A DNA stretch of 64,000 nucleotides, taken from Rufibacter tibetensis. Its GTDB lineage: Bacteria > Bacteroidota > Bacteroidia > Cytophagales > Hymenobacteraceae. Positions 1 through 64,000 of this stretch are shown here, one piece after another. Position numbers and translations under genes: made by a program. The stretch covers positions 3,145,501 to 3,209,500 of the forward strand of contig NZ_CP012643.1 in the NCBI RefSeq assembly GCF_001310085.1, read 5' to 3'. The notes beneath the pieces were generated by a model, which saw only the letters and a list, made by a program, of their open reading frames with translations, was not told the origin of the DNA and ran no database searches. How positions within the stretch are numbered: position 1 is the first letter of the stretch; the number at the start of each line of letters is the position of its first letter.

Positions 1-2721
1 CTTGGGGGCGGTTTTGAGGAAAAGCACTGGAATCCGGTAAACGTTCCGGTGCTCAATAACGCCGGAGAGGTCATCTACATCATCCATAAAGTAACAGATG
101 TCACCGCACTGGTGAATAAACAAGACGAGGTAAAGGACTTAACCCGAGAGCGGAATGCCTTGCAGGTGGGGTTAGACCTCGCCCATGACATTCAGCAGAA
201 ACTAAAAGAAGACGAACGCCGCCTGAAAGAAGCCCAGGCCATTGGCCATATAGGAAGCTTTGAATCAGTGCTGCCGGGAGCGGAGGTAGTTTGGTCAGAT
301 GAAATGTACCGGATCTACGGACTGGAGCCGCAAAGTGAGCCTGCCACCCTGGAAAGGTTCTCTTCTTTCGTGCACCCAGATGACAAGCTCCGCTATGACC
401 AAGCCATGCAGGTTTTCTTTCAGGAGCAGCGCAAGTTGGACCTTACCTACAAAATCATCCGGGCCGATGGTCAGCTTAGGATAGTGCACACCCTTGCAAC
501 CGTGACGAGAGGGGCAGGAGAACAGGACCGGGTGCATGGCACCGTGCAGGACATAACAGAGCAGAAGTTGGCGCAGGAAAAGCTGGAAGCCAATGAAGCT
601 TTGTTGCGGCAGGCCGAGTCTGTGGGGCAAACCGGAAGCTATGAGGCCAATGCCGCCACCATGTATTTCCGTTTCTCCGATGAAGCATACCGAATTTTAG
701 GGTATGAGCCCTATGTAGTAGAACCTACCCTGGAATGGCTAAACAGCATCTCGTTTCAAGAAGATGAAGAGCTCGTGAACCAGCGCATTGCCCAAGCTAC
801 GGAGACAAATCAGCCTTACCAGTACATCCGCAGAATCTATTGGCCCAACGGGCAACTCCGGTACCTTGAAGGCAAAGGCAGGGTTATTTACGATGAACAG
901 GGGCAGCCAGTAAAGTACTTAGGCACTATCCATGATATTACAGACCAGATCAGGACTGACCTTATTCTGAATACCATCAATGAGGTGTGCTTTGAGTTGG
1001 ATGAGCAACTTCAATTCAGATACGCCAACCGCAAAGCGTATGAGGCATGGGGAAAGAACCCGGAAGAGGTGCTGGGGAAAGGGTACTTCGAGGTTCTCCC
1101 TGAAAATAGTGACTCAGATATTTCAGAGGTGATCACCACCGCTGTGCAGAGGAAAGAGCAGATTCTGCAGAGATTGTACAACCCCATAGATGAGCGGTGG
1201 TATTTCTATAACGCCACGCCGTCGCCCACCGGATTAATTGTCTTGTACTATGACATAACCGATAGGGTGAACGCCCGGCGCAAAATACAGCAGCAACAGG
1301 AGCAGTTTCAGGTGCTCATAGAGAACATGCCAGACCTTATTTCCAAGTGGAACAAAGATGGGGTGTTGGTGTACAACAACCCCAATTTTGAAGCCAAACT
1401 AGGGCTGAGGACCGGAGGAGAACTAGGCAAAACTAACCTGGAAATGGGAATCATACAGGAGGTGGCCAGGCCTTTTCTGGAAAGTCTGCAGAAAGTGTTC
1501 GCCTCGGGCCAACCCCAGGACCACTCCTGTGACATCCAAACGCCGGAAGGATAGGTTCATCTTTTAGCCAGGCTGGTGCCGGAGTGTCTGCCAGACGGCA
1601 CGGTAAACACTGTTTTAAGCATTGCCCGTGATATTACCCAGGTAAAGAAAGCCTAGGAAGAAATCACCAGGCACCTCAAGATTCTGCAGCAATCAGAAGA
1701 ACTGGTGGGCATGGGCAGTTGGGAGTATGACATTGCCTCAGACACGTTTACCTAGTCAGAAGGCTTGGGGCACCTGTTGCAGGTAGGCCAGGGAGAAGGC
1801 CAGTGGACAGAAATCTTATTAGAGTACGTGCAGGAGGAAGATAAAGAAGCCGCCAGCAATATTATCAATGCGTTACAGTCAAACCCGCAGCCTTTTGATG
1901 AGACACTAAGACTACAGCTTGAACAGGGGTTAAAAGTGATTCGGGTGAAAGGAACGGTGGTGCCCGGGGCAGACGGAAGTCCCGCGAAGGTTTTAGGTGT
2001 GAACTGGGACATCACCGAGATGCAATGCCTGGAAGATGAAAACCTCAGAATCAAACTGGACCAGCAGAAAGAACTAGCCTTGGCCATTCTGAACACGCAG
2101 GATGCTGAGCGCCGCCGCATCGCCGAAGCCCTACACAACGGCATTGCCCAACTCCTGTACGCCGCAAAATTGAACTTGGGCCAGGTGCTGGGAGATGAAA
2201 ACATTACCAGTACCCCACCTTTGGCAGAGAGTGTGTCCAAAGCAGATGGAATCCTGGAGAAAGCCATTCAGCAAACCCGTTCTTTGTCGCATGAGTTAAT
2301 CCCAACACCCCTTTCTAATCTGGGGCTGGATGCCGCTATCAAAGACATCTGCTCTACTTTTAACAGTCCGCAACTTAAGTTAAGGTGCTGGTTATTCAAC
2401 TTGAATACTCCCCTAGACAAGCACCTAGAACTAGTGGTGTACCACATTGCGCAGGAGTTGGTCAACAACGTGGTCAAACACGCCCAGGCCACCGAAGCCG
2501 GAATCATCTTACGGGAGCAGCGCGGCGCGCTGGTGTTGGAAGTGGAAGACAACAGCATCGGCTTTCTTCCCAACCAGTTGGACAGCAGAGGCATAGGTCT
2601 TAAGTCTATCAGGGGCCGGATCAACCTTTTGAACGGAACCATGGAAATAGATTCAGCCCTGGGGCAAGGCACTCCGGTCACCATCTACCTTCCGCTGCCT
2701 AAAACTCAGGCAAAGCCATAA
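1..2721 (+). pseudogene. Multi-PAS sensor histidine kinase, broken by three in-frame TAG codons; 5' end outside window
   Basis: One reading frame runs from the first base to a stop at 2721 but is interrupted by TAG at 1552-1554, 1654-1656 and 1753-1755, with no frame change. The left part carries the end of one PAS domain and about four further PAS repeats (for example around SDEMYRIYGLEP, SDEAYRILGYEP and NMPDLISKWNKDG). Coding sense resumes after each TAG: the contexts KKA-stop-EEI and TFT-stop-SEGL look like former Gln/Glu and Trp codons of another PAS domain. The right part has a HisKA_3-type phosphoacceptor region (ERRRIAEALHNG) and an HATPase domain with an N box (ELVNNVVKHA). The G1 box reads EDNSIGF instead of the usual DNG. 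TAG ends normal genes in this window, so readthrough is unlikely. An inactive kinase gene is inferred. The GTG at 49 is not a true start, because the frame is open to base 1. Confidence 0.85.
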
Positions 2722-3045
2722 AGCATGCAAGCCAACAGCTTTAGAAGCTGTTTTCTGAAAAATGCGGTAAAATAGATTGCCAATGCATTCAGCAGACTTT
2801 ACAAATGCAGGGGCAATTCCTTGTGGGTAATCCCCACATTTCTAACCCCAAGCCGATTCTATAGAATTAGCTAGTTCTCCCCCCTGATTTGTAATCCAAC
2901 CTACATTACTTAATTTACCAGGGCGATGGTGCGCATAGGAGTACCAACCGCAGAAAAGTAACCGTTTAGAAAGCAAAACAGTTAACCCAGAGCGCGGGCT
3001 CCGCCTGTTCTCTTACCCTAGCATTCCTGTTTCCTGAAACTTCCC
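2722..3045. other. Gene-free gap of 324 bp
   Basis: No convincing ORF, RNA gene or hairpin terminator is visible. It holds one copy of the dispersed TTTTCTGAAAA-type motif at 2750-2775. The promoter of the helicase gene presumably lies in its right half, but no good TAnnTTTG box stands out. Confidence 0.5.
2750..2775 (+). repeat. Dispersed intergenic motif, copy A
   Basis: It reads GTTTTCTGAAAA followed by a short spacer and GCGGTAAAATAG. The 5' CTGTTTT can pair with the 3' AAAATAG through one G-U wobble. It closely resembles the copy at 17131-17156. See the finding on the motif family. Confidence 0.55.
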
Positions 3046-6000
3046 ATGCCAAACCCCAGAACTCCACTTCCGCACCTGCTTAAGCAATACCAGCGTCGGC
3101 TCCTGAACCTCAGCGGCTCTAACCGTTCCCTGGTGTTGCTCAAGCCTTCTGCGAGCCTTCACCTGGATCTTCATGCCTTAGACCATGCTCACAAAGGACC
3201 CTCTTACGACTACGTGAAAGACCTGCTGGCCGGCAAGCAGAACATCATCCTCTGCGAAGTAGCCGATGCCCGTGATGCCGCTCTGGCATCCCTCACCAAA
3301 AGCTTGAAAACCATTCAGCGGCGGGCGCACATGATCTGGGAGGAGCGGGGCGCGAAAGAATTGTTTGTGGGCTGGCCTTTTGTGGAAGGAGCTTTCCCGG
3401 ATGGCACGCTGGTGCGCTGCCCACTGCTGTTTTTCCCTGTGGAGCTGCGAGTGAACGAGAAACGCCAATGGCAGTTGGTGCGCCAAGAAGACACTCCCGC
3501 TTTTTTCAACAAAAGCTTTCTGCTTGCCTACGCGCACTATCTCAACTTGACTCCAGATGAGGCGCTCATGGAAGAGGATTTTGACGAGTTTCCTTCCGAT
3601 GACCTTCAGTTCCGCACTAAGTTGTATGAGCTCCTAAAGGAAAGCAATGTTAAAATCAACTTCAATCAGGAACTGCTGAAAGACCTGCTGCAGCCCTACA
3701 AAGCCTACAAACGCGAAGACCTGGAGAAATCCTGGAAGCCGGGCCAACTCAAACTTCAGCCCGAGGCCGTCTTAGGCATCTTCCCGCAAGCGGGCTCTTA
3801 CCAATTGGCAGACTATGATGATCTGCTGGAAAATCCGCCGGTGGAATCTCTGGAAGAACTGCTCTTGCCACAAGTAGAAGTAAACGCAGTGCACGCCCAA
3901 CTGGAGCAGCAACTCTTCACCGCCTTTGACGCTGACGCCTCGCAGGAAGCGGCGCTGCGCCAGGTTAAATCAGGGCAGAGTGTGGTGGTGCAGGGACCGC
4001 CAGGCACGGGCAAATCGCAGCTCATCTGCAACTTGGTCTCTGATTACTTGGCGCGCGGCAAAAGTGTGCTGGTGGTCTGCCAGAAACGAGCGGCTTTAGA
4101 TGTGGTGTACCAGCGGTTGTCTACCACGGGACTGGACCAGTTCTCCGCCCTGGTGCACGACCTGAACCTGGATCGGCCGGCCGTGTTCTCCAAAATACGT
4201 TACCAGATTGAGCAGGTAGAAGAATACCAACGCCAGAACGTAGCCTTAGGGAACATCCAAGCCGAACGGCAATTCCTGGAAACCAGTCGCCATATCAACC
4301 AAATCTCAGAGCGCCTGAACAGCCTGAAAGAAGCATTGTTTGACACGCATACCTGCGGCTGGTCGCCCAAAGAACTGTACCTGCGCAGCAACCCACGCGC
4401 GCCGCACATTTCCGCCGAAGGCATTTACCGCCATTTCACAGCTACTACCTGGCAGGAGTGGCGCCCGCGCCTGTTGCATTACCTGCAGGATGCCGTGTTG
4501 TTGCATAACTCTGATTTCCCGTGGAACGACAGGAGGTCCTTTCACCTCCATACCTGGGCTGAGCGCCAGAAACTAACTCAACTCCTTACCCAGATTCCGG
4601 CAACCGCGCAAGCCACTGCTGCCCAGGTGCAGCCATTGCTACCTTTGCAAGCTGAACCTTGGGATGCCCTTCAAGCTCTGCTGCAGGAACTGCCAACCCT
4701 TCAAGCCCTGCAGGAGGCATTAAGAGATAAAGCCGTATCTCGCCTGTTTTTCGGAAATCTGGCCCAAATCAAAGATCAGAAGCAGCGCGAGACGCAATTG
4801 GCACAGTTGCAGAAAGACACAGAGGCTACCCAAACTAAACTTTCGCACGCCGAGGCCCAGCAATTGACGCAGCTGTTGGCCGCATACGATCAGGCGCACA
4901 GCGGGTTTATGGGTAAAATTCAGTGGGCGTTCTCCTCTGACAAAAAGAAGCTGGCCGCCTTCGCTGAAAGTAAACATCTCTCCAATCCTGATACCGCCGT
5001 AGAGCATTTACGGGCGAGCTTAAAGAGTTGGGAAGCGCTACAAGCGCAATGGAAAAACCTGCAGGTCTTGGAGCCAACCTTGGCTATTCCGGCGGATTTT
5101 TTTGGAACAGAGGCTGTGCAGGAGGGGGAAGCCTTACAACGGGCGTGGGAGCAACGCAAAACCCTGCAGCGGCTCATGACCTATGATGTGCTCCCCGATG
5201 AACTACTTCAGTTATCCTCTGAGCGTTTCCAGACCCTTTTCACAGAAACGCTGCCAAAGCTCCAACAATTGCAACATGAATTGCTGGAATGGGAACGCTG
5301 GCTCATGCCCTCGCAGATTGAAACCATCGCTACCAACCCAGCTGCCACGCAGGAACTCACGCAATCTCTGTCAGAGCACTTTGACCGCATGGTTTCTTTT
5401 GATGCCTTAGTCCACACCTTTTTCCCGGAACTGAAGGCGTGGCTAACAGAACTGCGCATGACCATGCCAGAAAGCGTGGAAGCGCAACTTCAGGCCTTGG
5501 AAAATAGTGTGCTTTTGGCTTGGCTCCAGCAACTGGAAGGCCAAAATCCAGTTCTGACCATTGTGAGCACGGGTGAACTGGAGCGGCTGGAAACTGAACT
5601 GCAGGAAAAAATAAAGCAGAAAGCCGACCTCAGCCGCCAAATCATCCTCCTGAACCTACGGGAGCAGACCTACAAAAATATGGAGTACAACCGGCTGGGC
5701 AACCCAGTTACGTACCGCCGGCTCCTCACTCAGGTAAGCAAAAAACGCATGCTGTTTCCCCTCCGGAAGCTGAATGCAGAATTTGGAGAGGAAATACGGC
5801 AACTGTTGCCGTGCTGGCTGGCGTCGCCCGAGACTGTTTCAGCCTTGTTTCCGCTGGAGCGGATTTTTGACCTGGTCATCTTTGACGAAGCCTCACAGTG
5901 TTTTGCCGAAGTGGGGATTCCGGCCATGATCAGGGCTAACCAGGCGGTGATTGCCGGCGATGAGCAGCAGCTAGGACCCTCAGATCTGTACCGCGTGCGC

Positions 6001-7041
6001 TTCGGGACCGACGAGGAAGAAACCGAGGAACTGCTGGTAGAGTCTTTGTTGCAGTTAAGTGCATTGCACCTGCCGCAGACGCTGCTTTCTGAGCATTATC
6101 GCAGCCAGTACCCAGAACTGATTCAGTTCTCTAACCGCAACTTCTACCGTGATAAACTGCAGCTTATCCCTAAGCTGGAGGCCATGAACACTACTAAGCC
6201 TGCGCTGCAGTACCTCAAAGTAGACGGCGTCTGGGAAAACCAGACCAACCGGGTAGAGGCTGAACGCGTGCGGGATCTGGTCTTTGAACTCATCGCCAAA
6301 GGAGAAACCAACATTGGCGTGATCACCTTCAACTTCCCGCAGCAGCAGTTGGTGCAGGATTTACTGGAAGAGCAGGCCCTAACCCAAAACGTGAAACTCC
6401 CCGAGGAACTCATCATCAAAAACATTGAGAACATTCAGGGCGATGAGCGGCAATACATCATTTTTTCTATTGGCTACGCGCCAGATGTCTCGGGCGTGGT
6501 ACGCGCCATGTTCGGAAGTCTGAACGCGGCCAAAGGCGAGAACCGGTTGAACGTGGCCATTACGCGGGCCATCAAAAGGGTGTACGTGGTGACCAGTTTG
6601 TGGCCAGAGCAATTCCCTACCGAGAACGTGAAACACCCTGGCCCCAAGTTGCTGAGAGAGTACCTGGCCTTTGCGCGGGAGGTAAGCGAGAACGGGTTTA
6701 CGCCCCAACCGTCGCCGGCTACCAGCATCCCGTCGGCGTTGTTATTGTACCCCACGTTATTGGCTCAGTTTGGGCAAAATAGTACAAAAACCGAAATGTC
6801 GTTAGAACTTCCCTTTGCCGACCTTACTTTCCGCAACGGCAATAGGTACGAGGCCGTAGTATTAACCGACGACGATTTGTACTTCCGCCGACCTTCTGCC
6901 AAGGCCTCTCATGCCGACGTGCCCCTGCGTCTCAAAGCCCGGGGCTGGAAATTCGGGGCCGTGTACAGTCGTCAGTTCTGGAGCCAGCCCAAACAGGTTT
7001 GGCAAAAACTAAGCGAACTGTCCCAAAAAGATGAAAGATAA
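3046..7041 (+). CDS. Large superfamily 1 DNA/RNA helicase (DUF4011/UPF1-like AAA_11-AAA_12 type)
   Basis: This 1331-residue protein should be an ATP-driven nucleic-acid helicase or translocase. The N-terminal ~270 residues (RRLLNLSGSNRSLVLL and following) resemble the DUF4011-type start of bacterial UPF1-like helicases. Walker A, GPPGTGKS, is at residues 317-324. A long Gln/Leu/Glu-rich, probably coiled-coil insertion (about 380-900) splits the ATPase core. The DEAS Walker B is at 947-950, GDEQQLGPS follows at 971, and the motif VI region NRLNVAITRA is at 1166-1175. I see no nuclease motif in the C-terminal tail (about 1230-1331), although many relatives carry a VSR-like nuclease there. The stop overlaps the next gene by 11 bp, so the two are probably cotranscribed. 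Related enzymes occur both in housekeeping and in defence loci; nothing nearby settles which applies. Confidence 0.85.
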   Translation: MPNPRTPLPHLLKQYQRRLLNLSGSNRSLVLLKPSASLHLDLHALDHAHKGPSYDYVKDLLAGKQNIILCEVADARDAALASLTKSLKTIQRRAHMIWEERGAKELFVGWPFVEGAFPDGTLVRCPLLFFPVELRVNEKRQWQLVRQEDTPAFFNKSFLLAYAHYLNLTPDEALMEEDFDEFPSDDLQFRTKLYELLKESNVKINFNQELLKDLLQPYKAYKREDLEKSWKPGQLKLQPEAVLGIFPQAGSYQLADYDDLLENPPVESLEELLLPQVEVNAVHAQLEQQLFTAFDADASQEAALRQVKSGQSVVVQGPPGTGKSQLICNLVSDYLARGKSVLVVCQKRAALDVVYQRLSTTGLDQFSALVHDLNLDRPAVFSKIRYQIEQVEEYQRQNVALGNIQAERQFLETSRHINQISERLNSLKEALFDTHTCGWSPKELYLRSNPRAPHISAEGIYRHFTATTWQEWRPRLLHYLQDAVLLHNSDFPWNDRRSFHLHTWAERQKLTQLLTQIPATAQATAAQVQPLLPLQAEPWDALQALLQELPTLQALQEALRDKAVSRLFFGNLAQIKDQKQRETQLAQLQKDTEATQTKLSHAEAQQLTQLLAAYDQAHSGFMGKIQWAFSSDKKKLAAFAESKHLSNPDTAVEHLRASLKSWEALQAQWKNLQVLEPTLAIPADFFGTEAVQEGEALQRAWEQRKTLQRLMTYDVLPDELLQLSSERFQTLFTETLPKLQQLQHELLEWERWLMPSQIETIATNPAATQELTQSLSEHFDRMVSFDALVHTFFPELKAWLTELRMTMPESVEAQLQALENSVLLAWLQQLEGQNPVLTIVSTGELERLETELQEKIKQKADLSRQIILLNLREQTYKNMEYNRLGNPVTYRRLLTQVSKKRMLFPLRKLNAEFGEEIRQLLPCWLASPETVSALFPLERIFDLVIFDEASQCFAEVGIPAMIRANQAVIAGDEQQLGPSDLYRVRFGTDEEETEELLVESLLQLSALHLPQTLLSEHYRSQYPELIQFSNRNFYRDKLQLIPKLEAMNTTKPALQYLKVDGVWENQTNRVEAERVRDLVFELIAKGETNIGVITFNFPQQQLVQDLLEEQALTQNVKLPEELIIKNIENIQGDERQYIIFSIGYAPDVSGVVRAMFGSLNAAKGENRLNVAITRAIKRVYVVTSLWPEQFPTENVKHPGPKLLREYLAFAREVSENGFTPQPSPATSIPSALLLYPTLLAQFGQNSTKTEMSLELPFADLTFRNGNRYEAVVLTDDDLYFRRPSAKASHADVPLRLKARGWKFGAVYSRQFWSQPKQVWQKLSELSQKDER

Positions 7042-7954
7042 ATTACTGGAAATCACCGCAGGTTTGTGTCTTCTTATTGCCGTAGCCTGTGACTCTGGCG
7101 CGGCCAAAACAGAAGAAAGCTCCGCAGACCTTACTGAAGAAGAAGGAAAGAAAAAGAAAGACAAGAATCCGGCCTCTGAAGGTTTTGAAGTGAACCACAA
7201 CTACGATCTGCTGGAAATGAGCAAGATGGGTAAAAAGTCCGTGCCTGAAAGCTCTGGCCTGGAAGCCTCGGCAGACGGCCATTTCTGGACCCACCCAGAT
7301 GCCGGAAACGAAGCAGTTCTGTACAAGATCAATGAATCTGGCGAGCTGCTGGAAACCATGAACGTGCAGGGCGCCAGGAACACGGACTGGGAAGACGTAG
7401 CCCGCGGCTCAGACGGATTCCTGTACATTGGCGACATGGGCAACAATGAGAACACCCGCCAAGACCTCCAGATTCTGAAGGTAGACGAAAAATCTAAAAA
7501 GGTAGTAGGAACCATTCCGTTCAAATATGCAGACCAGACGGAGTTTCCGCCATCAAAGAGCGGTTTGAACTTTGACGTGGAAGGTTTTCTTATGCACAAC
7601 AACGCCTTCTATCTTTTCACTAAGAACCGTGGCAAAGGCGACTGGGTGAAGCTTTACAAAGTAGCCAACCAGCCTGGCGCCTCCCAAACCGTGACTGCCT
7701 TGGACAGTGTGCAAATCACTACGAAAATCACCGCCGCTGATATTTCACCAAATGGCCGCCACATTGCCCTTCTGGGTGAGGGTTGGGCGTATTTGTTTGA
7801 AGCAGACAACCCAGAGCAAGTGTTCAAAGGCAAGAAAGAACAAATTCCTCTAGGCAAAGTAGGCCAGGCCGAAGGGCTCGTTTTTGTCAATGACACTGAT
7901 ATGATGATTTCCAACGAAGCCGGTCGGTTGTTCATGCTGAGCTTGAAGAAGTAA
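7031..7954 (+). CDS. Beta-propeller-like lipoprotein
   Basis: The 307-residue protein has a lipoprotein signal: a hydrophobic segment ending LLIAVAC, with the lipidated Cys at residue 20. A charged linker (EEEGKKKKDK) and a propeller-like domain follow. The domain contains the motifs ESSGL, TDWEDVARG, YIGDMGNN and SPNGRH. The same order of motifs occurs in the product of 57281-58168 (SDWEDLTRD, YIGDMGNN, SPDGRH), so the two are paralogues. It is probably anchored in the outer membrane or facing the periplasm. The ATG lies inside the last codons of the helicase gene (11-bp overlap), which suggests translational coupling. The molecular function is unknown. Confidence 0.75.
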   Translation: MKDKLLEITAGLCLLIAVACDSGAAKTEESSADLTEEEGKKKKDKNPASEGFEVNHNYDLLEMSKMGKKSVPESSGLEASADGHFWTHPDAGNEAVLYKINESGELLETMNVQGARNTDWEDVARGSDGFLYIGDMGNNENTRQDLQILKVDEKSKKVVGTIPFKYADQTEFPPSKSGLNFDVEGFLMHNNAFYLFTKNRGKGDWVKLYKVANQPGASQTVTALDSVQITTKITAADISPNGRHIALLGEGWAYLFEADNPEQVFKGKKEQIPLGKVGQAEGLVFVNDTDMMISNEAGRLFMLSLKK

Positions 7955-8042
7955 CTGGCTTTGCGATTTTTAGATTAGAACTTCTTGTTTCAAATCTTTG
8001 TGGACGAAACCAACATGATGAAGTTCTTTTCAACTGTTCGTT

Positions 8043-8069
8043 GCTGGCACAAGCTTATAGCTCGTGTCC
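8043..8069 (+). repeat. REP-like hairpin element, copy 1
   Basis: This is a 27-bp imperfect palindrome with outer CTGG/CCAG and inner CACAAGCT/AGCTCGTG arms. It matches 22927-22953 at 22 of 27 positions. It sits in the gap between the lipoprotein and the reductase genes. Confidence 0.45.
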
Positions 8070-8094
8070 AGGTTTCTGAATTATTTACTGGTTA

Positions 8095-8118
8095 TTTTCA
8101 TCAAAAGAGCCTAAAAAC
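8095..8118 (+). repeat. Dispersed intergenic motif, copy B
   Basis: It reads TTTTCATCAAAAG followed by AGCCTAAAAAC, 37 bp upstream of the reductase start. It is a member of the TTTTCTGAAAA/GCCTAAAAC family. Confidence 0.5.
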
Positions 8119-8155
8119 GTAAGCGGTTTTTCTCCATTATTTCAATTTGTACAGC

Positions 8156-9025
8156 ATGTCTAAGATCATTTTAGTGACCGGCGCCACGGGTACTGTAGGT
8201 TCTGCTACCGTAAAGGCGCTTTCGGCGTTAGGTGCAAACGTAAGGGCTGGCGTACATTCCCTTATAAAAGGAGATAACCTGAAACGACTGCCCGGCGTGG
8301 ACCTAACGGAAATTAATTTCTCCAGACCAGAGAGCCTAGCGGTAGCCTTCACAGGCGTAGGTACCGCTTTTCTTATTACACCGTTTGCCCAGGACCAGGT
8401 AGAGATGGCGCAACAACTGGTTGATGCCGCCAAAGCCGCCGGGGTGAAGCACGTGGTCAGGCTCTCAGTGATTGGGGCAGACGCAGAACCAGGCATCCAG
8501 ATTGGAAGATGGCATCGGCAAGCCGAAGAATATTTAAAATCTTCGGGGTTACCCAGCACCATGCTTCGGCCAAGTGGGTTCATGCAGAACTTCACAAACC
8601 AATATGCGCCTACCATCAAAGAAAATAACGTCTTTTACCAGCCCAACGGAGAGGGCCGTGCCGGTTACATTGATGTGCGGGATATTGGCGCAGTAGCGGC
8701 CCATGTCTTAATGAACCCCTCAGAGCACACGGGTATGGCCTATACGCTTACCGGCCCTCAGGCGCTTTCAGGAAATGAAGTAGCGGAAATCTTTACCAGA
8801 GTCCTTGGCCGACCAATCAACTACATGGATGTACCCGAAGATACTGCCCGTACGGCCATGCAACAGCAAGGGCTACCTGAGTGGATGACGGAAAGCTTGC
8901 TGGAACTAGGCGCTATCACCCGCGCTGGCTATACTTCAGGGTTAACCAGCACAGTAAAGGAATTGATTGGGAAGGAGCCCTATACCTTTGAGGAGTTCCT
9001 GGAAGCTCACAAACACTGTTTCTAA
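8156..9025 (+). CDS. NmrA-family NAD(P)-binding oxidoreductase
   Basis: The 289-residue protein is an atypical short-chain dehydrogenase of the NmrA/QorB type. These bind NAD(P)H and act as quinone reductases or redox-sensing regulators. The Rossmann glycine motif VTGATGTVG lies within the first 20 residues. The mid-region HVVRLSVIGA and the sequence GYIDVRDIGAVAAHVL are typical of the family. I chose the ATG at 8156 (MSKIILVTG); a TTG three codons upstream (8147) is possible but unlikely. Its gene is monocistronic and is followed by a 20-bp-arm inverted repeat. The substrate cannot be told from sequence. Confidence 0.85.
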   Translation: MSKIILVTGATGTVGSATVKALSALGANVRAGVHSLIKGDNLKRLPGVDLTEINFSRPESLAVAFTGVGTAFLITPFAQDQVEMAQQLVDAAKAAGVKHVVRLSVIGADAEPGIQIGRWHRQAEEYLKSSGLPSTMLRPSGFMQNFTNQYAPTIKENNVFYQPNGEGRAGYIDVRDIGAVAAHVLMNPSEHTGMAYTLTGPQALSGNEVAEIFTRVLGRPINYMDVPEDTARTAMQQQGLPEWMTESLLELGAITRAGYTSGLTSTVKELIGKEPYTFEEFLEAHKHCF

Positions 9026-9039
9026 ACTATCAGAAATCT

Positions 9040-9105
9040 AAACGGCTAGGTCCTGCTTTAAGGCTGATTTTCCATAATCAACCCCAAAGCAGGACCTAGC
9101 CGTTT
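9040..9105. terminator. Long perfect inverted repeat (20-bp arms)
   Basis: The arms at 9040-9059 and 9086-9105 are perfectly complementary (AAACGGCTAGG and its reverse complement). The 26-nt loop resembles the dispersed motif on the minus strand. It lies directly after the NmrA-type gene. Confidence 0.8.
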
Positions 9106-9137
9106 GAACAGGTTGCTTACTTACGGAATGCCTAAAC

Positions 9138-9173
9138 AAAAAGCCCCGTTGATAACAACGAGGCTTTTTGTTT
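9138..9173. terminator. Hairpin terminator with A and T tracts on both sides
   Basis: AAAAAGCC(C)CGTTG and CAACG(A)GGCTTTTT flank a 4-nt loop, with one mismatch. It lies 20 bp past the stop of the minus-strand low-complexity gene and would end its transcript. Confidence 0.8.
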
Positions 9174-9192
9174 AAAAGAATATAGTTAATGA

Positions 9193-11346
9193 CTAGTCAC
9201 GATCTTCATCTCTTGACGAAGAACCGCCTCTAGATGAACGTCCGCCACGGTTATGGTCATTGGAGTGGTCATCATGACCTTGGTTAGTACGGCCGTATTG
9301 TGAACGGTTCTCGTAGCCAGATCCGCCGCCACCGTAAGAAGACTGTCCACCCTGGCTGCCGTAGCCGCCACGTGAACCCATGCCGCCGGTAGAAGAAGAA
9401 CCATATCCGCTGGAGCCGCCGTAGCTGCTTCCGCCTTGGCCGTAGCCGCCCATGCCGTAGTCACGGCTTTGGTCGCCGTAACCACCGCCGGTAGAAGAGC
9501 CACCATGGCCGTGCTCATGACCACCGTTACGTGAGCCGGTTCCAGATGAGCCGTAACCCCCGCGTGATCCCATGTCATTGCCCATGTTACCATAGTTAGA
9601 TCCGCCGAAGCTTCCTCCACCATGACCACCTTGGCCGTAGCTGCTGCCTTGTGAGCCGTAACCGCCGCCACCATGAGAGGTGCGTGAACCAAAGTCACCA
9701 CCTTGTGCATTGTGGGTGCTGTAACCACCTTGGCCGCTGCCACCGCTCATAGAGCCATAGCCGCTGTTGTCATTGCCACGACCGCCACGTGAGCCGCCGC
9801 CACCACCTTGCCACTCATTGTTTCCGCCCATAGATGAGCCGTAGCCACCTCGTGAGCCCATATCTGATCCAGAGGAGCCACCGTAACCACCACGTGACCC
9901 CATGCCTGAGCCTGAAGCTCCGCCGTAGCCGCCTCTTGAGCCCATGTCATGTGAGCCGTAGTTGCTACCACCCTGACCTCCCTGGTTCTGGGTGCTGTAC
10001 CGGGTACCTCCTTGGCTGTAGCCACCATCGTAATCAGAGTTTCCATCGTAGCCTTGGCCACCACGGGAAGAACCGCCACGTGAGCCGTATTCTTCGCTGT
10101 AAGAACCGCCTCTGGAGCCCATAGCGCCATAATTGCCGCCTTGCTGGTTGCTGTAGCCCTGGCTGTATCCACCGTGGCCGCTGCCTTGACCTCCGCCACC
10201 GTGCATGCCGTAGCCGCTTTCAGTGCCGTAGCCCATTTGGTTTCCATAGTAGCCAGAGCCACCGTAGTTTGAATATCCGCCGCGGTCAGACTCTGAACGG
10301 CTGGAGTTACCGGCGTACCCGCCTTGTGAGCTCATGCCGTATGGGTTGCTGCCCATGCCTGAGTTTCCGCCGTAGCCGCCTTGTGCACCGTGGTTTCCAC
10401 CACCTCCCATGGAGCCGCCGTAGCCACCCTGGCCATAGTTAGAACCGCCCTGGTTGCTGTTTCCGCCGTAGCCGCCTTGGCCGTAGTTAGAACTTCCTTG
10501 CGAGCCGCCGTAGTTTCCGCCGCCCATAGAGCCATAACGGTTGCTTTGGTCATCATGGTTGTTCCAAGAGTTGCCACCGCCAAATGAGCCGCTATTTCCC
10601 TGCGATCCGCCGCCGTAACCGCCCTGACCTCCGCCATAGTTGCCACCGCCTTGTGAGCCGTAGCCACCTTGGTGACGGTCATCGCCCTGGTTTCCGCCGC
10701 CGCTGATACCGCTCATAGATGAGCTGCTCTGGTTGCCGGAATCCCCGCCTTGTGAGCCACCGTAGCCCATGCCACTGCCCATAGAAGCAGAAGAGCCTGC
10801 CATTGAGTTATTGGTAGAATCTGAAGAGTCATCTGAAGAGCCAGAAGTTTTTCCTGACCCGGATTTATCTCCTGATGATTTTGCTGTAGTGGAAGATCCT
10901 GCTTTAGAACCTGCCTTTGGAGTGGAAGAAGTGGCACCGGTTGCAGTTTTGCTTCCACCATTTTTCTTACCTGAAGAGCTATCTGAAGTAGAAGAAGTGC
11001 CTATTTTACCAGTAGAAGAGCCGCCCATGCCAGAAGTTGTGCCCCCAGTGGTTCCAGATCCTGAAGCTCCAGACGTTCCTGCACTTGAACCGCTTGTGCT
11101 ACCTAAGCCGGAAGTACCTGTGCTACCTGACCCTGTAGTTGACCCGAATCCTGATCCACTTGAACCGGTAGAGCCAGGGGTTGAACCAGCACCACCCTGT
11201 GAACCAGTAGATCCAGGAGAAGAAGTTCCTGCGTTTGAGCTTGTGCCCATACCACCCGATGAAGAAGCGTTAGTTCCTGTGCTGCCACCAGAACCAGTTG
11301 AGGAGCCCTGATTATCTTTTTGTTGCTCTTTTTGATTTTCGTTCAT
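9193..11346 (-). CDS. 717-residue Gly/Ser/Tyr/Arg low-complexity protein, RGG/FUS-like
   Basis: No globular domain, signal peptide or membrane segment is visible. Residues 1-16 are polar and charged (MNENQKEQQKDNQ). About 15-210 are Gly/Ser/Thr/Ala-rich. From about 210 to 680 the chain is built of short degenerate Gly-Tyr-Ser-Asn-Gln units. MGSRGGYG occurs five times, YGQGGYGG twice, and there are many SRGG, GYGG and NYG variants. The last ~40 residues are charged, with RGG-like units and the ending SRDEDRD. This composition matches eukaryotic prion-like/RGG domains (FUS, hnRNPA1) rather than a bacterial enzyme family. The start follows a strong AAAGGAG at 11355-11361. The product is probably cytoplasmic and disordered. 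A role in condensation, RNA binding or stress is only inferred from composition. Confidence 0.75.
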   Translation of the reverse strand: MNENQKEQQKDNQGSSTGSGGSTGTNASSSGGMGTSSNAGTSSPGSTGSQGGAGSTPGSTGSSGSGFGSTTGSGSTGTSGLGSTSGSSAGTSGASGSGTTGGTTSGMGGSSTGKIGTSSTSDSSSGKKNGGSKTATGATSSTPKAGSKAGSSTTAKSSGDKSGSGKTSGSSDDSSDSTNNSMAGSSASMGSGMGYGGSQGGDSGNQSSSSMSGISGGGNQGDDRHQGGYGSQGGGNYGGGQGGYGGGSQGNSGSFGGGNSWNNHDDQSNRYGSMGGGNYGGSQGSSNYGQGGYGGNSNQGGSNYGQGGYGGSMGGGGNHGAQGGYGGNSGMGSNPYGMSSQGGYAGNSSRSESDRGGYSNYGGSGYYGNQMGYGTESGYGMHGGGGQGSGHGGYSQGYSNQQGGNYGAMGSRGGSYSEEYGSRGGSSRGGQGYDGNSDYDGGYSQGGTRYSTQNQGGQGGSNYGSHDMGSRGGYGGASGSGMGSRGGYGGSSGSDMGSRGGYGSSMGGNNEWQGGGGGSRGGRGNDNSGYGSMSGGSGQGGYSTHNAQGGDFGSRTSHGGGGYGSQGSSYGQGGHGGGSFGGSNYGNMGNDMGSRGGYGSSGTGSRNGGHEHGHGGSSTGGGYGDQSRDYGMGGYGQGGSSYGGSSGYGSSSTGGMGSRGGYGSQGGQSSYGGGGSGYENRSQYGRTNQGHDDHSNDHNRGGRSSRGGSSSRDEDRD

Positions 11347-11400
11347 GGTTAAATCTCCTTTGTTTTTGGTTAAAGAATGGTAAGTTGGAATACCCTGCTC

Positions 11401-11429
11401 CTGAAAATAAAGTCATGCTTATTTTTCAG
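11401..11429 (-). promoter_or_regulatory. AT-rich hairpin in the leader of the low-complexity gene
   Basis: CTGAAAATAA (11401-11410) pairs with TTATTTTTCAG (11419-11429) with a single bulge. In the transcript it would sit between the stop of the 8-codon leader ORF and the Shine-Dalgarno of the main gene. Confidence 0.5.
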
Positions 11430-11438
11430 GACAAGTGT

Positions 11439-11465
11439 TTATACTATACGAACGGGTGTTTGCAT
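11439..11465 (-). CDS. Possible 8-codon leader ORF (MQTPVRIV)
   Basis: An ATG at 11465 is preceded by AAAGGAG (11475-11481) with a 9-nt spacer, and the ORF ends in TAA at 11439. The context AAAGGAG-spacer-TTAACC-ATG repeats that of the main gene downstream, AAAGGAG-ATTTAACC-ATG. The likeness in a phylum with few Shine-Dalgarno sites makes chance less likely, but such a short ORF is unproven. Confidence 0.4.
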   Translation of the reverse strand: MQTPVRIV

Positions 11466-11635
11466 GGTTAACGGCTCCTTTGTGATTTTTTAATCAAGAA
11501 AGATTTAATAGGAGTTTATTTCTAAAGGGATTAGAAGAATCTAAGGTGTTTTTGCGAAAGTGATTACAAAGCGTTCTAAAGGAAGATGTAGAATTCTAGT
11601 TTAGTTTTAATTTTAAAGTTTTGCCTATACAGAAA

Positions 11636-11675
11636 ACGCCCGTGCAAAGGCGAGTTTTCTCGTTTGCACGGGCGT
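11636..11675. terminator. Hairpin terminator after the EEP-family gene
   Basis: ACGCCCGTGCAAA (11636-11648) pairs perfectly with TTTGCACGGGCGT (11663-11675). On the minus strand the 3' arm runs into TTTTCTG. It lies 71 bp past the stop of the minus-strand gene ending at 11746. Confidence 0.8.
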
Positions 11676-11745
11676 ATATTAATTATAGAACCTAAGGGAA
11701 GCGGAAGAAGAGGCTCTATATTTTTATTAATTTCTCACATGGTTT

Positions 11746-12867
11746 TTACATAATCACATCTCTGGTTGTAGAGGCAGTATTTGAGTTTAAACTTGTGGGG
11801 GTAGGGTCCACTTCCAACTTGTTCATTAACTCCTCTGCATCTTCCTTTTCTTCCTGATCTGGTTCTGGCACATCATGTTCATCTGCCTCTAAGGGCTCAT
11901 AGTTTAACCTGATGAAGATAGGGAAGTGATCTGAGCCAAAGAAAGGCAGGCGTTTCATTCTGATAAGCCTGAACGCTGGATCATAAAAGATATGGTCTAA
12001 TGAGTACCTAAAGAAAGGAACAAAGGCATTATAGGTGTTGTAGAAACCACGGCCTATGCGCGGATCCAGCAGACCACTTATCTTCCGGAAAAGGTTGGTA
12101 GTATAAGACCAGGCCACATCGTTCAAATCTCCCACCACAATGCTGGCGTATGGTGACTCCTTGGCCATTTTGGCTACGGTAAGCAGTTCCGTCTCACGGG
12201 TGTCTGTGTCTTTGTGTAGATGCGGTGGCTGCGGGTGTACCGTGAAAAGGTCAAAAATCTTCCCGGTGGGTAACTCAACATGCATGTAGAAAGAAGGAAT
12301 TCCTTCCTCCACCAAATACCTGACTTCAGTATGGGTAAGCTTGAACTTGCTAAAAAACATCATTCCGTAGGTGTTTTCCAGAGGTTCTTTTATGCAGTAG
12401 GGGTACCGGTCATCCAGTTCAGAAATAGCGTTTGCCCACGCATGATTGGGTTCATTGACCAGCAATAAGTCTGGATCAGTATCTTTCACTACCTTCAGGA
12501 AGCGGTCAAAGCGCTTGTTAGACATCCTGACATTGGAAATCATGATCCCGAAAGAGTTCTTAGGGGCTTTAATCTTAGAATGGAGTGCCTGCGCCCGTAC
12601 GAAGGGGGTGAATTTGTACACGTGCGCCAGCTCATTCACAATAGCTAATACCAGCAGTCCTGCAAAGATTTTTTGGGTCACTAATTCATACCCATACAGA
12701 TATCCATAAAGCCCTAAGATAAATGTACCCAATACCGCTACCTGAACCCTTGGAAAATCCAGGATCCTTATCCACCAGTAGGTGCTTTTCACTAGCGTGA
12801 GAAGTGACGCCAGCACAACAAAGCAACCAAGCAGCTCAAGGACAATTTTCATAAGGCAGAATAGCAT
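11746..12867 (-). CDS. Membrane-anchored endonuclease/exonuclease/phosphatase (EEP) family protein
   Basis: The 373-residue protein begins with about three hydrophobic helices (residues ~5-85). An EEP-fold domain follows, recognised by SNVRMSN, VNEP, TVHPQPP, GDLNDVAWS and the terminal GSDHFPI. These are the metal- and phosphate-binding positions of the DNase I/sphingomyelinase-like superfamily. The domain should face one side of the inner membrane and cleave phosphodiester or phosphoester bonds; the substrate is unknown. The C-terminal ~50 residues are acidic and probably disordered. The start is uncertain: MLFCLMKIV offers an ATG at 12867 or 12852, and neither has a ribosome-binding site. 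The gene stands alone between two hairpin terminators. Confidence 0.8.
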   Translation of the reverse strand: MLFCLMKIVLELLGCFVVLASLLTLVKSTYWWIRILDFPRVQVAVLGTFILGLYGYLYGYELVTQKIFAGLLVLAIVNELAHVYKFTPFVRAQALHSKIKAPKNSFGIMISNVRMSNKRFDRFLKVVKDTDPDLLLVNEPNHAWANAISELDDRYPYCIKEPLENTYGMMFFSKFKLTHTEVRYLVEEGIPSFYMHVELPTGKIFDLFTVHPQPPHLHKDTDTRETELLTVAKMAKESPYASIVVGDLNDVAWSYTTNLFRKISGLLDPRIGRGFYNTYNAFVPFFRYSLDHIFYDPAFRLIRMKRLPFFGSDHFPIFIRLNYEPLEADEHDVPEPDQEEKEDAEELMNKLEVDPTPTSLNSNTASTTRDVIM

Positions 12868-12948
12868 TTAGGTTCGTACACATACTCATTTTTAAACGCA
12901 GGGTTGCATCCGTTAAAATACGCAGTGTAGGGGAAACCCGTTAAAAGA

Positions 12949-13004
12949 CAGAAAACCCGTTTGTGACTTGATTTGCGAAAATCGGGCCACAAACGGGTTT
13001 TCTG
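12949..13004. terminator. Inverted-repeat terminator after gldH (17-bp arms)
   Basis: CAGAAAACCCGTTTGTG (12949-12965) is perfectly complementary to 12988-13004. It lies 20 bp past the gldH stop on the minus strand. Confidence 0.8.
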
Positions 13005-13023
13005 TAAATGACTTTTATACAGG

Positions 13024-13512
13024 CTATTCAGTTGCTTTCTCTACGCGTACCCCAATGGCCATGATGCCGGGTAAGGGGTCCTGGCGCATGTATTGGTTCA
13101 GCCTGATCTTGTATTGACCAGCCCTCTGGAACCGGATGTTTTTTAGCCCCCTGAACTGATGGTCAAAAATATCTCCGGCACCTTTGCCTTTGGGTTCACC
13201 GGTTTTGGGGTCCATGAGGTACATTTCATGCAGCATGGAGTTCACTTGCTGTCCATCTGGGCCAATAAGGTAATGCCGCAGGTACAGGTTGTAGAACGGG
13301 TAATGCAGCGCGTTGCGTACGTTGAAGAAGACGTTGTAGGCTTGGGTGGTGTCTGTCACCTCAAACGCAAACGTAGGAGACAACCTCACCGGCCACTGGT
13401 TATCAGGAATGTCCTGCACTTCTTCAAAGACCCGGTTGCTGTCACAACTCCCTAAAAACAAACCAAGGCTTAGCAAAAACATGAAAAGGGGAAAACGCTT
13501 TCTCATGATCAT
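13024..13512 (-). CDS. gldH: Gliding motility lipoprotein GldH
   Basis: The 162-residue protein matches the GldH family, lipoproteins needed for gliding and type IX secretion in Bacteroidota. A signal peptide ends in a lipobox (LFLGSC). The mature part begins with acidic, Asn-rich sequence. Typical family stretches follow, including a YNLYLRHYLIGPDG segment and a C-terminal RLNQYMRQDPLPGI. The start overlaps the upstream ricT stop as ATGA (ATG at 13512, TGA at 13511-13509), so the two are translationally coupled. A second ATG at 13506 is a possible alternative. The RicT-GldH pairing recurs in Bacteroidota, as far as I recall. Confidence 0.85.
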   Translation of the reverse strand: MIMRKRFPLFMFLLSLGLFLGSCDSNRVFEEVQDIPDNQWPVRLSPTFAFEVTDTTQAYNVFFNVRNALHYPFYNLYLRHYLIGPDGQQVNSMLHEMYLMDPKTGEPKGKGAGDIFDHQFRGLKNIRFQRAGQYKIRLNQYMRQDPLPGIMAIGVRVEKATE

Positions 13513-15188
13513 CCTTCGGTTTGAGGGACTGGAGCGGCGCCTTCTGCCCCACCTGGTTTGCGGTTACGGTTATTCCGGTTGCGGTTTCGGCGGCTGCGTT
13601 GCTCTCCCTCCGGACGTGGCCCACGTTCTGCCCTTTCCGGTGCTGCCACGGCACTTGAGGCCGGTGCCTGCGCGCTTATAGGCTGTGGCTTGTTTTGCGG
13701 CGGACGCTGGTTCTGAGAACGGTCTTGGCGCGGAGGGCGATTGTTGTCTCTAGGCCCACGGTTCTGGTTTTGATTCTGGTCACGCTCCGGACGAGGCTCC
13801 CGTTCTGGGCGCGGTTCGCGTTCTGGACGGGGCTTGCCTTGCGGCGGCTGACCCTTTGCTTGTGCCTCACGTTCTGGTTTGGGCGGACGGTTCTCGCTTC
13901 CTTCTGGTTTGTTGCCCCCGCGCTCTGGCTTAGGCCTGCGCTGCTCGCCGGAAGATTTGCCGGTAGGCTGGTCTCTGCGAACCTCTGGGGTAGGAGCAGC
14001 CTGTGCCAATACCTCCGTAGCCGTGGCCACGTTGCCACTGCCTTTCTTTTTCTTGCTGCGCTTTTTCTTTGCTTTGTATTGCTCGTCTAAGCGGTCCAGG
14101 TTTCCTTCCAGGGCTTCTACAAAGTCTACCACTTCTGGTAGTTGCTTTTTCACCTCCTCAGCCAGGTTTTCTGGCATTTCACCGGCGGCGTTCATTTTAA
14201 GCACTTCGTGCACACGCTCTACCGTTACCGGAAACCAGTTGCTGTCTCCACGGTACCCGAACCACATGATGCGGCGGAAGATGTCTGTCTTCTGCAGGAA
14301 GGCATCCCCGGCTTTGGTTTGCAGCGGACGGTTCACGTTAGGAATGTCCTTCAGCGCATCCATGTAGGTTTCCAGCTCATAGTTGAGGCAGCACTTAAGG
14401 CGCCCGCACTGGCCAGAAAGCTTACTGGGGTTTAAAGACAAGTTCTGGTAACGCGCCGCAGTAGTAGAAACGCTTCTGAAATCAGTGAGCCAGGTAGAGC
14501 AGCACAGTTCCCGTCCGCAAGACCCAATACCGCCCAATCGCCCGGCTTCATGCCGAAGGCTGATCTGGCGCATCTCAATTCTTACCTTGAACTCCTCGGC
14601 CAGTTTTTTGATCAGTTCCCTGAAATCTACCCGGTCATCGGCAGAATAGAAGAAGGTGGCTTTGGTTTTATCGGCCTGATACTCTACGTCTGAGAGTTTC
14701 ATCTTGAGTTTCAGCTCCTGCACAATGGCACGGGCCCGGTACATGGTAGCCGGTTCCTGCTCGCGGGCGAGGTTGAACTTTTCCATGTCTTTCTCAGTGG
14801 CCACGCGGTAGATGCTCCGGATCTCCTCATTGTTCTGGACCTTCTTTTTGTTCATCTGCAGGCGCACTAACTCGCCTTTCAATGACACGTGTCCAATGTG
14901 GTGCCCATTAGGCACATCTACTACCACGGCATCGCCGGTGATGAGCGGAATACGATTAATGTTCCGGAAAAACTCTTTGCGACCGCCTTTGAAGCGTACC
15001 TCTACTATATCAAACTCTTTAAAAGACACGGGAATTTCCATGTCTGAGAGCCAATCAAATACATTTAATCGGTTACAGCCTCCCGTGCTGCAACCGCCGT
15101 TGCTTTTGCAACCCGCCACTACCTCAGTGCCATCGGCAGAGGTGGTTTTGGTGCCGCAGCCGCCACTAGAACATGAACTACATCCCAC
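13509..15188 (-). CDS. ricT: PSP1-domain protein RicT (YaaT) with long disordered tail
   Basis: The first ~340 residues form the PSP1/RicT core. The RicT cysteines are present in the segments GSCGRELCC (C224, C229, C230) and GQCGRLKCC (C261, C266, C267); in Bacillus these bind an iron-sulfur cluster in the RicA-RicF-RicT (Y) complex, which helps RNase Y. A second Cys group sits at the N terminus (C3, C6, C11, C27, C33, C38). From about residue 390 to 559 the protein is a low-complexity Pro/Arg/Glu/Gln/Asn tail with PRPERE repeats and Arg-Asn clusters, well beyond the Bacillus protein and suggestive of RNA binding. The gene is first of a two-gene operon with gldH. Function in Bacteroidota is less certain than family membership. 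Confidence 0.85.
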   Translation of the reverse strand: MGCSSCSSGGCGTKTTSADGTEVVAGCKSNGGCSTGGCNRLNVFDWLSDMEIPVSFKEFDIVEVRFKGGRKEFFRNINRIPLITGDAVVVDVPNGHHIGHVSLKGELVRLQMNKKKVQNNEEIRSIYRVATEKDMEKFNLAREQEPATMYRARAIVQELKLKMKLSDVEYQADKTKATFFYSADDRVDFRELIKKLAEEFKVRIEMRQISLRHEAGRLGGIGSCGRELCCSTWLTDFRSVSTTAARYQNLSLNPSKLSGQCGRLKCCLNYELETYMDALKDIPNVNRPLQTKAGDAFLQKTDIFRRIMWFGYRGDSNWFPVTVERVHEVLKMNAAGEMPENLAEEVKKQLPEVVDFVEALEGNLDRLDEQYKAKKKRSKKKKGSGNVATATEVLAQAAPTPEVRRDQPTGKSSGEQRRPKPERGGNKPEGSENRPPKPEREAQAKGQPPQGKPRPEREPRPEREPRPERDQNQNQNRGPRDNNRPPRQDRSQNQRPPQNKPQPISAQAPASSAVAAPERAERGPRPEGEQRSRRNRNRNNRNRKPGGAEGAAPVPQTEG

Positions 15189-15627
15189 AGGTCAATTTCC
15201 TTTATATAGATAATTCTTGTTTTCAAAAAAATAAGGTCTCCAGTTGCCGGAAAAGCTGAGTACCATCTTCCCCTAAATCTTGTGAAATATCCTCCTGAAT
15301 ATGAATGTCTTATTGGGGAGGCGGATGGAGTTCTGGACTAGTTTACCCTTTTCTACGGTAAATACTGAGAGCCTAATCTAACAAATATAATAACTTAATC
15401 TGAATAGGCTGGCACTAATACCCACCTCATTCACTCGCCGTTTTAGGGGTAATTAAATAAAAATAGCCCTAAAATGCTTAAACCCACCAACACCAAATGA
15501 ACAGGTACCCGTTCATTTTTTCTTTTTTGAAGGCAGATTAGTTCTCAAAATTTGCTCCTGACAGTGGTCAATTTTGATTCTCATCCCTGATTTCGTTATT
15601 TGGCGTGTCCTTTTTACGCGCACTTCT
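15189..15627. other. Divergent intergenic region between ricT and the acetyltransferase gene
   Basis: No RNA gene or terminator is visible. CAAATATA at 15382-15389 is a minus-strand TATATTTG box that may belong to the ricT promoter, although no matching -33 TTTG was found. A motif-like TAAAAATAGCCCTAAAATG lies near 15461-15476. Confidence 0.4.
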
Positions 15628-16485
15628 ATGACCTTTGCTTTTGCAGAATCTGCCTCTGTAGGCCAGCTTTGCACGCTCTTCAATAATGCTTTTTCAGATT
15701 ACGTACAGCCCATGGTGCTTACCGAGCCCATCATGGAAATGAAACTGCTTCGGGACGGACTTACTCCAGAGGTAGCTCCGCTGGCCATGCAAGACTACAC
15801 CCCGGTAGGGTTTATCTTTAACAGCTTAGGCACCTGGCAAGGGAAAAGGACCGCGTATAATGCAGGCACGGGAGTAGTGCCAGAGGCGAGAGGGAAGGCT
15901 TTGACCCAGCAAATGTACCAGTTCTGCGTGCCTCTTTTGAGAAAGCTGGGGGTGGAGCAATGCTTGCTGGAGGTAATTCAGGAAAATACCCGGGCCCTTA
16001 AGGTTTACCAGAGTTTAGGGTTTGAGATCATCCGCAGCCTTAGGTGTTTCAGAGGATCCAAAGAAGATCTGGCTTGGCATAGTCATGCACCGGAGGAAGT
16101 GTCTTTTCAAAAAGTTTCCTCTCCTGATTGGCCTCTTTACCAAACTTTCTGGGACATGGAGCCAAGTTGGCAACACCATACCGCCGCCGTAGACCGCAGC
16201 ATCAACTACGTGCGGATTGTAGAAGCAAACGTGAAAGACCAATGTGTGGGGTATGGAGTGGTGTACCCCATGACGGGTTCCATTGCGCAGTTAGCCATAG
16301 CACCAGAATGGCGCAACAAAGGCATTGGGCAAGCGCTTTTGCAGGAGTTGGTTTCACTAACCTCATCGCCAATGGTTAGTGTTATCAACGTAGATGGCCG
16401 GGGAGAAAGCACGTTACAATTTCTACAGAACCGAAAAATTCAGGAGATTCTAGGGCAATATGAAATGCTGTGGCAGATTCAATAG
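15628..16485 (+). CDS. Tandem-domain GNAT N-acetyltransferase
   Basis: The 285-residue protein carries two GNAT folds. The first (~1-140) has the acetyl-CoA pyrophosphate loop region GTGVVPEARGKALTQQM and a bulky-group motif TRALKVYQSLGFEI. The second (~150-285) has the loop IAPEWRNKGIGQALLQEL. I chose the ATG at 15628 (MTFAFAESAS). The frame is open back to 15574, but those extra 18 residues do not look conserved. Such enzymes move an acetyl group from acetyl-CoA to an amine; the target is unknown. The gene appears monocistronic, and the 16501-16526 motif follows its stop. Confidence 0.8.
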   Translation: MTFAFAESASVGQLCTLFNNAFSDYVQPMVLTEPIMEMKLLRDGLTPEVAPLAMQDYTPVGFIFNSLGTWQGKRTAYNAGTGVVPEARGKALTQQMYQFCVPLLRKLGVEQCLLEVIQENTRALKVYQSLGFEIIRSLRCFRGSKEDLAWHSHAPEEVSFQKVSSPDWPLYQTFWDMEPSWQHHTAAVDRSINYVRIVEANVKDQCVGYGVVYPMTGSIAQLAIAPEWRNKGIGQALLQELVSLTSSPMVSVINVDGRGESTLQFLQNRKIQEILGQYEMLWQIQ

Positions 16486-16500
16486 TCTGTTCTTAAGCCC

Positions 16501-16526
16501 TTTTGTGAAAAGCCGGCCGAAAACAG
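16501..16526 (+). repeat. Dispersed intergenic motif, copy C
   Basis: It reads TTTTGTGAAAAGCC followed by GGCCGAAAACAG. With its flanks it forms a 9-bp stem (CCCTTTTGT with ACAGAAGGG, one G-U pair). It sits 16 bp past the acetyltransferase stop. Confidence 0.55.
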
Positions 16527-16611
16527 AAGGGTTTATTTGATAAAAATTGTAAATAGGTCTACCTGATTTAAATACCTTTAAACGAAACTTCATTACTAGT
16601 CAATCCATCCC

Positions 16612-17061
16612 ATGATTTTAGATAAACTCTCCAACTCCGCACGCTATACAGGTATGCACCCTTTATTTGAGCAGGCTTTTACGTTTTTAAAGGAAGCTGA
16701 TGTAGCCAACCTGCCGTTGGGGAAGCATGAACTTGTGGGGATGGAGCTCTTCGCCATCATCTCTGAAGGTCCCGGGTTTTCAAAAGCAAACGCAAAATTG
16801 GAAGCCCACCGAAAGTACATTGACATTCAATATGTGATAACTGGCCTTGATCACATAGGCTGGAAAGACCTGAACGCATGCAGTGAGGCCAGTGAACCGT
16901 ATACCGAGGAGAAAGACATCATGTTTTTTCCGGACAAACCTAACAGTTGGTTTGACGTTCCGGCCAGTTTCTATACCATTTTCTTCCCGGAAGATACCCA
17001 TGCGCCGTTAGCCACTGATGAGGTAGTGCGAAAGGTAGTCTTGAAGATTGCGGTGCAGTAA
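16612..17061 (+). CDS. YhcH/YjgK/YiaL family (DUF386) cupin-like protein
   Basis: The 149-residue protein has the normal family length. It shows EAHRKYIDIQYVITG in the centre and FFPEDTHAPL near the C terminus; these carry the Glu and His residues thought to bind metal in the double-stranded beta-helix fold. Relatives (YhcH/NanQ, EbgC) act on free sugars, for instance as anomerases in sialic acid use or as beta-galactosidase subunits. No sugar-catabolic genes flank it here, so the substrate is unknown. A plausible promoter box TACCTTTA lies at 16573-16580. Confidence 0.8.
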   Translation: MILDKLSNSARYTGMHPLFEQAFTFLKEADVANLPLGKHELVGMELFAIISEGPGFSKANAKLEAHRKYIDIQYVITGLDHIGWKDLNACSEASEPYTEEKDIMFFPDKPNSWFDVPASFYTIFFPEDTHAPLATDEVVRKVVLKIAVQ

Positions 17062-17130
17062 TACTGGTTCTTGTGAAGCATAGCCATGAAAAAACATCTA
17101 TTTTTTTCAGAAGCTTCTTCCTTATAGCTT

Positions 17131-17156
17131 GTTTTAGGAAAGTACGGTTAAAATAG
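17131..17156 (+). repeat. Dispersed intergenic motif, copy D
   Basis: It reads GTTTTAGGAAAGTACGG followed by TTAAAATAG, close to the copy at 2750-2775. Flanking GCT and AGC extend the potential stem. Confidence 0.5.
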
Positions 17157-17233
17157 CTTCTGATACCCTTTTCGATTCAAACTGCTGATTGGTAGTTCAA
17201 GATAAACAGAGGAATCAGCAATATATATAAATC

Positions 17234-17280
17234 AAAAAAGAGAAGCCCGGCAGTCGTTAACTGTCGGGCTTCTCTTTTTT
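17234..17280. terminator. Bidirectional hairpin terminator between convergent genes
   Basis: AAAAAAGAGAAGCCCGGCAG (17234-17253) pairs with 17261-17280 with one G-U wobble. A and T tracts flank both sides. It lies between the YhcH gene (+) and the minus-strand gene ending at 17295. Confidence 0.85.
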
Positions 17281-17294
17281 GTCACAAGGATGGA

Positions 17295-17795
17295 TTAGTA
17301 TCCCCGGTCTCTTCTTTTCTTGGCTCTGTAAAAGGCAACAAACCCGTAGGCTATAATGGCAGTTACGGCCATTTGCCTGATCACTCCAGAACGGTTGTGC
17401 TTCCATTCGGCTTTCATGCCTTTTTCAGCAAAGATGTTAGGCACAATACCGCTTCTAAGGTCTTCAATGATTCCTTCCACCACATTGATGCGGTCTGCCA
17501 GAATCAGAGGTAGCCAGTGACCGTAATCGTTCTCGCTTTTCTTGAAGGCCAGGCGTCTGATCATACCGCTCAATCCCGATGGTGGGGTAGAAGTCCCAAA
17601 AACAGCAGTTACGTTGGGCCGCTCAATGGAGTGGAGCACCTCTACCGTTTCAGGTTGTAAGGTGGGTCTAGTCCAGGAATAGCCCATGTGCTCGCCGTTG
17701 TTGCGTTTTTTCATGGGATACGTGGGGTCATTCTTCGGATCGGCATCTATGCCCCATCCCTTGATGTGCGAATAGTCATTCGTTATATTTTCCAT
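17295..17795 (-). CDS. Conserved-looking protein of unknown function, partner of the alcohol dehydrogenase
   Basis: I do not recognise a named domain in this 166-residue protein. The N-terminal half is hydrophilic (DYSHIKGWGIDADPKNDPTYP and onward). The middle holds PNVTAVFGTSTPPSG and DYGHWLPLILADRINVVEG. Near the C terminus, QMAVTAIIAYGFVAFYRAKKRR looks like one membrane helix with a basic inside end. The start is set by AAAGGAG at 17803-17809 with a 7-nt spacer. That Shine-Dalgarno overlaps the stop codon of the upstream dehydrogenase (17808-17810), so the two genes form a tightly coupled operon. Function is unknown. Confidence 0.7.
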   Translation of the reverse strand: MENITNDYSHIKGWGIDADPKNDPTYPMKKRNNGEHMGYSWTRPTLQPETVEVLHSIERPNVTAVFGTSTPPSGLSGMIRRLAFKKSENDYGHWLPLILADRINVVEGIIEDLRSGIVPNIFAEKGMKAEWKHNRSGVIRQMAVTAIIAYGFVAFYRAKKRRDRGY

Positions 17796-17807
17796 GGCGT
17801 TTCTCCT

Positions 17808-18962
17808 TTACATTCCGGCTGATGGTGAAATAAGAACAGGTTTGATGCAGTTGTCCAACTTGGCTGAGAAGATGCGGTAGGCATCAGAAACTTCTTCCAA
17901 CGGGATGCGGTGCGTGATAAGCGCTTTAGGATTCAGGACTCCATTTTGCACGTGCTCAATCAATCTAGGCAGCAGGCGTTTTACGGAAGCTTGGTTTGCC
18001 CTGATGGTGATGCCTTTGTTTAGCACGTTCCCGATAGGTACCAGGTTGTCAGTAGGACCGTAAACCCCCACAATAGAAACAATTCCACCTTTCTTAACTG
18101 AGTTGATGGCCCAGTGAAGCGCGGTGGCAGAACCTGCCTGTAACAGCAATTTTCTACCTGTTATGGTTTGCATGGCGTTACCGGCGGCCTCGGCACCTAC
18201 GGCATCAATACATACATCAGCACCCATCCAGTCGGTCGTTTTCTTCATGAATACCACAGGGTCTCCTATTTCATTGAAATTGTAGGCCTCGCACTGAGCA
18301 TAGTTACGGGCAAACTCAAGGCGATAGTCCACCTGGTCAATGATGATCACCCGGCCTGCACCAAACAGCCACGAGCATTTAGCAGCCATAATACCTACTG
18401 GCCCGGCTCCAAATACTACTACCGTGTCACCTTTCTGAATACCGCCCATTTCAGCGGCCTGGTAGCCGGTAGGTACCACGTCGGTCAACAGAACGGCATC
18501 ATCTGGGTCCATGCCTTCTGGGATGACGGTTGGACCTACGTTGGCGTAAGGCACCCGGGCATATTCGGCCTGGCCACCATTATAGCCACCAGCGGTGTGG
18601 GAGTACCCGAAGATACCGCCTACGGCTGTGGCCTGGGGGTTGGATTCATGGCAGTTGCCGTACATTTCCTGCTTACAGAACACGCACTCGCCACAGGCTA
18701 TGTTGAACGGAACCAGCACGTGGTCTCCCACTTTTATTTTAGTTACTTCAGAACCAACTTCTTCTACTATACCGGTGAACTCATGCCCAAAGGTCATGCC
18801 CACACGGGTGTCTGGCACAGAACCGTTGTATAAGTGTAGATCAGATCCACAGATACAGGAACGGGTTACCCTTACAATAGCATCCTGGGGGTGCTCAATC
18901 TGTGGCATTGGTTTCTGGCTGGCCCGGACCCGTAATGGTCCTCGGTAATTCATTGCTAGCAT
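17808..18962 (-). CDS. Zinc-dependent alcohol dehydrogenase (MDR family; formaldehyde dehydrogenase-like)
   Basis: The 384-residue enzyme is a medium-chain dehydrogenase/reductase that oxidises alcohols or aldehyde adducts with NAD(P)+. The catalytic-zinc region is CICGSDLHLY and GHEFTG. The structural-zinc cysteines lie in CGECVFCKQEMYGNC. The dinucleotide-binding motif is VVVFGAGPVGIMA. Overall it resembles glutathione-independent formaldehyde dehydrogenase-like proteins and threonine dehydrogenase relatives. A strong AAGGAG at 18970-18975, 7 nt before the ATG, fixes the start; a second ATG lies three codons in. A 20-bp palindrome upstream (19029-19048) may be an operator. It is the first gene of a two-gene operon. 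Confidence 0.85.
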   Translation of the reverse strand: MLAMNYRGPLRVRASQKPMPQIEHPQDAIVRVTRSCICGSDLHLYNGSVPDTRVGMTFGHEFTGIVEEVGSEVTKIKVGDHVLVPFNIACGECVFCKQEMYGNCHESNPQATAVGGIFGYSHTAGGYNGGQAEYARVPYANVGPTVIPEGMDPDDAVLLTDVVPTGYQAAEMGGIQKGDTVVVFGAGPVGIMAAKCSWLFGAGRVIIIDQVDYRLEFARNYAQCEAYNFNEIGDPVVFMKKTTDWMGADVCIDAVGAEAAGNAMQTITGRKLLLQAGSATALHWAINSVKKGGIVSIVGVYGPTDNLVPIGNVLNKGITIRANQASVKRLLPRLIEHVQNGVLNPKALITHRIPLEEVSDAYRIFSAKLDNCIKPVLISPSAGM

Positions 18963-19317
18963 GAGAATTCTCCTTGGTAGTTAAAGTGAGACATCTATTT
19001 AAGTATGCGTTGCTTGTCAGCAGTTTTCTTGTTTCAGTCCTGAAACAAACAGTAAAATTGTATTAGAGTGATACTAGTGGCGTGGGGTAATGTTTCACTA
19101 CGTGCTTTAATCAAAAGTAAATACGTACTTATACGGTGGTAGATTGAAACAGTATGGGTAGGGTTGATTCTGGCCTGAAAGGAGAGCAGAGGCGGTAAAC
19201 CGAAGAAGTTGCGAATGTCAGACTATGTTCTTGCCTACAGTCACTACTTTTGCTCAGAGACTGGAGAGGTGATTTTATCTTGAACACTTCTGCATTAAAG
19301 AGCAAGGCAAAAAGAAC
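18963..19317. other. Divergent intergenic region between the dehydrogenase operon and an acetyltransferase gene
   Basis: It holds the palindrome at 19029-19048 and the dehydrogenase Shine-Dalgarno. No RNA gene or terminator is visible. No clean TTTG/TAnnTTTG pair was found for either direction. Confidence 0.4.
19029..19048. promoter_or_regulatory. Operator-like palindrome upstream of the alcohol dehydrogenase operon
   Basis: TTGTTTCAG and CTGAAACAA form perfect 9-bp arms around a TC centre, 67 bp before the dehydrogenase start. The size and symmetry fit a dimeric repressor or activator site; no regulator gene is adjacent. Confidence 0.45.
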
Positions 19318-19815
19318 ATGAGTATCACTATCAGAGCCATTGAGGAAAGAGACAACCAGCCGCTGGCGGACCTCATAAGAAAGGTTTTCAGGGAATTCAA
19401 GATTGACCGGCCAGGTACTGTTTACACAGACCCCACCACAGATCAGCTTTACCAGCTTTTCCAGACGCCGGGAAGTGCTTACCTGGTGGCCGAAGAAAAT
19501 GGGGAAATCATTGGCGGATGTGGCGTGTACCCTACCGATGGCCTTCCTGAAGGCTATGCTGAATTAGTGAAATTTTACCTGGAAGCAGAAACCAGGGGCA
19601 AAGGCATAGGGCTGCAACTATTAGACAAAAGCCTGCTATTAGCCCAGGAGCTTGGATACACGCACCTGTACCTTGAATCGTTCCCTGAACTAGCCAAAGC
19701 AGTAAGCATGTACACCAAAGCCGGCTTCAAACCTTTGCCACATGCTTTGGGTAACTCAGGCCATTTTGCCTGTAACATCTGGATGGTGAAAGATTTGACA
19801 GAGCAGGGTGCTTGA
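19318..19815 (+). CDS. GNAT family N-acetyltransferase
   Basis: The 165-residue protein is a single GNAT domain. The acetyl-CoA loop region is FYLEAETRGKGIGLQLLD (~residues 87-104). The motif ESFPELAKAVSMYTKAGF near residue 128 is the usual bulky-residue helix and strand. It presumably acetylates a small molecule or protein amine. The gene is monocistronic, divergent from the dehydrogenase operon and convergent with the LytTR regulator, and is closed by a 22-bp-arm inverted repeat. Confidence 0.85.
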   Translation: MSITIRAIEERDNQPLADLIRKVFREFKIDRPGTVYTDPTTDQLYQLFQTPGSAYLVAEENGEIIGGCGVYPTDGLPEGYAELVKFYLEAETRGKGIGLQLLDKSLLLAQELGYTHLYLESFPELAKAVSMYTKAGFKPLPHALGNSGHFACNIWMVKDLTEQGA

Positions 19816-19856
19816 ACTTTACAACTGGTAAGGACAGGTAAGAGAGCTGCATTTTT

Positions 19857-19909
19857 AATTAAAACAGGAAAAGGTCAGATGTATGTACTGACCTTTTCCT
19901 GTTTTAATT
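19857..19909. terminator. Perfect inverted repeat (22-bp arms) between convergent genes
   Basis: The arm at 19857-19878 (AATTAAAACAGG...) is perfectly complementary to 19888-19909, with a 9-nt loop. It can terminate both the acetyltransferase (+) and LytTR (-) transcripts. Confidence 0.85.
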
Positions 19910-19928
19910 GGAAACCATTTTTGGCTTC

Positions 19929-19952
19929 TTTTCTGAAAATTGCTCTAAAACG
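19929..19952 (+). repeat. Dispersed intergenic motif, copy E
   Basis: It reads TTTTCTGAAAATTGC followed by TCTAAAACG, among the best matches to the consensus. It lies between a terminator and the end of the LytTR gene. Confidence 0.6.
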
Positions 19953-19953
19953 C

Positions 19954-20733
19954 TTACTTCCCCAACCACTCCTTGAAAGCAGCGGCGCGCTCATTGCTGA
20001 TGATGATTTCTTTGTCAGTGGTAGGTTTCACATACACCTTCAGGCGGCCCTTCAGGTACGGGTGAATCTCATCAATGGAATGGATGTGGGCAATGAACTG
20101 TCTGTTCAAACGGCTGAACTGCTCAGGGTCCAGAATTTCCTGTAAGGTATCCAGCGTGTAGTCTGTGATAAACCTTTGGCCAGTGGTGGTAATCAGGAAA
20201 ACGATTTTGTCTTCGGCGTAGAAGTAAGCAATTTCTTCGGTAGAAACAGACCTGATCTTTTGACCGGTTTTCACGAGGAAGCGGTTTTTGTAATGAGGCG
20301 TTTCAGTGGCGGTAGAGCTCCGGCTAATGAGCGCCATGATCTGCTGCATGTCCAGTGCCGGGGCGGCAGGCTGGGTCTGCCGAAGGGCCTTGAACTTGTC
20401 CATGGCTGCCCCAAGGTCTTCGTTGCTGATGGGCTTAAGCAGATAATCAATGCTGTTAACCTTGAATGCCTTAACCGCATACTCATCATAAGCCGTGGTG
20501 AAGATAATGGGGCATTTTACGTCTACCTTCTGAAAAATCTCAAAGCTGTTTCCGTCTGACAAATGGATGTCCAGAAACGCCAAGTCAGGCGCAGGATTGG
20601 TCTCAAACCATTTCACAGCGTTCCGGATGGAGTCAATGGTGCCTACAACCTGTATGCTGGGATCATAGCGCAGCAATTGGGCCTCTAACTTTTCAGAAGC
20701 AAGGTACTCGTCTTCAATCAGTAGAATGTTCAT
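19954..20733 (-). CDS. LytTR-family response regulator
   Basis: The 259-residue protein has an N-terminal receiver domain (1-~120), with acidic residues near EDE at 7-9, the phosphoacceptor Asp55 in FLDIHL, and the conserved Lys in LLKPI. A C-terminal LytTR DNA-binding domain (~150-259) contains the typical RSVSTEEIAYFYAEDKIVFL segment and an N-R-Q-F-I stretch. Its start overlaps the stop of the upstream kinase by one base (TGATG), so the pair is translated from one mRNA. It should bind direct-repeat promoter sites when phosphorylated; target genes cannot be told from here. Confidence 0.9.
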   Translation of the reverse strand: MNILLIEDEYLASEKLEAQLLRYDPSIQVVGTIDSIRNAVKWFETNPAPDLAFLDIHLSDGNSFEIFQKVDVKCPIIFTTAYDEYAVKAFKVNSIDYLLKPISNEDLGAAMDKFKALRQTQPAAPALDMQQIMALISRSSTATETPHYKNRFLVKTGQKIRSVSTEEIAYFYAEDKIVFLITTTGQRFITDYTLDTLQEILDPEQFSRLNRQFIAHIHSIDEIHPYLKGRLKVYVKPTTDKEIIISNERAAAFKEWLGK

Positions 20734-21845
20734 CAGGCGGCGTTGTTTAGCAGTGGTAATTTAGCAATGAAATCATGGGCTGTTACTTCCACATCCACTT
20801 TCTTATCGGTAATGAACTTGTAGCGGTTGATGATGTTCTTGAGCCCTACTCCGGTAGACTCTTCACGGGTTTCGCGGAGCTGCAGGTTATTCTTGATGAT
20901 GATGTAGTCGCCTTCTATGAACACATCAATGAAAAGGGGCTCGTCGCGGCTGACAATGTTATGTTTGATGGCGTTTTCCATCAGGAGCTGCATGGTGAGA
21001 GGTGCCACCTGGTATTTAAGCAGATGCTCTGGAATGTCCATATTCACCCGTAGATTTTCGCGGAACCTGATCTTGAGCAGGAATAGATAAGACTCAATGA
21101 AATCCAATTCGGTGTGAAGGGTAACTAGTTCCTTGTCTTTGTTTTCCAGCACGTAGCGGTACACTTTTGAAAGCTGTTCCACAAACTTTCCGGCCAGGTC
21201 CTGGTCTTTGTAAATAAGCGAGGAAAGGGCGTTAAGGCTGTTAAACAAAAAGTGCGGATTCACCTGCTGCTTCAATGATTCAAACTGGACTCTGATGGTC
21301 TCCTTTTTCAGTTTCTCAGACTGCATGAGGTATCGGTGCCATTGGTTGTAGAAATAGATACCAGACCTGATGAAGTGTACAAATAACAAGATGATACTGC
21401 CAAACACGAACACTTCCTTCAGGTCTCGCATGGCACTGGGGTTCTGGAAGTCATAAGCTAACTGTCCCAGAAACAAGCGAGGGGTGATCTCAAACAGAAC
21501 CATCACCAGCAGAATGTAGATCTGCACGGCAATCCATTCATAGATGAAGCGGCGCAACCCAAACTCACGCCAGTCATATTTCCGGCTCAGGCGTTTGGCA
21601 ATGCGGCGTGTTCCTTCCAGCACCACATTTACCATCAAGGCGTTGTAAAGCAGCCGGAAGATATCAGCAGCCTCAAAATCGCTTACCCCAGTCCGATGGA
21701 TGAAAAAGAATGTCCAGAAAATAAGCAGCGCAATACCTGTGTTCGCCAGGTAGCGAAGCAGGTTCTTATGCTGGAATTGAAATTTTTTCTTCATAAAAGG
21801 CGACTGCACAAACAGCCTGTCCAAAAACTCGGTGGAGAGCAGCAT
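20733..21845 (-). CDS. LytS/YpdA-type sensor histidine kinase
   Basis: The 370-residue inner-membrane kinase has four hydrophobic segments (around 31-50, 62-75, 103-120 and 146-162). A His_kinase domain follows, with phosphoacceptor His198 in the signature QQVNPHFLFNSLNAL. The ATP-binding N box is MQLLMENAIKHN and the late Gly-rich box is STGVGLKNIINRY. It is coupled to the LytTR regulator downstream. The ORF opens at 21845; an ATG at 21794 (MKKKFQFQHKN) is an equally plausible start and would remove 17 residues with no obvious function. No periplasmic sensor domain is visible, so the signal is unknown. Confidence 0.88.
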   Translation of the reverse strand: MLLSTEFLDRLFVQSPFMKKKFQFQHKNLLRYLANTGIALLIFWTFFFIHRTGVSDFEAADIFRLLYNALMVNVVLEGTRRIAKRLSRKYDWREFGLRRFIYEWIAVQIYILLVMVLFEITPRLFLGQLAYDFQNPSAMRDLKEVFVFGSIILLFVHFIRSGIYFYNQWHRYLMQSEKLKKETIRVQFESLKQQVNPHFLFNSLNALSSLIYKDQDLAGKFVEQLSKVYRYVLENKDKELVTLHTELDFIESYLFLLKIRFRENLRVNMDIPEHLLKYQVAPLTMQLLMENAIKHNIVSRDEPLFIDVFIEGDYIIIKNNLQLRETREESTGVGLKNIINRYKFITDKKVDVEVTAHDFIAKLPLLNNAA

Positions 21846-22326
21846 GGTTCAAGGAGCAAATATATGCCTTACTGGAGTCAAAGTTTTGAATAGATGCGTT
21901 CTACTCACGGTATTCTTTCTTTAATGCGTACTTTCTGAAAATGGACTAGAAAACGGTTTTTCGGTTGTTCCTATTTCTTTGATGAACAAATCCTTGGTAA
22001 AAGAAAGTGCACCATGACTTTCAACGTCATCCATGCTATTACTGCGGTGTACTAATAGACCGAATACTTGATTCTAAGTTCAAGTTTTTAGAGTTAGAGT
22101 TGTTCCGTTTAAGTAGTCAATTCTTAAAAGGATGTGTAAACCACCCGTTGCTTTTCTATAAGTTTGCGCTGCAGTTGTAGCTAGTAACTAAGCCCGCTAA
22201 GTTTGCAAGTAGAAATAATTCACGCAACAGGGCAAGCAAATCCTGACCAAACCGGAAACTAATGTGCTGAAGCTGTGGTAACTAGCTCTAAAACTGACTT
22301 GACCTTTATATTTATACTCTTAATCT
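21846..22326. other. Gene-free region of 481 bp upstream of gdx
   Basis: It holds the dispersed motif at 21932-21956. A TAAGTTTG box occurs at 22159-22166 without a matching -33 element. No guanidine riboswitch fold, terminator or ORF was recognised. Confidence 0.4.
21932..21956 (+). repeat. Dispersed intergenic motif, copy F
   Basis: It reads TTTCTGAAAATGG followed by ACTAGAAAACGG. It lies upstream of the LytS kinase gene, so not every copy sits at a 3' end. Confidence 0.5.
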
Positions 22327-22653
22327 ATGAATTCAGCTTGGATATATTTGATTGTAGCTGGTTTATGTGAAATAGGCTGGGCCATCGGACTGAAATACAC
22401 CGAAGGCTTCACGAAGCTTTGGCCTACTATGATCACGGTGATTGTTATGATTCTCAGTTTTGTGCTGCTAGCCCAAGCCATGCGCACCTTACCCGTGGGA
22501 ACTGCTTATGCTTCCTGGACGGGGATTGGAGCAGTTGGTACGGCCATTTTAGGAATTGTTTTGTTTAACGAACCCAAAGATGCTATTAGGTTGGTCTGTA
22601 TCGGGTTGATCATTGCAGGGGTGCTTGGTTTGAAGTTTTTAGCGAAAGAATAG
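22327..22653 (+). CDS. gdx: SMR-family exporter, Gdx/SugE type (guanidinium exporter)
   Basis: The 108-residue protein has the length and four membrane helices of the small multidrug resistance family. The proton- and substrate-coupling Glu is in [16 protein letters not shown]. The segment [12 protein letters not shown] matches the SugE/Gdx branch rather than EmrE-like quaternary ammonium exporters. Gdx proteins exchange guanidinium for protons as antiparallel dimers in the inner membrane. The gene stands alone. No guanidine riboswitch is recognisable upstream, unlike many other gdx genes. Confidence 0.85.
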
Positions 22654-23083
22654 AATGGCTCTGTTGTGCCTGCAGTTTGCCTTTGCTGGCGTAGTGGCTG
22701 GTTGATGCGAGGCCCTTATGCTTAGCTGTTGCATCTTTGGCGATAAGCGCTCACGGCCGCGGGGCCGCATCTTCCCCTCTCGGACTACCCTTTCGGCCTG
22801 AACGATTTGTTCTTCTTTGTTAAAGTTTATCTATGGCCAAAAGCGAGGCGCTCGATCGAAAGACTGGAACAGGGGAAGGTGCATAATTTTTTTGTTGCCA
22901 AAGTAAAAACTAACTCTAAGTGAATCGCTGGCGCGAGCTTGCAGCTTGTGTCCGCACGCAGTGCTGATTCATCTCTGATTCTCATCTGTTGTGCCTGTGT
23001 TTAATCTACACCCTAGGCCTGACAAGTATATTAGACTCATGTGCCTTTTTAATCTGTTTTCAGGAAAAAAAGCTTGAAGCAGC
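22654..23083. other. 430-bp gene-free stretch with repeat-like content
   Basis: It contains two copies of CTGTTGTGCCTG (22661-22672 and 22986-22997) bracketing about 313 bp. The bracketed part has a GC-rich palindrome around CGGCCGCGGGGCCG and ends near the REP-like hairpin at 22927-22953. Composition differs from neighbouring genes and no ORF of note is present. It may be a remnant of a mobile or interspersed element. Confidence 0.4.
22927..22953 (+). repeat. REP-like hairpin element, copy 2
   Basis: GCTGGCGCGAGCT-TGC-AGCTTGTGTCC can form an 8-bp stem with two G-U pairs. It matches the 8043-8069 copy at 22 of 27 positions. Confidence 0.45.
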
Positions 23084-23938
23084 TTAACGCCATCGGTAAG
23101 CAAATAAGGTGTCGTTGGTAAGGAGGTAAAGGAGTTTGTCGCCAACTAAGATTTGGCGGTAGGGAAGGGGCTGGGTTGGGAGGGAGATGGTGCGGGTTTG
23201 GAGGGTGTACAGGTGCTGGAAATAAAGCTCGTTATTGGCAAGGTAGTACAGCTCATCGCCCACGAAGCCCACGTAAGTGAGGTTGGGTATTGGAAGCTTT
23301 TTCTGGTAGTTGCCCATGTTGTCAAACACGTAGATGCCCGAGAGTCGGTCTACCATGTATAGCTTGCTCTGATACTCGCGCAGGAAGGTGATGTCATGTT
23401 GTCTGCGGTCCAGGAGAAGCTCCAATGGGTTTTCAAATACGGCTTGGTTTACTCGGGTGTCAATCTTCAGGAGGCGGAAGGTGGTTTCATCAAAAAGCCA
23501 TAGTCGGTCATCGGCTGCCAGGGTGGCTGCTGTGATGGTTCCGTCGGTGTATTCGCGTAAATCAGCAATGGCCAAAGGGGTTAAGAAGCGGTCTAACAAC
23601 TGCACTCGTTGACGATCATCGTAGAACACTGATATTTTAGCAGGGCTCCAGGCCTCCACCATAGCTACCCTGCCCTGCACGGGCGGCGAGAAAGTATTGA
23701 CCACCTTGCCTAAGGTGTCTAGTTGAAGGATGTTCTGCCGCCCATTTGCCAAATACGAGCGGCCAAACCGATCAATAGAAAGTAGTGATTTGCCTTTAGC
23801 AGGTAGTTGAAATAGCAGGGGCCAGTTGGGTGCCTGTGACTTCGCCAGAAAAGGGCAAAGCATACTGAGGACCAGGAATCCTAAGAATAGTTTAGGCAGG
23901 CTGATTTTCAAAATACGTAAGGGTAAGTTCCTGACCAT
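23084..23938 (-). CDS. Secreted protein of unknown function, possible beta-propeller
   Basis: I do not recognise a family. From an ATG at 23938 the 284-residue product begins MVRNLPLRILK and continues into a hydrophobic signal segment ending PFLAKSQA. The rest alternates short strand-like stretches with Asp/Gly turns (SIDRFGRSYLANG, DDRLWLFDETT, YVFDNMGNYQKK). This pattern fits a periplasmic or outer-membrane propeller. The frame is open to 23974, but the signal peptide favours 23938. It overlaps the upstream lpxH-like gene by 47 bp and ends the rsfS-ftsH operon. A regulatory or anchoring role beside envelope genes would be speculation. Confidence 0.6.
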   Translation of the reverse strand: MVRNLPLRILKISLPKLFLGFLVLSMLCPFLAKSQAPNWPLLFQLPAKGKSLLSIDRFGRSYLANGRQNILQLDTLGKVVNTFSPPVQGRVAMVEAWSPAKISVFYDDRQRVQLLDRFLTPLAIADLREYTDGTITAATLAADDRLWLFDETTFRLLKIDTRVNQAVFENPLELLLDRRQHDITFLREYQSKLYMVDRLSGIYVFDNMGNYQKKLPIPNLTYVGFVGDELYYLANNELYFQHLYTLQTRTISLPTQPLPYRQILVGDKLLYLLTNDTLFAYRWR

Positions 23939-24674
23939 CATATACGGCATAGGAGCAATAATTGACCCATTCACCTAAATTCAGGTATCTGCTCCGCTCG
24001 CCGATAGGTAAATCCAGAGGTAAATGACGGTGTCCGAAGATATAAAAGTCATGGTGCTGTCGGCCCTCCACCCGTTGGCAGTAATGTACCAGCCATTCAT
24101 CATCGCCTTTAAATACCTCGTCTAACTTCGTGTTCTGGATGCGGCTGCGGCGTGACCAGAAACTAGCCAGTCCAATGCCCATGTTGGGGTGTATACGGGC
24201 AAATAACCATTGGCTTACCGGGTTCGCAAACACCTTTTTTAAGACTTTGTACGTGTAGTCTTTGGGACCTAAGCCGTCTCCGTGACCAATGAAGAACGTG
24301 TGCTTGCCTATTTTAGTGGAGACAGGTTTCCTTAAAATTGGGATGTTGAGCTCTTTAGGAAAATAGTCGAACATCCACATGTCATGGTTTCCCGTGAAAA
24401 GGTAAATGGGAGTGCCGCTGTCCGCAATCTCAGCCAGTTTACCTTGCAGCCGGATGAACCCTCTGGGAATAGCGTGGCGGTATTCAAACCAGAAATCAAA
24501 AATATCACCTACCAGGTAAATGGCGTAGGCATCTACTTTCACCTGATCAAGCCACCGCACAATCTTTTTCTCGCGGGCCAGACTCTCCTGTTGAGAAGGT
24601 ACCCCCAAATGGAAATCCGAAGCGAAATAAACTTTTTTACCCGGCGGAAGGTGCTCAATCGGTGTGATCATCAA
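23892..24674 (-). CDS. lpxH: UDP-2,3-diacylglucosamine diphosphatase, LpxH-type calcineurin-like phosphoesterase
   Basis: The 260-residue metallophosphoesterase shows all motifs of the fold: SDFHLG (D20, H22), GDIFDFW, GNHDMW, GHGD and GHRH. In Bacteroidota this type is annotated as the LpxH-like enzyme that cleaves UDP-2,3-diacylglucosamine to lipid X in lipid A synthesis, at the cytoplasmic face of the inner membrane. The start overlaps the LUD-domain gene by 20 bp (ATG at 24674 or 24671), and its 3' end overlaps the next ORF. Other phosphoesterase activities cannot be excluded from sequence. Confidence 0.82.
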   Translation of the reverse strand: MMITPIEHLPPGKKVYFASDFHLGVPSQQESLAREKKIVRWLDQVKVDAYAIYLVGDIFDFWFEYRHAIPRGFIRLQGKLAEIADSGTPIYLFTGNHDMWMFDYFPKELNIPILRKPVSTKIGKHTFFIGHGDGLGPKDYTYKVLKKVFANPVSQWLFARIHPNMGIGLASFWSRRSRIQNTKLDEVFKGDDEWLVHYCQRVEGRQHHDFYIFGHRHLPLDLPIGERSRYLNLGEWVNYCSYAVYDGQELTLTYFENQPA

Positions 24675-25305
24675 TCAGGAAGAGGATAAGTTCTTTGGGA
24701 CCGTGGGCGCCCATCACTAAGGTTTTCTCAATGTCGGCGGTACGGCTGGGACCGCTGACCAAAGATAGCATGGAAGGGAGTTTGTTGCCGTATTTGCCCT
24801 GCACATATTGCAAAGCCTGTTTAATGTCTGGCACCAACTGAGAAAGCTTGGCCACTACTAAATGCATGGCCGGGTAAACAGACAGCCGTCTGCCGCTGGC
24901 GTTGGCGGAAGAAACCAGAATGCTGCCGGTACGTGCTACCATGGCTTCACAAGTGGTAAGGGAGGCTTGCGCATTGCTGATGAAATCTTCCTCCGTGCCG
25001 TTGAAGTTAATGCCGCCAGCGTGCAGGATCTTTTTGAGAATGGGTTCCCACACGTACATATTCTCTATGCCGCGCTCTTTCTTGAACTCAAACAATTGGT
25101 CAAAGAAATCTTCTTCATTCTCACAGTACACAAAGGTGCCACTGTTTCTGATAAAGGTCTCAGCAAACTGCACGGAAAGGTCTTCCAGCAGCGGACCGTA
25201 GACAGAGGTAGAGAAGTCAGGGGTAGGAGGCAGAAAAGGCGCTGACTTAGCCAGCGCCTCTCTTACCTTGCGGAGCACAATCTCTTTGGATTTAGCTTCG
25301 TACAT
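24655..25305 (-). CDS. LUD-domain protein (LutC/YkgG family)
   Basis: The 216-residue protein matches the LUD/LutC family through TCEAMVARTGSILV and the C-terminal signature SGPSRTADIEKTLVMGAHGP. In other bacteria LutC belongs to the LutABC lactate-utilisation complex. Here lutA and lutB are absent; a lone LUD gene next to ftsH is a pattern I associate with Bacteroidota. It is the third gene of the operon rsfS-ftsH-LUD-lpxH-orf, 38 bp after ftsH. The role in this setting is unknown. Confidence 0.82.
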   Translation of the reverse strand: MYEAKSKEIVLRKVREALAKSAPFLPPTPDFSTSVYGPLLEDLSVQFAETFIRNSGTFVYCENEEDFFDQLFEFKKERGIENMYVWEPILKKILHAGGINFNGTEEDFISNAQASLTTCEAMVARTGSILVSSANASGRRLSVYPAMHLVVAKLSQLVPDIKQALQYVQGKYGNKLPSMLSLVSGPSRTADIEKTLVMGAHGPKELILFLIDDHTD

Positions 25306-25310
25306 GTTGT

Positions 25311-25337
25311 ATTACTGTTAATAGCTTACTTTTCAGA
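25311..25337 (-). repeat. Dispersed intergenic motif, minus-orientation copy
   Basis: Read on the minus strand it is CTTTTCTGAAAAG followed by TAAGCTATTAACAG. It lies in the 38-bp gap between ftsH and the LUD gene, one of few copies in this orientation. Confidence 0.45.
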
Positions 25338-25343
25338 AAAGAC

Positions 25344-27452
25344 CTACGAATTGAATGTAGTGCCTTCTCCGGTAGAGGTGGGAGCACCACTAGGCTCTGC
25401 CGCCGTAGGGGTATCTTCCAGGTTCTGTTGGGTGCCCGTAGGAGCAGTCAGGTGATTCTCACCAGCTACTTCGCTTTGCGTTTTGCTACGGTCTGTTCCA
25501 GCTGTATGAGCCTGATAGTTGGTTAAGCCTTCAAAAGGTCTTGGTCCTACCAAACGCTCCAGGTCATTCTGGAAAATAATCTCTTTCTCCAATAACTCCT
25601 GCGCTACCAACTCTAACTCGTGACGCTTTTCTGTTAGCAACTGAATGGTACGGGTGTACGCATCACTAACCAACAGTCTCACTTCAGAGTCAATGGTTTC
25701 AGCTGTAGTTTCTGAATAAGGCTTGGTAAACGTGTTGTCTGGCTGCTTAGAGTCATAGAACGACAGGTTACCAATGCGGCTGTTCATACCATACATGGTC
25801 ACAATGCTGTACGCCATTTTTGTAATCCGCTCCAGGTCACTCAACGCACCGGTAGAGATTTTCCCGAACACAATTTGCTCAGCAGCACGGCCACCTAAAG
25901 CCATACACATTTCATCTACTAATTGCTCTGTGTTATACAGGAACTGCTCTTTTGGCAAGTACTGGGCGTATCCTAACGCGGCAACGCCACGGGGCACAAT
26001 ACTCACTTTTACCAACGGATCACAGTGCTCCAGGAACCAACCGGCAATCGCGTGGCCGGCTTCGTGGTAGGCCACAATTTTCTTTTCCTGCGGAGAGATG
26101 ATTTTGTTTTTCTTCTCCAAACCACCAATTACACGGTCAATGGCATCGTTGAAGTCCTGCATCTCAATCGCTTTCTTGTTCCGGCGGGCGGCAATCAAGG
26201 CAGCTTCGTTACACACGTTCGCAATCTCGGCGCCTGCAAAGCCAGGAGTCTGAGCAGCCAATTTCTTCGCGTCAACGTCTCCGGCCAACGTCAAGGGTCC
26301 TAAGTGCACACCAAAAATGTGGGTACGACCATTGATATCTGGTTTGTCAATGCTGATCTGGCGATCAAAACGTCCTGGACGCAATAACGCGGAATCCAGA
26401 ATGTCAGGTCGGTTAGTAGCAGCCAGGATAATTACTCCAGAATCCGTCGCGAAACCGTCCATCTCCACTAAAAGTGAGTTCAGGGTGTTTTCGCGTTCAT
26501 CGTTCCCTCCTGGCATTTGCCCACGGCTACGGGAACGGCCAATGGCGTCAATCTCGTCAATGAAGATGATACAAGGGGCTTTGGCTTTTGCTTGCTTAAA
26601 CAAGTCACGCACCCGAGCGGCACCTACCCCTACGAACATCTCCACGAAATCTGAACCTGATAGGGAGAAGAACGGAACGTCAGCCTCGCCAGCTACGGCT
26701 TTCGCCAATAACGTTTTACCAGTACCCGGAGGACCTACCAATAACGCACCCTTCGGGATTTTACCTCCCAGAATGGTAAATTTGGTGGGGTTCTTCAGGA
26801 ATTCCACAATCTCCTGGATCTCTTCTTTTGCTTCTTCCAGACCCGCCACGTCTTTGAACGTGATCTTCACCTTGTTCTCTGCGTCAAATAGGGCAGCACG
26901 TGATTTACCGATGTTGAAAATCTGTCCACCCGCTCCCCCGTTAGCCATGCGGCGCATCAGGAACCAGAAACCTACCATTAACAGGATGAAGAACGGCCAA
27001 CCCATCAAAAGCTCTAACAGGCCAGTACGTTTCTCTATCTCAAGAGGTACCCGTTGCTCACGGGGAATTTCAGCCTGTAGCTTGTCTAAATCTTGCTTAA
27101 AGCTCTCAGCAGTGATAATGGGGAAGTGGTAGTGTGCGCCCTGGGTGTTCATGCTGAAACTACCCCGGCTCTCTAGCTCAGATCTGTATTTGTCATTTTT
27201 CAAGGCTTCCTCTTTCAAAGTCACCTCTGCCACATTGTTATTCACTACGGCCACTTTCTTAACGTCCTGTGCCATCAGCATTTCCTCAAAGCGAGGCTGT
27301 CTGATTTCAACGGTAGCGTTCAGGTTGTTATAGTAGGTAAGGCCGAAAATGAAAAGCACAAGAGCCGCCAGAACCCAGATTTGCATGGTAGGGCGCGGGG
27401 GCGTAGTGGGTATTATCTTCCTTTTTTTCTTTTTTTCTGGTTTGTCTGTCAT
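25344..27452 (-). CDS. ftsH: ATP-dependent zinc metalloprotease FtsH
   Basis: The 702-residue membrane protease unfolds and degrades misfolded membrane proteins and short-lived regulators. It has two membrane helices (about 23-41 and 148-166) around a periplasmic FtsH-extracellular domain. In the AAA+ domain, Walker A GPPGTGKT is at 240-247 and Walker B CIIFIDE ends at 300. The second region of homology is [20 protein letters not shown]. The zinc site HEAGH is at 463-467. A disordered tail rich in Thr, Gly and Pro ends the chain. It lies 48 bp after rsfS on the same strand, a gene order common in Bacteroidota as far as I know. Confidence 0.97.
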
Positions 27453-27500
27453 GTGGTTGTTCTCTTCAATAAAAAGTAAACCTCCCGGCTGTGCCTTTGT

Positions 27501-27899
27501 TTAACGAACAGCCGAGGTAGAGTCTTCCGTAGACGCTACATGCGTAATCTCAGCATCGCCCCAGAGTTCTTCCAGTGCATAGAAATTACGTTTATCCTTG
27601 AGAAAGATATGGGCCACCACGTCTACGTAGTCCAGCACCACCCACTCACGGTTGGTGCGACCTTCACTCTGCCACGGATTTTCTTTGGTAAGCTTATACA
27701 CTTCTTCTTCAATAGACGTAGCAATAGCATCAAGTTGTGTATCTGAGCTTGCGGAACTAATGATAAAATAGTCTGAGACGGCGTTTTTCAAAGATTTCAG
27801 GTTTAGAACGACAATATCGGCTGCCTTTCTTTCCTGCATGCCTTTTACCACCAGTTCTGCCAATATGTCGGAATTGTCCTGAATCGTGTTGTGTTTCAT
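27501..27899 (-). CDS. rsfS: Ribosomal silencing factor RsfS
   Basis: The 132-residue protein binds ribosomal protein L14 (uL14) and blocks joining of the subunits in starved cells. The core ADIVVLNLKSLKNAVSDYFIISSASSD-type region and REWVVLDYVDVVAHIFL are diagnostic. The start is the ATG at 27899 (MKHNTIQDN). The frame stays open much further upstream, but that extension lies antisense to birA and is not coding. A short acidic and Ser/Thr-rich tail follows the domain. It begins a five-gene operon with ftsH and is divergent from birA across 40 bp. Confidence 0.93.
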   Translation of the reverse strand: MKHNTIQDNSDILAELVVKGMQERKAADIVVLNLKSLKNAVSDYFIISSASSDTQLDAIATSIEEEVYKLTKENPWQSEGRTNREWVVLDYVDVVAHIFLKDKRNFYALEELWGDAEITHVASTEDSTSAVR

Positions 27900-27939
27900 T
27901 TGGGAAATATAAATTTGATCTTCAAAAATACTAAAGTCT

Positions 27940-28698
27940 TTGCATAAATTTTCGCCGAATACCCTTTTTCTGGGGCAACAGCTCCTCTTTCTGCCAGAAT
28001 GTACCTCTACCAACACAGAGGCGCATCTGCTTATTAACAAAAATGACGCCACTGATGGTTGTGTCATAGTGGCGGGCGCCCAAACCGGCGGTCGCGGCCA
28101 ACGTGGCAATACCTGGGACGTGGAACCTGACAAAAACATTACGTTATCTGTCATACTAAAGCCAACTTTTTTGGAAGCCCAGATCCAGTTTTCTCTCAAC
28201 ATTGCTGTTGCACTTGCAGCGCTGGATCTTCTGCGGGAATATTTCTCCAAAGGTGCTACCCTAAAATGGCCTAATGACCTGTATTGCCTTGACCAAAAAG
28301 CGGGCGGAATACTCATTGAGAACTCCATTAGTGGCCGTTTTCTGCAGCACAGTGTCATTGGTATTGGCATCAACGTGAATCAGGTTTCTTTCGCTCAACC
28401 GCGAGCCACATCCCTAGCCCTGCTTACCGGGCAGCAACTTCCACTTCCAAGACTCATAAGCAAGTTACTGGAAAACCTGGAACATAGGTATCTGGCCCTG
28501 AGAAATGGTAAGGCCGAAAACCAGAAAAGGGAGTACCTGCAGCACTTGTACCGCTACCAGGAATGGCATTCTTATGAAATTAACGGTCAGGTTGTACAGG
28601 GGCAGATTACAGGAATAGACACCGCCGGACGTTTGGCAGTGCTGATAGAACAGAAATTGGAGTTCTTCCAGTTCCAAGAGATCAAATTTGTATTCTGA
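27940..28698 (+). CDS. birA: Biotin--[acetyl-CoA-carboxylase] ligase
   Basis: The 252-residue enzyme activates biotin with ATP and attaches it to the carrier protein of acetyl-CoA carboxylase. The adenylate loop is GGRGQRGNTW (around 50-59), the catalytic region is LKWPNDLY, and GIGINVN follows. There is no N-terminal HTH domain, so it is a monofunctional ligase that does not repress biotin genes. An upstream stop at 27916-27918 leaves TTG at 27940 as the best start; no ATG is available before the conserved ECTSTNTEA. Its promoter must lie within or near the 40-bp gap shared with rsfS. Confidence 0.92.
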   Translation: MHKFSPNTLFLGQQLLFLPECTSTNTEAHLLINKNDATDGCVIVAGAQTGGRGQRGNTWDVEPDKNITLSVILKPTFLEAQIQFSLNIAVALAALDLLREYFSKGATLKWPNDLYCLDQKAGGILIENSISGRFLQHSVIGIGINVNQVSFAQPRATSLALLTGQQLPLPRLISKLLENLEHRYLALRNGKAENQKREYLQHLYRYQEWHSYEINGQVVQGQITGIDTAGRLAVLIEQKLEFFQFQEIKFVF

Positions 28699-28716
28699 AA
28701 ATCAGCTTTTGGCCTA

Positions 28717-28740
28717 ATTTTTGGAATATAGCCTAAAACA
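28717..28740 (+). repeat. Dispersed intergenic motif, copy G
   Basis: It reads ATTTTTGGAATATAG followed by CCTAAAACA, 19 bp past the birA stop. Confidence 0.5.
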
Positions 28741-28808
28741 AGCTTGTATCTTTAAAAGGGAAGATTGTTCTTTTTCTAGATAAAGATAGTAAAAAAACTA
28801 TGGTTGAG

Positions 28809-28839
28809 TTTGTGGTTTAAGTATAGGTTACTATATTTG
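28809..28839 (+). promoter_or_regulatory. Bacteroidota-type promoter of the T9SS cargo gene
   Basis: TTTG (28809-28812), a 19-bp spacer and TATATTTG (28832-28839) match the Bacteroidota -33/-7 consensus exactly. A transcript starting near 28846 would exclude the longer ORF and supports the ATG at 28882. Confidence 0.75.
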
Positions 28840-28881
28840 AACGATTCCGAAAGCAGTCACCAACTTCTTGGCATATATGGT

Positions 28882-29508
28882 ATGAAAATTTTTACACGTG
28901 TTTTCCTGGGCGTTTTAACCCTGGGCATAGTTTTAGGTAGTAAAGCAGCCACTCTGGGCATTCTTCCGGGCGGTTTGCCTGTGGGTACCCGTACTCTGGA
29001 GTCCTCAAAAACTGATACAGTCTTTTTGAATTGGCGGATGCCCGCTAATCCAACGGTGAATGATTTTGGGATATTGCCTGCGCTTAATTTTACTGCCCAT
29101 AATCCTAACGTGAAAAAATATTCACCATTCTTGTATTTGACCAAGAGTTCTGGAGTGACGGCGGCTAAACCAGGCTTGCGGTCTACGGCTTATGCAAGCG
29201 TGAGCAAGATTCTTTCAGGGAATCAAGGCACGAAAGAAGCTAGGTTGATTCCTTCTTTGAATGCGTATCCTAACCCCTCTAGGGGAGTAACCAAGATTTC
29301 CTTGAGTTCTTTGGGAGACGAGAACTACAAAATCAGAATCTCTAATGCTATTGGGAAAGTGTACAAAGAGATTCCGGTTATGAAACCCGCCACTACTGAA
29401 ACCATTGTGGTTGATCTTTCTCCGCTACCCGCTGGAATTTATTTCTACAGCCTTTTGGTGAACGAGAAAATGGTGGAAACCAAGCGCCTTATTTTACAGC
29501 AGCAATAA
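28882..29508 (+). CDS. Secreted protein with T9SS type A C-terminal sorting domain
   Basis: The 208-residue protein starts with a signal peptide (MKIFTRVFLGVLTLGIVLGSKA). The middle (~25-125) has no recognised domain and is rich in Pro, Asn and Thr. The last ~80 residues are a type A sorting domain, seen in LNAYPNPSRG, PLPAGIYFYSLLVNEK and the ending TKRLILQQQ. This tag directs export through the type IX system and is normally removed at the cell surface. The start follows from the promoter at 28809-28839. The small passenger may be a structural or adhesive surface protein. Confidence 0.85.
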   Translation: MKIFTRVFLGVLTLGIVLGSKAATLGILPGGLPVGTRTLESSKTDTVFLNWRMPANPTVNDFGILPALNFTAHNPNVKKYSPFLYLTKSSGVTAAKPGLRSTAYASVSKILSGNQGTKEARLIPSLNAYPNPSRGVTKISLSSLGDENYKIRISNAIGKVYKEIPVMKPATTETIVVDLSPLPAGIYFYSLLVNEKMVETKRLILQQQ

Positions 29509-29531
29509 TCTTTGCCTGCGTAAGTTATAGA

Positions 29532-29558
29532 AGAGCCAGCTTTTGCTGGCTCTTTTTT
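29532..29558 (+). terminator. Rho-independent terminator
   Basis: AGAGCCAGC-TTTT-GCTGGCTCT is followed by seven or more T. It lies 24 bp past the T9SS cargo gene stop. Confidence 0.9.
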
Positions 29559-29631
29559 TATTTATTGCCCGCCGCAAGAGGTGAGGCGTTCAGAAAATTA
29601 CTAATTTCGAGGGTTCAATCTTATTCACATC

Positions 29632-32600
29632 ATGTTGCAATACAATCGGATCAACAATCTGGTGGGTTGGCTGGTATTTGCGGTGGCCACCATCGCGTAT
29701 GTACTTACCCTGGAGCCAACCGCCAGTTTCTGGGACAGCGGAGAATTTATTGCCTGTTCTTATAAACTGCTAGTACCGCACCCGCCAGGAGCCCCTTTTT
29801 ACCTGTTGCTGGGTCGTATCTTCTCTTTGTTTGCGAGTGATCCTTCACAAGTGGCCTGGTGGGTCAACCTGCTTTCGGCTTTATCCAGTTCATTCACGGT
29901 TCTCTTCCTCTTCTGGACCATCACCATTCTGGCTCGCAAACTGCTGGTGCCTTCTGCCGCAGCGGCATCCCGCCTTTCTACCACGGTGGTGGAGGCTGAA
30001 ACTGTGGTGGCCCCTTCCTTAGGGCAGACCATTGCCATTATGGGAGCTGGTGCCGTTGGTGCCTTGGCTTTTACCTTCTCTGATTCTTTCTGGTTTTCTG
30101 CGGTGGAGGCCGAGGTATACGCTATGTCGTCTTTCTTTACTGCGTTTGTGGTGTGGGCCATGCTCCGTTGGGAAAGCCGGGCGCATGATGCCATGTCTGA
30201 CAAATGGCTGATTTTGATTGCCTATTCGGTTGGTCTTTCCATTGGGGTCCACTTGCTGAACCTGGTAGCTATTCCGGCTTTGGCGTTCATCTTCTTCTTC
30301 CGCCTGAAAAAGTACTCTAACAAAGGTGCCATCATCACGTTGGTGGTGAGTGCCGTTATTCTGGGAGTAGTGCTGGTAGGGATTATACCTGGTTTGCCTT
30401 CCATAGCCGGAAGCTTTGAAGTACTGTTTGTAAACAGCTTTGGGTTACCTTTTGGAGCGGGAGTGATTTTCTTTGTGGCCCTGTTTATCGGTTTAATTGT
30501 CTGGGCTGTTCGCTACGCCATTCGGACCGGAAACCGGGCGCTGCACACGGCTCTGTTAAGCCTTATTTTCGTGCTGATTGGGTACTCTTCTTACCTCATC
30601 ATTCCTATCCGCTCTGGCTATGACCCTACCATTGATGAGAACGACCCTGAGAACATTGTAAGCTTTGTTTCTTACCTGAAACGCGAGCAATACGGTGACC
30701 GTCCATTGTTATTTGGGCCGCAGTTCAACGCGGAGCCTATTGACCAGAAGGAAGGTGATGCTCAATACATCAAGGGCGAAGACAGGTACATTGAGGTTGG
30801 TCGCAAGGTGGAGCCGGTATATGACTCCAAAGACAAAACCTTGTTGCCGCGTTTGTACAGTAACCAGCCTGGTCATATTGTCCAATACAAAAAATGGGTA
30901 GACATTCAGGAAGGGCAGAAGCCTAGCTTTGGTGATAACATGAGCTTCCTGTTCCGTTACCAGATGGGCCATATGTTCTGGCGCTATTTCGGCTGGAACT
31001 TTGTGGGCCGTGAGGGAGATATCCAACAATCTGGCGTGTTGTGGCCTTGGGAAAGCAGCGAAGGCTTGCCTGACCGTATTTCTGAAAGCATGGCCCGCAA
31101 CAACTTCTTCATGTTGCCTCTGGTCTTGGGTATTTTAGGCTTGATTTTCCAATTGAGAAGAAAACAGCGCGACGCTTTTGTGGTAGGCTTGCTTTTCTTC
31201 TTCACAGGTATTGCCATTGTATTGTACCTGAACCAACCACCCATTGAGCCCCGTGAGCGGGATTACACCTTTGCCGGTGCGTTCTATGCTTACTGTATCT
31301 GGATTGGCTTAGGCGTATTGGCTATCGCCGATTTCCTGCGCAAAGCCTTAAAATCTGATCTTTTGGCAGGGGTAGTAGCCACCGTGGTAGGCTTGCTGAT
31401 TCCGGGTATCATGGCTGCCCAAGGCTGGGATGACCATGACCGTTCAGACCGCTACCATTCTGTAGACTCCGCTAAAAACCTGTTAAGCTCTGTTGCGCCA
31501 AATGCCATCTTATTTACCAACGGTGACAATGACACGTTCCCGCTCTGGTATGCCCAGGAAGTAGAAGGTTTCAGGACCGATGTGCGGGTAGCGGTACTTT
31601 CTTACATGAACACCGACTGGTACCTGGATCAAATGAAGCGCCAGGCCTACCAGTCTGAGCCATTCCCGATGAGCCTGGAAAATGAGAACTATCGCCAAGG
31701 CATCAACGACTATTTGCCGTACGTGGAGCGCCCAGAGGTTGCTGGTGGTATTGATTTGAAACAATACATTCAATTAGTGAAGCAAAACCACCAGGCGCTG
31801 CAGATAGGAGACCGGGCCGGAAGAACGTACCTTTCTTTCCCTACCAAGAACTTCTTCCTGAACGTTGACAAGCAGGCAGTGGTAGCTGCCAACGCAGTTC
31901 CTGCTGCTTACCAGGATTCCATTGTAAGCCAAATGCGCTGGACCATTGACAAAGGTGGTTTAGAGAAAAAGCATTTAGCCATTCTGGACCTTCTGGCCAA
32001 CAATAACTGGAAACGTCCGGTGTACTTCTCTACCACGGCAGACAACTCTGACTTCATGGGCTTAGACAACTACCTGCAGTTGGAAGGCCTTGCTTACCGG
32101 ATAGTGCCTGTGCAAAGCAGAAGCACTGAACAAATGGGCTACATTGCCAAAAACATCATGTATGACAACATGATGAACAAATTCTCCTGGCGCAACCTTG
32201 ACCGGACCGACATTTTTTATGACGAGAACTACCTTCGTTTCCCGGCCAATGCCCGTGACAAATACTACCAGTTAACCCTGGAGTACCTGAAAGCTGGTGA
32301 CAAAGCCACCGCCAAGAAAATCATGGATTACTGCTTCACGCAGCTCCCAGATAGATCCATCCCGTATGACTACTATGTGCCGCCGTTTGTGGTGCCGTTG
32401 TATGAGGTAGGAGACCAGAAGCGGGCACAGGAAATTGTGAATATCATGGCTGACCGGGCCGACAAGTCACTAAGGTATTACTTTACCCAAAGCTCTATTT
32501 TTGAGACCGAGATTCGCATTAACCTTTTCATCATGCAGCAGTTGACGCAGGTGGCACGCCAGGTAGGCATGACCCAGAAAGCAGCTGAGATTGAACAAAG

Positions 32601-32634
32601 GTTTATGCAGTACTATGGCCAAATGAGCAGATAG
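29632..32634 (+). CDS. DUF2723 membrane protein, TMEM260-like protein O-mannosyltransferase family
   Basis: The 1000-residue protein has a GT-C-like N-terminal half with about ten or more membrane helices. An acidic catalytic-type motif, ASFWDSGEFIA, lies near residue 31, followed by PHPPGAPFYLLLGR. The C-terminal ~400 residues are soluble and carry TNGDNDTFPLWY and tetratricopeptide-like helices near the end. DUF2723 is homologous to human TMEM260, an O-mannosyltransferase. In Bacteroidota it may transfer a lipid-linked sugar to exported proteins at the periplasmic face, which is an inference. The gene is monocistronic and ends in TAG, followed by a hairpin. Confidence 0.85.
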   Translation: MLQYNRINNLVGWLVFAVATIAYVLTLEPTASFWDSGEFIACSYKLLVPHPPGAPFYLLLGRIFSLFASDPSQVAWWVNLLSALSSSFTVLFLFWTITILARKLLVPSAAAASRLSTTVVEAETVVAPSLGQTIAIMGAGAVGALAFTFSDSFWFSAVEAEVYAMSSFFTAFVVWAMLRWESRAHDAMSDKWLILIAYSVGLSIGVHLLNLVAIPALAFIFFFRLKKYSNKGAIITLVVSAVILGVVLVGIIPGLPSIAGSFEVLFVNSFGLPFGAGVIFFVALFIGLIVWAVRYAIRTGNRALHTALLSLIFVLIGYSSYLIIPIRSGYDPTIDENDPENIVSFVSYLKREQYGDRPLLFGPQFNAEPIDQKEGDAQYIKGEDRYIEVGRKVEPVYDSKDKTLLPRLYSNQPGHIVQYKKWVDIQEGQKPSFGDNMSFLFRYQMGHMFWRYFGWNFVGREGDIQQSGVLWPWESSEGLPDRISESMARNNFFMLPLVLGILGLIFQLRRKQRDAFVVGLLFFFTGIAIVLYLNQPPIEPRERDYTFAGAFYAYCIWIGLGVLAIADFLRKALKSDLLAGVVATVVGLLIPGIMAAQGWDDHDRSDRYHSVDSAKNLLSSVAPNAILFTNGDNDTFPLWYAQEVEGFRTDVRVAVLSYMNTDWYLDQMKRQAYQSEPFPMSLENENYRQGINDYLPYVERPEVAGGIDLKQYIQLVKQNHQALQIGDRAGRTYLSFPTKNFFLNVDKQAVVAANAVPAAYQDSIVSQMRWTIDKGGLEKKHLAILDLLANNNWKRPVYFSTTADNSDFMGLDNYLQLEGLAYRIVPVQSRSTEQMGYIAKNIMYDNMMNKFSWRNLDRTDIFYDENYLRFPANARDKYYQLTLEYLKAGDKATAKKIMDYCFTQLPDRSIPYDYYVPPFVVPLYEVGDQKRAQEIVNIMADRADKSLRYYFTQSSIFETEIRINLFIMQQLTQVARQVGMTQKAAEIEQRFMQYYGQMSR

Positions 32635-32651
32635 GTTCAGCTTGACCTCAG

Positions 32652-32689
32652 AAAGAAGAAGCCGGTTAGAAATGACCGGCTTCTTCTTT
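32652..32689 (+). terminator. Hairpin terminator after the DUF2723 gene
   Basis: AAAGAAGAAGCCGGT (32652-32666) pairs perfectly with 32675-32689 and runs into T residues. Confidence 0.88.
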
Positions 32690-32695
32690 TTAAGT

Positions 32696-32722
32696 GTTTT
32701 GTCAAAAGCAGCCATAAAACAG
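32696..32722 (+). repeat. Dispersed intergenic motif, copy H
   Basis: It reads GTTTTGTCAAAAGCAG followed by CCATAAAACAG. The outer GTTTT and AAAAC can pair. It lies just after the DUF2723 terminator. Confidence 0.55.
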
Positions 32723-32897
32723 CAGGTTCCAATTTCCGTACCTTTAAACAAGGTTTCGACTACTTTTATCTAAAGAGAGACCAAAACACAGGTGAATAGT
32801 TGAGCAAATACCTGCTGGTAGATTTCTGCTGAAATACGGCTACCTTTGCACCCAATTCAGAAGGGCAGGTGAGACTGCTCATCAACGCATAACATCC

Positions 32898-33710
32898 ATG
32901 GAGAACAGAAATAACAGAGATAGAGACGGTGGCGGAAAGCCAAGGCACTACACCCAGCCTAAAGTAGATAAAATGGAGATGGTGTTCGGCTTGCGGCCGA
33001 TACTGGAAGCCTTGCACGCTGGCAAGACCATGGAAAAAATCTATCTGCTCAAAGGCACCAAGCACAGCATCAGCCAGGAAATCACTGAACTTGCCCGTGA
33101 AGCCCAGATTCCCATTTCTCAAGTGCCAGTAGAGAAGTTGGACCAGCTTACCCGCAAAAACCACCAGGGAGCAGTAGGCTATCTGTCAGCTATTTCCTAT
33201 TCTCCCTTGGACGAGATTGTAGCCTCTATTTTTGAAAAGGGGAAAGATCCGTTGCTGTTGGTGTTGGACCGCGTAACCGATGTCCGGAACTTTGGAGCCA
33301 TTGCCCGTAATGCCGAGTGTATGGGCGTGGATGCTATTGTGATTCCAAGCAGGGGAGCCGCCCAGATCAACGCCGATGCCTTGAAAACATCTGCAGGCGC
33401 GTTGAGCCTGATTCCTGTTTGCCGCGAGCAAAACCTTAAAGACACCCTGCATTTCCTGAAGCAGTCTGGTATACGCGTAGTAGCCTGTACTGAGAAGGCC
33501 GAAGATGACTTAACAGATACCACCATTGACTTAACCGGACCTGTGGCCGTGCTGATGGGCAGTGAAGAAGATGGTATCTCTCCGGAGTACCTCAAAAGAG
33601 CTGATGTGCGCGTGAAAATCCCGATGGTGGGTCAGGTCCAATCTTTGAACGTATCAGTGGCCAGTGGCATTATTTTATACGAAGCCTTGAGACAACGGAA
33701 AGCTGAGTAG
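32898..33710 (+). CDS. rlmB: SpoU/TrmH-family RNA 2'-O-methyltransferase (RlmB-type)
   Basis: The 270-residue enzyme matches 23S rRNA (guanosine-2'-O-)-methyltransferase RlmB. It methylates a guanosine in domain V (G2251 in E. coli) using S-adenosylmethionine. After a basic, disordered 25-residue start, the substrate-binding domain begins at VFGLRPILEAL. The SPOUT knot has the three motifs DRVTDVRNFGAIARNAE, MGSEEDGIS and IPMVGQVQSLNVSVASGI. A TACCTTTG promoter box at 32841-32848 precedes it, although no clean -33 was seen. It is monocistronic. Confidence 0.9.
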   Translation: MENRNNRDRDGGGKPRHYTQPKVDKMEMVFGLRPILEALHAGKTMEKIYLLKGTKHSISQEITELAREAQIPISQVPVEKLDQLTRKNHQGAVGYLSAISYSPLDEIVASIFEKGKDPLLLVLDRVTDVRNFGAIARNAECMGVDAIVIPSRGAAQINADALKTSAGALSLIPVCREQNLKDTLHFLKQSGIRVVACTEKAEDDLTDTTIDLTGPVAVLMGSEEDGISPEYLKRADVRVKIPMVGQVQSLNVSVASGIILYEALRQRKAE

Positions 33711-33736
33711 CTTGAGGGAACAATGTTTTGCTTTAG

Positions 33737-33778
33737 AGGGCTTTGCGCCTGTTTTTATGAAAACAGGCGCAAAGCCCT
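33737..33778 (+). terminator. Perfect hairpin terminator after rlmB (18-bp arms)
   Basis: AGGGCTTTGCGCCTGTTT (33737-33754) is perfectly complementary to 33761-33778 and is followed by TCTTTT. Confidence 0.88.
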
Positions 33779-33879
33779 TCTTTTATACAGTAAGATGAAA
33801 TTCATAATATGAATAAAAATCTAAACCTTGATGCAGCCTTTCAGCCACTAAAAGAATCTTCCTTTCAAAAAGAGATGCT

Positions 33880-34290
33880 ATGAAAAACAAGTTGCTTATT
33901 CTGTTGCTGATGTTCTTGTCATTCTCCTGTTTTGACAAGGAAGATGCTCCCACCATGTTACCCGAGGGTACTTATACAGGTATTTTCATGCGGTCTTCCC
34001 CTACGGCAGACTACACCTCGGCTAATGTTACCTTGACTTTGGAGGGGAATTCCTTTTCTGGCACTAGTGACACAAGAAAGTACCCGGCCATAGGGAAGGG
34101 GACTTACAAAGTGGAAGGCGATGAGATTACTTTTGATGATCAATCTTTCTGGACCGCAGAATTTGATTGGAGTTTGATTTTAGATGGTACTTTCTCCATC
34201 AGTACTGCAAACAACCAAGTCATCTTAACAAAGAAGAGGGGAGATATGATTGATGTGTACCGATTAACTCGCCAAGAAGAAAAACTATAA
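33880..34290 (+). CDS. Small lipoprotein of unknown function
   Basis: The 136-residue protein has a lipoprotein signal peptide (MKNKLLILLLMFLSFSC; lipidated Cys17). A compact domain with alternating strand-like stretches follows, for example EGTYTGIFMR, ANVTLTLEGNSFSG, KGTYKVEGDEITF and NNQVILTKK. This resembles small lipocalin-like beta-barrel lipoproteins in Bacteroidota, but I cannot name a family. It probably sits on the periplasmic side of the outer membrane or on the surface. Its gene is alone and convergent with the mannose-1-phosphate guanylyltransferase gene. Confidence 0.7.
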   Translation: MKNKLLILLLMFLSFSCFDKEDAPTMLPEGTYTGIFMRSSPTADYTSANVTLTLEGNSFSGTSDTRKYPAIGKGTYKVEGDEITFDDQSFWTAEFDWSLILDGTFSISTANNQVILTKKRGDMIDVYRLTRQEEKL

Positions 34291-34298
34291 TTTTGACA

Positions 34299-34359
34299 AG
34301 TACCTAAAACAGCTGCGGGGCGACTGATTTTCAGTCGCCCCGCAGCTGTTTTAGGTACT
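34299..34359. terminator. Perfect 29-bp-arm inverted repeat between convergent genes
   Basis: The arms at 34299-34327 and 34331-34359 are perfectly complementary around a 3-nt TTT loop. The outer ends carry the CCTAAAACAG half of the dispersed motif. It is the longest perfect hairpin in the window and can terminate both strands. Confidence 0.9.
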
Positions 34360-34369
34360 CAGTAGAGTC

Positions 34370-35446
34370 TTAAATGAAATTTTGTCCCTTCATGGCTTTA
34401 GCATCGGCCACAAAGTCTTTTACTTTTTGCTCATCCTCGCGGCGGCATACCATAAACACATTGTCATGGGAGGCCACAATATAATCTTCTAAGCCTTGTA
34501 CCACCACTAACTGGTTGTGCGGGGTCTTGATGATGCAGTTCTTAACATCGTATGTCAGCACGTTCCCGTCTATGACATTACCCTCTGGGGTTTTCTCAGA
34601 AAGGCTGTAGAGTGAGTCCCAACTGCCCAGGTCAGACCAGCCAAAATCACCCAAAATCACGAAAACATTGTCCGCTTTTTCCATGATACCATAGTCAATG
34701 GAAATATTGGGACAATGGGAGTACGCTCTGTTGATGAACTGCTCTTCGCCATCTGTATCTAAGACAGGCACCCCTTCTTCAAAGGTCTCGGCCATGTCAC
34801 TTAGGTATTGATGGAAGGCACGTGTGATGGCTTTGGCGTTCCAGATGAAGATACCGGCGTTCCAGACAAATTCACCACTGTCCAGGAACATCTGAGCTAT
34901 CTCTAAGGAAGGTTTCTCTGTGAACGTCTTTACTTTTTTAAGAGCCTGAGCTTCTTCATCAATAAATTGGATGTACCCATAGCCAGTGTGCGGACGAGTA
35001 GGCTTAATGCCTAGTGTCACTAAAATCTCACTGGTCTCTGTGGCCTTCAACGCCTCCTGAACACACTGTTTGAAAGCATCTTCCCGCAGAATTACATGGT
35101 CAGCGGGAGCAATGATGATGTTCGCGTTGGGGTTCCGCTTGCAAATTTTAAAACATGCATAGGCAATGCAAGGAGCTGTGTTTCTGCCAATAGGTTCCTG
35201 TAAAATCTGGTGCTCCGTCAAGTCAGGCAGGTGTTCGCGTACCAGGCCAACGTAATCGCGGTGGGTGACCACAAAGATGTTTTCCGGCGGGCATATGCCA
35301 TCAAAACGTTTAGCGGTGGTTTGGATCATGCTTTCGCCAATGCCTAACACATCATGGAATTGTTTGGGATGGTTTACCCGGCTAAATGGCCAGAAGCGGC
35401 TCCCAATGCCTCCTGCCATGATTACTACATAGGTGTTTTGGTTCAT
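34370..35446 (-). CDS. Mannose-1-phosphate guanylyltransferase
   Basis: The 358-residue nucleotidyltransferase makes GDP-mannose from mannose-1-phosphate and GTP. The nucleotide-binding signature is MAGGIGSRFWPFSR with HPKQF. Further family motifs are EPIGRNTAPCIA, IIIAPADHVI, FTEKP and FVWNAGIFIW. The protein lacks the C-terminal isomerase cupin of bifunctional ManC, so it is the short monofunctional type. GDP-mannose feeds glycans of the envelope and possibly protein glycosylation. It lies 5 bp after kdsD on the same strand, so the two sugar genes form an operon. Confidence 0.9.
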   Translation of the reverse strand: MNQNTYVVIMAGGIGSRFWPFSRVNHPKQFHDVLGIGESMIQTTAKRFDGICPPENIFVVTHRDYVGLVREHLPDLTEHQILQEPIGRNTAPCIAYACFKICKRNPNANIIIAPADHVILREDAFKQCVQEALKATETSEILVTLGIKPTRPHTGYGYIQFIDEEAQALKKVKTFTEKPSLEIAQMFLDSGEFVWNAGIFIWNAKAITRAFHQYLSDMAETFEEGVPVLDTDGEEQFINRAYSHCPNISIDYGIMEKADNVFVILGDFGWSDLGSWDSLYSLSEKTPEGNVIDGNVLTYDVKNCIIKTPHNQLVVVQGLEDYIVASHDNVFMVCRREDEQKVKDFVADAKAMKGQNFI

Positions 35447-35451
35447 CTGTT

Positions 35452-36420
35452 CTATACTAGTCCTTCTTTCAGTAAATCATGCAGGTGCACAAACCCCTCA
35501 AAAGAGCCTTCTTTGGTTACTATAAGTTGGGTAATGTTCTTTTTCTGCATGGTCACCAAGGCTTCTACGGCATATTCGCCACAATCGATGGTAAGCGGCG
35601 ACGGAGTCATGATGTCAGCAGCCGTAATACCGGTAAGATTGTCAAAATTGGAGAGCATGCGCCGTAAGTCTCCATCGGTGATAATGCCGGTCAAGTTACC
35701 AGAATTATCCAGAACCGCAGTAGCTCCTAAGCGTTTTGATGATATTTCAATAATAATCTCCTTCAGAGAGGCGTCTGTTTTCACTTTCGGGGCAGCATTG
35801 AGGGTGTAAATGTCACCCACTTTCAAATAAAGACGTTTCCCAAGAGAACCACCAGGGTGCAGGGCCCCAAAATCTTCGCGGCTGAAGTTGCGAGATTCCA
35901 AGAGGCAGACCGCCAGGGCATCACCTAAAGCCAAATGCGCGGTGGTGCTGGTGGTAGGCGCCAGGTTGTTGGGGCAGGCCTCGCGTTCAATGGTGGCATT
36001 TAACACAAAGTCAGATTGCTGAGCCAGGTAAGAATCTACGTTAGAAACTAAGGCTGCCAATTGGGTGCCTTTGCGCTTGAGTAATGGCACCAGCACTTTT
36101 ATTTCTGGGGTATTTCCGCTTTTAGAAAGGCAAATCACGAAATCATTGGCCTGGATCATGCCCAAGTCACCATGAATGGCATCTGCGGCGTGCATAAAAA
36201 GGGCAGGAGTGCCGGTCGAGTTCAGGGTGGCTACGATCTTTGCGGCTATGTTGGCGCTTTTTCCAATTCCTGTTACCACTACACGGCCTTTAATTGCCAA
36301 AATAGCCTCAACACAACCCTGAAAATCATCGTTGATGTAATCAGCGAGTTGAAGTATCGCAGCGGCCTCTTCTTGAAGCACTTTTTTTGCGGTGCTTTTG
36401 ATATTTTTCGTGATATTCAA
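35452..36420 (-). CDS. kdsD: Arabinose-5-phosphate isomerase (KdsD/GutQ family)
   Basis: The 322-residue enzyme interconverts ribulose-5-phosphate and arabinose-5-phosphate, the first step to KDO of lipopolysaccharide. It has an N-terminal SIS sugar-isomerase domain (~30-180), with VVTGIGKSANIAAKIVATLNSTG and ICLSKSGNTPEI. Two CBS domains follow (~205-320), with GIITDGDLRR typical of the family. It is the first gene of an operon with the GDP-mannose enzyme and is divergent from recQ across 70 bp. Confidence 0.92.
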   Translation of the reverse strand: MNITKNIKSTAKKVLQEEAAAILQLADYINDDFQGCVEAILAIKGRVVVTGIGKSANIAAKIVATLNSTGTPALFMHAADAIHGDLGMIQANDFVICLSKSGNTPEIKVLVPLLKRKGTQLAALVSNVDSYLAQQSDFVLNATIEREACPNNLAPTTSTTAHLALGDALAVCLLESRNFSREDFGALHPGGSLGKRLYLKVGDIYTLNAAPKVKTDASLKEIIIEISSKRLGATAVLDNSGNLTGIITDGDLRRMLSNFDNLTGITAADIMTPSPLTIDCGEYAVEALVTMQKKNITQLIVTKEGSFEGFVHLHDLLKEGLV

Positions 36421-36490
36421 GTTAGATTTGTATTAGACAAGACAACATAAGAAAGTACAAACCCTTGTTTCTCGACAACAAGCATATTAC

Positions 36491-38668
36491 ATGTTAGTAA
36501 AACAAGAATCATTAAAGAACAAATTAAAGGAAGTTTTCGGCTATAGTCAATTCAGGGGAAACCAGGAAGCGATCATAGAAAACATCATGTCTGGCAAGAA
36601 CACGTTTGTGATCATGCCTACTGGTGCCGGGAAGTCACTTTGCTACCAATTGCCCGCCCTGGCAATGGAAGGGACCGCTATTGTGATTTCTCCCCTCATT
36701 GCGCTTATGAAAAACCAGGTGGACCAGTTGAACGCTTTTGGGGTAAACGCCCAGTTCCTGAACTCCACGCTTTCAAAAGCCGAGATGAACAAGGTGAAGA
36801 AGGAGACGGTGAGCGGAGAGGTGAAACTGTTATATGTGGCGCCAGAGTCTCTTACCAAAGAAGACACCTTAGATTTCCTGAAACAGGCTAAAATCGCGTT
36901 TGTGGCCATTGACGAGGCCCACTGTATCTCAGAGTGGGGCCACGACTTCAGGCCTGAGTACCGCAAAATCAGGGGAATTATAGATAATATTGGCAATCTG
37001 CCTATCATTGCTTTGACAGCGACGGCTACACCTAAAGTGCAGCTGGATATCCAGAAAAACCTGCAGATGGATGATGCCTCCGTGTTCAAGTCTTCTTTCA
37101 ATCGTACAAATCTGTACTATGAAGTAAGACCTAAGCACAACACCAAAAAACAGCTTATCCAGTACATCAAAAAGCACAAAGGCAAAAGTGGAATTATCTA
37201 CTGCCTCAGCCGCAAGAAAGTAGAGGAGATTGCTGAATTGCTGCAGGTAAACGACATCAAAGCGTTGCCATACCATGCAGGCTTAGATTCAAACGTGCGT
37301 ATGGCCAATCAGGACGCGTTCCTTAACGAGGACGTAGATGTGATTGTAGCCACTATCGCCTTCGGGATGGGGATTGACAAGCCCGATGTTCGGTTTGTGA
37401 TCCACTATGACACGCCGAAATCAATTGAAGGCTACTACCAGGAAACCGGTCGCGGCGGACGCGACGGTCTGGAGGGTAACTGCCTCATGTTTTATAGCTA
37501 CGATGACATTGTAAAGCTGGAGAAATTCAGCAAAGACAAGCCTGTTACCGAGCGTGATAACTCTAAGCTGTTATTGCAGGAGATGGCGTCTTACGCCGAT
37601 TCAGCCGTATGTCGTCGCCGTCAGTTGCTGCACTACTTTGGAGAGCAATATGATAAGGACTGCGGATTCTGCGATAACTGTACCCACCCTAAAGAGAAGT
37701 TTGAAGCCGAGCAGGAACTTACCTACGCCTTGAAGGCCGTGGTGCAAACTGGTCAGCGCTTTGCAATAGACCACCTGGTGCACGTGCTCATCGGGTTGAA
37801 AGACCAGTATGTAGAAAGCTACACCCATGACCAACTGGAAGTGTTTGGCGTGGGCAAAGAGCAGGAGCCACAGTTTTGGAATTCTATCATCCGTCAGGCA
37901 CTCTTGTTCAACTATCTTGAAAAGGATATTGAGAACGTAGGAACCCTTAAAATCACAGAGAAAGGCGAGAAGTTCTTACAAAGCCCGCACTCTCTCAAGT
38001 TCGCCAAAGACCACAACTTTGACGAAGAAGTGCAGCAGGAAGAAGAGAAGGAAGAAACGCAGGCCGCAGCCGGGCATGACGCTGTTTTATTTGACATGCT
38101 GAAGGCCCTGCGTAAGAAGCTGGCCAAGGATATGAACCTGCCGCCGTACGTGCTGTTCCAGGATCCTTCTATTAAGGAGATGGCCACTACGTACCCCACC
38201 ACCAAAGAAGACCTGGCGCATATTGCCGGGGTAGGTATGGGCAAGGTGCAGAAGTTCGGGAAGCCGTTCCTGGAGCTCATTGCCAAGTACGTAGAGGAGA
38301 ATGACATTGTCACCGCTGCCGATGTGGTAGTAAAAACCACGGTAAACAAGTCAAAACTCAAAATCTACGTGATCCAACAAATAGACAAGAAAATGGACCT
38401 TGAAGAGATTGCCAACTCTAAAGGCATCACCATGTCTGAGCTGATTGAGGAAATTGAGCATATCTGCTACTCTGGTACCAAACTGAACCTGGATTATTAT
38501 ATCAATGGAGTATTGGATGAGGATCGCCAACAAGAGGTGATTGACTATTTCATGTCCTCCACCACCGATAACATGGCCGAAGCCATCAAGGAACTAGGCA
38601 CTGATGACTACACAGAGGATGACCTGCGCTTAATGCGTATCAAATTCCTCTCTAAATACGCCAATTAA
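36491..38668 (+). CDS. recQ: ATP-dependent DNA helicase RecQ
   Basis: The 725-residue 3'-5' helicase acts in recombination and replication repair. Walker A TGAGKS is at 44-49, the DEAH box lies in AIDEAHCISEWGHDFRPEY, and motif VI is QETGRGGRDG. The RecQ zinc site is CRRRQLL...DCGFCDNC. The winged-helix (RQC) region follows, and an HRDC domain lies around 530-605. A further ~100 residues with an HTH-like region (MDLEEIANSKGITMSELIEEIE) end the protein, as in many Bacteroidota RecQ. It is monocistronic. Confidence 0.95.
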   Translation: MLVKQESLKNKLKEVFGYSQFRGNQEAIIENIMSGKNTFVIMPTGAGKSLCYQLPALAMEGTAIVISPLIALMKNQVDQLNAFGVNAQFLNSTLSKAEMNKVKKETVSGEVKLLYVAPESLTKEDTLDFLKQAKIAFVAIDEAHCISEWGHDFRPEYRKIRGIIDNIGNLPIIALTATATPKVQLDIQKNLQMDDASVFKSSFNRTNLYYEVRPKHNTKKQLIQYIKKHKGKSGIIYCLSRKKVEEIAELLQVNDIKALPYHAGLDSNVRMANQDAFLNEDVDVIVATIAFGMGIDKPDVRFVIHYDTPKSIEGYYQETGRGGRDGLEGNCLMFYSYDDIVKLEKFSKDKPVTERDNSKLLLQEMASYADSAVCRRRQLLHYFGEQYDKDCGFCDNCTHPKEKFEAEQELTYALKAVVQTGQRFAIDHLVHVLIGLKDQYVESYTHDQLEVFGVGKEQEPQFWNSIIRQALLFNYLEKDIENVGTLKITEKGEKFLQSPHSLKFAKDHNFDEEVQQEEEKEETQAAAGHDAVLFDMLKALRKKLAKDMNLPPYVLFQDPSIKEMATTYPTTKEDLAHIAGVGMGKVQKFGKPFLELIAKYVEENDIVTAADVVVKTTVNKSKLKIYVIQQIDKKMDLEEIANSKGITMSELIEEIEHICYSGTKLNLDYYINGVLDEDRQQEVIDYFMSSTTDNMAEAIKELGTDDYTEDDLRLMRIKFLSKYAN

Positions 38669-38671
38669 TTT

Positions 38672-38721
38672 TACCAGAAACAGAAAAGCAGGTGGCAGCA
38701 CCTGCTTTTCTGTTTCTGGTA
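38672..38721 (+). terminator. Perfect inverted repeat after recQ (22-bp arms)
   Basis: The arm at 38672-38693 (TACCAGAAACAGAAAAGC...) is perfectly complementary to 38700-38721. No T tract follows it directly. Confidence 0.8.
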
Positions 38722-38741
38722 TGTGGCACCATTTTAGTGGT

Positions 38742-38768
38742 GTTTCATAGAAAAGAGCCTTAAAACGG
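38742..38768 (+). repeat. Dispersed intergenic motif, copy I
   Basis: It reads GTTTCATAGAAAAGAG followed by CCTTAAAACGG, between the recQ terminator and purD. Confidence 0.5.
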
Positions 38769-38825
38769 CTTGTAAAGATAAGAATGTACCTTGCCTGAGC
38801 CTGGCTCAGCTTAAAAATTGCTTGT

Positions 38826-40136
38826 ATGAATGTTTTGATAATAGGAGCGGGCGGCCGTGAGCACGCCCTCGCCTGGAAAATCAGCCAAAGCCCTTATTGT
38901 GAGAGAATCTACGTAGCGCCTGGTAATGCCGGGACTGCCCAGATTGCCACTAACGTTGACATCTCCATCACTGACTTTGCCGAACTAGCCAAATTTGCCA
39001 CCGACTTCAACATTATGATGGTGGTAGTAGGACAAGAAGCGGCGCTGGTGGAAGGCATTGCTGATTACTTTGCAGAGAAAGATTTCCTGAAGCACATTCT
39101 GGTAGTAGGTCCGCAAAAGGCCGGTGCCCAGTTAGAAGGCAGCAAAGATTTTTCAAAACAGTTCATGCTTAAGTACGGCATCCCTACTGCCCGTTACCAG
39201 ACGTTCACTGCCGAAACTTTTGATCAGTCCCTTGCTTACCTGCAAAATCACCCTTACCCAGTAGTCTTGAAAGCAGACGGGTTGGCCGCCGGTAAAGGCG
39301 TAGTCATTGCCCAGAACTTTGAAGAAGCCAGCAGTGCCATCACGGGCATGCTGAAGAACAACAAATTCGGGAGCGCGGGCAGTAAAGTAGTAATAGAGGA
39401 GTTCTTACAGGGCATTGAGCTATCTGCTTTTATCCTCACCGACGGTAAAGATTATGTGCTTCTGCCCGAGGCCAAAGACTACAAGCGCATTGGTGAAGGA
39501 GACACAGGCCTGAACACCGGTGGAATGGGAGCGGTATCACCAGTTCCCTTTGCAGATGAAGCCTTCATGGGCAAAGTGCGGGAGCGGGTGATTGTACCTA
39601 CTTTGCAAGGTCTACAGCAAGAGGGCATCCCGTATACCGGGTTCCTGTTCATTGGCCTTATGAATACCAACGGCGATCCTTACGTGATTGAATACAACGT
39701 GCGCTTGGGTGACCCTGAAACAGAGGCTATTCTGCCGCGCATCAAATCTGATTTGTTTGAGCTTTTCCGGGCGTTACATGACCATGAGTTGGGACAGTTC
39801 CAATTAGAAGTTGATTCCCGGTCGGCTACCACTATCTTCCTGGTGTCCGGCGGTTACCCGGAAGATTATGCCAAAGGCAAAGAAATTAAGGGGTTGGAGA
39901 AAACGTTGCCAGAGAATACCCTTTGCTTCCATGCGGGCACCAAAGAGACTGAGACTGGCCAGGTTGTAACAGATGGAGGCAGAGTCATTGCGGTCACCGG
40001 GCTAGGGCAAGATATGGAAGAGGCTTTGGAGAAGGCAAATGCCGCTGCCGCACAAATCACGTGGGAGGGCAGAAACTTCCGCCAGGACATAGGCTTTGAC
40101 CTAAAGCAATACTTAGCAGATCGTCCGCTGATTTAA
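38826..40136 (+). CDS. purD: Phosphoribosylamine--glycine ligase
   Basis: The 436-residue ATP-grasp enzyme joins glycine to phosphoribosylamine in step two of purine synthesis. Recognition rests on the N-terminal LIIGAGGREHALAWK, PVVLKADGLAAGKGVV in the ATP-grasp core, TGGMGAVSP and YNVRLGDPETEAILPR. The length is normal for the family. Other purine genes are not adjacent. A terminator hairpin with 20-bp arms follows at 40159-40204. Confidence 0.96.
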   Translation: MNVLIIGAGGREHALAWKISQSPYCERIYVAPGNAGTAQIATNVDISITDFAELAKFATDFNIMMVVVGQEAALVEGIADYFAEKDFLKHILVVGPQKAGAQLEGSKDFSKQFMLKYGIPTARYQTFTAETFDQSLAYLQNHPYPVVLKADGLAAGKGVVIAQNFEEASSAITGMLKNNKFGSAGSKVVIEEFLQGIELSAFILTDGKDYVLLPEAKDYKRIGEGDTGLNTGGMGAVSPVPFADEAFMGKVRERVIVPTLQGLQQEGIPYTGFLFIGLMNTNGDPYVIEYNVRLGDPETEAILPRIKSDLFELFRALHDHELGQFQLEVDSRSATTIFLVSGGYPEDYAKGKEIKGLEKTLPENTLCFHAGTKETETGQVVTDGGRVIAVTGLGQDMEEALEKANAAAAQITWEGRNFRQDIGFDLKQYLADRPLI

Positions 40137-40142
40137 GCTTGA

Positions 40143-40166
40143 TTTCCTGAAAATACTTCTAAAATG
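40143..40166 (+). repeat. Dispersed intergenic motif, copy J, joined to the purD terminator
   Basis: It reads TTTCCTGAAAATACT followed by TCTAAAATG. Its 3' half is the 5' arm of the hairpin at 40159-40204. Confidence 0.55.
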
Positions 40167-40204
40167 ACAAAGGCCAGCCGTGATGCTGGCCTTTGTCATT
40201 TTAG
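40159..40204 (+). terminator. Perfect hairpin terminator after purD (20-bp arms)
   Basis: CTAAAATGACAAAGG... (40159-40178) is perfectly complementary to 40185-40204, with a 6-nt loop. Confidence 0.88.
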
Positions 40205-40272
40205 GGGCAGAACATAAAATTAATCTTTGCGCCAGATTTTCGTAGAACTTAACTCCATCAAGCAAATCTACC

Positions 40273-41556
40273 ATGTCTCTTCAACCCGACTATACTACTG
40301 CCGAGGAAGCTGTTAAACTGATAAAATCTGGAGACCGGGTGTTCGTGCATGGGGCCGCCATGACGCCATTGCGGCTGGTAAATGCCGTGTCTGCCCGTGG
40401 ACCGGAACTCCGTGACGTAGAGTTCATTCACATGCACACCGAAGGACCTGCGCCCTACACCAATCCCGAGCACGCCGGCAGCTTCAGGACCAATGCTTGC
40501 TTTGTGGGCGGCAACATACGGCAGGCGCTCAGCCAGGGGCACGCCGATTACATTCCTATTTTCCTGAGTGAGATTTCCTTTCTTTTTCGGCGTAACATCC
40601 TGCCTTTGGATGTGGCCTTGATCCAGGTGTCACCACCCGACGGGCATGGCTACTGTACACTGGGCTCTTCCGTGGACATAGCCTTATCAGCGGTAGAGAC
40701 GGCCAAAATCCTGATTGCCGAGGTGAACCCACACGTACCACGCTCACACGGCGATGGGGTGGTGCACATTAGTAAGATCCACGCCAAGGTATGGGTAGAG
40801 GAACCGCTGCTGGAGCACGGGGGCAAAACGCCAGGCACGGTAGAGACGCAGATTGGTAAACTGGTGGCTGAATTGGTAGACGATGGTGCCACGCTGCAAA
40901 TGGGCATTGGGGGTATTCCAGACGCTGTGCTGGCTCAATTGGGTAACCACAAGGACTTAGGTATTCACACAGAAATGTTCTCTGACGGGATTATCCCATT
41001 AGTAGAGAAAGGGGTGATCACCGGGGCTAAAAAGAAAATCCTGAAGCATAAGATTGTCTCCTGCTTTGTGAACGGCACCAAGAAAGTCTTTGATTTTCTG
41101 CATGATAATCCGGCTGTGGTGTTGAAAGAGGCGGTGTATACCAATGACACGGCTATCATTCGGCAGAATAACAAAGTCACAGCCATCAACAGCGCCATTG
41201 AGGTAGACCTAACGGGCCAGGTTTGCGCCGATTCCATTGGCATGTACCAGTTCTCGGGCGTAGGTGGCCAGATGGACTTCATCAGAGGTGCCGCGCTCTC
41301 TAAAGGCGGCAAGCCGATCATTGCATTACCGTCTATCACCAACAAAGGCGATTCAAAGATTGTGAACGTGCTTAAGGCCGGTGCCAGCGTGACCACCACG
41401 CGCGCGCACGTGCACTACATCGTGACGGAGTTCGGAATCGCCCACCTTTACGGGAAAAACCTTCGTCAACGCGCCCAGGAACTGATTAGGATCGCGCACC
41501 CTTCGCACCAGGAACAGCTGGAGCGAGTGGCTTTCGAGCGGTTTAAGATGATGTAA
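40273..41556 (+). CDS. Acetyl-CoA hydrolase/transferase family CoA-transferase
   Basis: The 427-residue enzyme belongs to the acetyl-CoA hydrolase / 4-hydroxybutyrate or succinate CoA-transferase family. It shows the N-terminal GDRVFVHGAAMTPL, the substrate region GIGGIPDAVL, and the putative catalytic Glu in GIHTEMFSDG. FSGVGGQMDFIRGA and YIVTEFGIAHLYGK are C-terminal family motifs. It moves CoA between acyl groups via a glutamyl-CoA intermediate; the actual acyl pair (acetate/succinate or others) cannot be told. The gene is monocistronic. Confidence 0.9.
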   Translation: MSLQPDYTTAEEAVKLIKSGDRVFVHGAAMTPLRLVNAVSARGPELRDVEFIHMHTEGPAPYTNPEHAGSFRTNACFVGGNIRQALSQGHADYIPIFLSEISFLFRRNILPLDVALIQVSPPDGHGYCTLGSSVDIALSAVETAKILIAEVNPHVPRSHGDGVVHISKIHAKVWVEEPLLEHGGKTPGTVETQIGKLVAELVDDGATLQMGIGGIPDAVLAQLGNHKDLGIHTEMFSDGIIPLVEKGVITGAKKKILKHKIVSCFVNGTKKVFDFLHDNPAVVLKEAVYTNDTAIIRQNNKVTAINSAIEVDLTGQVCADSIGMYQFSGVGGQMDFIRGAALSKGGKPIIALPSITNKGDSKIVNVLKAGASVTTTRAHVHYIVTEFGIAHLYGKNLRQRAQELIRIAHPSHQEQLERVAFERFKMM

Positions 41557-41583
41557 GTGTTAGTTATTATTTGGGTTTATAAC

Positions 41584-41611
41584 CTGTTTTCTGAGAAAAG
41601 GCTGTTAAACA
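41584..41611 (+). repeat. Dispersed intergenic motif, copy K
   Basis: It reads CTGTTTTCTGAGAAAAG followed by GCTGTTAAACA, 27 bp past the CoA-transferase stop. Confidence 0.55.
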
Positions 41612-41722
41612 ATTATGTATTCACTTTGCATCTCTAAGCGCAGCATCTTAGAAAGCCACGGAAGTAACCTCCGCGCCATCATGGGAGATTTGAAAGCCTT
41701 ATAGGTTTTGCATTTAAAGCTC

Positions 41723-41748
41723 ATTTTCTGTAAAACAGCCTAAAACAG
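41723..41748 (+). repeat. Dispersed intergenic motif, copy L, joined to a terminator
   Basis: It reads ATTTTCTGTAAAACAG followed by CCTAAAACAG, and its end merges into the hairpin arm at 41741-41761. Confidence 0.6.
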
Positions 41749-41786
41749 GAGGGCCTGACTTTATGAAGTCAGGCCCTCCTGTTTTA
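41741..41786. terminator. Perfect inverted repeat between convergent genes (21-bp arms)
   Basis: The arms at 41741-41761 and 41766-41786 (TAAAACAGGAGGG and its complement) flank a 4-nt loop. It can terminate both the CoA-transferase (+) and bacilliredoxin (-) transcripts. Confidence 0.9.
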
Positions 41787-41805
41787 TCTGAACTGCTGCT
41801 AGAGC

Positions 41806-42228
41806 TTAGCAGTACTCTTCAAACGCTCCTTGCAGGTTGTCTACAATGCGGGTCAGGTCATTGCCTTCAATATGATGACGCTCAATCACGTGCACCAGTT
41901 CGCCATCTTTGAACAACGCGATGGATGGAGAAGACGGAGGGTAAGGTAACATGAACTCACGCACTTTAGCTACGGCTTCGGTTTCCATGCCGGCAAATAC
42001 TGTTACCAGTTTAGAAGGCTTCTGCTCACTGCTAGCCACAGCCATCTTAAGGGCTGGACGAGCTTTGGCGGCAGCGCAACCACAAACAGAGTTAACGGCT
42101 ACCAAAACGGTGCCTTCTTTCTGGGTCAATACGGATTCTACTTCTTCGGGTGTCATCAATTGCTCAAAGCCTACGGAAGTAAGGTCTTCCCGGATAGGAG
42201 CGACCATATATTCAGGATACATTGCCAT
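41806..42228 (-). CDS. BrxA/BrxB family bacilliredoxin (YphP/YqiW, DUF1094)
   Basis: The 140-residue thioredoxin-fold protein has the family's CGC active site (C49-G50-C51) in AVNSVCGCAAAKARPAL, plus PSSPSIALFKDGE and the terminal Glu-Glu-Tyr-Cys. Bacilliredoxins remove bacillithiol from mixed disulfides, so the host may make bacillithiol; this is inferred and no synthesis genes are in the window. It is cytoplasmic. The gene stands alone and is convergent with the CoA-transferase. Confidence 0.88.
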   Translation of the reverse strand: MAMYPEYMVAPIREDLTSVGFEQLMTPEEVESVLTQKEGTVLVAVNSVCGCAAAKARPALKMAVASSEQKPSKLVTVFAGMETEAVAKVREFMLPYPPSSPSIALFKDGELVHVIERHHIEGNDLTRIVDNLQGAFEEYC

Positions 42229-42688
42229 GGGTATGGGTGAATTTTAAGGTGAATTCTGTTTCTGACGTAAAATTACGAAATCAAGTGTAAAACACCGCAG
42301 TTACCTTTCTGGTTTCCAAAAGCATACTTATTCTCCAGGCATATAGCTTCAGATGCCATCTCTTCTACCTTAACGAAATATGGCATTAGCTATATCCGTT
42401 GCTTAAAGCCCCTTATATTAAAGAAATAAAGACAAGGGTATTGCGGCCTCTGAATCTAAACGGAAAACTTTTGTTTTAAATATTGGGGCAGGTTTTCAGA
42501 AATGCTACCTTTGTACCGCAGAACAGAGAGCGCGAGTTGCGTTAACCTTACTACCAGCTTTAAGAGAGAGGTAGAAAGGCAGGAGTGATTAATTTTATGG
42601 AAAGTTTCTTGGAATTAATCCTGTAAGCTTGTAGTTTTGCAAACTCATTTAGAATCAGAGTCAAAAGCATTTATCTATATTCACAACC
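42229..42688. other. 460-bp region upstream of rpsT with two promoter-like sites and a tiny ORF
   Basis: TACCTTTG at 42506-42513 and TAGTTTTG at 42632-42639 are two -7 boxes. Between them an ATG at 42597 (MESFLELIL, stop 42624-42626), preceded by AGGAG, overlaps the -33 of the second promoter. No hairpin or RNA gene was recognised. The left half holds the bacilliredoxin upstream region. Confidence 0.45.
42609..42639 (+). promoter_or_regulatory. Promoter of rpsT
   Basis: TTGG (42609-42612), a 19-bp spacer and TAGTTTTG (42632-42639) fit the Bacteroidota -33/-7 form, giving a leader of about 45 nt before the rpsT ATG. Confidence 0.65.
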
Positions 42689-42949
42689 ATGGCTAACCAT
42701 AAGTCAGCATTAAAGAGAATCAGATCTAACAACGCGAAACGCTTGCTGAATCGCTATCAAGCGAAAACCACCCGTACCTTTGTAAAGCGTTTAAGAAACA
42801 CAACCGACAAAGCCGAGGCGCAAGAGCTGTTCAAGACGGTATCTGGTATGCTGGACAAGTTGGCTAAGAAGAACGTGATCCACAAAAACAAAGCAGCCAA
42901 CAACAAATCTAAATTGGCGCGTTTTGTAAATACATTAGCTGCTGCTTAA
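42689..42949 (+). CDS. rpsT: 30S ribosomal protein S20
   Basis: The 86-residue basic protein binds 16S rRNA at the bottom of the small subunit. The N-terminal [14 protein letters not shown] is diagnostic, as are the helical Lys/Arg-rich middle and [18 protein letters not shown] near the C terminus. Length is normal. It has its own promoter at 42609-42639 and a hairpin terminator at 42988-43014, so it is a single-gene unit. Confidence 0.97.
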
Positions 42950-42987
42950 TTTCCATTAGTTAGTATTTACTTTCTTAGGTAATCATC

Positions 42988-43014
42988 AGAAGCCTTGCTA
43001 AAAGCAAGGCTTCT
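42988..43014 (+). terminator. Hairpin terminator after rpsT
   Basis: AGAAGCCTTGCT (42988-42999) pairs perfectly with AGCAAGGCTTCT (43003-43014). Confidence 0.8.
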
Positions 43015-43128
43015 TGTGTTGTAAGCCTTAGCTAATAAAGAAGAAACTTATTTAAACGTAGCCGTGCTACTTTTCTGTAAATCTTAGTCGGAAATAAGGT
43101 CACGTTGATTCCATTTACACAGTCCAAT

Positions 43129-43165
43129 AAAAAGGCGACCTGCTATAGTAGCAGGTCGCCTTTTT
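43129..43165 (-). terminator. Hairpin terminator after pyk
   Basis: AAAAAGGCGACCTGCTA (43129-43145) is perfectly complementary to 43149-43165. Read on the minus strand it ends in a T tract, 20 bp past the pyk stop. Confidence 0.9.
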
Positions 43166-43185
43166 TATGAAGATATGTTTTAAAC

Positions 43186-44616
43186 TTAGTGTACTACGCT
43201 TAATTTGATCATGTTGGCACGTTTCTTTTCCATTACTGGCATAGAGCCTATGTTGATGAAAACATCACCGGTTTCTAGGTGGCCTTCTTTCACCAGGATT
43301 TCTTTCAAGTCAGCGATGGTCTCATCAGTAGAAACGAAGCGGTCATAATAATAACCTCTGATGCCCCATACCAGGTTAAGGGTGTTCAGCAACACACGGT
43401 TGTCAGTGAACACGAAGATGTTGGCTTTAGGGCGGTGCTTCGCTAATTGGATAGCAGTGTAGCCAGACTTGGTAAGACAGATAAGCGCTCGGGCGTCTGT
43501 GTCACGGGCCAATGTTACAGCACTAGCGACAACTGTGTCATTGTAGAAGGTAGGAGCTTGTCTGTTGAAGACAAAGTTGCGGTGAAAAACGGCAGCTTGC
43601 GCCTCTACTGATTGAATGGTGCGGTTCATGCTTCTGATCGTTTCCAGTGGGTAAGCTCCGGCGGCAGTCTCAGCGCTAAGCATCAACGTGTCGGCTCCGT
43701 CCATTACGGCGTTGGCTACGTCATTGGTTTCTGCACGGGTAGGACGTGGATTGGTGATCATGCTTTCCATCATCTGGGTAGCCACAATCACTGGTTTGCC
43801 CATCGCATTACATTTCTCCACAATCATCTTCTGCAGCATCGGAACGCCTTCCATGCCTACTTCTACGCCAAGGTCGCCACGGGCCACCATGATGGCATCG
43901 GTTGCTTCAATGATAGAGTCAATGTTACGGATAGCCTCTGGTTTTTCAATCTTGGCTACTACCTTGGTGTCTTTGCCGCGCTCTGCAATAATGCGCTTGA
44001 TCTCGTGAATGTCTTCTACCTTTCTTACAAAGGAAAGCGCCACCCACTCTACATCATTATCCAACCCGAAATGCAGATCCTGCATGTCTTTCTCTGTCAG
44101 GGAAGGAGCGGTAACTACGGTGTCTGGCAAGTTCATGCCTTTGCGGGGTTTTACTACACCGCCGTACACCACTTCAGTTAATACCTCGTTTACACCATCG
44201 GTGCTTAAAACGCGTACTTCCAATTTACCATCGTCAATCAGGATGGCATCACCTGGGCGGACATCCTGGGCTAAACGGGCGTAGCTGTGTGATAATCGCT
44301 GAGGAGTACCCAAAGATTTATCACAAACGAAGGTAAGTTGTTGCCCTTCTACAATCTCTATTGCCCCGTCTTGCACGTCATTGATCCGGATCTTAGGACC
44401 CTGCAAATCTTGCAGTAAACATATATTGAAACCTTCCTGGGCGTTGATGGCACGTACGTGTTCAATTACCTTCAGGTGTTCGTGGTGAGCGCCATGAGAA
44501 AAATTAAGACGGAAAACATCAACCCCTTCTTGTATAAGGGCGCGTAGGCGCTCAGGGGTGTTGCTGGCGGGGCCAACAGTGGCAATAATCTTAGTGTTGT
44601 TGAAGTGGATAGCCAT
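43186..44616 (-). CDS. pyk: Pyruvate kinase
   Basis: The 476-residue enzyme converts phosphoenolpyruvate and ADP to pyruvate and ATP. N-terminal TKIIATVGPAS-type sequence (here NTKIIATVGPASNT), LQDLQGPKIRI, KIEKPEAI and the active-site signature AIMVARGDLGVEVGME are present. The C-terminal allosteric domain (~350-476) is included. The gene follows the IPExxxVDY gene by 3 bp and is ended by the hairpin at 43129-43165. Confidence 0.96.
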   Translation of the reverse strand: MAIHFNNTKIIATVGPASNTPERLRALIQEGVDVFRLNFSHGAHHEHLKVIEHVRAINAQEGFNICLLQDLQGPKIRINDVQDGAIEIVEGQQLTFVCDKSLGTPQRLSHSYARLAQDVRPGDAILIDDGKLEVRVLSTDGVNEVLTEVVYGGVVKPRKGMNLPDTVVTAPSLTEKDMQDLHFGLDNDVEWVALSFVRKVEDIHEIKRIIAERGKDTKVVAKIEKPEAIRNIDSIIEATDAIMVARGDLGVEVGMEGVPMLQKMIVEKCNAMGKPVIVATQMMESMITNPRPTRAETNDVANAVMDGADTLMLSAETAAGAYPLETIRSMNRTIQSVEAQAAVFHRNFVFNRQAPTFYNDTVVASAVTLARDTDARALICLTKSGYTAIQLAKHRPKANIFVFTDNRVLLNTLNLVWGIRGYYYDRFVSTDETIADLKEILVKEGHLETGDVFINIGSMPVMEKKRANMIKLSVVH

Positions 44617-44619
44617 GCG

Positions 44620-45045
44620 CTAAAAAAGCAGGTTTTCTTTATAACGTAAACAATGTGGGTCAAAGGAGCGCACGTACTGGACCAGAGGTACGGCGTTCAA
44701 GGTCTGCAGAAGCTCTTGCTGAATTTGGCTGAGCCCGCCAGACACTTGTATTACATAATCATATTCTTTGATGTCAGGAACCAGGAAAGGGGAGGCAAGG
44801 GTGCTGGTGCCTACAGAACGGTTCCTGAATAAACGCAAAGAGCCATGCTCTGCACGATGCAGGTAATTGGAGATAACCAACCGGCCTTTGTTTAGGAAGT
44901 CAATGCACAGGTCAGCCTGTTTCACTAACCTAATGCGAAAATACTTGTTAAGTGCCCAAGCCAAGGTGTGCTCTTTGCTGGAAGACACAACTCCATATAG
45001 GTCGAAATCAAAATCGTATTCTACGTCTAGACGGAAAGATTTCAT
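44620..45045 (-). CDS. IPExxxVDY family protein
   Basis: The 141-residue protein belongs to a small Bacteroidota-specific family named after a C-terminal motif, seen here as VPDIKEYDYVIQVSG. The N-terminal DVEYDFDFDLYGV is also typical. I chose the ATG at 45045 (MKSFRLDVEYDFD); the frame is open to 45087, but the extra residues lie in a probable leader. It precedes pyk by 3 bp and is divergent from acpP, which is the usual family neighbourhood. Function is unknown, although the steady link to pyk and acpP suggests a tie to central or fatty-acid metabolism. Confidence 0.85.
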   Translation of the reverse strand: MKSFRLDVEYDFDFDLYGVVSSSKEHTLAWALNKYFRIRLVKQADLCIDFLNKGRLVISNYLHRAEHGSLRLFRNRSVGTSTLASPFLVPDIKEYDYVIQVSGGLSQIQQELLQTLNAVPLVQYVRSFDPHCLRYKENLLF

Positions 45046-45161
45046 GGATTGTGGTACTCTGGGTGAAAATTTCTGTTGGGTTGGCAATTTAAAGAAGTCA
45101 TTTGGAAACTCAAGTTAACTTCTCATAAAAGTGTTGGAATAAAACTATTGCTCATGATTTG

Positions 45162-45193
45162 TTTGACATTGTGTTACCAAATCTATTTCTTTG
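45162..45193 (+). promoter_or_regulatory. Probable acpP promoter
   Basis: TTTG (45162-45165), a 20-bp spacer and TTTCTTTG (45186-45193) resemble the -33/-7 pair. The TA of the -7 box is imperfect. It lies 29 bp before the acpP start. Confidence 0.5.
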
Positions 45194-45222
45194 CACTGTG
45201 TTTTAAAAAACTTCTATAAAAA

Positions 45223-45459
45223 ATGTCAGAAATCGCAGAAAAAGTAAGAGCTATCATTATTGACAAATTAGGCGTTGAAGAATCTGAGGTAACGCCTGAG
45301 GCTAGCTTTACAAACGACCTGGGTGCCGACTCTCTTGATACCGTAGAATTAATCATGGAATTCGAGAAAGAATTCAATGTGTCTATTCCAGACGATCAAG
45401 CTGAGAATATTGCAACGGTAGGCCAAGCGATCAGCTACCTGGAAGAGCACGCTAAGTAA
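45223..45459 (+). CDS. acpP: Acyl carrier protein
   Basis: The 78-residue acidic protein carries growing fatty acyl chains on a phosphopantetheine attached at Ser37 in [15 protein letters not shown]. Length and acidity are typical. It starts the operon acpP-fabF-rnc, 75 bp before fabF, and is divergent from the IPExxxVDY-pyk unit. Confidence 0.98.
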
Positions 45460-45534
45460 TCTCCTTCCTCTTTTTATTCTTATCGATCCAAATTTACCTA
45501 ATCAATACAGGTTCTTTTCCTCTACTAGCAGCGT

Positions 45535-46788
45535 ATGGAGCTTAAGAGAGTTGTAGTAACAGGCCTTGGTGCGCTTACCCCTCTGGGGAAATCCGTTTCT
45601 GAATACTGGGATGGCCTCATAAATGGGGTGAGTGGGGCAGCGCCCATTACTCGCTTTGATGCCTCAAAATTTAAAACCCAATTCGCCTGCGAAGTTAAAG
45701 GGTACGATCCTGAGCAATACTTTGAGCGTAAAGAGGCCCGCAAAATGGACCTCTTTACGCAATTTGCTGTGATTGTAGCCGATCAAGCCGTACAGGATGC
45801 CAACTTGCAAGATGAGTCTTTAGACAAAGACCGCATTGGTGTTATCTGGGGTTCTGGTATTGGGGGTTTGCGTACTTTTCAGGAAGAATGCGTGAACTTC
45901 GCCAATGGCGATGGAACACCACGGTTCAATCCTTTCTTTATTCCAAAGATGATCGCTGACATCAGCGCCGGTCATATCTCTATTAAGTACGGCTTCAGAG
46001 GTCCTAACTTTGTGACCGTTTCGGCTTGTGCCTCTGCCACCAACGCCCTTATTGACTCTTTTAACTATATCCGGTTGGGTATGGTTGATGTGGTTGTGAG
46101 CGGTGGTTCTGAAGCAGCGGTGACAGAAGCTGGGGTAGGAGGATTCAACGCCCTGAAAGCCCTTTCTGAGCGCAATGATTCTCCAGAAACTGCTTCCCGC
46201 CCGTTTGACAAAGACCGTGATGGTTTTGTGTTGGGCGAAGGTGCAGCGGCAATTGTGCTGGAAGAATACGAGCATGCCAAAGCCCGGGGTGCTAAAATTT
46301 ACGCTGAGTTGATTGGCGGCGGTATGTCTGCTGATGCGTACCATATCACAGCGCCACACCCAGAAGGGTTAGGTGCCCGCAACGTAATGCAAAACGCACT
46401 GCGTGATGCAGGTCTCAAACCTGAGCAAGTAGACTATATCAACGTGCACGGTACTTCTACTCCACTAGGAGACGTAGGAGAAGCGAAAGCCATTGAGCAC
46501 GTGTTTGGTGATCATGCGTACAACCTCAATATCAGCTCTACTAAATCAATGACAGGCCACCTTTTAGGTGCGGCAGGTGCCATTGAAGCAGTAGCCTCTA
46601 TATTGGCCATCCAGAACGGTATTGTTCCGCCTACCATCAACCATATCACGGATGATGAGCAGTTTAACTCAAAGCTGAACTTTACTTTCAACAAAGCTCA
46701 AAAGCGCGAAGTAAACATTGCCCTTAGCAATACCTTCGGATTTGGCGGACACAACACCTCTGTGATTTTCAAAAAATTCAGTGAATAG
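45535..46788 (+). CDS. fabF: Beta-ketoacyl-ACP synthase II
   Basis: The 417-residue condensing enzyme elongates acyl-ACP with malonyl-ACP. The catalytic triad is visible: Cys165 in VSACASATN, His305 in NVHGTSTPLGD and His342 in TKSMTGHLLGAAG. The C-terminal SNTFGFGGHN is conserved. It lies between acpP and rnc; its TAG stop (46786-46788) shares a base with the GTG start of rnc. Confidence 0.97.
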   Translation: MELKRVVVTGLGALTPLGKSVSEYWDGLINGVSGAAPITRFDASKFKTQFACEVKGYDPEQYFERKEARKMDLFTQFAVIVADQAVQDANLQDESLDKDRIGVIWGSGIGGLRTFQEECVNFANGDGTPRFNPFFIPKMIADISAGHISIKYGFRGPNFVTVSACASATNALIDSFNYIRLGMVDVVVSGGSEAAVTEAGVGGFNALKALSERNDSPETASRPFDKDRDGFVLGEGAAAIVLEEYEHAKARGAKIYAELIGGGMSADAYHITAPHPEGLGARNVMQNALRDAGLKPEQVDYINVHGTSTPLGDVGEAKAIEHVFGDHAYNLNISSTKSMTGHLLGAAGAIEAVASILAIQNGIVPPTINHITDDEQFNSKLNFTFNKAQKREVNIALSNTFGFGGHNTSVIFKKFSE

Positions 46789-47543
46789 TGTTGAGCCCGA
46801 TCAGACCGGTCTTTCGCGCAATCCATAAATTCTTTTACAAAGACAAGGCGTTTGTGAATGCCATTACCCATATTACGGGAATGGCTCCAGACAACTTGCA
46901 CCTGTACCAGTTGGCGTTTACGCACACTTCTTTTGTGCGCCAAAACCTGAAGGGGAACCAGGAAACAAATGAACGACTGGAATTTTTGGGCGATGCCATC
47001 TTGGGCGCCGTTATAGCAGAGTATCTCTTCAAAAAGTATCCTTACAAAGACGAAGGTTTCTTAACAGAGATCCGGTCCCGTATGGTGAACCGTGAGTCAC
47101 TCAATAGCCTTGCGGTAAAAGTAGGGTTGCATTCGCTTATCAAAGTAGATAACATTTCTGGAGTCACCCGCCATAAGTTTATTAATGGCAATGCATTGGA
47201 AGCATTGGTAGGTGCCGTGTACTTAGACAAAGGCTATACAGACACCAAGGACTTCATCCTGAAGAAGCTGGTGAAGCCCCACTTTGACCTGCACCAACTC
47301 ACCACCACCACCAGTAATTTCAAAAGCAAACTCATTGAGTGGGCCCAAGGCCAGAACCGTAGCATCAGGTTTGAGATTATTGGGCAAAAACAATCAGGTA
47401 GCACCACTGAGTTTACCGCCGCCGTAGTGGTGGATAATGATATCATTGCCAGCGGTAGCGGCCTTTCAAAGAAAAAAGCGGAGCAAGCCGCCGCTGAGAA
47501 AAGTATGGAGGTGCTAAAAGCTACCGGTTCCCTACCTGCTTAA
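46788..47543 (+). CDS. rnc: Ribonuclease III
   Basis: The 251-residue endonuclease cuts double-stranded RNA in rRNA and mRNA processing. The signature NERLEFLGDAIL starts at residue 61 and holds the metal-binding acidic residues. A C-terminal double-stranded RNA-binding domain (~178-247) ends with GLSKKKAEQAAAEKSMEVL. The start is probably GTG at 46788, overlapping the fabF stop by one base; TTG at 46791 is the alternative and no nearby ATG fits. The acpP-fabF-rnc order is common in bacteria. Confidence 0.95.
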   Translation: MLSPIRPVFRAIHKFFYKDKAFVNAITHITGMAPDNLHLYQLAFTHTSFVRQNLKGNQETNERLEFLGDAILGAVIAEYLFKKYPYKDEGFLTEIRSRMVNRESLNSLAVKVGLHSLIKVDNISGVTRHKFINGNALEALVGAVYLDKGYTDTKDFILKKLVKPHFDLHQLTTTTSNFKSKLIEWAQGQNRSIRFEIIGQKQSGSTTEFTAAVVVDNDIIASGSGLSKKKAEQAAAEKSMEVLKATGSLPA

Positions 47544-47564
47544 TCATTTCTACGTTTAGAGCCT

Positions 47565-47590
47565 CTTTTCCCAAAAGAGTACATAAAAGG
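47565..47590 (+). repeat. Dispersed intergenic motif, copy M
   Basis: It reads CTTTTCCCAAAAGAG followed by TACATAAAAGG, 22 bp past the rnc stop. No classical hairpin terminator was seen there. Confidence 0.45.
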
Positions 47591-47711
47591 CAACTGACAG
47601 CTTTTTTTATGTATTCATACAATTGTTGGCCTTCATCTCCTTTCAAGGTTTCGCTTAACTAGTATCTGTGTTTCACAGTTCTGTTATCTCCTATAGTTTC
47701 TTTTCTGTTTC

Positions 47712-47741
47712 TTGGTTCTACCGGTGAGGTTCTTAGTTTTG
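47712..47741 (+). promoter_or_regulatory. Promoter of nadE
   Basis: TTGG (47712-47715), an 18-bp spacer and TAGTTTTG (47734-47741) match the Bacteroidota form. A start near 47748 supports the ATG at 47835. Confidence 0.6.
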
Positions 47742-47834
47742 TAAGGACCTGGTGACGTGTTTCACGTGGCCAGTATCCGTATTTTCAACTTACAAGACAG
47801 TTCTTGCGTTAGAAAAGCCTTAACAGAACCAACT

Positions 47835-49688
47835 ATGAAACTTGCCGGCGCTGCCCTCAACCAAACTCCCCTGGATTGGGATAACAATCTCCGCAACATC
47901 AAAACGGCCGTAGAACAGGCCAAAGAACAGAACGTTGATATTCTTTGCCTCCCAGAAATGAGTATTCCCGGGTATGGCTGCGAAGACCTGTTCCTGAGTG
48001 AATGGGTGAGTGTGGAATGTTTTGAGCGGTTGTTAGAAATAAAAGAATGGTGCGAGGGTGTTATCGTCTGCGTAGGGCTTCCTGTTCGGTTGAACAACAC
48101 AACCTATAACTGTGCCTGTGTCATCAAAGACAAACAGATTCTTGGTTTCACTGCCAAACAATTCCTAGCCAATGACGGAGTGCACTATGAACCCCGCTGG
48201 TTCAGTTCATGGGTACCCAATACCATTGAAGAGTTTGAGGCGTTGGGCCAAACCTATCTTATTGGTGACATCATCTATGAACATAAAGGCATAAAATTCG
48301 CCTTTGAGATTTGCGAAGATGCCTGGCGTAATGCAAACCGTCCGGCTTACCGCCATATAGAGAAAGGCGTAGAGCTCATTATCAACCCAAGTGCCAGCCA
48401 CTTTGCCATGAGCAAAACCGATGTGCGCTACCATTTGGTGGTAGATGCCTCCCGAGAGTTTGATTGCACCTACTTGTATGTGAATTTGCTGGGTAACGAG
48501 GCAGGCAAAATGATTTACGATGGTGAAATCATCATCGCGCAAAACGGCAATCTGGTACTCCGAAATCAATTGCTTTCTTTTAAGAGCATTGACTTTGAGT
48601 GTGCTGAGGTTTCCTTTGAAACTCCATTGCAGCCTGTGGAACTTGACTTGCTACCGGTGGATGAAAACGTAGAATTCATCTCAGCTATTTCATTGGCCTT
48701 GTTTGATTACCTGCGCAAAAGCCGAAGCCGTGGTTTTGTTCTTTCCTTGAGCGGTGGGGCCGATTCTTCGCTGTGTGCCGTGGCCGTAGCCGAAATGGTA
48801 CGCCGTGCCCTAGAGGAAATCAGCCTGGAAGAATTTGCCCAAAAAACCAATTGCCTCAGCCCGGAGGAAGTTGCAGAATACAAGCAACTTCCCATAAACG
48901 AGCTCAGAAACCTATTGGTAGGTAGGTTACTGGTAACAGCCTATCAGGGTACCATCAACTCCTCAGATGACACCTACCGTTCCGCGGAAGAATTGGCCAA
49001 ATCCATTGGAGCCGTTTTCTATAACTGGACCATAGATGAGGAGGTGAAAAGCTACCGAGGCAAAATTGAGCACGCCATTGGGCGTAACCTTACCTGGGAG
49101 AACGATGACATCACGCTGCAGAACATCCAAGCTCGGGTTAGGGCTCCAGGCATCTGGATGATTGCTAACCTTAAAAACTCCCTGCTGCTGGCTACCTCCA
49201 ACCGGTCAGAAGCATCAGTAGGGTATGCCACTATGGACGGAGACACCGCGGGAAGTATCTCACCCATTGCTGGCGTGGACAAAGCCTTTATCCGGCAGTG
49301 GCTGGTATGGGCGCAGCTACAATTAGGCTACGAGGGCTTGCATTACGTGAACAATCTGCAACCATCGGCAGAGTTGCGGCCTTTGGAAAATACCCAGACC
49401 GATGAAGAAGATTTGATGCCATATCCGTTGCTGAATCAGATCGAGCGGCTGGCCTTCTATGAACGTATAGCCCCAAAGCAGGTGTTTGAGAAGCTGAAAG
49501 GCACCTATCCAGATGAGCAGTTGAAGCAGTTTATCAAACGGTTTTACTCGCTTTGGAGCCGTAACCAATGGAAGCGCGAACGTTATGCCCCAGCCTTCCA
49601 CCTGGACGACTACAACGTGGATCCCCGAAGTTGGCTTCGGTTCCCTATTCTGAGCGGAGGTTTCAGGGAAGAGCTGAGCGAGTTGTAA
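47835..49688 (+). CDS. nadE: Glutamine-dependent NAD+ synthetase
   Basis: The 617-residue enzyme converts deamido-NAD to NAD+. The N-terminal carbon-nitrogen hydrolase domain (~1-270) supplies ammonia from glutamine, with the Glu of LCLPEMSIPGYG, the Lys of FTAKQFLANDG and the Cys of FEICEDAWR as the triad. The C-terminal synthetase domain has the ATP loop LSLSGGADSSLC. The start is the ATG at 47835 (MKLAGAALNQ). The frame is open 26 codons further, but that stretch is not family-like and begins close to the transcription start. The gene is monocistronic. Confidence 0.93.
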   Translation: MKLAGAALNQTPLDWDNNLRNIKTAVEQAKEQNVDILCLPEMSIPGYGCEDLFLSEWVSVECFERLLEIKEWCEGVIVCVGLPVRLNNTTYNCACVIKDKQILGFTAKQFLANDGVHYEPRWFSSWVPNTIEEFEALGQTYLIGDIIYEHKGIKFAFEICEDAWRNANRPAYRHIEKGVELIINPSASHFAMSKTDVRYHLVVDASREFDCTYLYVNLLGNEAGKMIYDGEIIIAQNGNLVLRNQLLSFKSIDFECAEVSFETPLQPVELDLLPVDENVEFISAISLALFDYLRKSRSRGFVLSLSGGADSSLCAVAVAEMVRRALEEISLEEFAQKTNCLSPEEVAEYKQLPINELRNLLVGRLLVTAYQGTINSSDDTYRSAEELAKSIGAVFYNWTIDEEVKSYRGKIEHAIGRNLTWENDDITLQNIQARVRAPGIWMIANLKNSLLLATSNRSEASVGYATMDGDTAGSISPIAGVDKAFIRQWLVWAQLQLGYEGLHYVNNLQPSAELRPLENTQTDEEDLMPYPLLNQIERLAFYERIAPKQVFEKLKGTYPDEQLKQFIKRFYSLWSRNQWKRERYAPAFHLDDYNVDPRSWLRFPILSGGFREELSEL

Positions 49689-49702
49689 TTACAAGTTGCA
49701 AA

Positions 49703-49765
49703 TACATTGGGGGCTGTTCTGGACTGTTTTAAAGATAATAGGCTCAGAACAGCCCCCAATGTAAT
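49703..49765 (+). terminator. Inverted repeat after nadE with motif-like loop
   Basis: TACATTGGGGGCTGTTCT (49703-49720) pairs with AGAACAGCCCCCAATGTA (about 49746-49763). The loop contains CTGTTTTAAAG and AATAGGCTC, which resemble the dispersed motif. A T tract follows. Confidence 0.8.
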
Positions 49766-49910
49766 TTTTTATGGGCCTTCAGCCTACCTTGCACTACCTG
49801 TATTTTATGCTGTTTGAATGGGTTCTGTGTTTACGGTCTATTCTTCGAAAACCAGCTTGTAAATGTCTATGGTATAAAACTCAAATGTACATTCTTTGAG
49901 TATAAAGCTC

Positions 49911-50543
49911 ATGGAAGAATTAGATTGTCCCGCCGCATTCAATGATTTGGAGCAGAAAGCCTGGAAATTTGCAGTGACTGCCCACGGGGAGCAGCGTCGT
50001 AAATACCACAATGAGCCGTATGTAAAGCACCTGGAGCGGGTGGCGCAGACAGTTATGGCGTATGGCGGAACAACCGGAATGGTCATGGCTGCCCTGCTGC
50101 ACGACGTACTGGAAGATACCCCGGTGACTGAAGAGGAGGTGCAATCGTTCCTGGAGGAAGTCTGCCAGGAAACCATTGTTAAGCCAGCGGAAGTGCTGCA
50201 AATGGTGGTGGACCTCACCGATCAATTCACCAAACAGAATGCCCCAGGCCACAACCGCAAACGCCGGAAACAGATGGAGGTAGAGCGCCTAAGCCAAATC
50301 TCTTCCCGTGCTCAGACCATAAAGCTCGCTGATATCATTGACAACACCCGCGACATCATTGCCCAGGACATCAGTTTCGCAAGGGTGTACATCCCTGAAA
50401 TTGTGGCTTTGCTGGAAGTACTAAAGAAAGGCGAGCCATTCCGGTTGTATATGCTGGCCTGCTATGAAATGCAAAAGGCCGTTTACCGGTTAGAGGAGGA
50501 ACGCAGCAGGTTCGTTTCGCTCCCAGAGAAAGAAACAGAATAG
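49911..50543 (+). CDS. HD-domain phosphohydrolase, (p)ppGpp hydrolase-like
   Basis: The 210-residue protein resembles the hydrolase half of RelA/SpoT and small alarmone hydrolases (MESH1-like). It shows AHGEQRRKYHNEPYVKHLERV near the N terminus, the metal motif ALLHDVLEDTP, and KLADIIDNTRDI, which corresponds to the KLADRLHN region. No synthetase, TGS or ACT domain is present. It would remove pyrophosphate from (p)ppGpp or a similar nucleotide in the cytoplasm. The ATG at 49911 (MEELDCPAAF) is preferred over a TTG at 49896. Its substrate is inferred. Confidence 0.75.
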   Translation: MEELDCPAAFNDLEQKAWKFAVTAHGEQRRKYHNEPYVKHLERVAQTVMAYGGTTGMVMAALLHDVLEDTPVTEEEVQSFLEEVCQETIVKPAEVLQMVVDLTDQFTKQNAPGHNRKRRKQMEVERLSQISSRAQTIKLADIIDNTRDIIAQDISFARVYIPEIVALLEVLKKGEPFRLYMLACYEMQKAVYRLEEERSRFVSLPEKETE

Positions 50544-50628
50544 CCTCATTGGTTTAACCTCTATTCTTCTTATTCAGGATGTGTTTTAAATGCAGATAAA
50601 GTTTTATATAAGTTTTTTATGAAATAAA

Positions 50629-50654
50629 AATTTAAGGTTGTTCAACCTTAAATT
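50629..50654. repeat. AT-rich 26-bp perfect palindrome
   Basis: AATTTAAGGTTG (50629-50640) and CAACCTTAAATT (50643-50654) are perfect arms around TT. It lies 86 bp past the HD-hydrolase gene in a very AT-rich gap and may be a weak terminator or a protein-binding site. Confidence 0.5.
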
Positions 50655-50747
50655 CTTTAAAAGCTAACGAGGGTATATATTTTAAATTGTATATAGAATA
50701 GTTATATGTTTTCTTGGGCTTGTTGAGTAGTTGTTTGTTTTTACTTT

Positions 50748-50771
50748 GTTTTATAGAAAAAGCCCCAAAAG
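50748..50771 (+). repeat. Dispersed intergenic motif, copy N
   Basis: It reads GTTTTATAGAAAAAG followed by CCCCAAAAG. It lies 11 bp from the hairpin at 50782-50817. Confidence 0.5.
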
Positions 50772-50781
50772 CCTTAAACAA

Positions 50782-50817
50782 CTAAAGAGCGATAGCACAA
50801 CTGCCATCGCTCTTTAG
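50782..50817 (-). terminator. Hairpin terminator after the outer-membrane beta-barrel gene
   Basis: CTAAAGAGCGAT (50782-50793) pairs perfectly with ATCGCTCTTTAG (50806-50817). It lies 11 bp past the stop of the minus-strand gene. Confidence 0.8.
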
Positions 50818-50827
50818 GTTGAAATTT

Positions 50828-53362
50828 TTATTGAACTCCACCGCCGCCATCGCCTTGTTTGGCGTCATCGTTACGGATGGACTTTTTGCGCTTAGGCGGA
50901 CCTTGCTGCTGTAGTTTCCCGAAGCGGTACTCAAAGGTTAACCGGAAACCACGGTTATATTGGGTAACCAACGTCTGCGTGCTGAAAGGTAGCCTCTCAT
51001 CGGTGTTTTGGTTTACGCCAGATAATTCGTTTCTGAACTTCAGGGCTTGTCTGAACGGGTTATCCATCCCTAAGCTCAAAGCTCCCTTTTTCTCAAACAA
51101 TTCTTTCCGGATGGCCAGGTTGTGGTAAGAGAACGAAGAGGCAATTCCTTGCAGTTGAATACGGTCTGAGTTGAAGCCCCCGGAGAACTGAGCACTTACG
51201 CCTTTCCCGAAGGTATAACCCGAACTCACGTTGATGTTGTACATCAGACCAGAGTTAGACGCGAGCGGGGCATTCAAATCAACATAGTACACGTTCACGT
51301 TTCCGTTGATGTTCCAGGCCGGAATGGGCTTGGTAGAGCCAGACAAGGTCATCCCGTAGGTCTTGTTCTTGGCGATGTTGTTAAACGTCACAAAGGTGGT
51401 GTCGCGCAGTACTTCAGAAACAGACTCAATGGCATTATCAGTAACGCGCATGTAAGCAGAGACGTTGATAGAAGTAGTCTTGAAGTAGGTGCTGTAGTTC
51501 AGTTCATAAGAGTCAGTTAACTCAGCATCCAACCTTGGGTTACCGTACACTACCAGGTTTGGTCCTTGTTGCTGGCGGTACGGGTTCAGGAAAAACAACT
51601 GCGGTCTTTGGATCCGTTGGGTAAACGTTGTACGCAGTTTGCTGTTCTGCGTAAGGTCATAGGCCAAGGTGATGTTCGGGATGAAGTTATCGTAGTTGGC
51701 GGTGAAATCTTGCTCCGGATTCACAAAATCACCCGCAACATCGGTGTACTCATAGCGCCCGCCAAACTTCAGGGCCGTCTTTTTGTTCAGGTTGAAGCCA
51801 TAGGACAGGTAAGAGGCAATCACGTTCTGGTCATAGGAGAAGTCTCCGTTCAAGTCTTTACCGTCATACAGAGAGGAACTGGATACGTCGCGCAGAATGC
51901 CTTTGGCGCCTATTTCCAGCAAGGTGTTTTTAGGCATTGGGTGCGCGTAGTCTGCCTGGAAGGTGAGTTCCTTGTTAAGACCTTCGTTTTCATTGCGGGT
52001 AGTAGAACGTAACGGACCCTCAATCTCATACCTTAATTGGTTTACCTCATTGTCCTGATCTGTCTGGCTATAGAGCGCCAACAACGTAAGTTCCTGTTGC
52101 GGTTTTTTGAATTGGTGGGTAAAATCCAGGTTCAAGTCCATGCTCAACCGTTGGTTGTTGTTCTTCATGGACAGGTTATATTGATCGGTTAGCCTTGGCT
52201 CCAGAAAACCTGTAGTTGCTTCGTTCTGCGCTGCCTGAAAGGTGTTGGCATTCTGGTGGGACCGCATCTTGAAAGAGCCTGTATTTAGCCTGATGCCGGC
52301 TGACAAGCTATTCTTCTCATTGATATCATAATCCAAACCCAACTGACCGAAACCAAACATACCGTCAACGGTGCTTCTCCCCAATTGGGTAGTGGTGTTC
52401 TCAAACAATTCCCCTGCATCGTTCCTGACCTGGTTCATCTGCCGCAGGTTCATGGAACCTTTGCTGTAAAACCGGTTCACACCCGCGTTCAGGTTCACGC
52501 CTAGTTTGCCCTGCTTTATGCTCAGGTTGCCGTTCCCGTTGCTGCCCCGGGTACCGGCAGTTAGGGTGGTAGAACCGGTTACGCCCTGGATACTGTTTTT
52601 CTTAGTCACGATGTTGATGATACCGGCGGTACCTTCCGCATCATATTTAGCCGATGGGCTGGTAATTACCTCCACGTTTTTAATGACATCGGCGGGGATT
52701 TGCTTTAGGGCATCAGCCACGTTGCCGGCCATCACGGTAGAAGGTTTCCCGTTGATGAGCACCCGCACGTTTCCGCTGCCGCGCATCTGGATGTTGCCAT
52801 CCTGGTCTAATGAAATGGACGGTACTTTCTGCATCACATCGGCGGCGGTGCCACCGGTGTTGGTGATATCTTTCTCGGCGTTGTACACCAGGCGGTCTAC
52901 CTTGTCTTCAATTAAAGGCTTTTCACCTACCACGGTTACTTCCTGTAATTTGGTGTGAGCAGGGGCTAAGGCTACTTTATTCAGATTCGCGGTTTGGTCC
53001 TCTGCGGAAATAGTCACCTGCTTCATTTCCTTGGTTTCATACCCAATGAAGCTGATGTTGAGGGTATAAGTCCCGTTGGGTACTCGGTTTAAAGTGAAGC
53101 GGCCTTTCTCATCGGTGACGGTACCGTCAACGGTTTTGCCGCTGGCCGCATTGATCAGGGCGATAGTAGCGAACTCAACCGGCTTGGAAGATTCTGAGTC
53201 TACTACGGTACCGGTAATTCTGCCGGCTCCCTGGGGAGTTTGCATGGCAGGAGCAACTCCGGCTGGAGCTGTTTGAGGACGAGGGGAGTTCACTGGACTC
53301 TGCGCCCAGAGGGGGGCAGAGATAGCGCAGCTTAACAAGGTTAAGAGCAGAAGTTTTTTCAT
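50828..53362 (-). CDS. Outer-membrane beta-barrel family protein (TonB-receptor-like, CarboxypepD_reg start)
   Basis: The ~844-residue protein has a signal peptide (MKKLLLLTLLSCAISAPLWAQ). A carboxypeptidase regulatory-like domain follows: GRITGTVVDSESSKPVEFA through YTLNISFIGYETKE. A plug-like region comes next (LVYNAEKDITNTGGTAADVMQ, EVITSPSAKYDAEGTAGI). The remainder is an outer-membrane barrel of the PF14905 type, rich in aromatic-ended strands. The tail is basic, then Gly-rich (GDGGGGVQ). Unlike true SusC proteins there is no partner SusD gene. I chose the ATG at 53362; 53374 (MTPYMKK) is equally possible, and the frame is open to 53461. The ligand is unknown. Confidence 0.85.
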   Translation of the reverse strand: MKKLLLLTLLSCAISAPLWAQSPVNSPRPQTAPAGVAPAMQTPQGAGRITGTVVDSESSKPVEFATIALINAASGKTVDGTVTDEKGRFTLNRVPNGTYTLNISFIGYETKEMKQVTISAEDQTANLNKVALAPAHTKLQEVTVVGEKPLIEDKVDRLVYNAEKDITNTGGTAADVMQKVPSISLDQDGNIQMRGSGNVRVLINGKPSTVMAGNVADALKQIPADVIKNVEVITSPSAKYDAEGTAGIINIVTKKNSIQGVTGSTTLTAGTRGSNGNGNLSIKQGKLGVNLNAGVNRFYSKGSMNLRQMNQVRNDAGELFENTTTQLGRSTVDGMFGFGQLGLDYDINEKNSLSAGIRLNTGSFKMRSHQNANTFQAAQNEATTGFLEPRLTDQYNLSMKNNNQRLSMDLNLDFTHQFKKPQQELTLLALYSQTDQDNEVNQLRYEIEGPLRSTTRNENEGLNKELTFQADYAHPMPKNTLLEIGAKGILRDVSSSSLYDGKDLNGDFSYDQNVIASYLSYGFNLNKKTALKFGGRYEYTDVAGDFVNPEQDFTANYDNFIPNITLAYDLTQNSKLRTTFTQRIQRPQLFFLNPYRQQQGPNLVVYGNPRLDAELTDSYELNYSTYFKTTSINVSAYMRVTDNAIESVSEVLRDTTFVTFNNIAKNKTYGMTLSGSTKPIPAWNINGNVNVYYVDLNAPLASNSGLMYNINVSSGYTFGKGVSAQFSGGFNSDRIQLQGIASSFSYHNLAIRKELFEKKGALSLGMDNPFRQALKFRNELSGVNQNTDERLPFSTQTLVTQYNRGFRLTFEYRFGKLQQQGPPKRKKSIRNDDAKQGDGGGGVQ

Positions 53363-53752
53363 ATAGGGTGTCATGAAGGTATTTGCTTTTTGCCAACTGA
53401 AAAAGTAGAGATGAATTGGGAGAGCATCAGGCCGGCTTGAGACTCTCACGCAATTCATCAATATTTATTCAGTTGAAGCATTAGTATTCCTAAGGAGAGG
53501 AATATTACAGGCCCATTCTTGAAAAGAAGGCTTTTAACAAAACCTTAACAAAGCCTTGATGTGGCAACTTTTACAAGGCGTAGATAATGAGGAGATTGGC
53601 AATTTGAGAGGGCATGTTAGATAAGAGAGCAGTTGAATGTGAGGAACTCATTTTTTCTTAGGACATAGAAAGCCCTTGCTCTCTTAGAAGCAGAAAGCAA
53701 ATCTGGAGAGAACGTTATACGCTTGTTTTTAGAAAAGAGGGAAAAAAGGTAG
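53363..53752. other. 390-bp gene-free region upstream of the beta-barrel gene
   Basis: It contains an imperfect palindrome GTATTCC...GGAATAT near 53484-53506 and the dispersed motif at 53725-53749. No clear promoter, RNA gene or ORF was recognised. Confidence 0.4.
53725..53749 (+). repeat. Dispersed intergenic motif, copy O
   Basis: It reads GTTTTTAGAAAAGAG followed by GGAAAAAAGG, next to the 3' end of the PAS-LuxR gene. Confidence 0.4.
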
Positions 53753-54517
53753 CTACAACCAACCCTCCCGAACTGCCCTCGCCACTAATTCAGAAGTACT
53801 GGCTACTCCCGTCTTGGCCAGAATGTTCCTTCTGTGGGTGTTCACGGTATGCTGGCTGATGTAGAGTTTGTCACTTATTTCAAGGCTGTGGTTGCCAGAA
53901 ATTAGCAATGATAGAATTTCTTTTTCCCGCTTGCTTAAGACCTCTTTTTGAGGCGAGAAAACTACTTTGGCGTTCACATCTATGTAAGAAGGCTCTCCGT
54001 CTAAACCAATGAAAGATAAAACAGGCTTCCCTTCTTTTTTCAGGTGGGAAATGTCTGTGTGCACGCCCAAGGTGCGCAATACGCCACCCGCCTCGTCTGC
54101 CTGAATGGTAACTACCTGTTGCAGAATTCTGATGTATTGCCCGTTTGCTTTCTTGATTCGGTAATCATACCTGACTTTGTACTTCATGCTTTTACCTGGC
54201 GGCAATTTCAGGAAGAACTCAGTAACGGCGTTCTCAAAGTTTAGAAACCAGGGCAGGTCATCTGGGTGAATGTTGTCCAGGATGTGAGGCACGTTGAAGT
54301 CTTCGGGGTGGTACCCCAGTAGGGCTGTTACATTTTCATGTACATATTCAATCTTTGCCTCCAGGCAGTTGAAGATGTAATAATAATAGTCACCCACCTG
54401 GAAGATATTCAGTAGTTTCTTGTGAACCTCCAGTTCAAATTTTAAATCAGGAACAGTGGTTTCCTTGGAAATTTGTTTCCAGATTTTTTGCGCCTCCTCA
54501 AATGCGATCAGTCCCAT
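53753..54517 (-). CDS. PAS-domain LuxR-family transcriptional regulator
   Basis: The 254-residue protein has a PAS/PAC domain (~45-165; ENVTALLGYHPEDF, VRYDYRIKKANGQYIRILQ, LGVHTDISHLKK). A C-terminal LuxR/NarL helix-turn-helix follows (~190-254; LSKREKEILSLLISG, YISQHTVNTHRRNILAKTG). It has no receiver domain, so it probably senses a ligand or redox state through PAS and binds DNA directly. The gene sits alone, upstream of the beta-barrel gene on the same strand with a 390-bp gap. Its targets are unknown. Confidence 0.88.
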   Translation of the reverse strand: MGLIAFEEAQKIWKQISKETTVPDLKFELEVHKKLLNIFQVGDYYYYIFNCLEAKIEYVHENVTALLGYHPEDFNVPHILDNIHPDDLPWFLNFENAVTEFFLKLPPGKSMKYKVRYDYRIKKANGQYIRILQQVVTIQADEAGGVLRTLGVHTDISHLKKEGKPVLSFIGLDGEPSYIDVNAKVVFSPQKEVLSKREKEILSLLISGNHSLEISDKLYISQHTVNTHRRNILAKTGVASTSELVARAVREGWL

Positions 54518-54728
54518 TGCCTCTATAAATTAGTAAAATCTAATATTTGATTAACTTTGATGTATAGTACTGTGCTTCAATTTAAACAATAGATAACTAA
54601 GAGTTATATTAAATTATAATTAATTAATGACTTTATGTAACAATTTAGATGAAATAGAGGAGGTGTTACATGAAAATTTATATTTGTTTTTCTATATCTA
54701 TTATAGAAAAGGTCTCTGTTCCAATCCA

Positions 54729-54754
54729 ATTTTCATAAAGTGGCCTGAAAACAG
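54729..54754 (+). repeat. Dispersed intergenic motif, copy P, joined to a terminator
   Basis: It reads ATTTTCATAAAGTGG followed by CCTGAAAACAG and abuts the hairpin at 54755-54793 with no gap. Confidence 0.6.
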
Positions 54755-54793
54755 AAAAGCCTTGGCTCCATCTACTCAGGAGCCAAGGCTTTT
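54755..54793 (-). terminator. Hairpin terminator after the ferredoxin gene
   Basis: AAAAGCCTTGGCTCC (54755-54769) pairs perfectly with 54779-54793. It lies 21 bp past the ferredoxin stop on the minus strand. Confidence 0.88.
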
Positions 54794-54813
54794 CAAGAAA
54801 GGAAAGATTGTTC

Positions 54814-55137
54814 TTAATGATCAGACATCACACGTAGTACCAGCCCGTCAAGTTCTGGGGTAACCTTGATCTGGCAGGAAAGCCGGCTGGTATCTCTTAG
54901 ATTTGGAAGGTTCTCCAGCATGTAAAGTTCATCGTCTGACGGCTCTGGCAATTCCGGGGCTTCCAGAAGTTCCACGTGGCAGGTAGCGCAAAGGGCCATT
55001 CCGCCGCAGGTAGCCAAAATATCAAACTCATTCGCTTTTAAAGCTTCCATCAGGCTAAGGCCCATGTCAGTGGGAACGGGAACGGCAACGCGTTCTCCAT
55101 CTGCATTCTCTACGTAAACAGTGATGTCTTCTTGCAT
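54814..55137 (-). CDS. 2Fe-2S ferredoxin
   Basis: The 107-residue protein binds one [2Fe-2S] cluster through Cys44, Cys50, Cys53 and Cys88 (CGGMALCATC and RLSCQI). This C-X5-C-X2-C spacing is that of adrenodoxin/Isc-type ferredoxins. It is acidic, as expected for an electron carrier. It lies 4 bp after the ferredoxin reductase gene on the same strand, so the two most likely form an electron-transfer pair using NADPH. Downstream acceptors are not in the window. Confidence 0.93.
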   Translation of the reverse strand: MQEDITVYVENADGERVAVPVPTDMGLSLMEALKANEFDILATCGGMALCATCHVELLEAPELPEPSDDELYMLENLPNLRDTSRLSCQIKVTPELDGLVLRVMSDH

Positions 55138-55141
55138 GGCA

Positions 55142-56155
55142 TTACATGGTTGGCACTCCGTTTACGGTAGTGTATTTCAAAACGAACTTCTTGTCTGGGT
55201 TGATGATAGAGTAGGCGCTCTGCGCCATCAAAGCAGCCTCATGGTACCCGCACAAAATCAACTTCAGCTTGCCAGGGTACGTGTTGATGTCGCCAATGGC
55301 GTAGATACCCGGGATATTGGTGCTGTAATCAACAGTGTTCACCACTATGGCAGATTTCTCCAGCTCCAAACCCCAGTTCTCCAAAGGACCTAACTTAGGT
55401 ACTAACCCGAAAAGTGGAATGAAATAATCAGTTTCTATCTGATACGGCTCAGCTCCGTCTGGGGCTAGGGTAACAGCGTGCAATTGTCCGTTCCCATGAA
55501 CGTGGGTGACGTTAGATTTCAAAAGCAGGCGCATATGACCTTCTTCGGCAAGGCTGGCAACTTTCTCAGCAGACTCAGGCGCTCCTCTGAAGGTAGTACC
55601 ACGGTGCACCAGAGTCAATTCTTTCGCCACATCGGCTAAGTAAATAGCCCAGTCCAAGGCAGAGTCACCACCACCGGCCAGTACCACGCGTTTGTCACGG
55701 TAGTGCTCTGGGTCCAGGATCATGTAGTTCACGCCTTTACCACCTTCAAAGTTGGCTAAGTTGTCAATGGCTGGTTTACGGGGCTCAAAAGAACCTAAGC
55801 CACCGGCAATCACCACTACTTTACAGAAAATCTCAGTGTTTTCATTTGTGCGAAGTCTGAAAGAACCGTCTTCCAGTTTGTCCAGGTCCTCTACACGCTC
55901 ACCTAAGGTAAAGGCAGGGTGGAAAGGGGCAATCTGCTCCATCTGGTTCTTGATCAGGTCTCCGGCTAAAATAGTTGGAAAGCCCGGGATGTCATAGATG
56001 GGTTTTTTAGGGTAGATTTCAGAAAGCTGGCCGCCTACCTGGGGCAGGGCATCTACCACGTGGCACTTCATTTTAAGAAGACCTGCTTCAAACACCGCGA
56101 ACAGCCCAACCGGCCCGGCGCCAATAATACAGATATCAGTAGTTACAGTTGACAT
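55142..56155 (-). CDS. Ferredoxin--NADP+ reductase (thioredoxin-reductase-like, YumC type)
   Basis: The 337-residue flavoprotein moves electrons between NADPH and ferredoxin. The FAD motif is CIIGAGPVGLFAVFEAG and the NADPH motif is VVLAGGGDSALDWA. The late FAD site is IPGIYAIGDINTYPGKLKLI. The redox CxxC of thioredoxin reductase is absent, which separates this family from TrxB. The adjacent ferredoxin supports the call. Start ATG at 56155; the two-gene operon is divergent from lgt. Confidence 0.92.
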   Translation of the reverse strand: MSTVTTDICIIGAGPVGLFAVFEAGLLKMKCHVVDALPQVGGQLSEIYPKKPIYDIPGFPTILAGDLIKNQMEQIAPFHPAFTLGERVEDLDKLEDGSFRLRTNENTEIFCKVVVIAGGLGSFEPRKPAIDNLANFEGGKGVNYMILDPEHYRDKRVVLAGGGDSALDWAIYLADVAKELTLVHRGTTFRGAPESAEKVASLAEEGHMRLLLKSNVTHVHGNGQLHAVTLAPDGAEPYQIETDYFIPLFGLVPKLGPLENWGLELEKSAIVVNTVDYSTNIPGIYAIGDINTYPGKLKLILCGYHEAALMAQSAYSIINPDKKFVLKYTTVNGVPTM

Positions 56156-56348
56156 AAAAGGTATATAAATCTAACAGGCAGTCAGGCTTCTCCTTTTCTG
56201 CCACTTTAGGTCACGCGCACCCCACATAGGTTGAGGTTTGCGCCCACAAAGTAACATCATTTTAGGCAAAAGTGTTTCCTTTGAAGCAGAACTGATTCTT
56301 GTCCCTCATAGATTAAATTGTAAATTTAGCCCCTCTAACCTTATTTAC

Positions 56349-57176
56349 ATGCTGAACTTTATCACCTGGGACGTATCTCCCGATATTTTTTCGCTTGGCC
56401 CGGTTACGGTACGTTGGTACGGTTTGCTGTTTGCCATGGCTTTTGTGCTCACACAACCCATAGAGAAATACATCTACCGTAAAGACGGGCGCACCGATGA
56501 AGACGTGGACATTTTGACCATGTACATGATCATTGGCACCGTGATTGGCGCACGTTTGGGGCACTGCCTGTTCTATGACCCGGTGCATTATCTGTCTAAT
56601 CCCCTAGAGATCCTCAAAATATGGGAAGGCGGCCTGGCCAGCCATGGCGGTACCATCGGGATTCTGATTGCCCTTTACATGTTCTGCCGTAAACACAAGT
56701 TTGATTACCTCTGGGTACTGGACCGCATTGTCATTGTGGTGGCCGTAGGTGGCGCTTGTATCCGTCTAGGAAACCTTATGAACTCCGAGATTATTGGTCG
56801 CCCGACCGATGTGCCGTGGGCTTTCAAGTTTGTCCGGAACGCAGAGGTGTTTAACGGAGTGCCTGCCTTTATGGATCCCCGCCACCCATCGCAGTTATAT
56901 GAGAGCCTTTTCTGCGTATTCCTGTTTATTCTGCTGTACACGCTTTGGAAGCGTGGAGCCGGGCAAATCAGAGGCTTGTTGTTTGGTTTGTTTGTGACCT
57001 TGCTGTTCTCGTTCCGGTTCCTGATTGAGTTCCTGAAAGAAAATCAGGAAGCTTTTGAGGACGAACTGCCCCTGAACATGGGCCAATGGCTGAGCATTCC
57101 GTTGGTGCTGGTAGGTATTGGCGTATTGGTTTACGCTGCCAGACAACCCCGAACGCCTAAAAAGGTAATTGCTTAA
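56349..57176 (+). CDS. lgt: Prolipoprotein diacylglyceryl transferase
   Basis: The 275-residue inner-membrane enzyme transfers diacylglycerol from phosphatidylglycerol to the lipobox cysteine of lipoproteins. It shows VRWYGLLFAMAF, the essential-His region GGLASHGGTIG, the Lgt signature RLGNLMNSEIIGRPTD and RHPSQLYES, with about seven membrane helices. I chose the ATG at 56349; the frame is open to 56238, but that part lies in the promoter region. It serves lipoproteins such as GldH and the two propeller proteins here. A 21-bp-arm terminator follows. Confidence 0.95.
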   Translation: MLNFITWDVSPDIFSLGPVTVRWYGLLFAMAFVLTQPIEKYIYRKDGRTDEDVDILTMYMIIGTVIGARLGHCLFYDPVHYLSNPLEILKIWEGGLASHGGTIGILIALYMFCRKHKFDYLWVLDRIVIVVAVGGACIRLGNLMNSEIIGRPTDVPWAFKFVRNAEVFNGVPAFMDPRHPSQLYESLFCVFLFILLYTLWKRGAGQIRGLLFGLFVTLLFSFRFLIEFLKENQEAFEDELPLNMGQWLSIPLVLVGIGVLVYAARQPRTPKKVIA

Positions 57177-57190
57177 TTCATTTCTAGATT

Positions 57191-57215
57191 CTTTTAAGAA
57201 AGTAGCCCAAAACAG
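57191..57215 (+). repeat. Dispersed intergenic motif, copy Q, joined to the lgt terminator
   Basis: It reads CTTTTAAGAAAGTAG followed by CCCAAAACAG. Its end is the 5' arm of the hairpin at 57209-57254. Confidence 0.6.
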
Positions 57216-57254
57216 AGAGGTCCCGCAGTTTCTACTGCGGGACCTCTCTGTTTT
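57209..57254. terminator. Perfect inverted repeat between convergent genes (21-bp arms)
   Basis: The arms at 57209-57229 and 57234-57254 are perfectly complementary (AAAACAGAGAGG...), with a 4-nt loop. It ends lgt (+) and the propeller gene (-). Confidence 0.9.
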
Positions 57255-57280
57255 AAAATAGGATGAAGGGTCAAATTGAG

Positions 57281-58168
57281 TTAGAAGGCATAACTAAACA
57301 GATTGCCTTCTTCATTGGTGATAACCAGGTTTTGGTTGTTTTTAAAAAGCACAGCTTCGACCTGACCAACTTTAGGTAAGTCCAGAATCTGTGGTTTCTG
57401 TGACAAGAACTGGTTAGACCCCTTGGTTACAGGATACAGGTACAACTTGCCATAGGTGAGTACAGCCAGGTGCCTGCCATCTGGGCTCAGGTCTGCGGAA
57501 GTCACCAAGCCAGGTAGCTCTTTTTTGCTGATTAGTTTTGCGGTATGACTGCCCGCATCATCTGATAATTCATAAAGTTTGGCATAACGTGAGGTGCCAC
57601 GGTCTTTGGAGATCAGGTAAAGTTTACCATTCTGCCAGAAAAAAGCCTCGCAATCAAAGTTCCGTTGCTCCTTCGCAATCTTCCCTGCCGGGATATCATC
57701 ATAAGTGAAACTGATGGTCTGTGGTTTGAAGCCGTTCTTAAGCGATATTTTGTAGATGCGCAGGTCAGTCCGTTTGTTGCTGTTGTTGCCCATGTCGCCA
57801 ATGTAGAGGTTACCCTGGGTATCCCGGGTTAAATCTTCCCAATCAGAGTTGATGGCCCCTTCAATCATGACTTCCTGTAATAGCTTGCCCCGCTCATCTA
57901 TCTTGTAGAGAATAGGAGCATTGCCTGCGTCATTGTGCGTCCAGTAGGTAGTTGGCTTATCGGCTAGTTCCAGGCCAGAGCTTTCTACTATGGCCTCTGG
58001 CAGTTTCGCCAAATGCGTCAAACTACTGGCCGGGGCTTTGGCGGGTGAGTTGGTTTCTGGGATAGTTGGATTGTTGATGGCTTCAGCAAAAGGGAGATAG
58101 CTGCTGAAAATAAACGTTAACGATAGTGCCAAAAGAAGATACAGTTGGATGTAAGAGAAACGCTTCAT
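57281..58168 (-). CDS. Secreted beta-propeller-like protein, paralogue of the 7031-7954 product
   Basis: The 295-residue protein has a cleavable signal peptide (ALSLTFIFSSYLPFAEA) instead of a lipobox. It then shares the order VESSGLE, TYWTHNDAGN, SDWEDLTRD, YIGDMGNNSN and SPDGRHLAVL with the lipoprotein at 7031-7954. It is probably soluble in the periplasm or exported. The two may be a free and an anchored version of one function. The gene is monocistronic. Function is unknown. Confidence 0.75.
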   Translation of the reverse strand: MKRFSYIQLYLLLALSLTFIFSSYLPFAEAINNPTIPETNSPAKAPASSLTHLAKLPEAIVESSGLELADKPTTYWTHNDAGNAPILYKIDERGKLLQEVMIEGAINSDWEDLTRDTQGNLYIGDMGNNSNKRTDLRIYKISLKNGFKPQTISFTYDDIPAGKIAKEQRNFDCEAFFWQNGKLYLISKDRGTSRYAKLYELSDDAGSHTAKLISKKELPGLVTSADLSPDGRHLAVLTYGKLYLYPVTKGSNQFLSQKPQILDLPKVGQVEAVLFKNNQNLVITNEEGNLFSYAF

Positions 58169-58286
58169 GCGGTAAGAGGTAAATGGGGGTAAAAGTCAAT
58201 TCTCGGCGGAAGCCGGAACTTCTTTTAACGGACCAGAAGCCTAAGGGTTAGTATAAAATTCTTTTAGAAGATATTGATTTAGAAGT

Positions 58287-58311
58287 GTTTTTTATGGAAA
58301 AGGCTTAAAAG
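58287..58311 (+). repeat. Dispersed intergenic motif, copy R
   Basis: It reads GTTTTTTATGGAAAAG followed by GCTTAAAAG, directly before the hairpin at 58314-58343. Confidence 0.5.
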
Positions 58312-58313
58312 AA

Positions 58314-58343
58314 AAGCTCCGCAACTGAGTAGCTGCGGAGCTT
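58314..58343 (-). terminator. Hairpin terminator near the msrB remnant
   Basis: AAGCTCCGCA (58314-58323) pairs perfectly with TGCGGAGCTT (58334-58343). On the minus strand it runs into TTTTCTTTT. Confidence 0.75.
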
Positions 58344-58361
58344 AGGCTAATTTGGGTAAAA

Positions 58362-58616
58362 TCAATTTATTCCTAATGCGTTACTTGGGTCAAAGTCTAG
58401 CGCGATTGAATCCATGTAGTAGCGTTTGCCGGTGGGAGCGGGGTGGTCATCAAACAGGTAACCCAAGTGTCCATCGCAATGGCCGCAAATGACTTCAATG
58501 CGCTCCATGCCGTAGGTAAGGTCTTCCTGGTAGATTTAGGTAGTGTCGGTGCGGGAGTAAGTGTTCCTGACTTGGTAGGGAGAAGTCCTAGGTTTGTGAA
58601 GCCATAACCCATATGC
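58362..58616 (-). pseudogene. msrB: Remnant of a methionine-(R)-sulfoxide reductase (MsrB) gene
   Basis: On the minus strand a frame ending at TGA (58362-58364) encodes YGMERIEVICGHCDGHLG, FDDHPAPTGKRYY and IALDFDP, the C-terminal half of MsrB. The frame is cut by TAA at 58536-58538, and the N-terminal half, with the other zinc cysteines, is missing. The position expected to be the catalytic Cys (RYCIN in MsrB) is Tyr (RYYMD). The gene is therefore truncated, interrupted and lacks its nucleophile. The upstream end at about 58616 is approximate; it abuts an inverted repeat at 58664-58712. Confidence 0.75.
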
Positions 58617-58663
58617 CTCCTATAAAGTTTTTGGGTTTCTCCCCGGAGTTGTCTTATAAACGA

Positions 58664-58712
58664 AACTCCTGTTTAAAACCTGCTTTTAAGAAACTGGCCT
58701 TAAACAGGAGTT
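58664..58712 (-). terminator. Inverted repeat enclosing a dispersed-motif copy
   Basis: AAACTCCTGTTTA (58664-58676) pairs with TAAACAGGAGTTT (58700-58712). The loop and right arm hold a motif copy at 58683-58707 (CTTTTAAGAAACTGG then CCTTAAACAG). It lies 36 bp past the deaminase stop on the minus strand. Confidence 0.75.
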
Positions 58713-58747
58713 TATACTTTTGCTTGTTTCATCAAGAGCAACAGAGA

Positions 58748-59185
58748 TTATACCCCAATGTCTTCATTCCAGAGGGCGGGTTTCTCTTGAATAAACTTTT
58801 GCATGAGTTCATAGCACTCCTGGTTGTCTTCTACCGTCACCGTCACACCGCGTGAACGCAGGAGTTCTTCCTCGCCCATAAAGGTCTTGTTCTCGCCCAC
58901 CACTACTGTAGGAATGCCATACAGCAAAATAGTGCCCGAGCACATAGAACAAGGCGACAAAGTGGTATAGATGGTGCATTCGCGGTACACAGAGGCTGGT
59001 TGCCGACCTGCGTTTTCCAATGCATCCATTTCGCCGTGCAGAATAGCGCTGCCATCCTGTACCCGTTTGTTGTGACCCCGGCCGATGATCTTACCATTGT
59101 GCACTAACACTGACCCGATGGGAATACCCCCTTCTTCATATCCTTTCTTCGCCTCTTCCAAGGCGGCTTGCAAGAATTCGTTCAT
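58748..59185 (-). CDS. Nucleoside/cytosine deaminase family enzyme
   Basis: The 145-residue zinc enzyme has the cytidine-deaminase-fold motifs HGEMDAL (zinc His and catalytic Glu) and PCSMCSG (two zinc Cys). The sequence GGIPIGSVLVHNGKIIGRGHN is shared with fungal-type cytosine deaminase and tRNA adenosine deaminase TadA. Length and the segment GENKTFMGEEELLRSRGV favour the cytosine deaminase-like group. It would release ammonia from a base in salvage. It lies 4 bp after a DUF4184 gene on the same strand and is probably cotranscribed. Confidence 0.88.
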   Translation of the reverse strand: MNEFLQAALEEAKKGYEEGGIPIGSVLVHNGKIIGRGHNKRVQDGSAILHGEMDALENAGRQPASVYRECTIYTTLSPCSMCSGTILLYGIPTVVVGENKTFMGEEELLRSRGVTVTVEDNQECYELMQKFIQEKPALWNEDIGV

Positions 59186-59189
59186 AGTT

Positions 59190-59945
59190 CTATTGTTTAT
59201 AATGATGTCTGATGCTCAGTAAAACGGGAGAGACCACCAAACTGATGAGTACGGCTGAAAGAACCACAATGCTGGGATGATAAGGATTCGGCTTTATTCC
59301 TTCACCTATTTGAGACCTGATTCCCACAATAAAAATCACAACTACCCCAACTACTATCCAGTACCAACTTGTGCCTTTATCACGTTGAGGAAGTTCCTTT
59401 TGTTTGGGCAGTTGCAAAATAAACCACCCAATAACCAGCTTGCCCGCAACCGAAACAGTAAGTTGCGACCATACCCCTGACATCTGCTGCCTAATGGGCT
59501 TGGTTAACTCGCCTGTCCCAAGCTCCATAAAAGGCAGCAATTCTTTCCGGTGGCCGGGTGAATGGGTCAAAACATCCAGCACTAAATGAGAAAGAGTTCC
59601 CAACAAGATACTCAAGGTGATAATCACGTAGTGTTCTCTAAAGTACACTACCCAATCAAACCCTGTGTACTTATTAAACCGAAGCCGCAGAAACGCAGGT
59701 AAATTCCTGACCAACGGATTTCGGACTACCAGATGGAAAAGAAAGGAAAGCAGAAGAGCGAGGGGCAAGTTAAAATAGAAGATTCCCCACCAGGTGTGGC
59801 TGTGTGGGTCATGCTCGCTCATGTTCAGAAACTTCTCAAAATCTGGTACCATGCTACCAATCACCAACCCTGTGCTGGACCGCCACCTTTTAGGAAGGCC
59901 TGTTAGCGGCAGGACTAAAGCCGGATGGGAGAAAGTGAAAGACAT
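59190..59945 (-). CDS. DUF4184 family membrane protein, copy 1
   Basis: The 251-residue protein starts MSFTFSHPALVLPL and contains GSMVPDFEKF and HTWWGIFYFNLPLALLL. GTLSHLVLDVLTHSPG follows, with about six membrane helices. The scattered His and Asp residues (FSHPA, PDFE, SHLVLDVLTH) recall the YdjM-like membrane-bound metal-dependent hydrolases, but activity is unproven. It is a tandem paralogue of the next gene, sharing motif order and length, and precedes the deaminase gene by 4 bp. Confidence 0.8.
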   Translation of the reverse strand: MSFTFSHPALVLPLTGLPKRWRSSTGLVIGSMVPDFEKFLNMSEHDPHSHTWWGIFYFNLPLALLLSFLFHLVVRNPLVRNLPAFLRLRFNKYTGFDWVVYFREHYVIITLSILLGTLSHLVLDVLTHSPGHRKELLPFMELGTGELTKPIRQQMSGVWSQLTVSVAGKLVIGWFILQLPKQKELPQRDKGTSWYWIVVGVVVIFIVGIRSQIGEGIKPNPYHPSIVVLSAVLISLVVSPVLLSIRHHYKQ

Positions 59946-60028
59946 GAACGCAATTCTTTATCAGGAAAGAGATACTAAATGTACAAAACAGGACTATGGG
60001 CAAAGGCTGTGGTCACGTTTTGGACCCT

Positions 60029-60054
60029 CTTTTTCTAAAAATGGATGAAAACAG
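60029..60054 (+). repeat. Dispersed intergenic motif, copy V
   Basis: It reads CTTTTTCTAAAAATGG followed by ATGAAAACAG, between the two DUF4184 genes. Confidence 0.45.
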
Positions 60055-60119
60055 AAGCAAAATCAACAATGCTCGATATAAACGCGCTTCACGAAGAGAG
60101 ACTACCGGGCTATTTATCG

Positions 60120-60872
60120 TTACGCCGTTCTTGATCTGGAAAATAAGTGTTCCTTGATCTTGATGAGGAAAGGCAAAATAATCAAGCTTAACAAGCCTGC
60201 TGAAATAGCCGCCACAAAGATGTAATACCGGTTCAGCATACCGCCTGCCATTACCCATAAAGCCACCACCACGCACACAATCACCCCAGACATAAACCAG
60301 AACACCAAAATGGATTTCTTCTCCAGCGGTCTTTTCTCCTGCGGCAGTTCATAAATGAAGATGGCCATTACAAATCCGCCAATGACAGACAACACCTGCT
60401 GTAAAAAGGTGAACCAGGACCTAGTGAAAGGTTCTGGCAAAATGGGTTGTAACAGGGCCGGAAACATTCTTACGCCTCTACCTTCCTTGTGGGTAAATGC
60501 ATCCCAGACCAGGTGCGAAATCACACCTATCAACAAGGATAGTACAATCACCGGCCAATGCTTTTTGAAATAGCTTGTCCAATTAAATCCCTTAAACCGG
60601 TTGAATCGCTTCCGCAGGAAATAGGGAAGATGATCAATCAACGTGTTCCGGACAATCAGGTGGAAGATGAAACAAACCAGAAGCCCTACCGGCAAGTTGA
60701 AATAGAAGATGCTGGGCCACGTGTGACTATACGGGTCATGCAAGCTCATTCTGATGAATTTCTCAAAGTCAGGGGCCATGCTGCCTACAATCAGTCCGGT
60801 AGCAGAACGCCATCTTTGGGGTAAGCTAATCAAGGGTAAGACAACGGCCGGGTGTGAAAAGGTGAAGGGCAT
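60120..60872 (-). CDS. DUF4184 family membrane protein, copy 2
   Basis: The 250-residue protein begins MPFTFSHPAVVLPL and matches its neighbour throughout: RWRSATGLIVGSMAPDFEKF, HTWPSIFYFNLPVGLL and ISHLVWDAFTHKEG. It likewise has about six membrane helices. The pair probably arose by tandem duplication; identity looks near half by eye. A 174-bp gap separates the two, so they may have separate promoters. Function is unknown; membrane hydrolase or phosphatase activity is a guess from the conserved His/Asp. Confidence 0.8.
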   Translation of the reverse strand: MPFTFSHPAVVLPLISLPQRWRSATGLIVGSMAPDFEKFIRMSLHDPYSHTWPSIFYFNLPVGLLVCFIFHLIVRNTLIDHLPYFLRKRFNRFKGFNWTSYFKKHWPVIVLSLLIGVISHLVWDAFTHKEGRGVRMFPALLQPILPEPFTRSWFTFLQQVLSVIGGFVMAIFIYELPQEKRPLEKKSILVFWFMSGVIVCVVVALWVMAGGMLNRYYIFVAAISAGLLSLIILPFLIKIKEHLFSRSRTA

Positions 60873-60978
60873 AGAATTAGAAACTTAAATCAGCTTAACG
60901 GAGGGGCAGAGGGAATTGATGCAATTTAACAGCATCTAAGTTTGAAGAGGAAGTTAAATTTACACTATTCTCCTTCTT

Positions 60979-61209
60979 TTAAGGCACCGGATCATACCCG
61001 TGCCCACCCCAAGGTTGGCAACGGCCAATTCGTTTTAAAGCCATCCAACCACCTTTAAATGGGCCATACTTTACAATAGCCTGGTGCGCATAGCCCGAGC
61101 AGGTGGGTGTGAAGCGGCAACTTCCTGGAGTAAGCGGCGAGATCATGTAACGGTACACCCACACAATGCCCAGAAAAAATTGTTTAAATAACCAGTTGAT
61201 TGGCTGCAT
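60979..61209 (-). CDS. yidD: Membrane protein insertion efficiency factor YidD
   Basis: The 76-residue protein has the compact YidD signature: YRYMISPLTPGSCRFTPTCSGYA and GWMALKRIGRCQPWGGHGYDPVP. An N-terminal amphipathic helix should bind the inner membrane, where YidD aids YidC insertion. In many bacteria yidD lies near yidC and rnpA; here it is alone, upstream of and divergent from an S46 peptidase gene. Confidence 0.95.
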   Translation of the reverse strand: MQPINWLFKQFFLGIVWVYRYMISPLTPGSCRFTPTCSGYAHQAIVKYGPFKGGWMALKRIGRCQPWGGHGYDPVP

Positions 61210-61219
61210 ATGCTGCTAG

Positions 61220-61253
61220 TTTCGGGAAAAAAAGTCACAAATCCTTACCTTTG
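61220..61253 (+). promoter_or_regulatory. Probable promoter of the S46 peptidase gene
   Basis: TACCTTTG at 61246-61253 is a good -7 box, 22 bp before the ATG. A weaker TTTC at 61220-61223 sits 22 bp upstream as a possible -33. Confidence 0.5.
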
Positions 61254-61275
61254 GACTTTCTAACTAACACACGTT

Positions 61276-63576
61276 ATGCTTAAAAAGATCTATAGCTTAC
61301 TCCTTGTGGGTTGCCTGGGCTTGTCAATGACAGCCCAAGCCGATGAGGGGATGTGGTTGCCGCTGCTGGTAAAGCGCCTCAACCACGTGGATATGCAGAA
61401 ACAAGGCCTGCAACTCACCGCTGAGGAAATCTACAACGTGAACAACGCCAGCCTGAAAGACGCCATTGTGCAATTTGGCGGCTTTTGTACCGGTGAGTTC
61501 GTATCCAAAGAAGGTTTGCTGTTGACTAACCACCATTGTGGCTATGATGCCATCGCGTCTAACTCTACGCCTCAAGATGACATCCTCAAGAACGGCTGGT
61601 GGGCCATGACCCGTCAGCAGGAAAAGAAAAACGAAGGCCTGTTCGTAGACATTCTGGTGCGCATGGAAGACGTGACAAGCCAGGTACTGCAAGGCATTAC
61701 GCCGCAAACGCCGGAGCAGGAGCGGAGCCGTTTGGTAGCCGAGCGTTCCAAGTCCATTGCTGATGCCGCCAAGAACAACGGCCAGTACGTGTCTTACGTG
61801 CGCGATTTCTTCAATGGCAACGAGTTCTACATGTTCGTGTACGAACGCTTCTCTGATGTGCGCTTGGTGGGAACTCCGCCGGAAAGCATCGGGAAATTTG
61901 GCGGTGATACTGATAACTGGATGTGGCCGCGCCATACCGGTGACTTCTCGGTGTTCCGGGTGTATATGTCTCCGGACGGAAAGCCCGCTACTTATTCTGA
62001 GAAGAATGTACCGTATCGTCCTAAGCACCACCTACCTATTTCCATGAGCCCCGTGAAAGAAGGTGACTTCTCCATGGTGTTCGGGTTCCCGGGCCGCACT
62101 ACCCGCTTTATGGCTGGTTCAGGTTTGGGAATGGCCGTAGATCAATCTAATCCCGCCCGAATCAAATTGCGTGAACGCCGCCTGGCGCTGATGAAAGAAG
62201 CCATGGATGCCTCACCCGCTGACCGTCTGAAACTGGCTTCCAACTACGCAAGCATCAGCAACTACTACAAATACTTCATCGGGCAGAACGAAGGCATCAA
62301 GCGCATGAAAACGCTGGACAAGAAATCCGCTGAAGAGAAAGCTTTCCAGGATTGGGCGAATGCTGAACGTAAGGCGCTTTACGGAAGCGCTCTAGCTGAT
62401 ATTAACGCCTCTTACGCCGGGCAACGTACTTATAACCTGTCTTCCATCTACCGCTCTGAGGCCGCTTTGGCACCACAGTTGATTGCGCACGCTTACCAGT
62501 ACACCCCGTTGTACAATATGCTCAAGGCGGGTAACGTAGACAAAGCCAAACTGCAGGAACTCACCACAGCGTACAAAGACATGAACAAGGAGTTCTACGC
62601 CAGCTACGTGCCGTCTTCTGACCAGAAAATCTTTGCTGAGTTGATGCAGATGTACTACAACGATGTACCCAAAGCACAGCACGCCGATATCTTCAAAGAC
62701 CTGACTTCTACGTACAAAGGTGATTTCAGGAAGTGGGCCGCTGATGTATACAGCAAATCACTGCTTTCTTCTGAAGCTAAAGCCAACGCGTTTTTGGCCA
62801 ATCCTACCCAAAAGGCCCTGGAAACAGACCCGGCATTCAAATTCATGCGTGCGGTGCAAACCAATTACCAGGACAACATCCTGCCCAAGCTGAACGAGTA
62901 CAACGCTGCCTTAGGTAGGGCCAACCGCCTGTACGTAGCTGGTCTGCGCGAAATGCACCCGAACAAAGTGTTCTACCCTGATGCTAACTCTACCCTGCGT
63001 CTGAGCTACGGAACCGTAAAAGACTACGAGCCGCGAGATGGCGTGCAGTACAAGTACTACACTACGCTGCAGGGCATTGCCGAAAAAGAAGACCCTACTA
63101 ACCCAGAGTTCATCGTTCCGGCCAAGTTAATGCAACTGTACAACCAAAAAGACTACGGCCGGTACGGACAGAACGGCGAACTACGCGTGGGCTTCATCAC
63201 CAACAATGACATCACAGGTGGTAACTCCGGTTCACCGGTAATCAACGGGCGTGGTGAGTTGATGGGCTTAGCCTTTGACGGAAACTGGGAAGCCATGACC
63301 GGTGACCTGGTGTTTGACCCTGAGTACAAGCGCTGCATCAACGTAGACATCAAGTACGTGCTCTTCGTGATGGACAAACTGGGCGGTGCCGGTCACCTGG
63401 TGAACGAAATGACCTTGGTAGACAACGGCAACCCGAACACCACTTTTAACCCCGCCATCAATGACATAAAAATGCAGGGCAAGATGGAGATTGAGACCCC
63501 AGAGGGACAGATCAAAATCAAAAAGAAAAAGAACGAGACTAAAATCAAGAAAGAAACGAAGAAGCAAAAAAGCTAA
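61276..63576 (+). CDS. S46 family dipeptidyl peptidase, DPP7-like
   Basis: The 766-residue serine peptidase has a signal peptide (MLKKIYSLLLVGCLGLSMTAQA) and should work in the periplasm, releasing dipeptides from peptide N termini. The catalytic His lies in LTNHHCGY (H86/H87) and the catalytic Ser is Ser651 in TGGNSGSPV. In S46 enzymes the S1 residue near the end sets specificity: Gly in DPP7 (hydrophobic P1), Arg in DPP11 (acidic P1). Here it is Gly669 in AFDGNWE, so DPP7-like specificity is inferred. The last ~30 residues form an unusual Lys-rich tail (KIKKKKNETK). Monocistronic, with a hairpin terminator. Confidence 0.93.
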   Translation: MLKKIYSLLLVGCLGLSMTAQADEGMWLPLLVKRLNHVDMQKQGLQLTAEEIYNVNNASLKDAIVQFGGFCTGEFVSKEGLLLTNHHCGYDAIASNSTPQDDILKNGWWAMTRQQEKKNEGLFVDILVRMEDVTSQVLQGITPQTPEQERSRLVAERSKSIADAAKNNGQYVSYVRDFFNGNEFYMFVYERFSDVRLVGTPPESIGKFGGDTDNWMWPRHTGDFSVFRVYMSPDGKPATYSEKNVPYRPKHHLPISMSPVKEGDFSMVFGFPGRTTRFMAGSGLGMAVDQSNPARIKLRERRLALMKEAMDASPADRLKLASNYASISNYYKYFIGQNEGIKRMKTLDKKSAEEKAFQDWANAERKALYGSALADINASYAGQRTYNLSSIYRSEAALAPQLIAHAYQYTPLYNMLKAGNVDKAKLQELTTAYKDMNKEFYASYVPSSDQKIFAELMQMYYNDVPKAQHADIFKDLTSTYKGDFRKWAADVYSKSLLSSEAKANAFLANPTQKALETDPAFKFMRAVQTNYQDNILPKLNEYNAALGRANRLYVAGLREMHPNKVFYPDANSTLRLSYGTVKDYEPRDGVQYKYYTTLQGIAEKEDPTNPEFIVPAKLMQLYNQKDYGRYGQNGELRVGFITNNDITGGNSGSPVINGRGELMGLAFDGNWEAMTGDLVFDPEYKRCINVDIKYVLFVMDKLGGAGHLVNEMTLVDNGNPNTTFNPAINDIKMQGKMEIETPEGQIKIKKKKNETKIKKETKKQKS

Positions 63577-63590
63577 GTCGTTTCAAGCCT

Positions 63591-63615
63591 CTTTTCTGAT
63601 TAACAGCCAAAAACG
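63591..63615 (+). repeat. Dispersed intergenic motif, copy T, joined to a terminator
   Basis: It reads CTTTTCTGATTAACAG followed by CCAAAAACG and runs into the hairpin arm at 63609-63622. Confidence 0.5.
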
Positions 63616-63639
63616 CCCGGAGACTCTCCGGGCGTTTTT
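63609..63639 (+). terminator. Rho-independent terminator after the S46 peptidase gene
   Basis: AAAAACGCCCGGAG (63609-63622) pairs perfectly with CTCCGGGCGTTTTT (63626-63639), with a 3-nt loop and T tract. Confidence 0.92.
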
Positions 63640-64000
63640 TGTGCTTTATGTCGTTTAGAAAACTGAGCAAAGGATTCAAAGGAGGAGCAAATCTAAAGGG
63701 AGTCGACAACCTTCGTGGAGAAGAAGCCAGAAAATTGTACTTACAATGCACATAGCGTAGTAACTGCTCACATTTTCCCCACTGCCTGTTCTTACATTAC
63801 TTCCCCGTGGATTTGGCAGTTGCCTTACATTGTGGGTTGTAAGAAGTAGTTTCAGTGAAAGGGAGTGAAAAAGTAAGGGTCAGGCAGGCTTAAGCTGGCT
63901 ATTAGAGAGTAGCGAAGTAAGGGTTTTCTTTATATAGTAAGTGTAAGCGGCATATTCAGTTCATTAAATATAGCAAATAACAATATAAAGTAAGAGCTAT

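Follow-up and report, generated by a model that had tools for sequence, protein, structure and literature searches.

A putative hydrophilin-like stress protein, large and predicted to be disordered, is conserved across Hymenobacteraceae behind an ECF-like promoter box

The analysis of a 64,000-nucleotide stretch of Rufibacter tibetensis DNA, referred to here as the window, revealed a gene for a 717-aa low-complexity protein that is conserved and had no match in the libraries searched. It probably encodes an undescribed stress-protection protein and not a chance repeat, and we propose, with a probability of about 0.6, that the product is a cytoplasmic hydrophilin-like stress protein working through weak multivalent contacts, a function suggested by the promoter context and the physics of the chain. 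Large prion-like proteins are, to our knowledge, thought of as mainly eukaryotic; here, a bacterial family, the radiation- and desiccation-tolerant Hymenobacteraceae, retains one at a constant position, downstream of a promoter of the stress type. The approximately 200 relatives share motifs but differ in form, some being long and G/Y/R-rich and others short, acidic, and A/P-rich; they provide a natural series for testing what a disordered protectant requires. The promoter also suggests a candidate regulon for general stress in the family. The gene and the main parts of its product are located as follows:

9193..11346, minus strand: coding sequence of the 717-aa disordered protein, from the ORF and its translation, with ATG as start
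10207..10356, minus strand: near-invariant core, residues 331-380, a genus-level island defined by alignment and substitution rates
10081..10119, minus strand: family signature motif, residues 410-422 (GSRGGSYSEEYGS), defined by the GG-S-Y-x-[DE]-E-Y DNA pattern

Translation confirmed the 717-residue ORF of the preliminary description, which gave no strand, and placed it on the minus strand. The repeats reported there, MGSRGGYG five times and YGQGGYGG twice, were counted with the same result, along with six copies of MGSRGG, 10 of SRGG, and 12 of RGG. The composition was 35.0% G, 21.5% S, 6.6% Y (47 residues), 6.3% N, and 5.6% Q, and the chain had two parts, with residues 1-190 rich in S/G/T/K and lacking Tyr and Arg, and residues 191-717 rich in G/S/Y/N/Q/R. 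Its sequence entropy, 3.05 bits, was the lowest among the 41 non-overlapping window ORFs of at least 150 aa, the next value being 3.96. Searches against Pfam (E values up to 1), NCBIfam, and PDB sequences gave no match, and the AlphaFold2 model, generated with 16 sequences, had a mean pLDDT of 37.4, with 700 of the 717 residues below 50 and no helix or strand element. Both results bear out the earlier view that no globular domain is visible, and the model supplies the disorder prediction that had been suggested as a follow-up. The first 60 residues contained no signal-peptide-like stretch (best 19-residue Kyte-Doolittle window, -0.45), and this absence of a hydropathy-based export signal agrees with the cytoplasmic location assumed before. 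Codon use differed from that of 31 window ORFs, with CGT at 0.64 versus 0.21 and GGG at 0.03 versus 0.17. A plus-strand acidic ORF of 180 aa (10769-11311), antisense to the N-terminal region, is most likely a side effect of codon use in the repeats.

NCBI taxonomy places Rufibacter in Hymenobacteraceae, Cytophagales. We compared six genus-level groups of this family, g1 to g6, where g1 is the Rufibacter group; from their numbers, g3 was taken as Pontibacter and g6 as Hymenobacter. When 59 relatives were searched by protein BLAST, the 717-aa protein was matched in 16/16 g1 genomes, its own included, with lengths of 620-756 aa, so the conservation in sister species that had been set as a test was observed; none of the 43 genomes outside this genus-level group was matched. 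The resulting picture of a genus-specific orphan was overturned by the promoter and by synteny beyond the genus. The exact promoter-box pattern had a single match in each of 14/16 g1 genomes and matched one genome of another genus, where the site sits before a 648-aa S/G/Q/Y-rich ORF. The gene order around that ORF also matched: RicT, GldH, endonuclease-family, disordered-protein gene, NmrA-like, the gene of the type found at 7031, and a helicase. In the window, the neighbors are:

11746..12867, minus strand: endonuclease/exonuclease/phosphatase family gene, the upstream neighbor (PF03372)
13024..13512, minus strand: gldH lipoprotein gene (TIGR03511 / PF14109)
13509..15188, minus strand: ricT gene, PSP1 domain (NF041131 / PF04468)
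8147..9025, plus strand: converging NmrA-like NAD(P)-binding gene (PF05368)
7031..7954, plus strand: SdiA-regulated-like gene (PF06977 at 20.9 bits, just missing the cut-off of 21)

The endonuclease gene served as the guide for locus finding; it was matched in 21/21 family genomes outside the genus, and 16 regions were taken. A disordered ORF of 533-660 aa, with the AAC...CGTATA box, occupied the same place in 12/12 regions from g2 (n = 2), g3 (n = 5), and g4 (n = 5), and the other 4/16, from g5/g6, held only a distant endonuclease paralogue. The endonuclease-family gene adjoins the disordered-protein gene in g1-g4, including 10/10 loci of named relatives (nine Rufibacter records and Sabulibacter ruber), and was not found at the locus in 15 g5/g6 regions. 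RicT and GldH were beside the gene in 12/12 g2-g4, 15/15 g5-g6 (five g5 and 10 g6), and 10/10 named loci; the corresponding figures were 8/12, 7/15, and 8/10 for the NmrA-like gene, and 8/12, 12/15, and 10/10 for the SdiA-regulated-like gene. A profile built from 22 g6 proteins, and searched in the 204 family genomes only, matched 127 of them, comprising 119/120 from g6 and 8/8 from g5. By joining motif pattern, profile, BLAST, and synteny, the last inspected in 38 loci with the window included, about 200 of the 204 family genomes carry the gene. Judged from these sequences, it turned out to be an old gene, single-copy and at a fixed place, nearly universal in Hymenobacteraceae, with products of 294-756 aa. 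Pfam and NCBIfam searches of the 22 g6 relatives gave no family, and nothing on this protein was found among the literature matches listed, in a coverage that leaves out most subscription journals.

The following elements precede the start codon:

11444..11471, minus strand: putative alternative-sigma (ECF-like) promoter, TTAACC...CGTATAG, from the box aligned in orthologues
11398..11432, minus strand: 5' leader hairpin, directly past the promoter box, from arm length compared with shuffles
11355..11361, minus strand: Shine-Dalgarno sequence AAAGGAG, conserved in g1-g3, in a phylum that rarely has one

The CGTATAG and AACC-type (TTAACC-like) box aligned upstream of the gene in 16/16 g1 orthologues, and the only AAC-N16/17-CGTATA site in the window was the one upstream of the 717-aa gene. 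Upstream regions from six genera, 55 in all, were searched to about 250 nt from the start: 53 contained AAC-N16/17-CGTA, against a mean of 1.7 and a maximum of 5 in 200 shuffles, and 41 contained AAC-N16/17-CGTATA, against a shuffled mean of 0.14 and a maximum of 2; the g6 regions contributed 20/22 and 8/22, respectively. The two misses, L128 and L131, both from g6, contained CGTATA without the spaced AAC. We take the bipartite AAC/CGT shape, with its 16-17 nt spacing, to be ECF-like, and an alternative sigma factor of this kind may transcribe the gene along with other general-stress genes.

A regulon claim based on site counts was discarded, since the sites were no commoner than reversed controls: AAC-N16/17-CGTATAG gave 7 versus 8 in the own genome and 21 versus 38 in four relatives, and TAAC-N16/17-CGTATA gave 10 versus 16 in the own genome. 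Test and reversed sites differ in position and gene content only. With genes called by a simple ORF rule, 6/7 AAC-N16/17-CGTATAG sites of the own genome were intergenic and 5/7 had a same-strand ORF starting at most 250 nt downstream; the four relatives gave 16/21 and 13/21, and the reversed pattern 5/28 and 2/28. The pooled comparison of sites at most 250 nt before a same-strand ORF was 18/28 versus 2/28, or 13/23 versus 2/28 once the sites of the disordered-protein gene itself were subtracted, and Fisher values for it overstate independence, because related genomes share sites and the genome sets are unequal (the own genome and two of the relatives, G000, G003, and G010, for reversed sites; these plus G012 and G013 for test sites). 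All 10 TAAC-N16/17-CGTATA sites were intergenic, and eight preceded an ORF, one of which (L227) is probably spurious. Besides the 717-aa gene, the sites of the own genome preceded genes for a second disordered protein, for a WrbA-like FMN reductase and a GAF-domain protein, and for two proteins each of the DUF892 (YciE/F-like) and DUF4142 families. In every one of the four relatives, one or more ORFs following the box resembled DUF892 proteins by eye; the box there also preceded a YdjM gene and, in two genomes, a gene for a FAD-NAD(P)-binding protein. Some sites lie within ORFs or match no stress gene. DUF892 and WrbA genes belong to the general stress response in other bacteria. The stress-like genes behind similar boxes thus give the set a general-stress look, and we regard them as candidates for co-regulation with the 717-aa gene. 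None of the adjoining ORFs looked like an ECF gene by eye, and no report of a Hymenobacteraceae ECF stress regulon was among the literature matches listed. The second low-complexity protein has 454 aa, is rich in Gly/Ser/Asn, and carries a C-terminal GFFGRITHGIRDAWNSIAG stretch (L233:79-1440; C1 near 3992187, minus strand); its gene lies 61 nt behind a like promoter, and the product has no Pfam family.

The alignment of the 16 g1 proteins showed variable repeat blocks plus near-invariant islands. Of the earlier expectation that composition would be conserved and repeats would vary, the variation of the repeat blocks was upheld, but some islands were nearly invariant. Between species pairs, residues 331-380 had 0.031 nonsynonymous versus 0.326 synonymous differences per site, and residues 1-190 had 0.437 and 0.284, respectively. 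The low nonsynonymous and high synonymous difference of the island indicates protein-level selection and not recent DNA copying, and this purifying selection, together with the presence in 16/16 g1 genomes, argues that the ORF is more than chance. The motif GGSYN[DE]E[YM] was common to 12/12 g2-g4 proteins, and GGSY-[NSGD]-[DE]-E was present in all the 50 proteins scored (16 from g1, 12 from g2-g4, and 22 from g6). At the DNA level, the GG-S-Y-x-[DE]-E-Y pattern had one match in each of 122/204 family genomes, distributed as 15/16 in g1, 0/2 in g2, 47/50 in g3, 8/8 in g4, 5/8 in g5, and 47/120 in g6, and the reversed control gave one match in total; the g2 motif ends in NEEM and is hence outside the pattern. 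Among 390 genomes of the order, the pattern was found in 45/79 from the family and 0/311 from the others.

The same 50 proteins were all hydrophilic (GRAVY below -1; -1.19 in the 717-aa protein), contained more than 6% Gly (12.5-35.0%, the upper value being that of the 717-aa protein), and lacked Cys. Their net charge spanned +6 to -33 and their Tyr content 3.2-9.2%, with 3.2-4.1% in the 13 short g6 forms. The number of RGG was 8-16 in g1 and 0 in 11/22 g6 proteins, and 15/22 g6 proteins were strongly acidic (net charge of -21 or lower), with 0-2 RGG and the motif kept. Since RGG number and net charge vary across the family, neither RGG nor positive charge is a conserved trait, unlike short motifs, glycine, hydrophilicity, and disorder, which the family retains. 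For one of the short g6 relatives, of 294 aa, an AlphaFold2 model made with 22 sequences had a mean pLDDT of 43.3. Two forms were observed in g6 (L115-L136), a long near-neutral one, rich in G/N/R/Y, of 504-543 aa, and a short acidic one, rich in A/P/G, of 294-341 aa; both have identical motif order, and there are two acidic intermediates of 425-428 aa.

This pattern of conservation favors the hydrophilin-like reading over a dedicated RGG RNA binder. The protein would remain unfolded in the cytoplasm, being very hydrophilic and glycine-rich with dispersed Tyr/Arg stickers, and would act as a protectant, probably via weak multivalent self-association into a condensate or gel, under water, cold, or oxidative stress. 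The conserved short motifs, GGSYNDEY and others, may dock a partner or seed assembly. Condensation is most plausible for the long Y/R-rich forms; a sticker mechanism common to all members is made less likely by the low Tyr content of the 13 short g6 forms. The protective role considered conceivable in the preliminary description fits the predicted disorder, the lack of an export signal, the conservation, and a promoter type common to stress-like genes.

Bacillus subtilis GsiB and Escherichia coli YciG are hydrophilic products under stress sigma factors, and YciG is encoded together with YciE/YciF. The DUF892 genes of the own genome, which have the promoter type of the 717-aa gene, provide a link to YciG; unlike GsiB and YciG, however, the protein had no KGG-repeat match in Pfam or NCBIfam, and its repeats and size differ. 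With LEA proteins, it shares hydrophilic disorder and, we suggest, stress protection, but no LEA Pfam family was found for the 717-aa protein or the 22 g6 members. Most of the known hydrophilins and LEA proteins have much shorter chains and a lower aromatic content. In the available text of PMC4190154, the hydrophilin criteria include Gly above 6%, GRAVY below -1, and a mean hydrophilicity above 1; for the hydrophilins of that study, values between -0.3 and 1 are reported there. The Gly and GRAVY values of the 717-aa protein lie within these limits, and its mean hydrophilicity was 0.13 (0.06-0.62 in the 50 proteins) on the Hopp-Woods scale, which may differ from that of PMC4190154. The Acinetobacter hydrophilins DtpA/DtpB, as described in the accessible part of PMC13232832, are likewise Gly-rich, very hydrophilic, predicted to be disordered, and placed in a stress context. 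In contrast to them, the 717-aa protein matches no Pfam or NCBIfam family, and the Hymenobacteraceae proteins have 294-756 aa, a family-specific motif, and, in the long forms, Tyr/Arg/Asn/Gln-rich parts.

Two other readings of the chain are unlikely. The first one is a FUS-like scaffold, in which RGG and Tyr-rich regions would bind RNA, perhaps with a cold-shock chaperone, in RNP bodies formed under cold or stress. In composition, G, S, Y, and Q with RGG, the 717-aa protein presumably resembles FUS/FET proteins and could show sticker-spacer behavior, and its 12 RGG and 47 Tyr are in line with this. Moreover, a divergent cold-shock-domain gene (PF00313) adjoins the disordered-protein gene in 34/34 loci of g2, g3, g4, and g6, i.e., 12 from g2-g4 (L054 and L085-L095) and 22 from the 120 g6 genomes, 15 found first and seven more with longer flanks. 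However, none of the five g5 loci and none of 11 Rufibacter-group regions, the window and the 10 named loci, has this gene beside the disordered-protein gene; the whole window contains none, and eight cold-shock-domain matches lie elsewhere in the own genome. Pfam showed no RNA-binding domain in the 717-aa protein or the 22 g6 relatives, and no RRM or zinc finger of the FUS/FET kind, and the acidic, RGG-poor g6 members have kept the motif. The RGG/FUS-like RNA binding put forward in the preliminary description was, therefore, not sustained, with RGG falling to zero and the charge reaching -33 within the family. The second reading, to which we also give a low probability, is a hub of short linear motifs, where the disordered chain would be mainly a flexible tether and the conserved motifs would recruit specific proteins. 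It draws on GGSY-[NSGD]-[DE]-E, kept in every protein scored, and on the motif order, constant in the 22 g6 proteins (RGEFG, T-GGY, NDN, RNQ, GGSY-DEY, NYG, and D-G), but repeat-like, composition-biased sequence makes up most of the chain.

The leader adds further signals. The hairpin arms of the 16 g1 leaders averaged 10.3 pairs versus 6.6 when shuffled, in a count that lets the position and one mismatch float, and 0/200 shuffles reached 10.3; the hairpin may stabilize the mRNA. The folding z, from single-base shuffles, was -3 or lower in 8/16 leaders and above -1.1 in 5/16 (L002, L009, L012, L013, and L014). A Shine-Dalgarno sequence preceded the gene in 15/16 g1, 2/2 g2, 5/5 g3, and 0/5 g4 genomes; among the 41 window ORFs, three had one when the first ATG was taken as start and four when any early ATG was allowed, the 717-aa gene included. 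The available text of PMC9976891 states that Bacteroidia ribosomes sequester the anti-Shine-Dalgarno and do not recognize these sequences, that bS21 loss boosts translation of reporters with strong ones, and that the regulated rpsU gene bears an exceptionally strong one. The strong expression that had been deduced from this element is, therefore, unsafe, yet three of the four genera scored have retained the element. Because that of the 717-aa gene is short, we treat the link to bS21 as a lead only. A broader and rather doubtful picture would be an ECF-type general stress response of Hymenobacteraceae, in which a giant sticker-spacer protein condenses the cytoplasm protectively, GGSYNDEY recruits a family-specific partner, and the Rufibacter-like Shine-Dalgarno is read under stress by altered, e.g., bS21-lacking, ribosomes. 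Ordinary ribosomes of the phylum would then ignore this gating sequence, and the disordered protein would be the most conserved, family-defining product. In the window, two adjacent genes (17298-18962, minus strand) both have a strong Shine-Dalgarno; one encodes a zinc alcohol dehydrogenase, the other a 166-aa product that Pfam does not assign to any family. A promoter shared by this operon and the 717-aa gene was looked for and not found.

A surface or gliding-related structural protein is very unlikely. Gly-rich repeats are known in some surface proteins, and gldH is nearby in all the g2-g6 and named loci inspected for it; nevertheless, the protein lacks an N-terminal hydrophobic stretch, Cys is absent from the 50 proteins scored, and the gene has its own promoter. 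Pfam and NCBIfam gave no match at all, and hence no secretion sorting domain. A non-functional repeat expansion translated by accident, to which the low complexity and the varying repeat number in parts would appeal, is hardly credible and is refuted by the selection on the core, the family-wide synteny, and the promoter box, unless the alignments are artefactual.

At the other end of the gene, directly past the stop codon, one more element was seen by eye:

9138..9172, no strand assigned: terminator-like hairpin flanked on either side by A/T runs

It comes after an inverted repeat at 9040-9105, also noted by eye, which has perfect 20-nt arms (9040-9059 and 9086-9105) and lies beyond the end of the NmrA-like gene.
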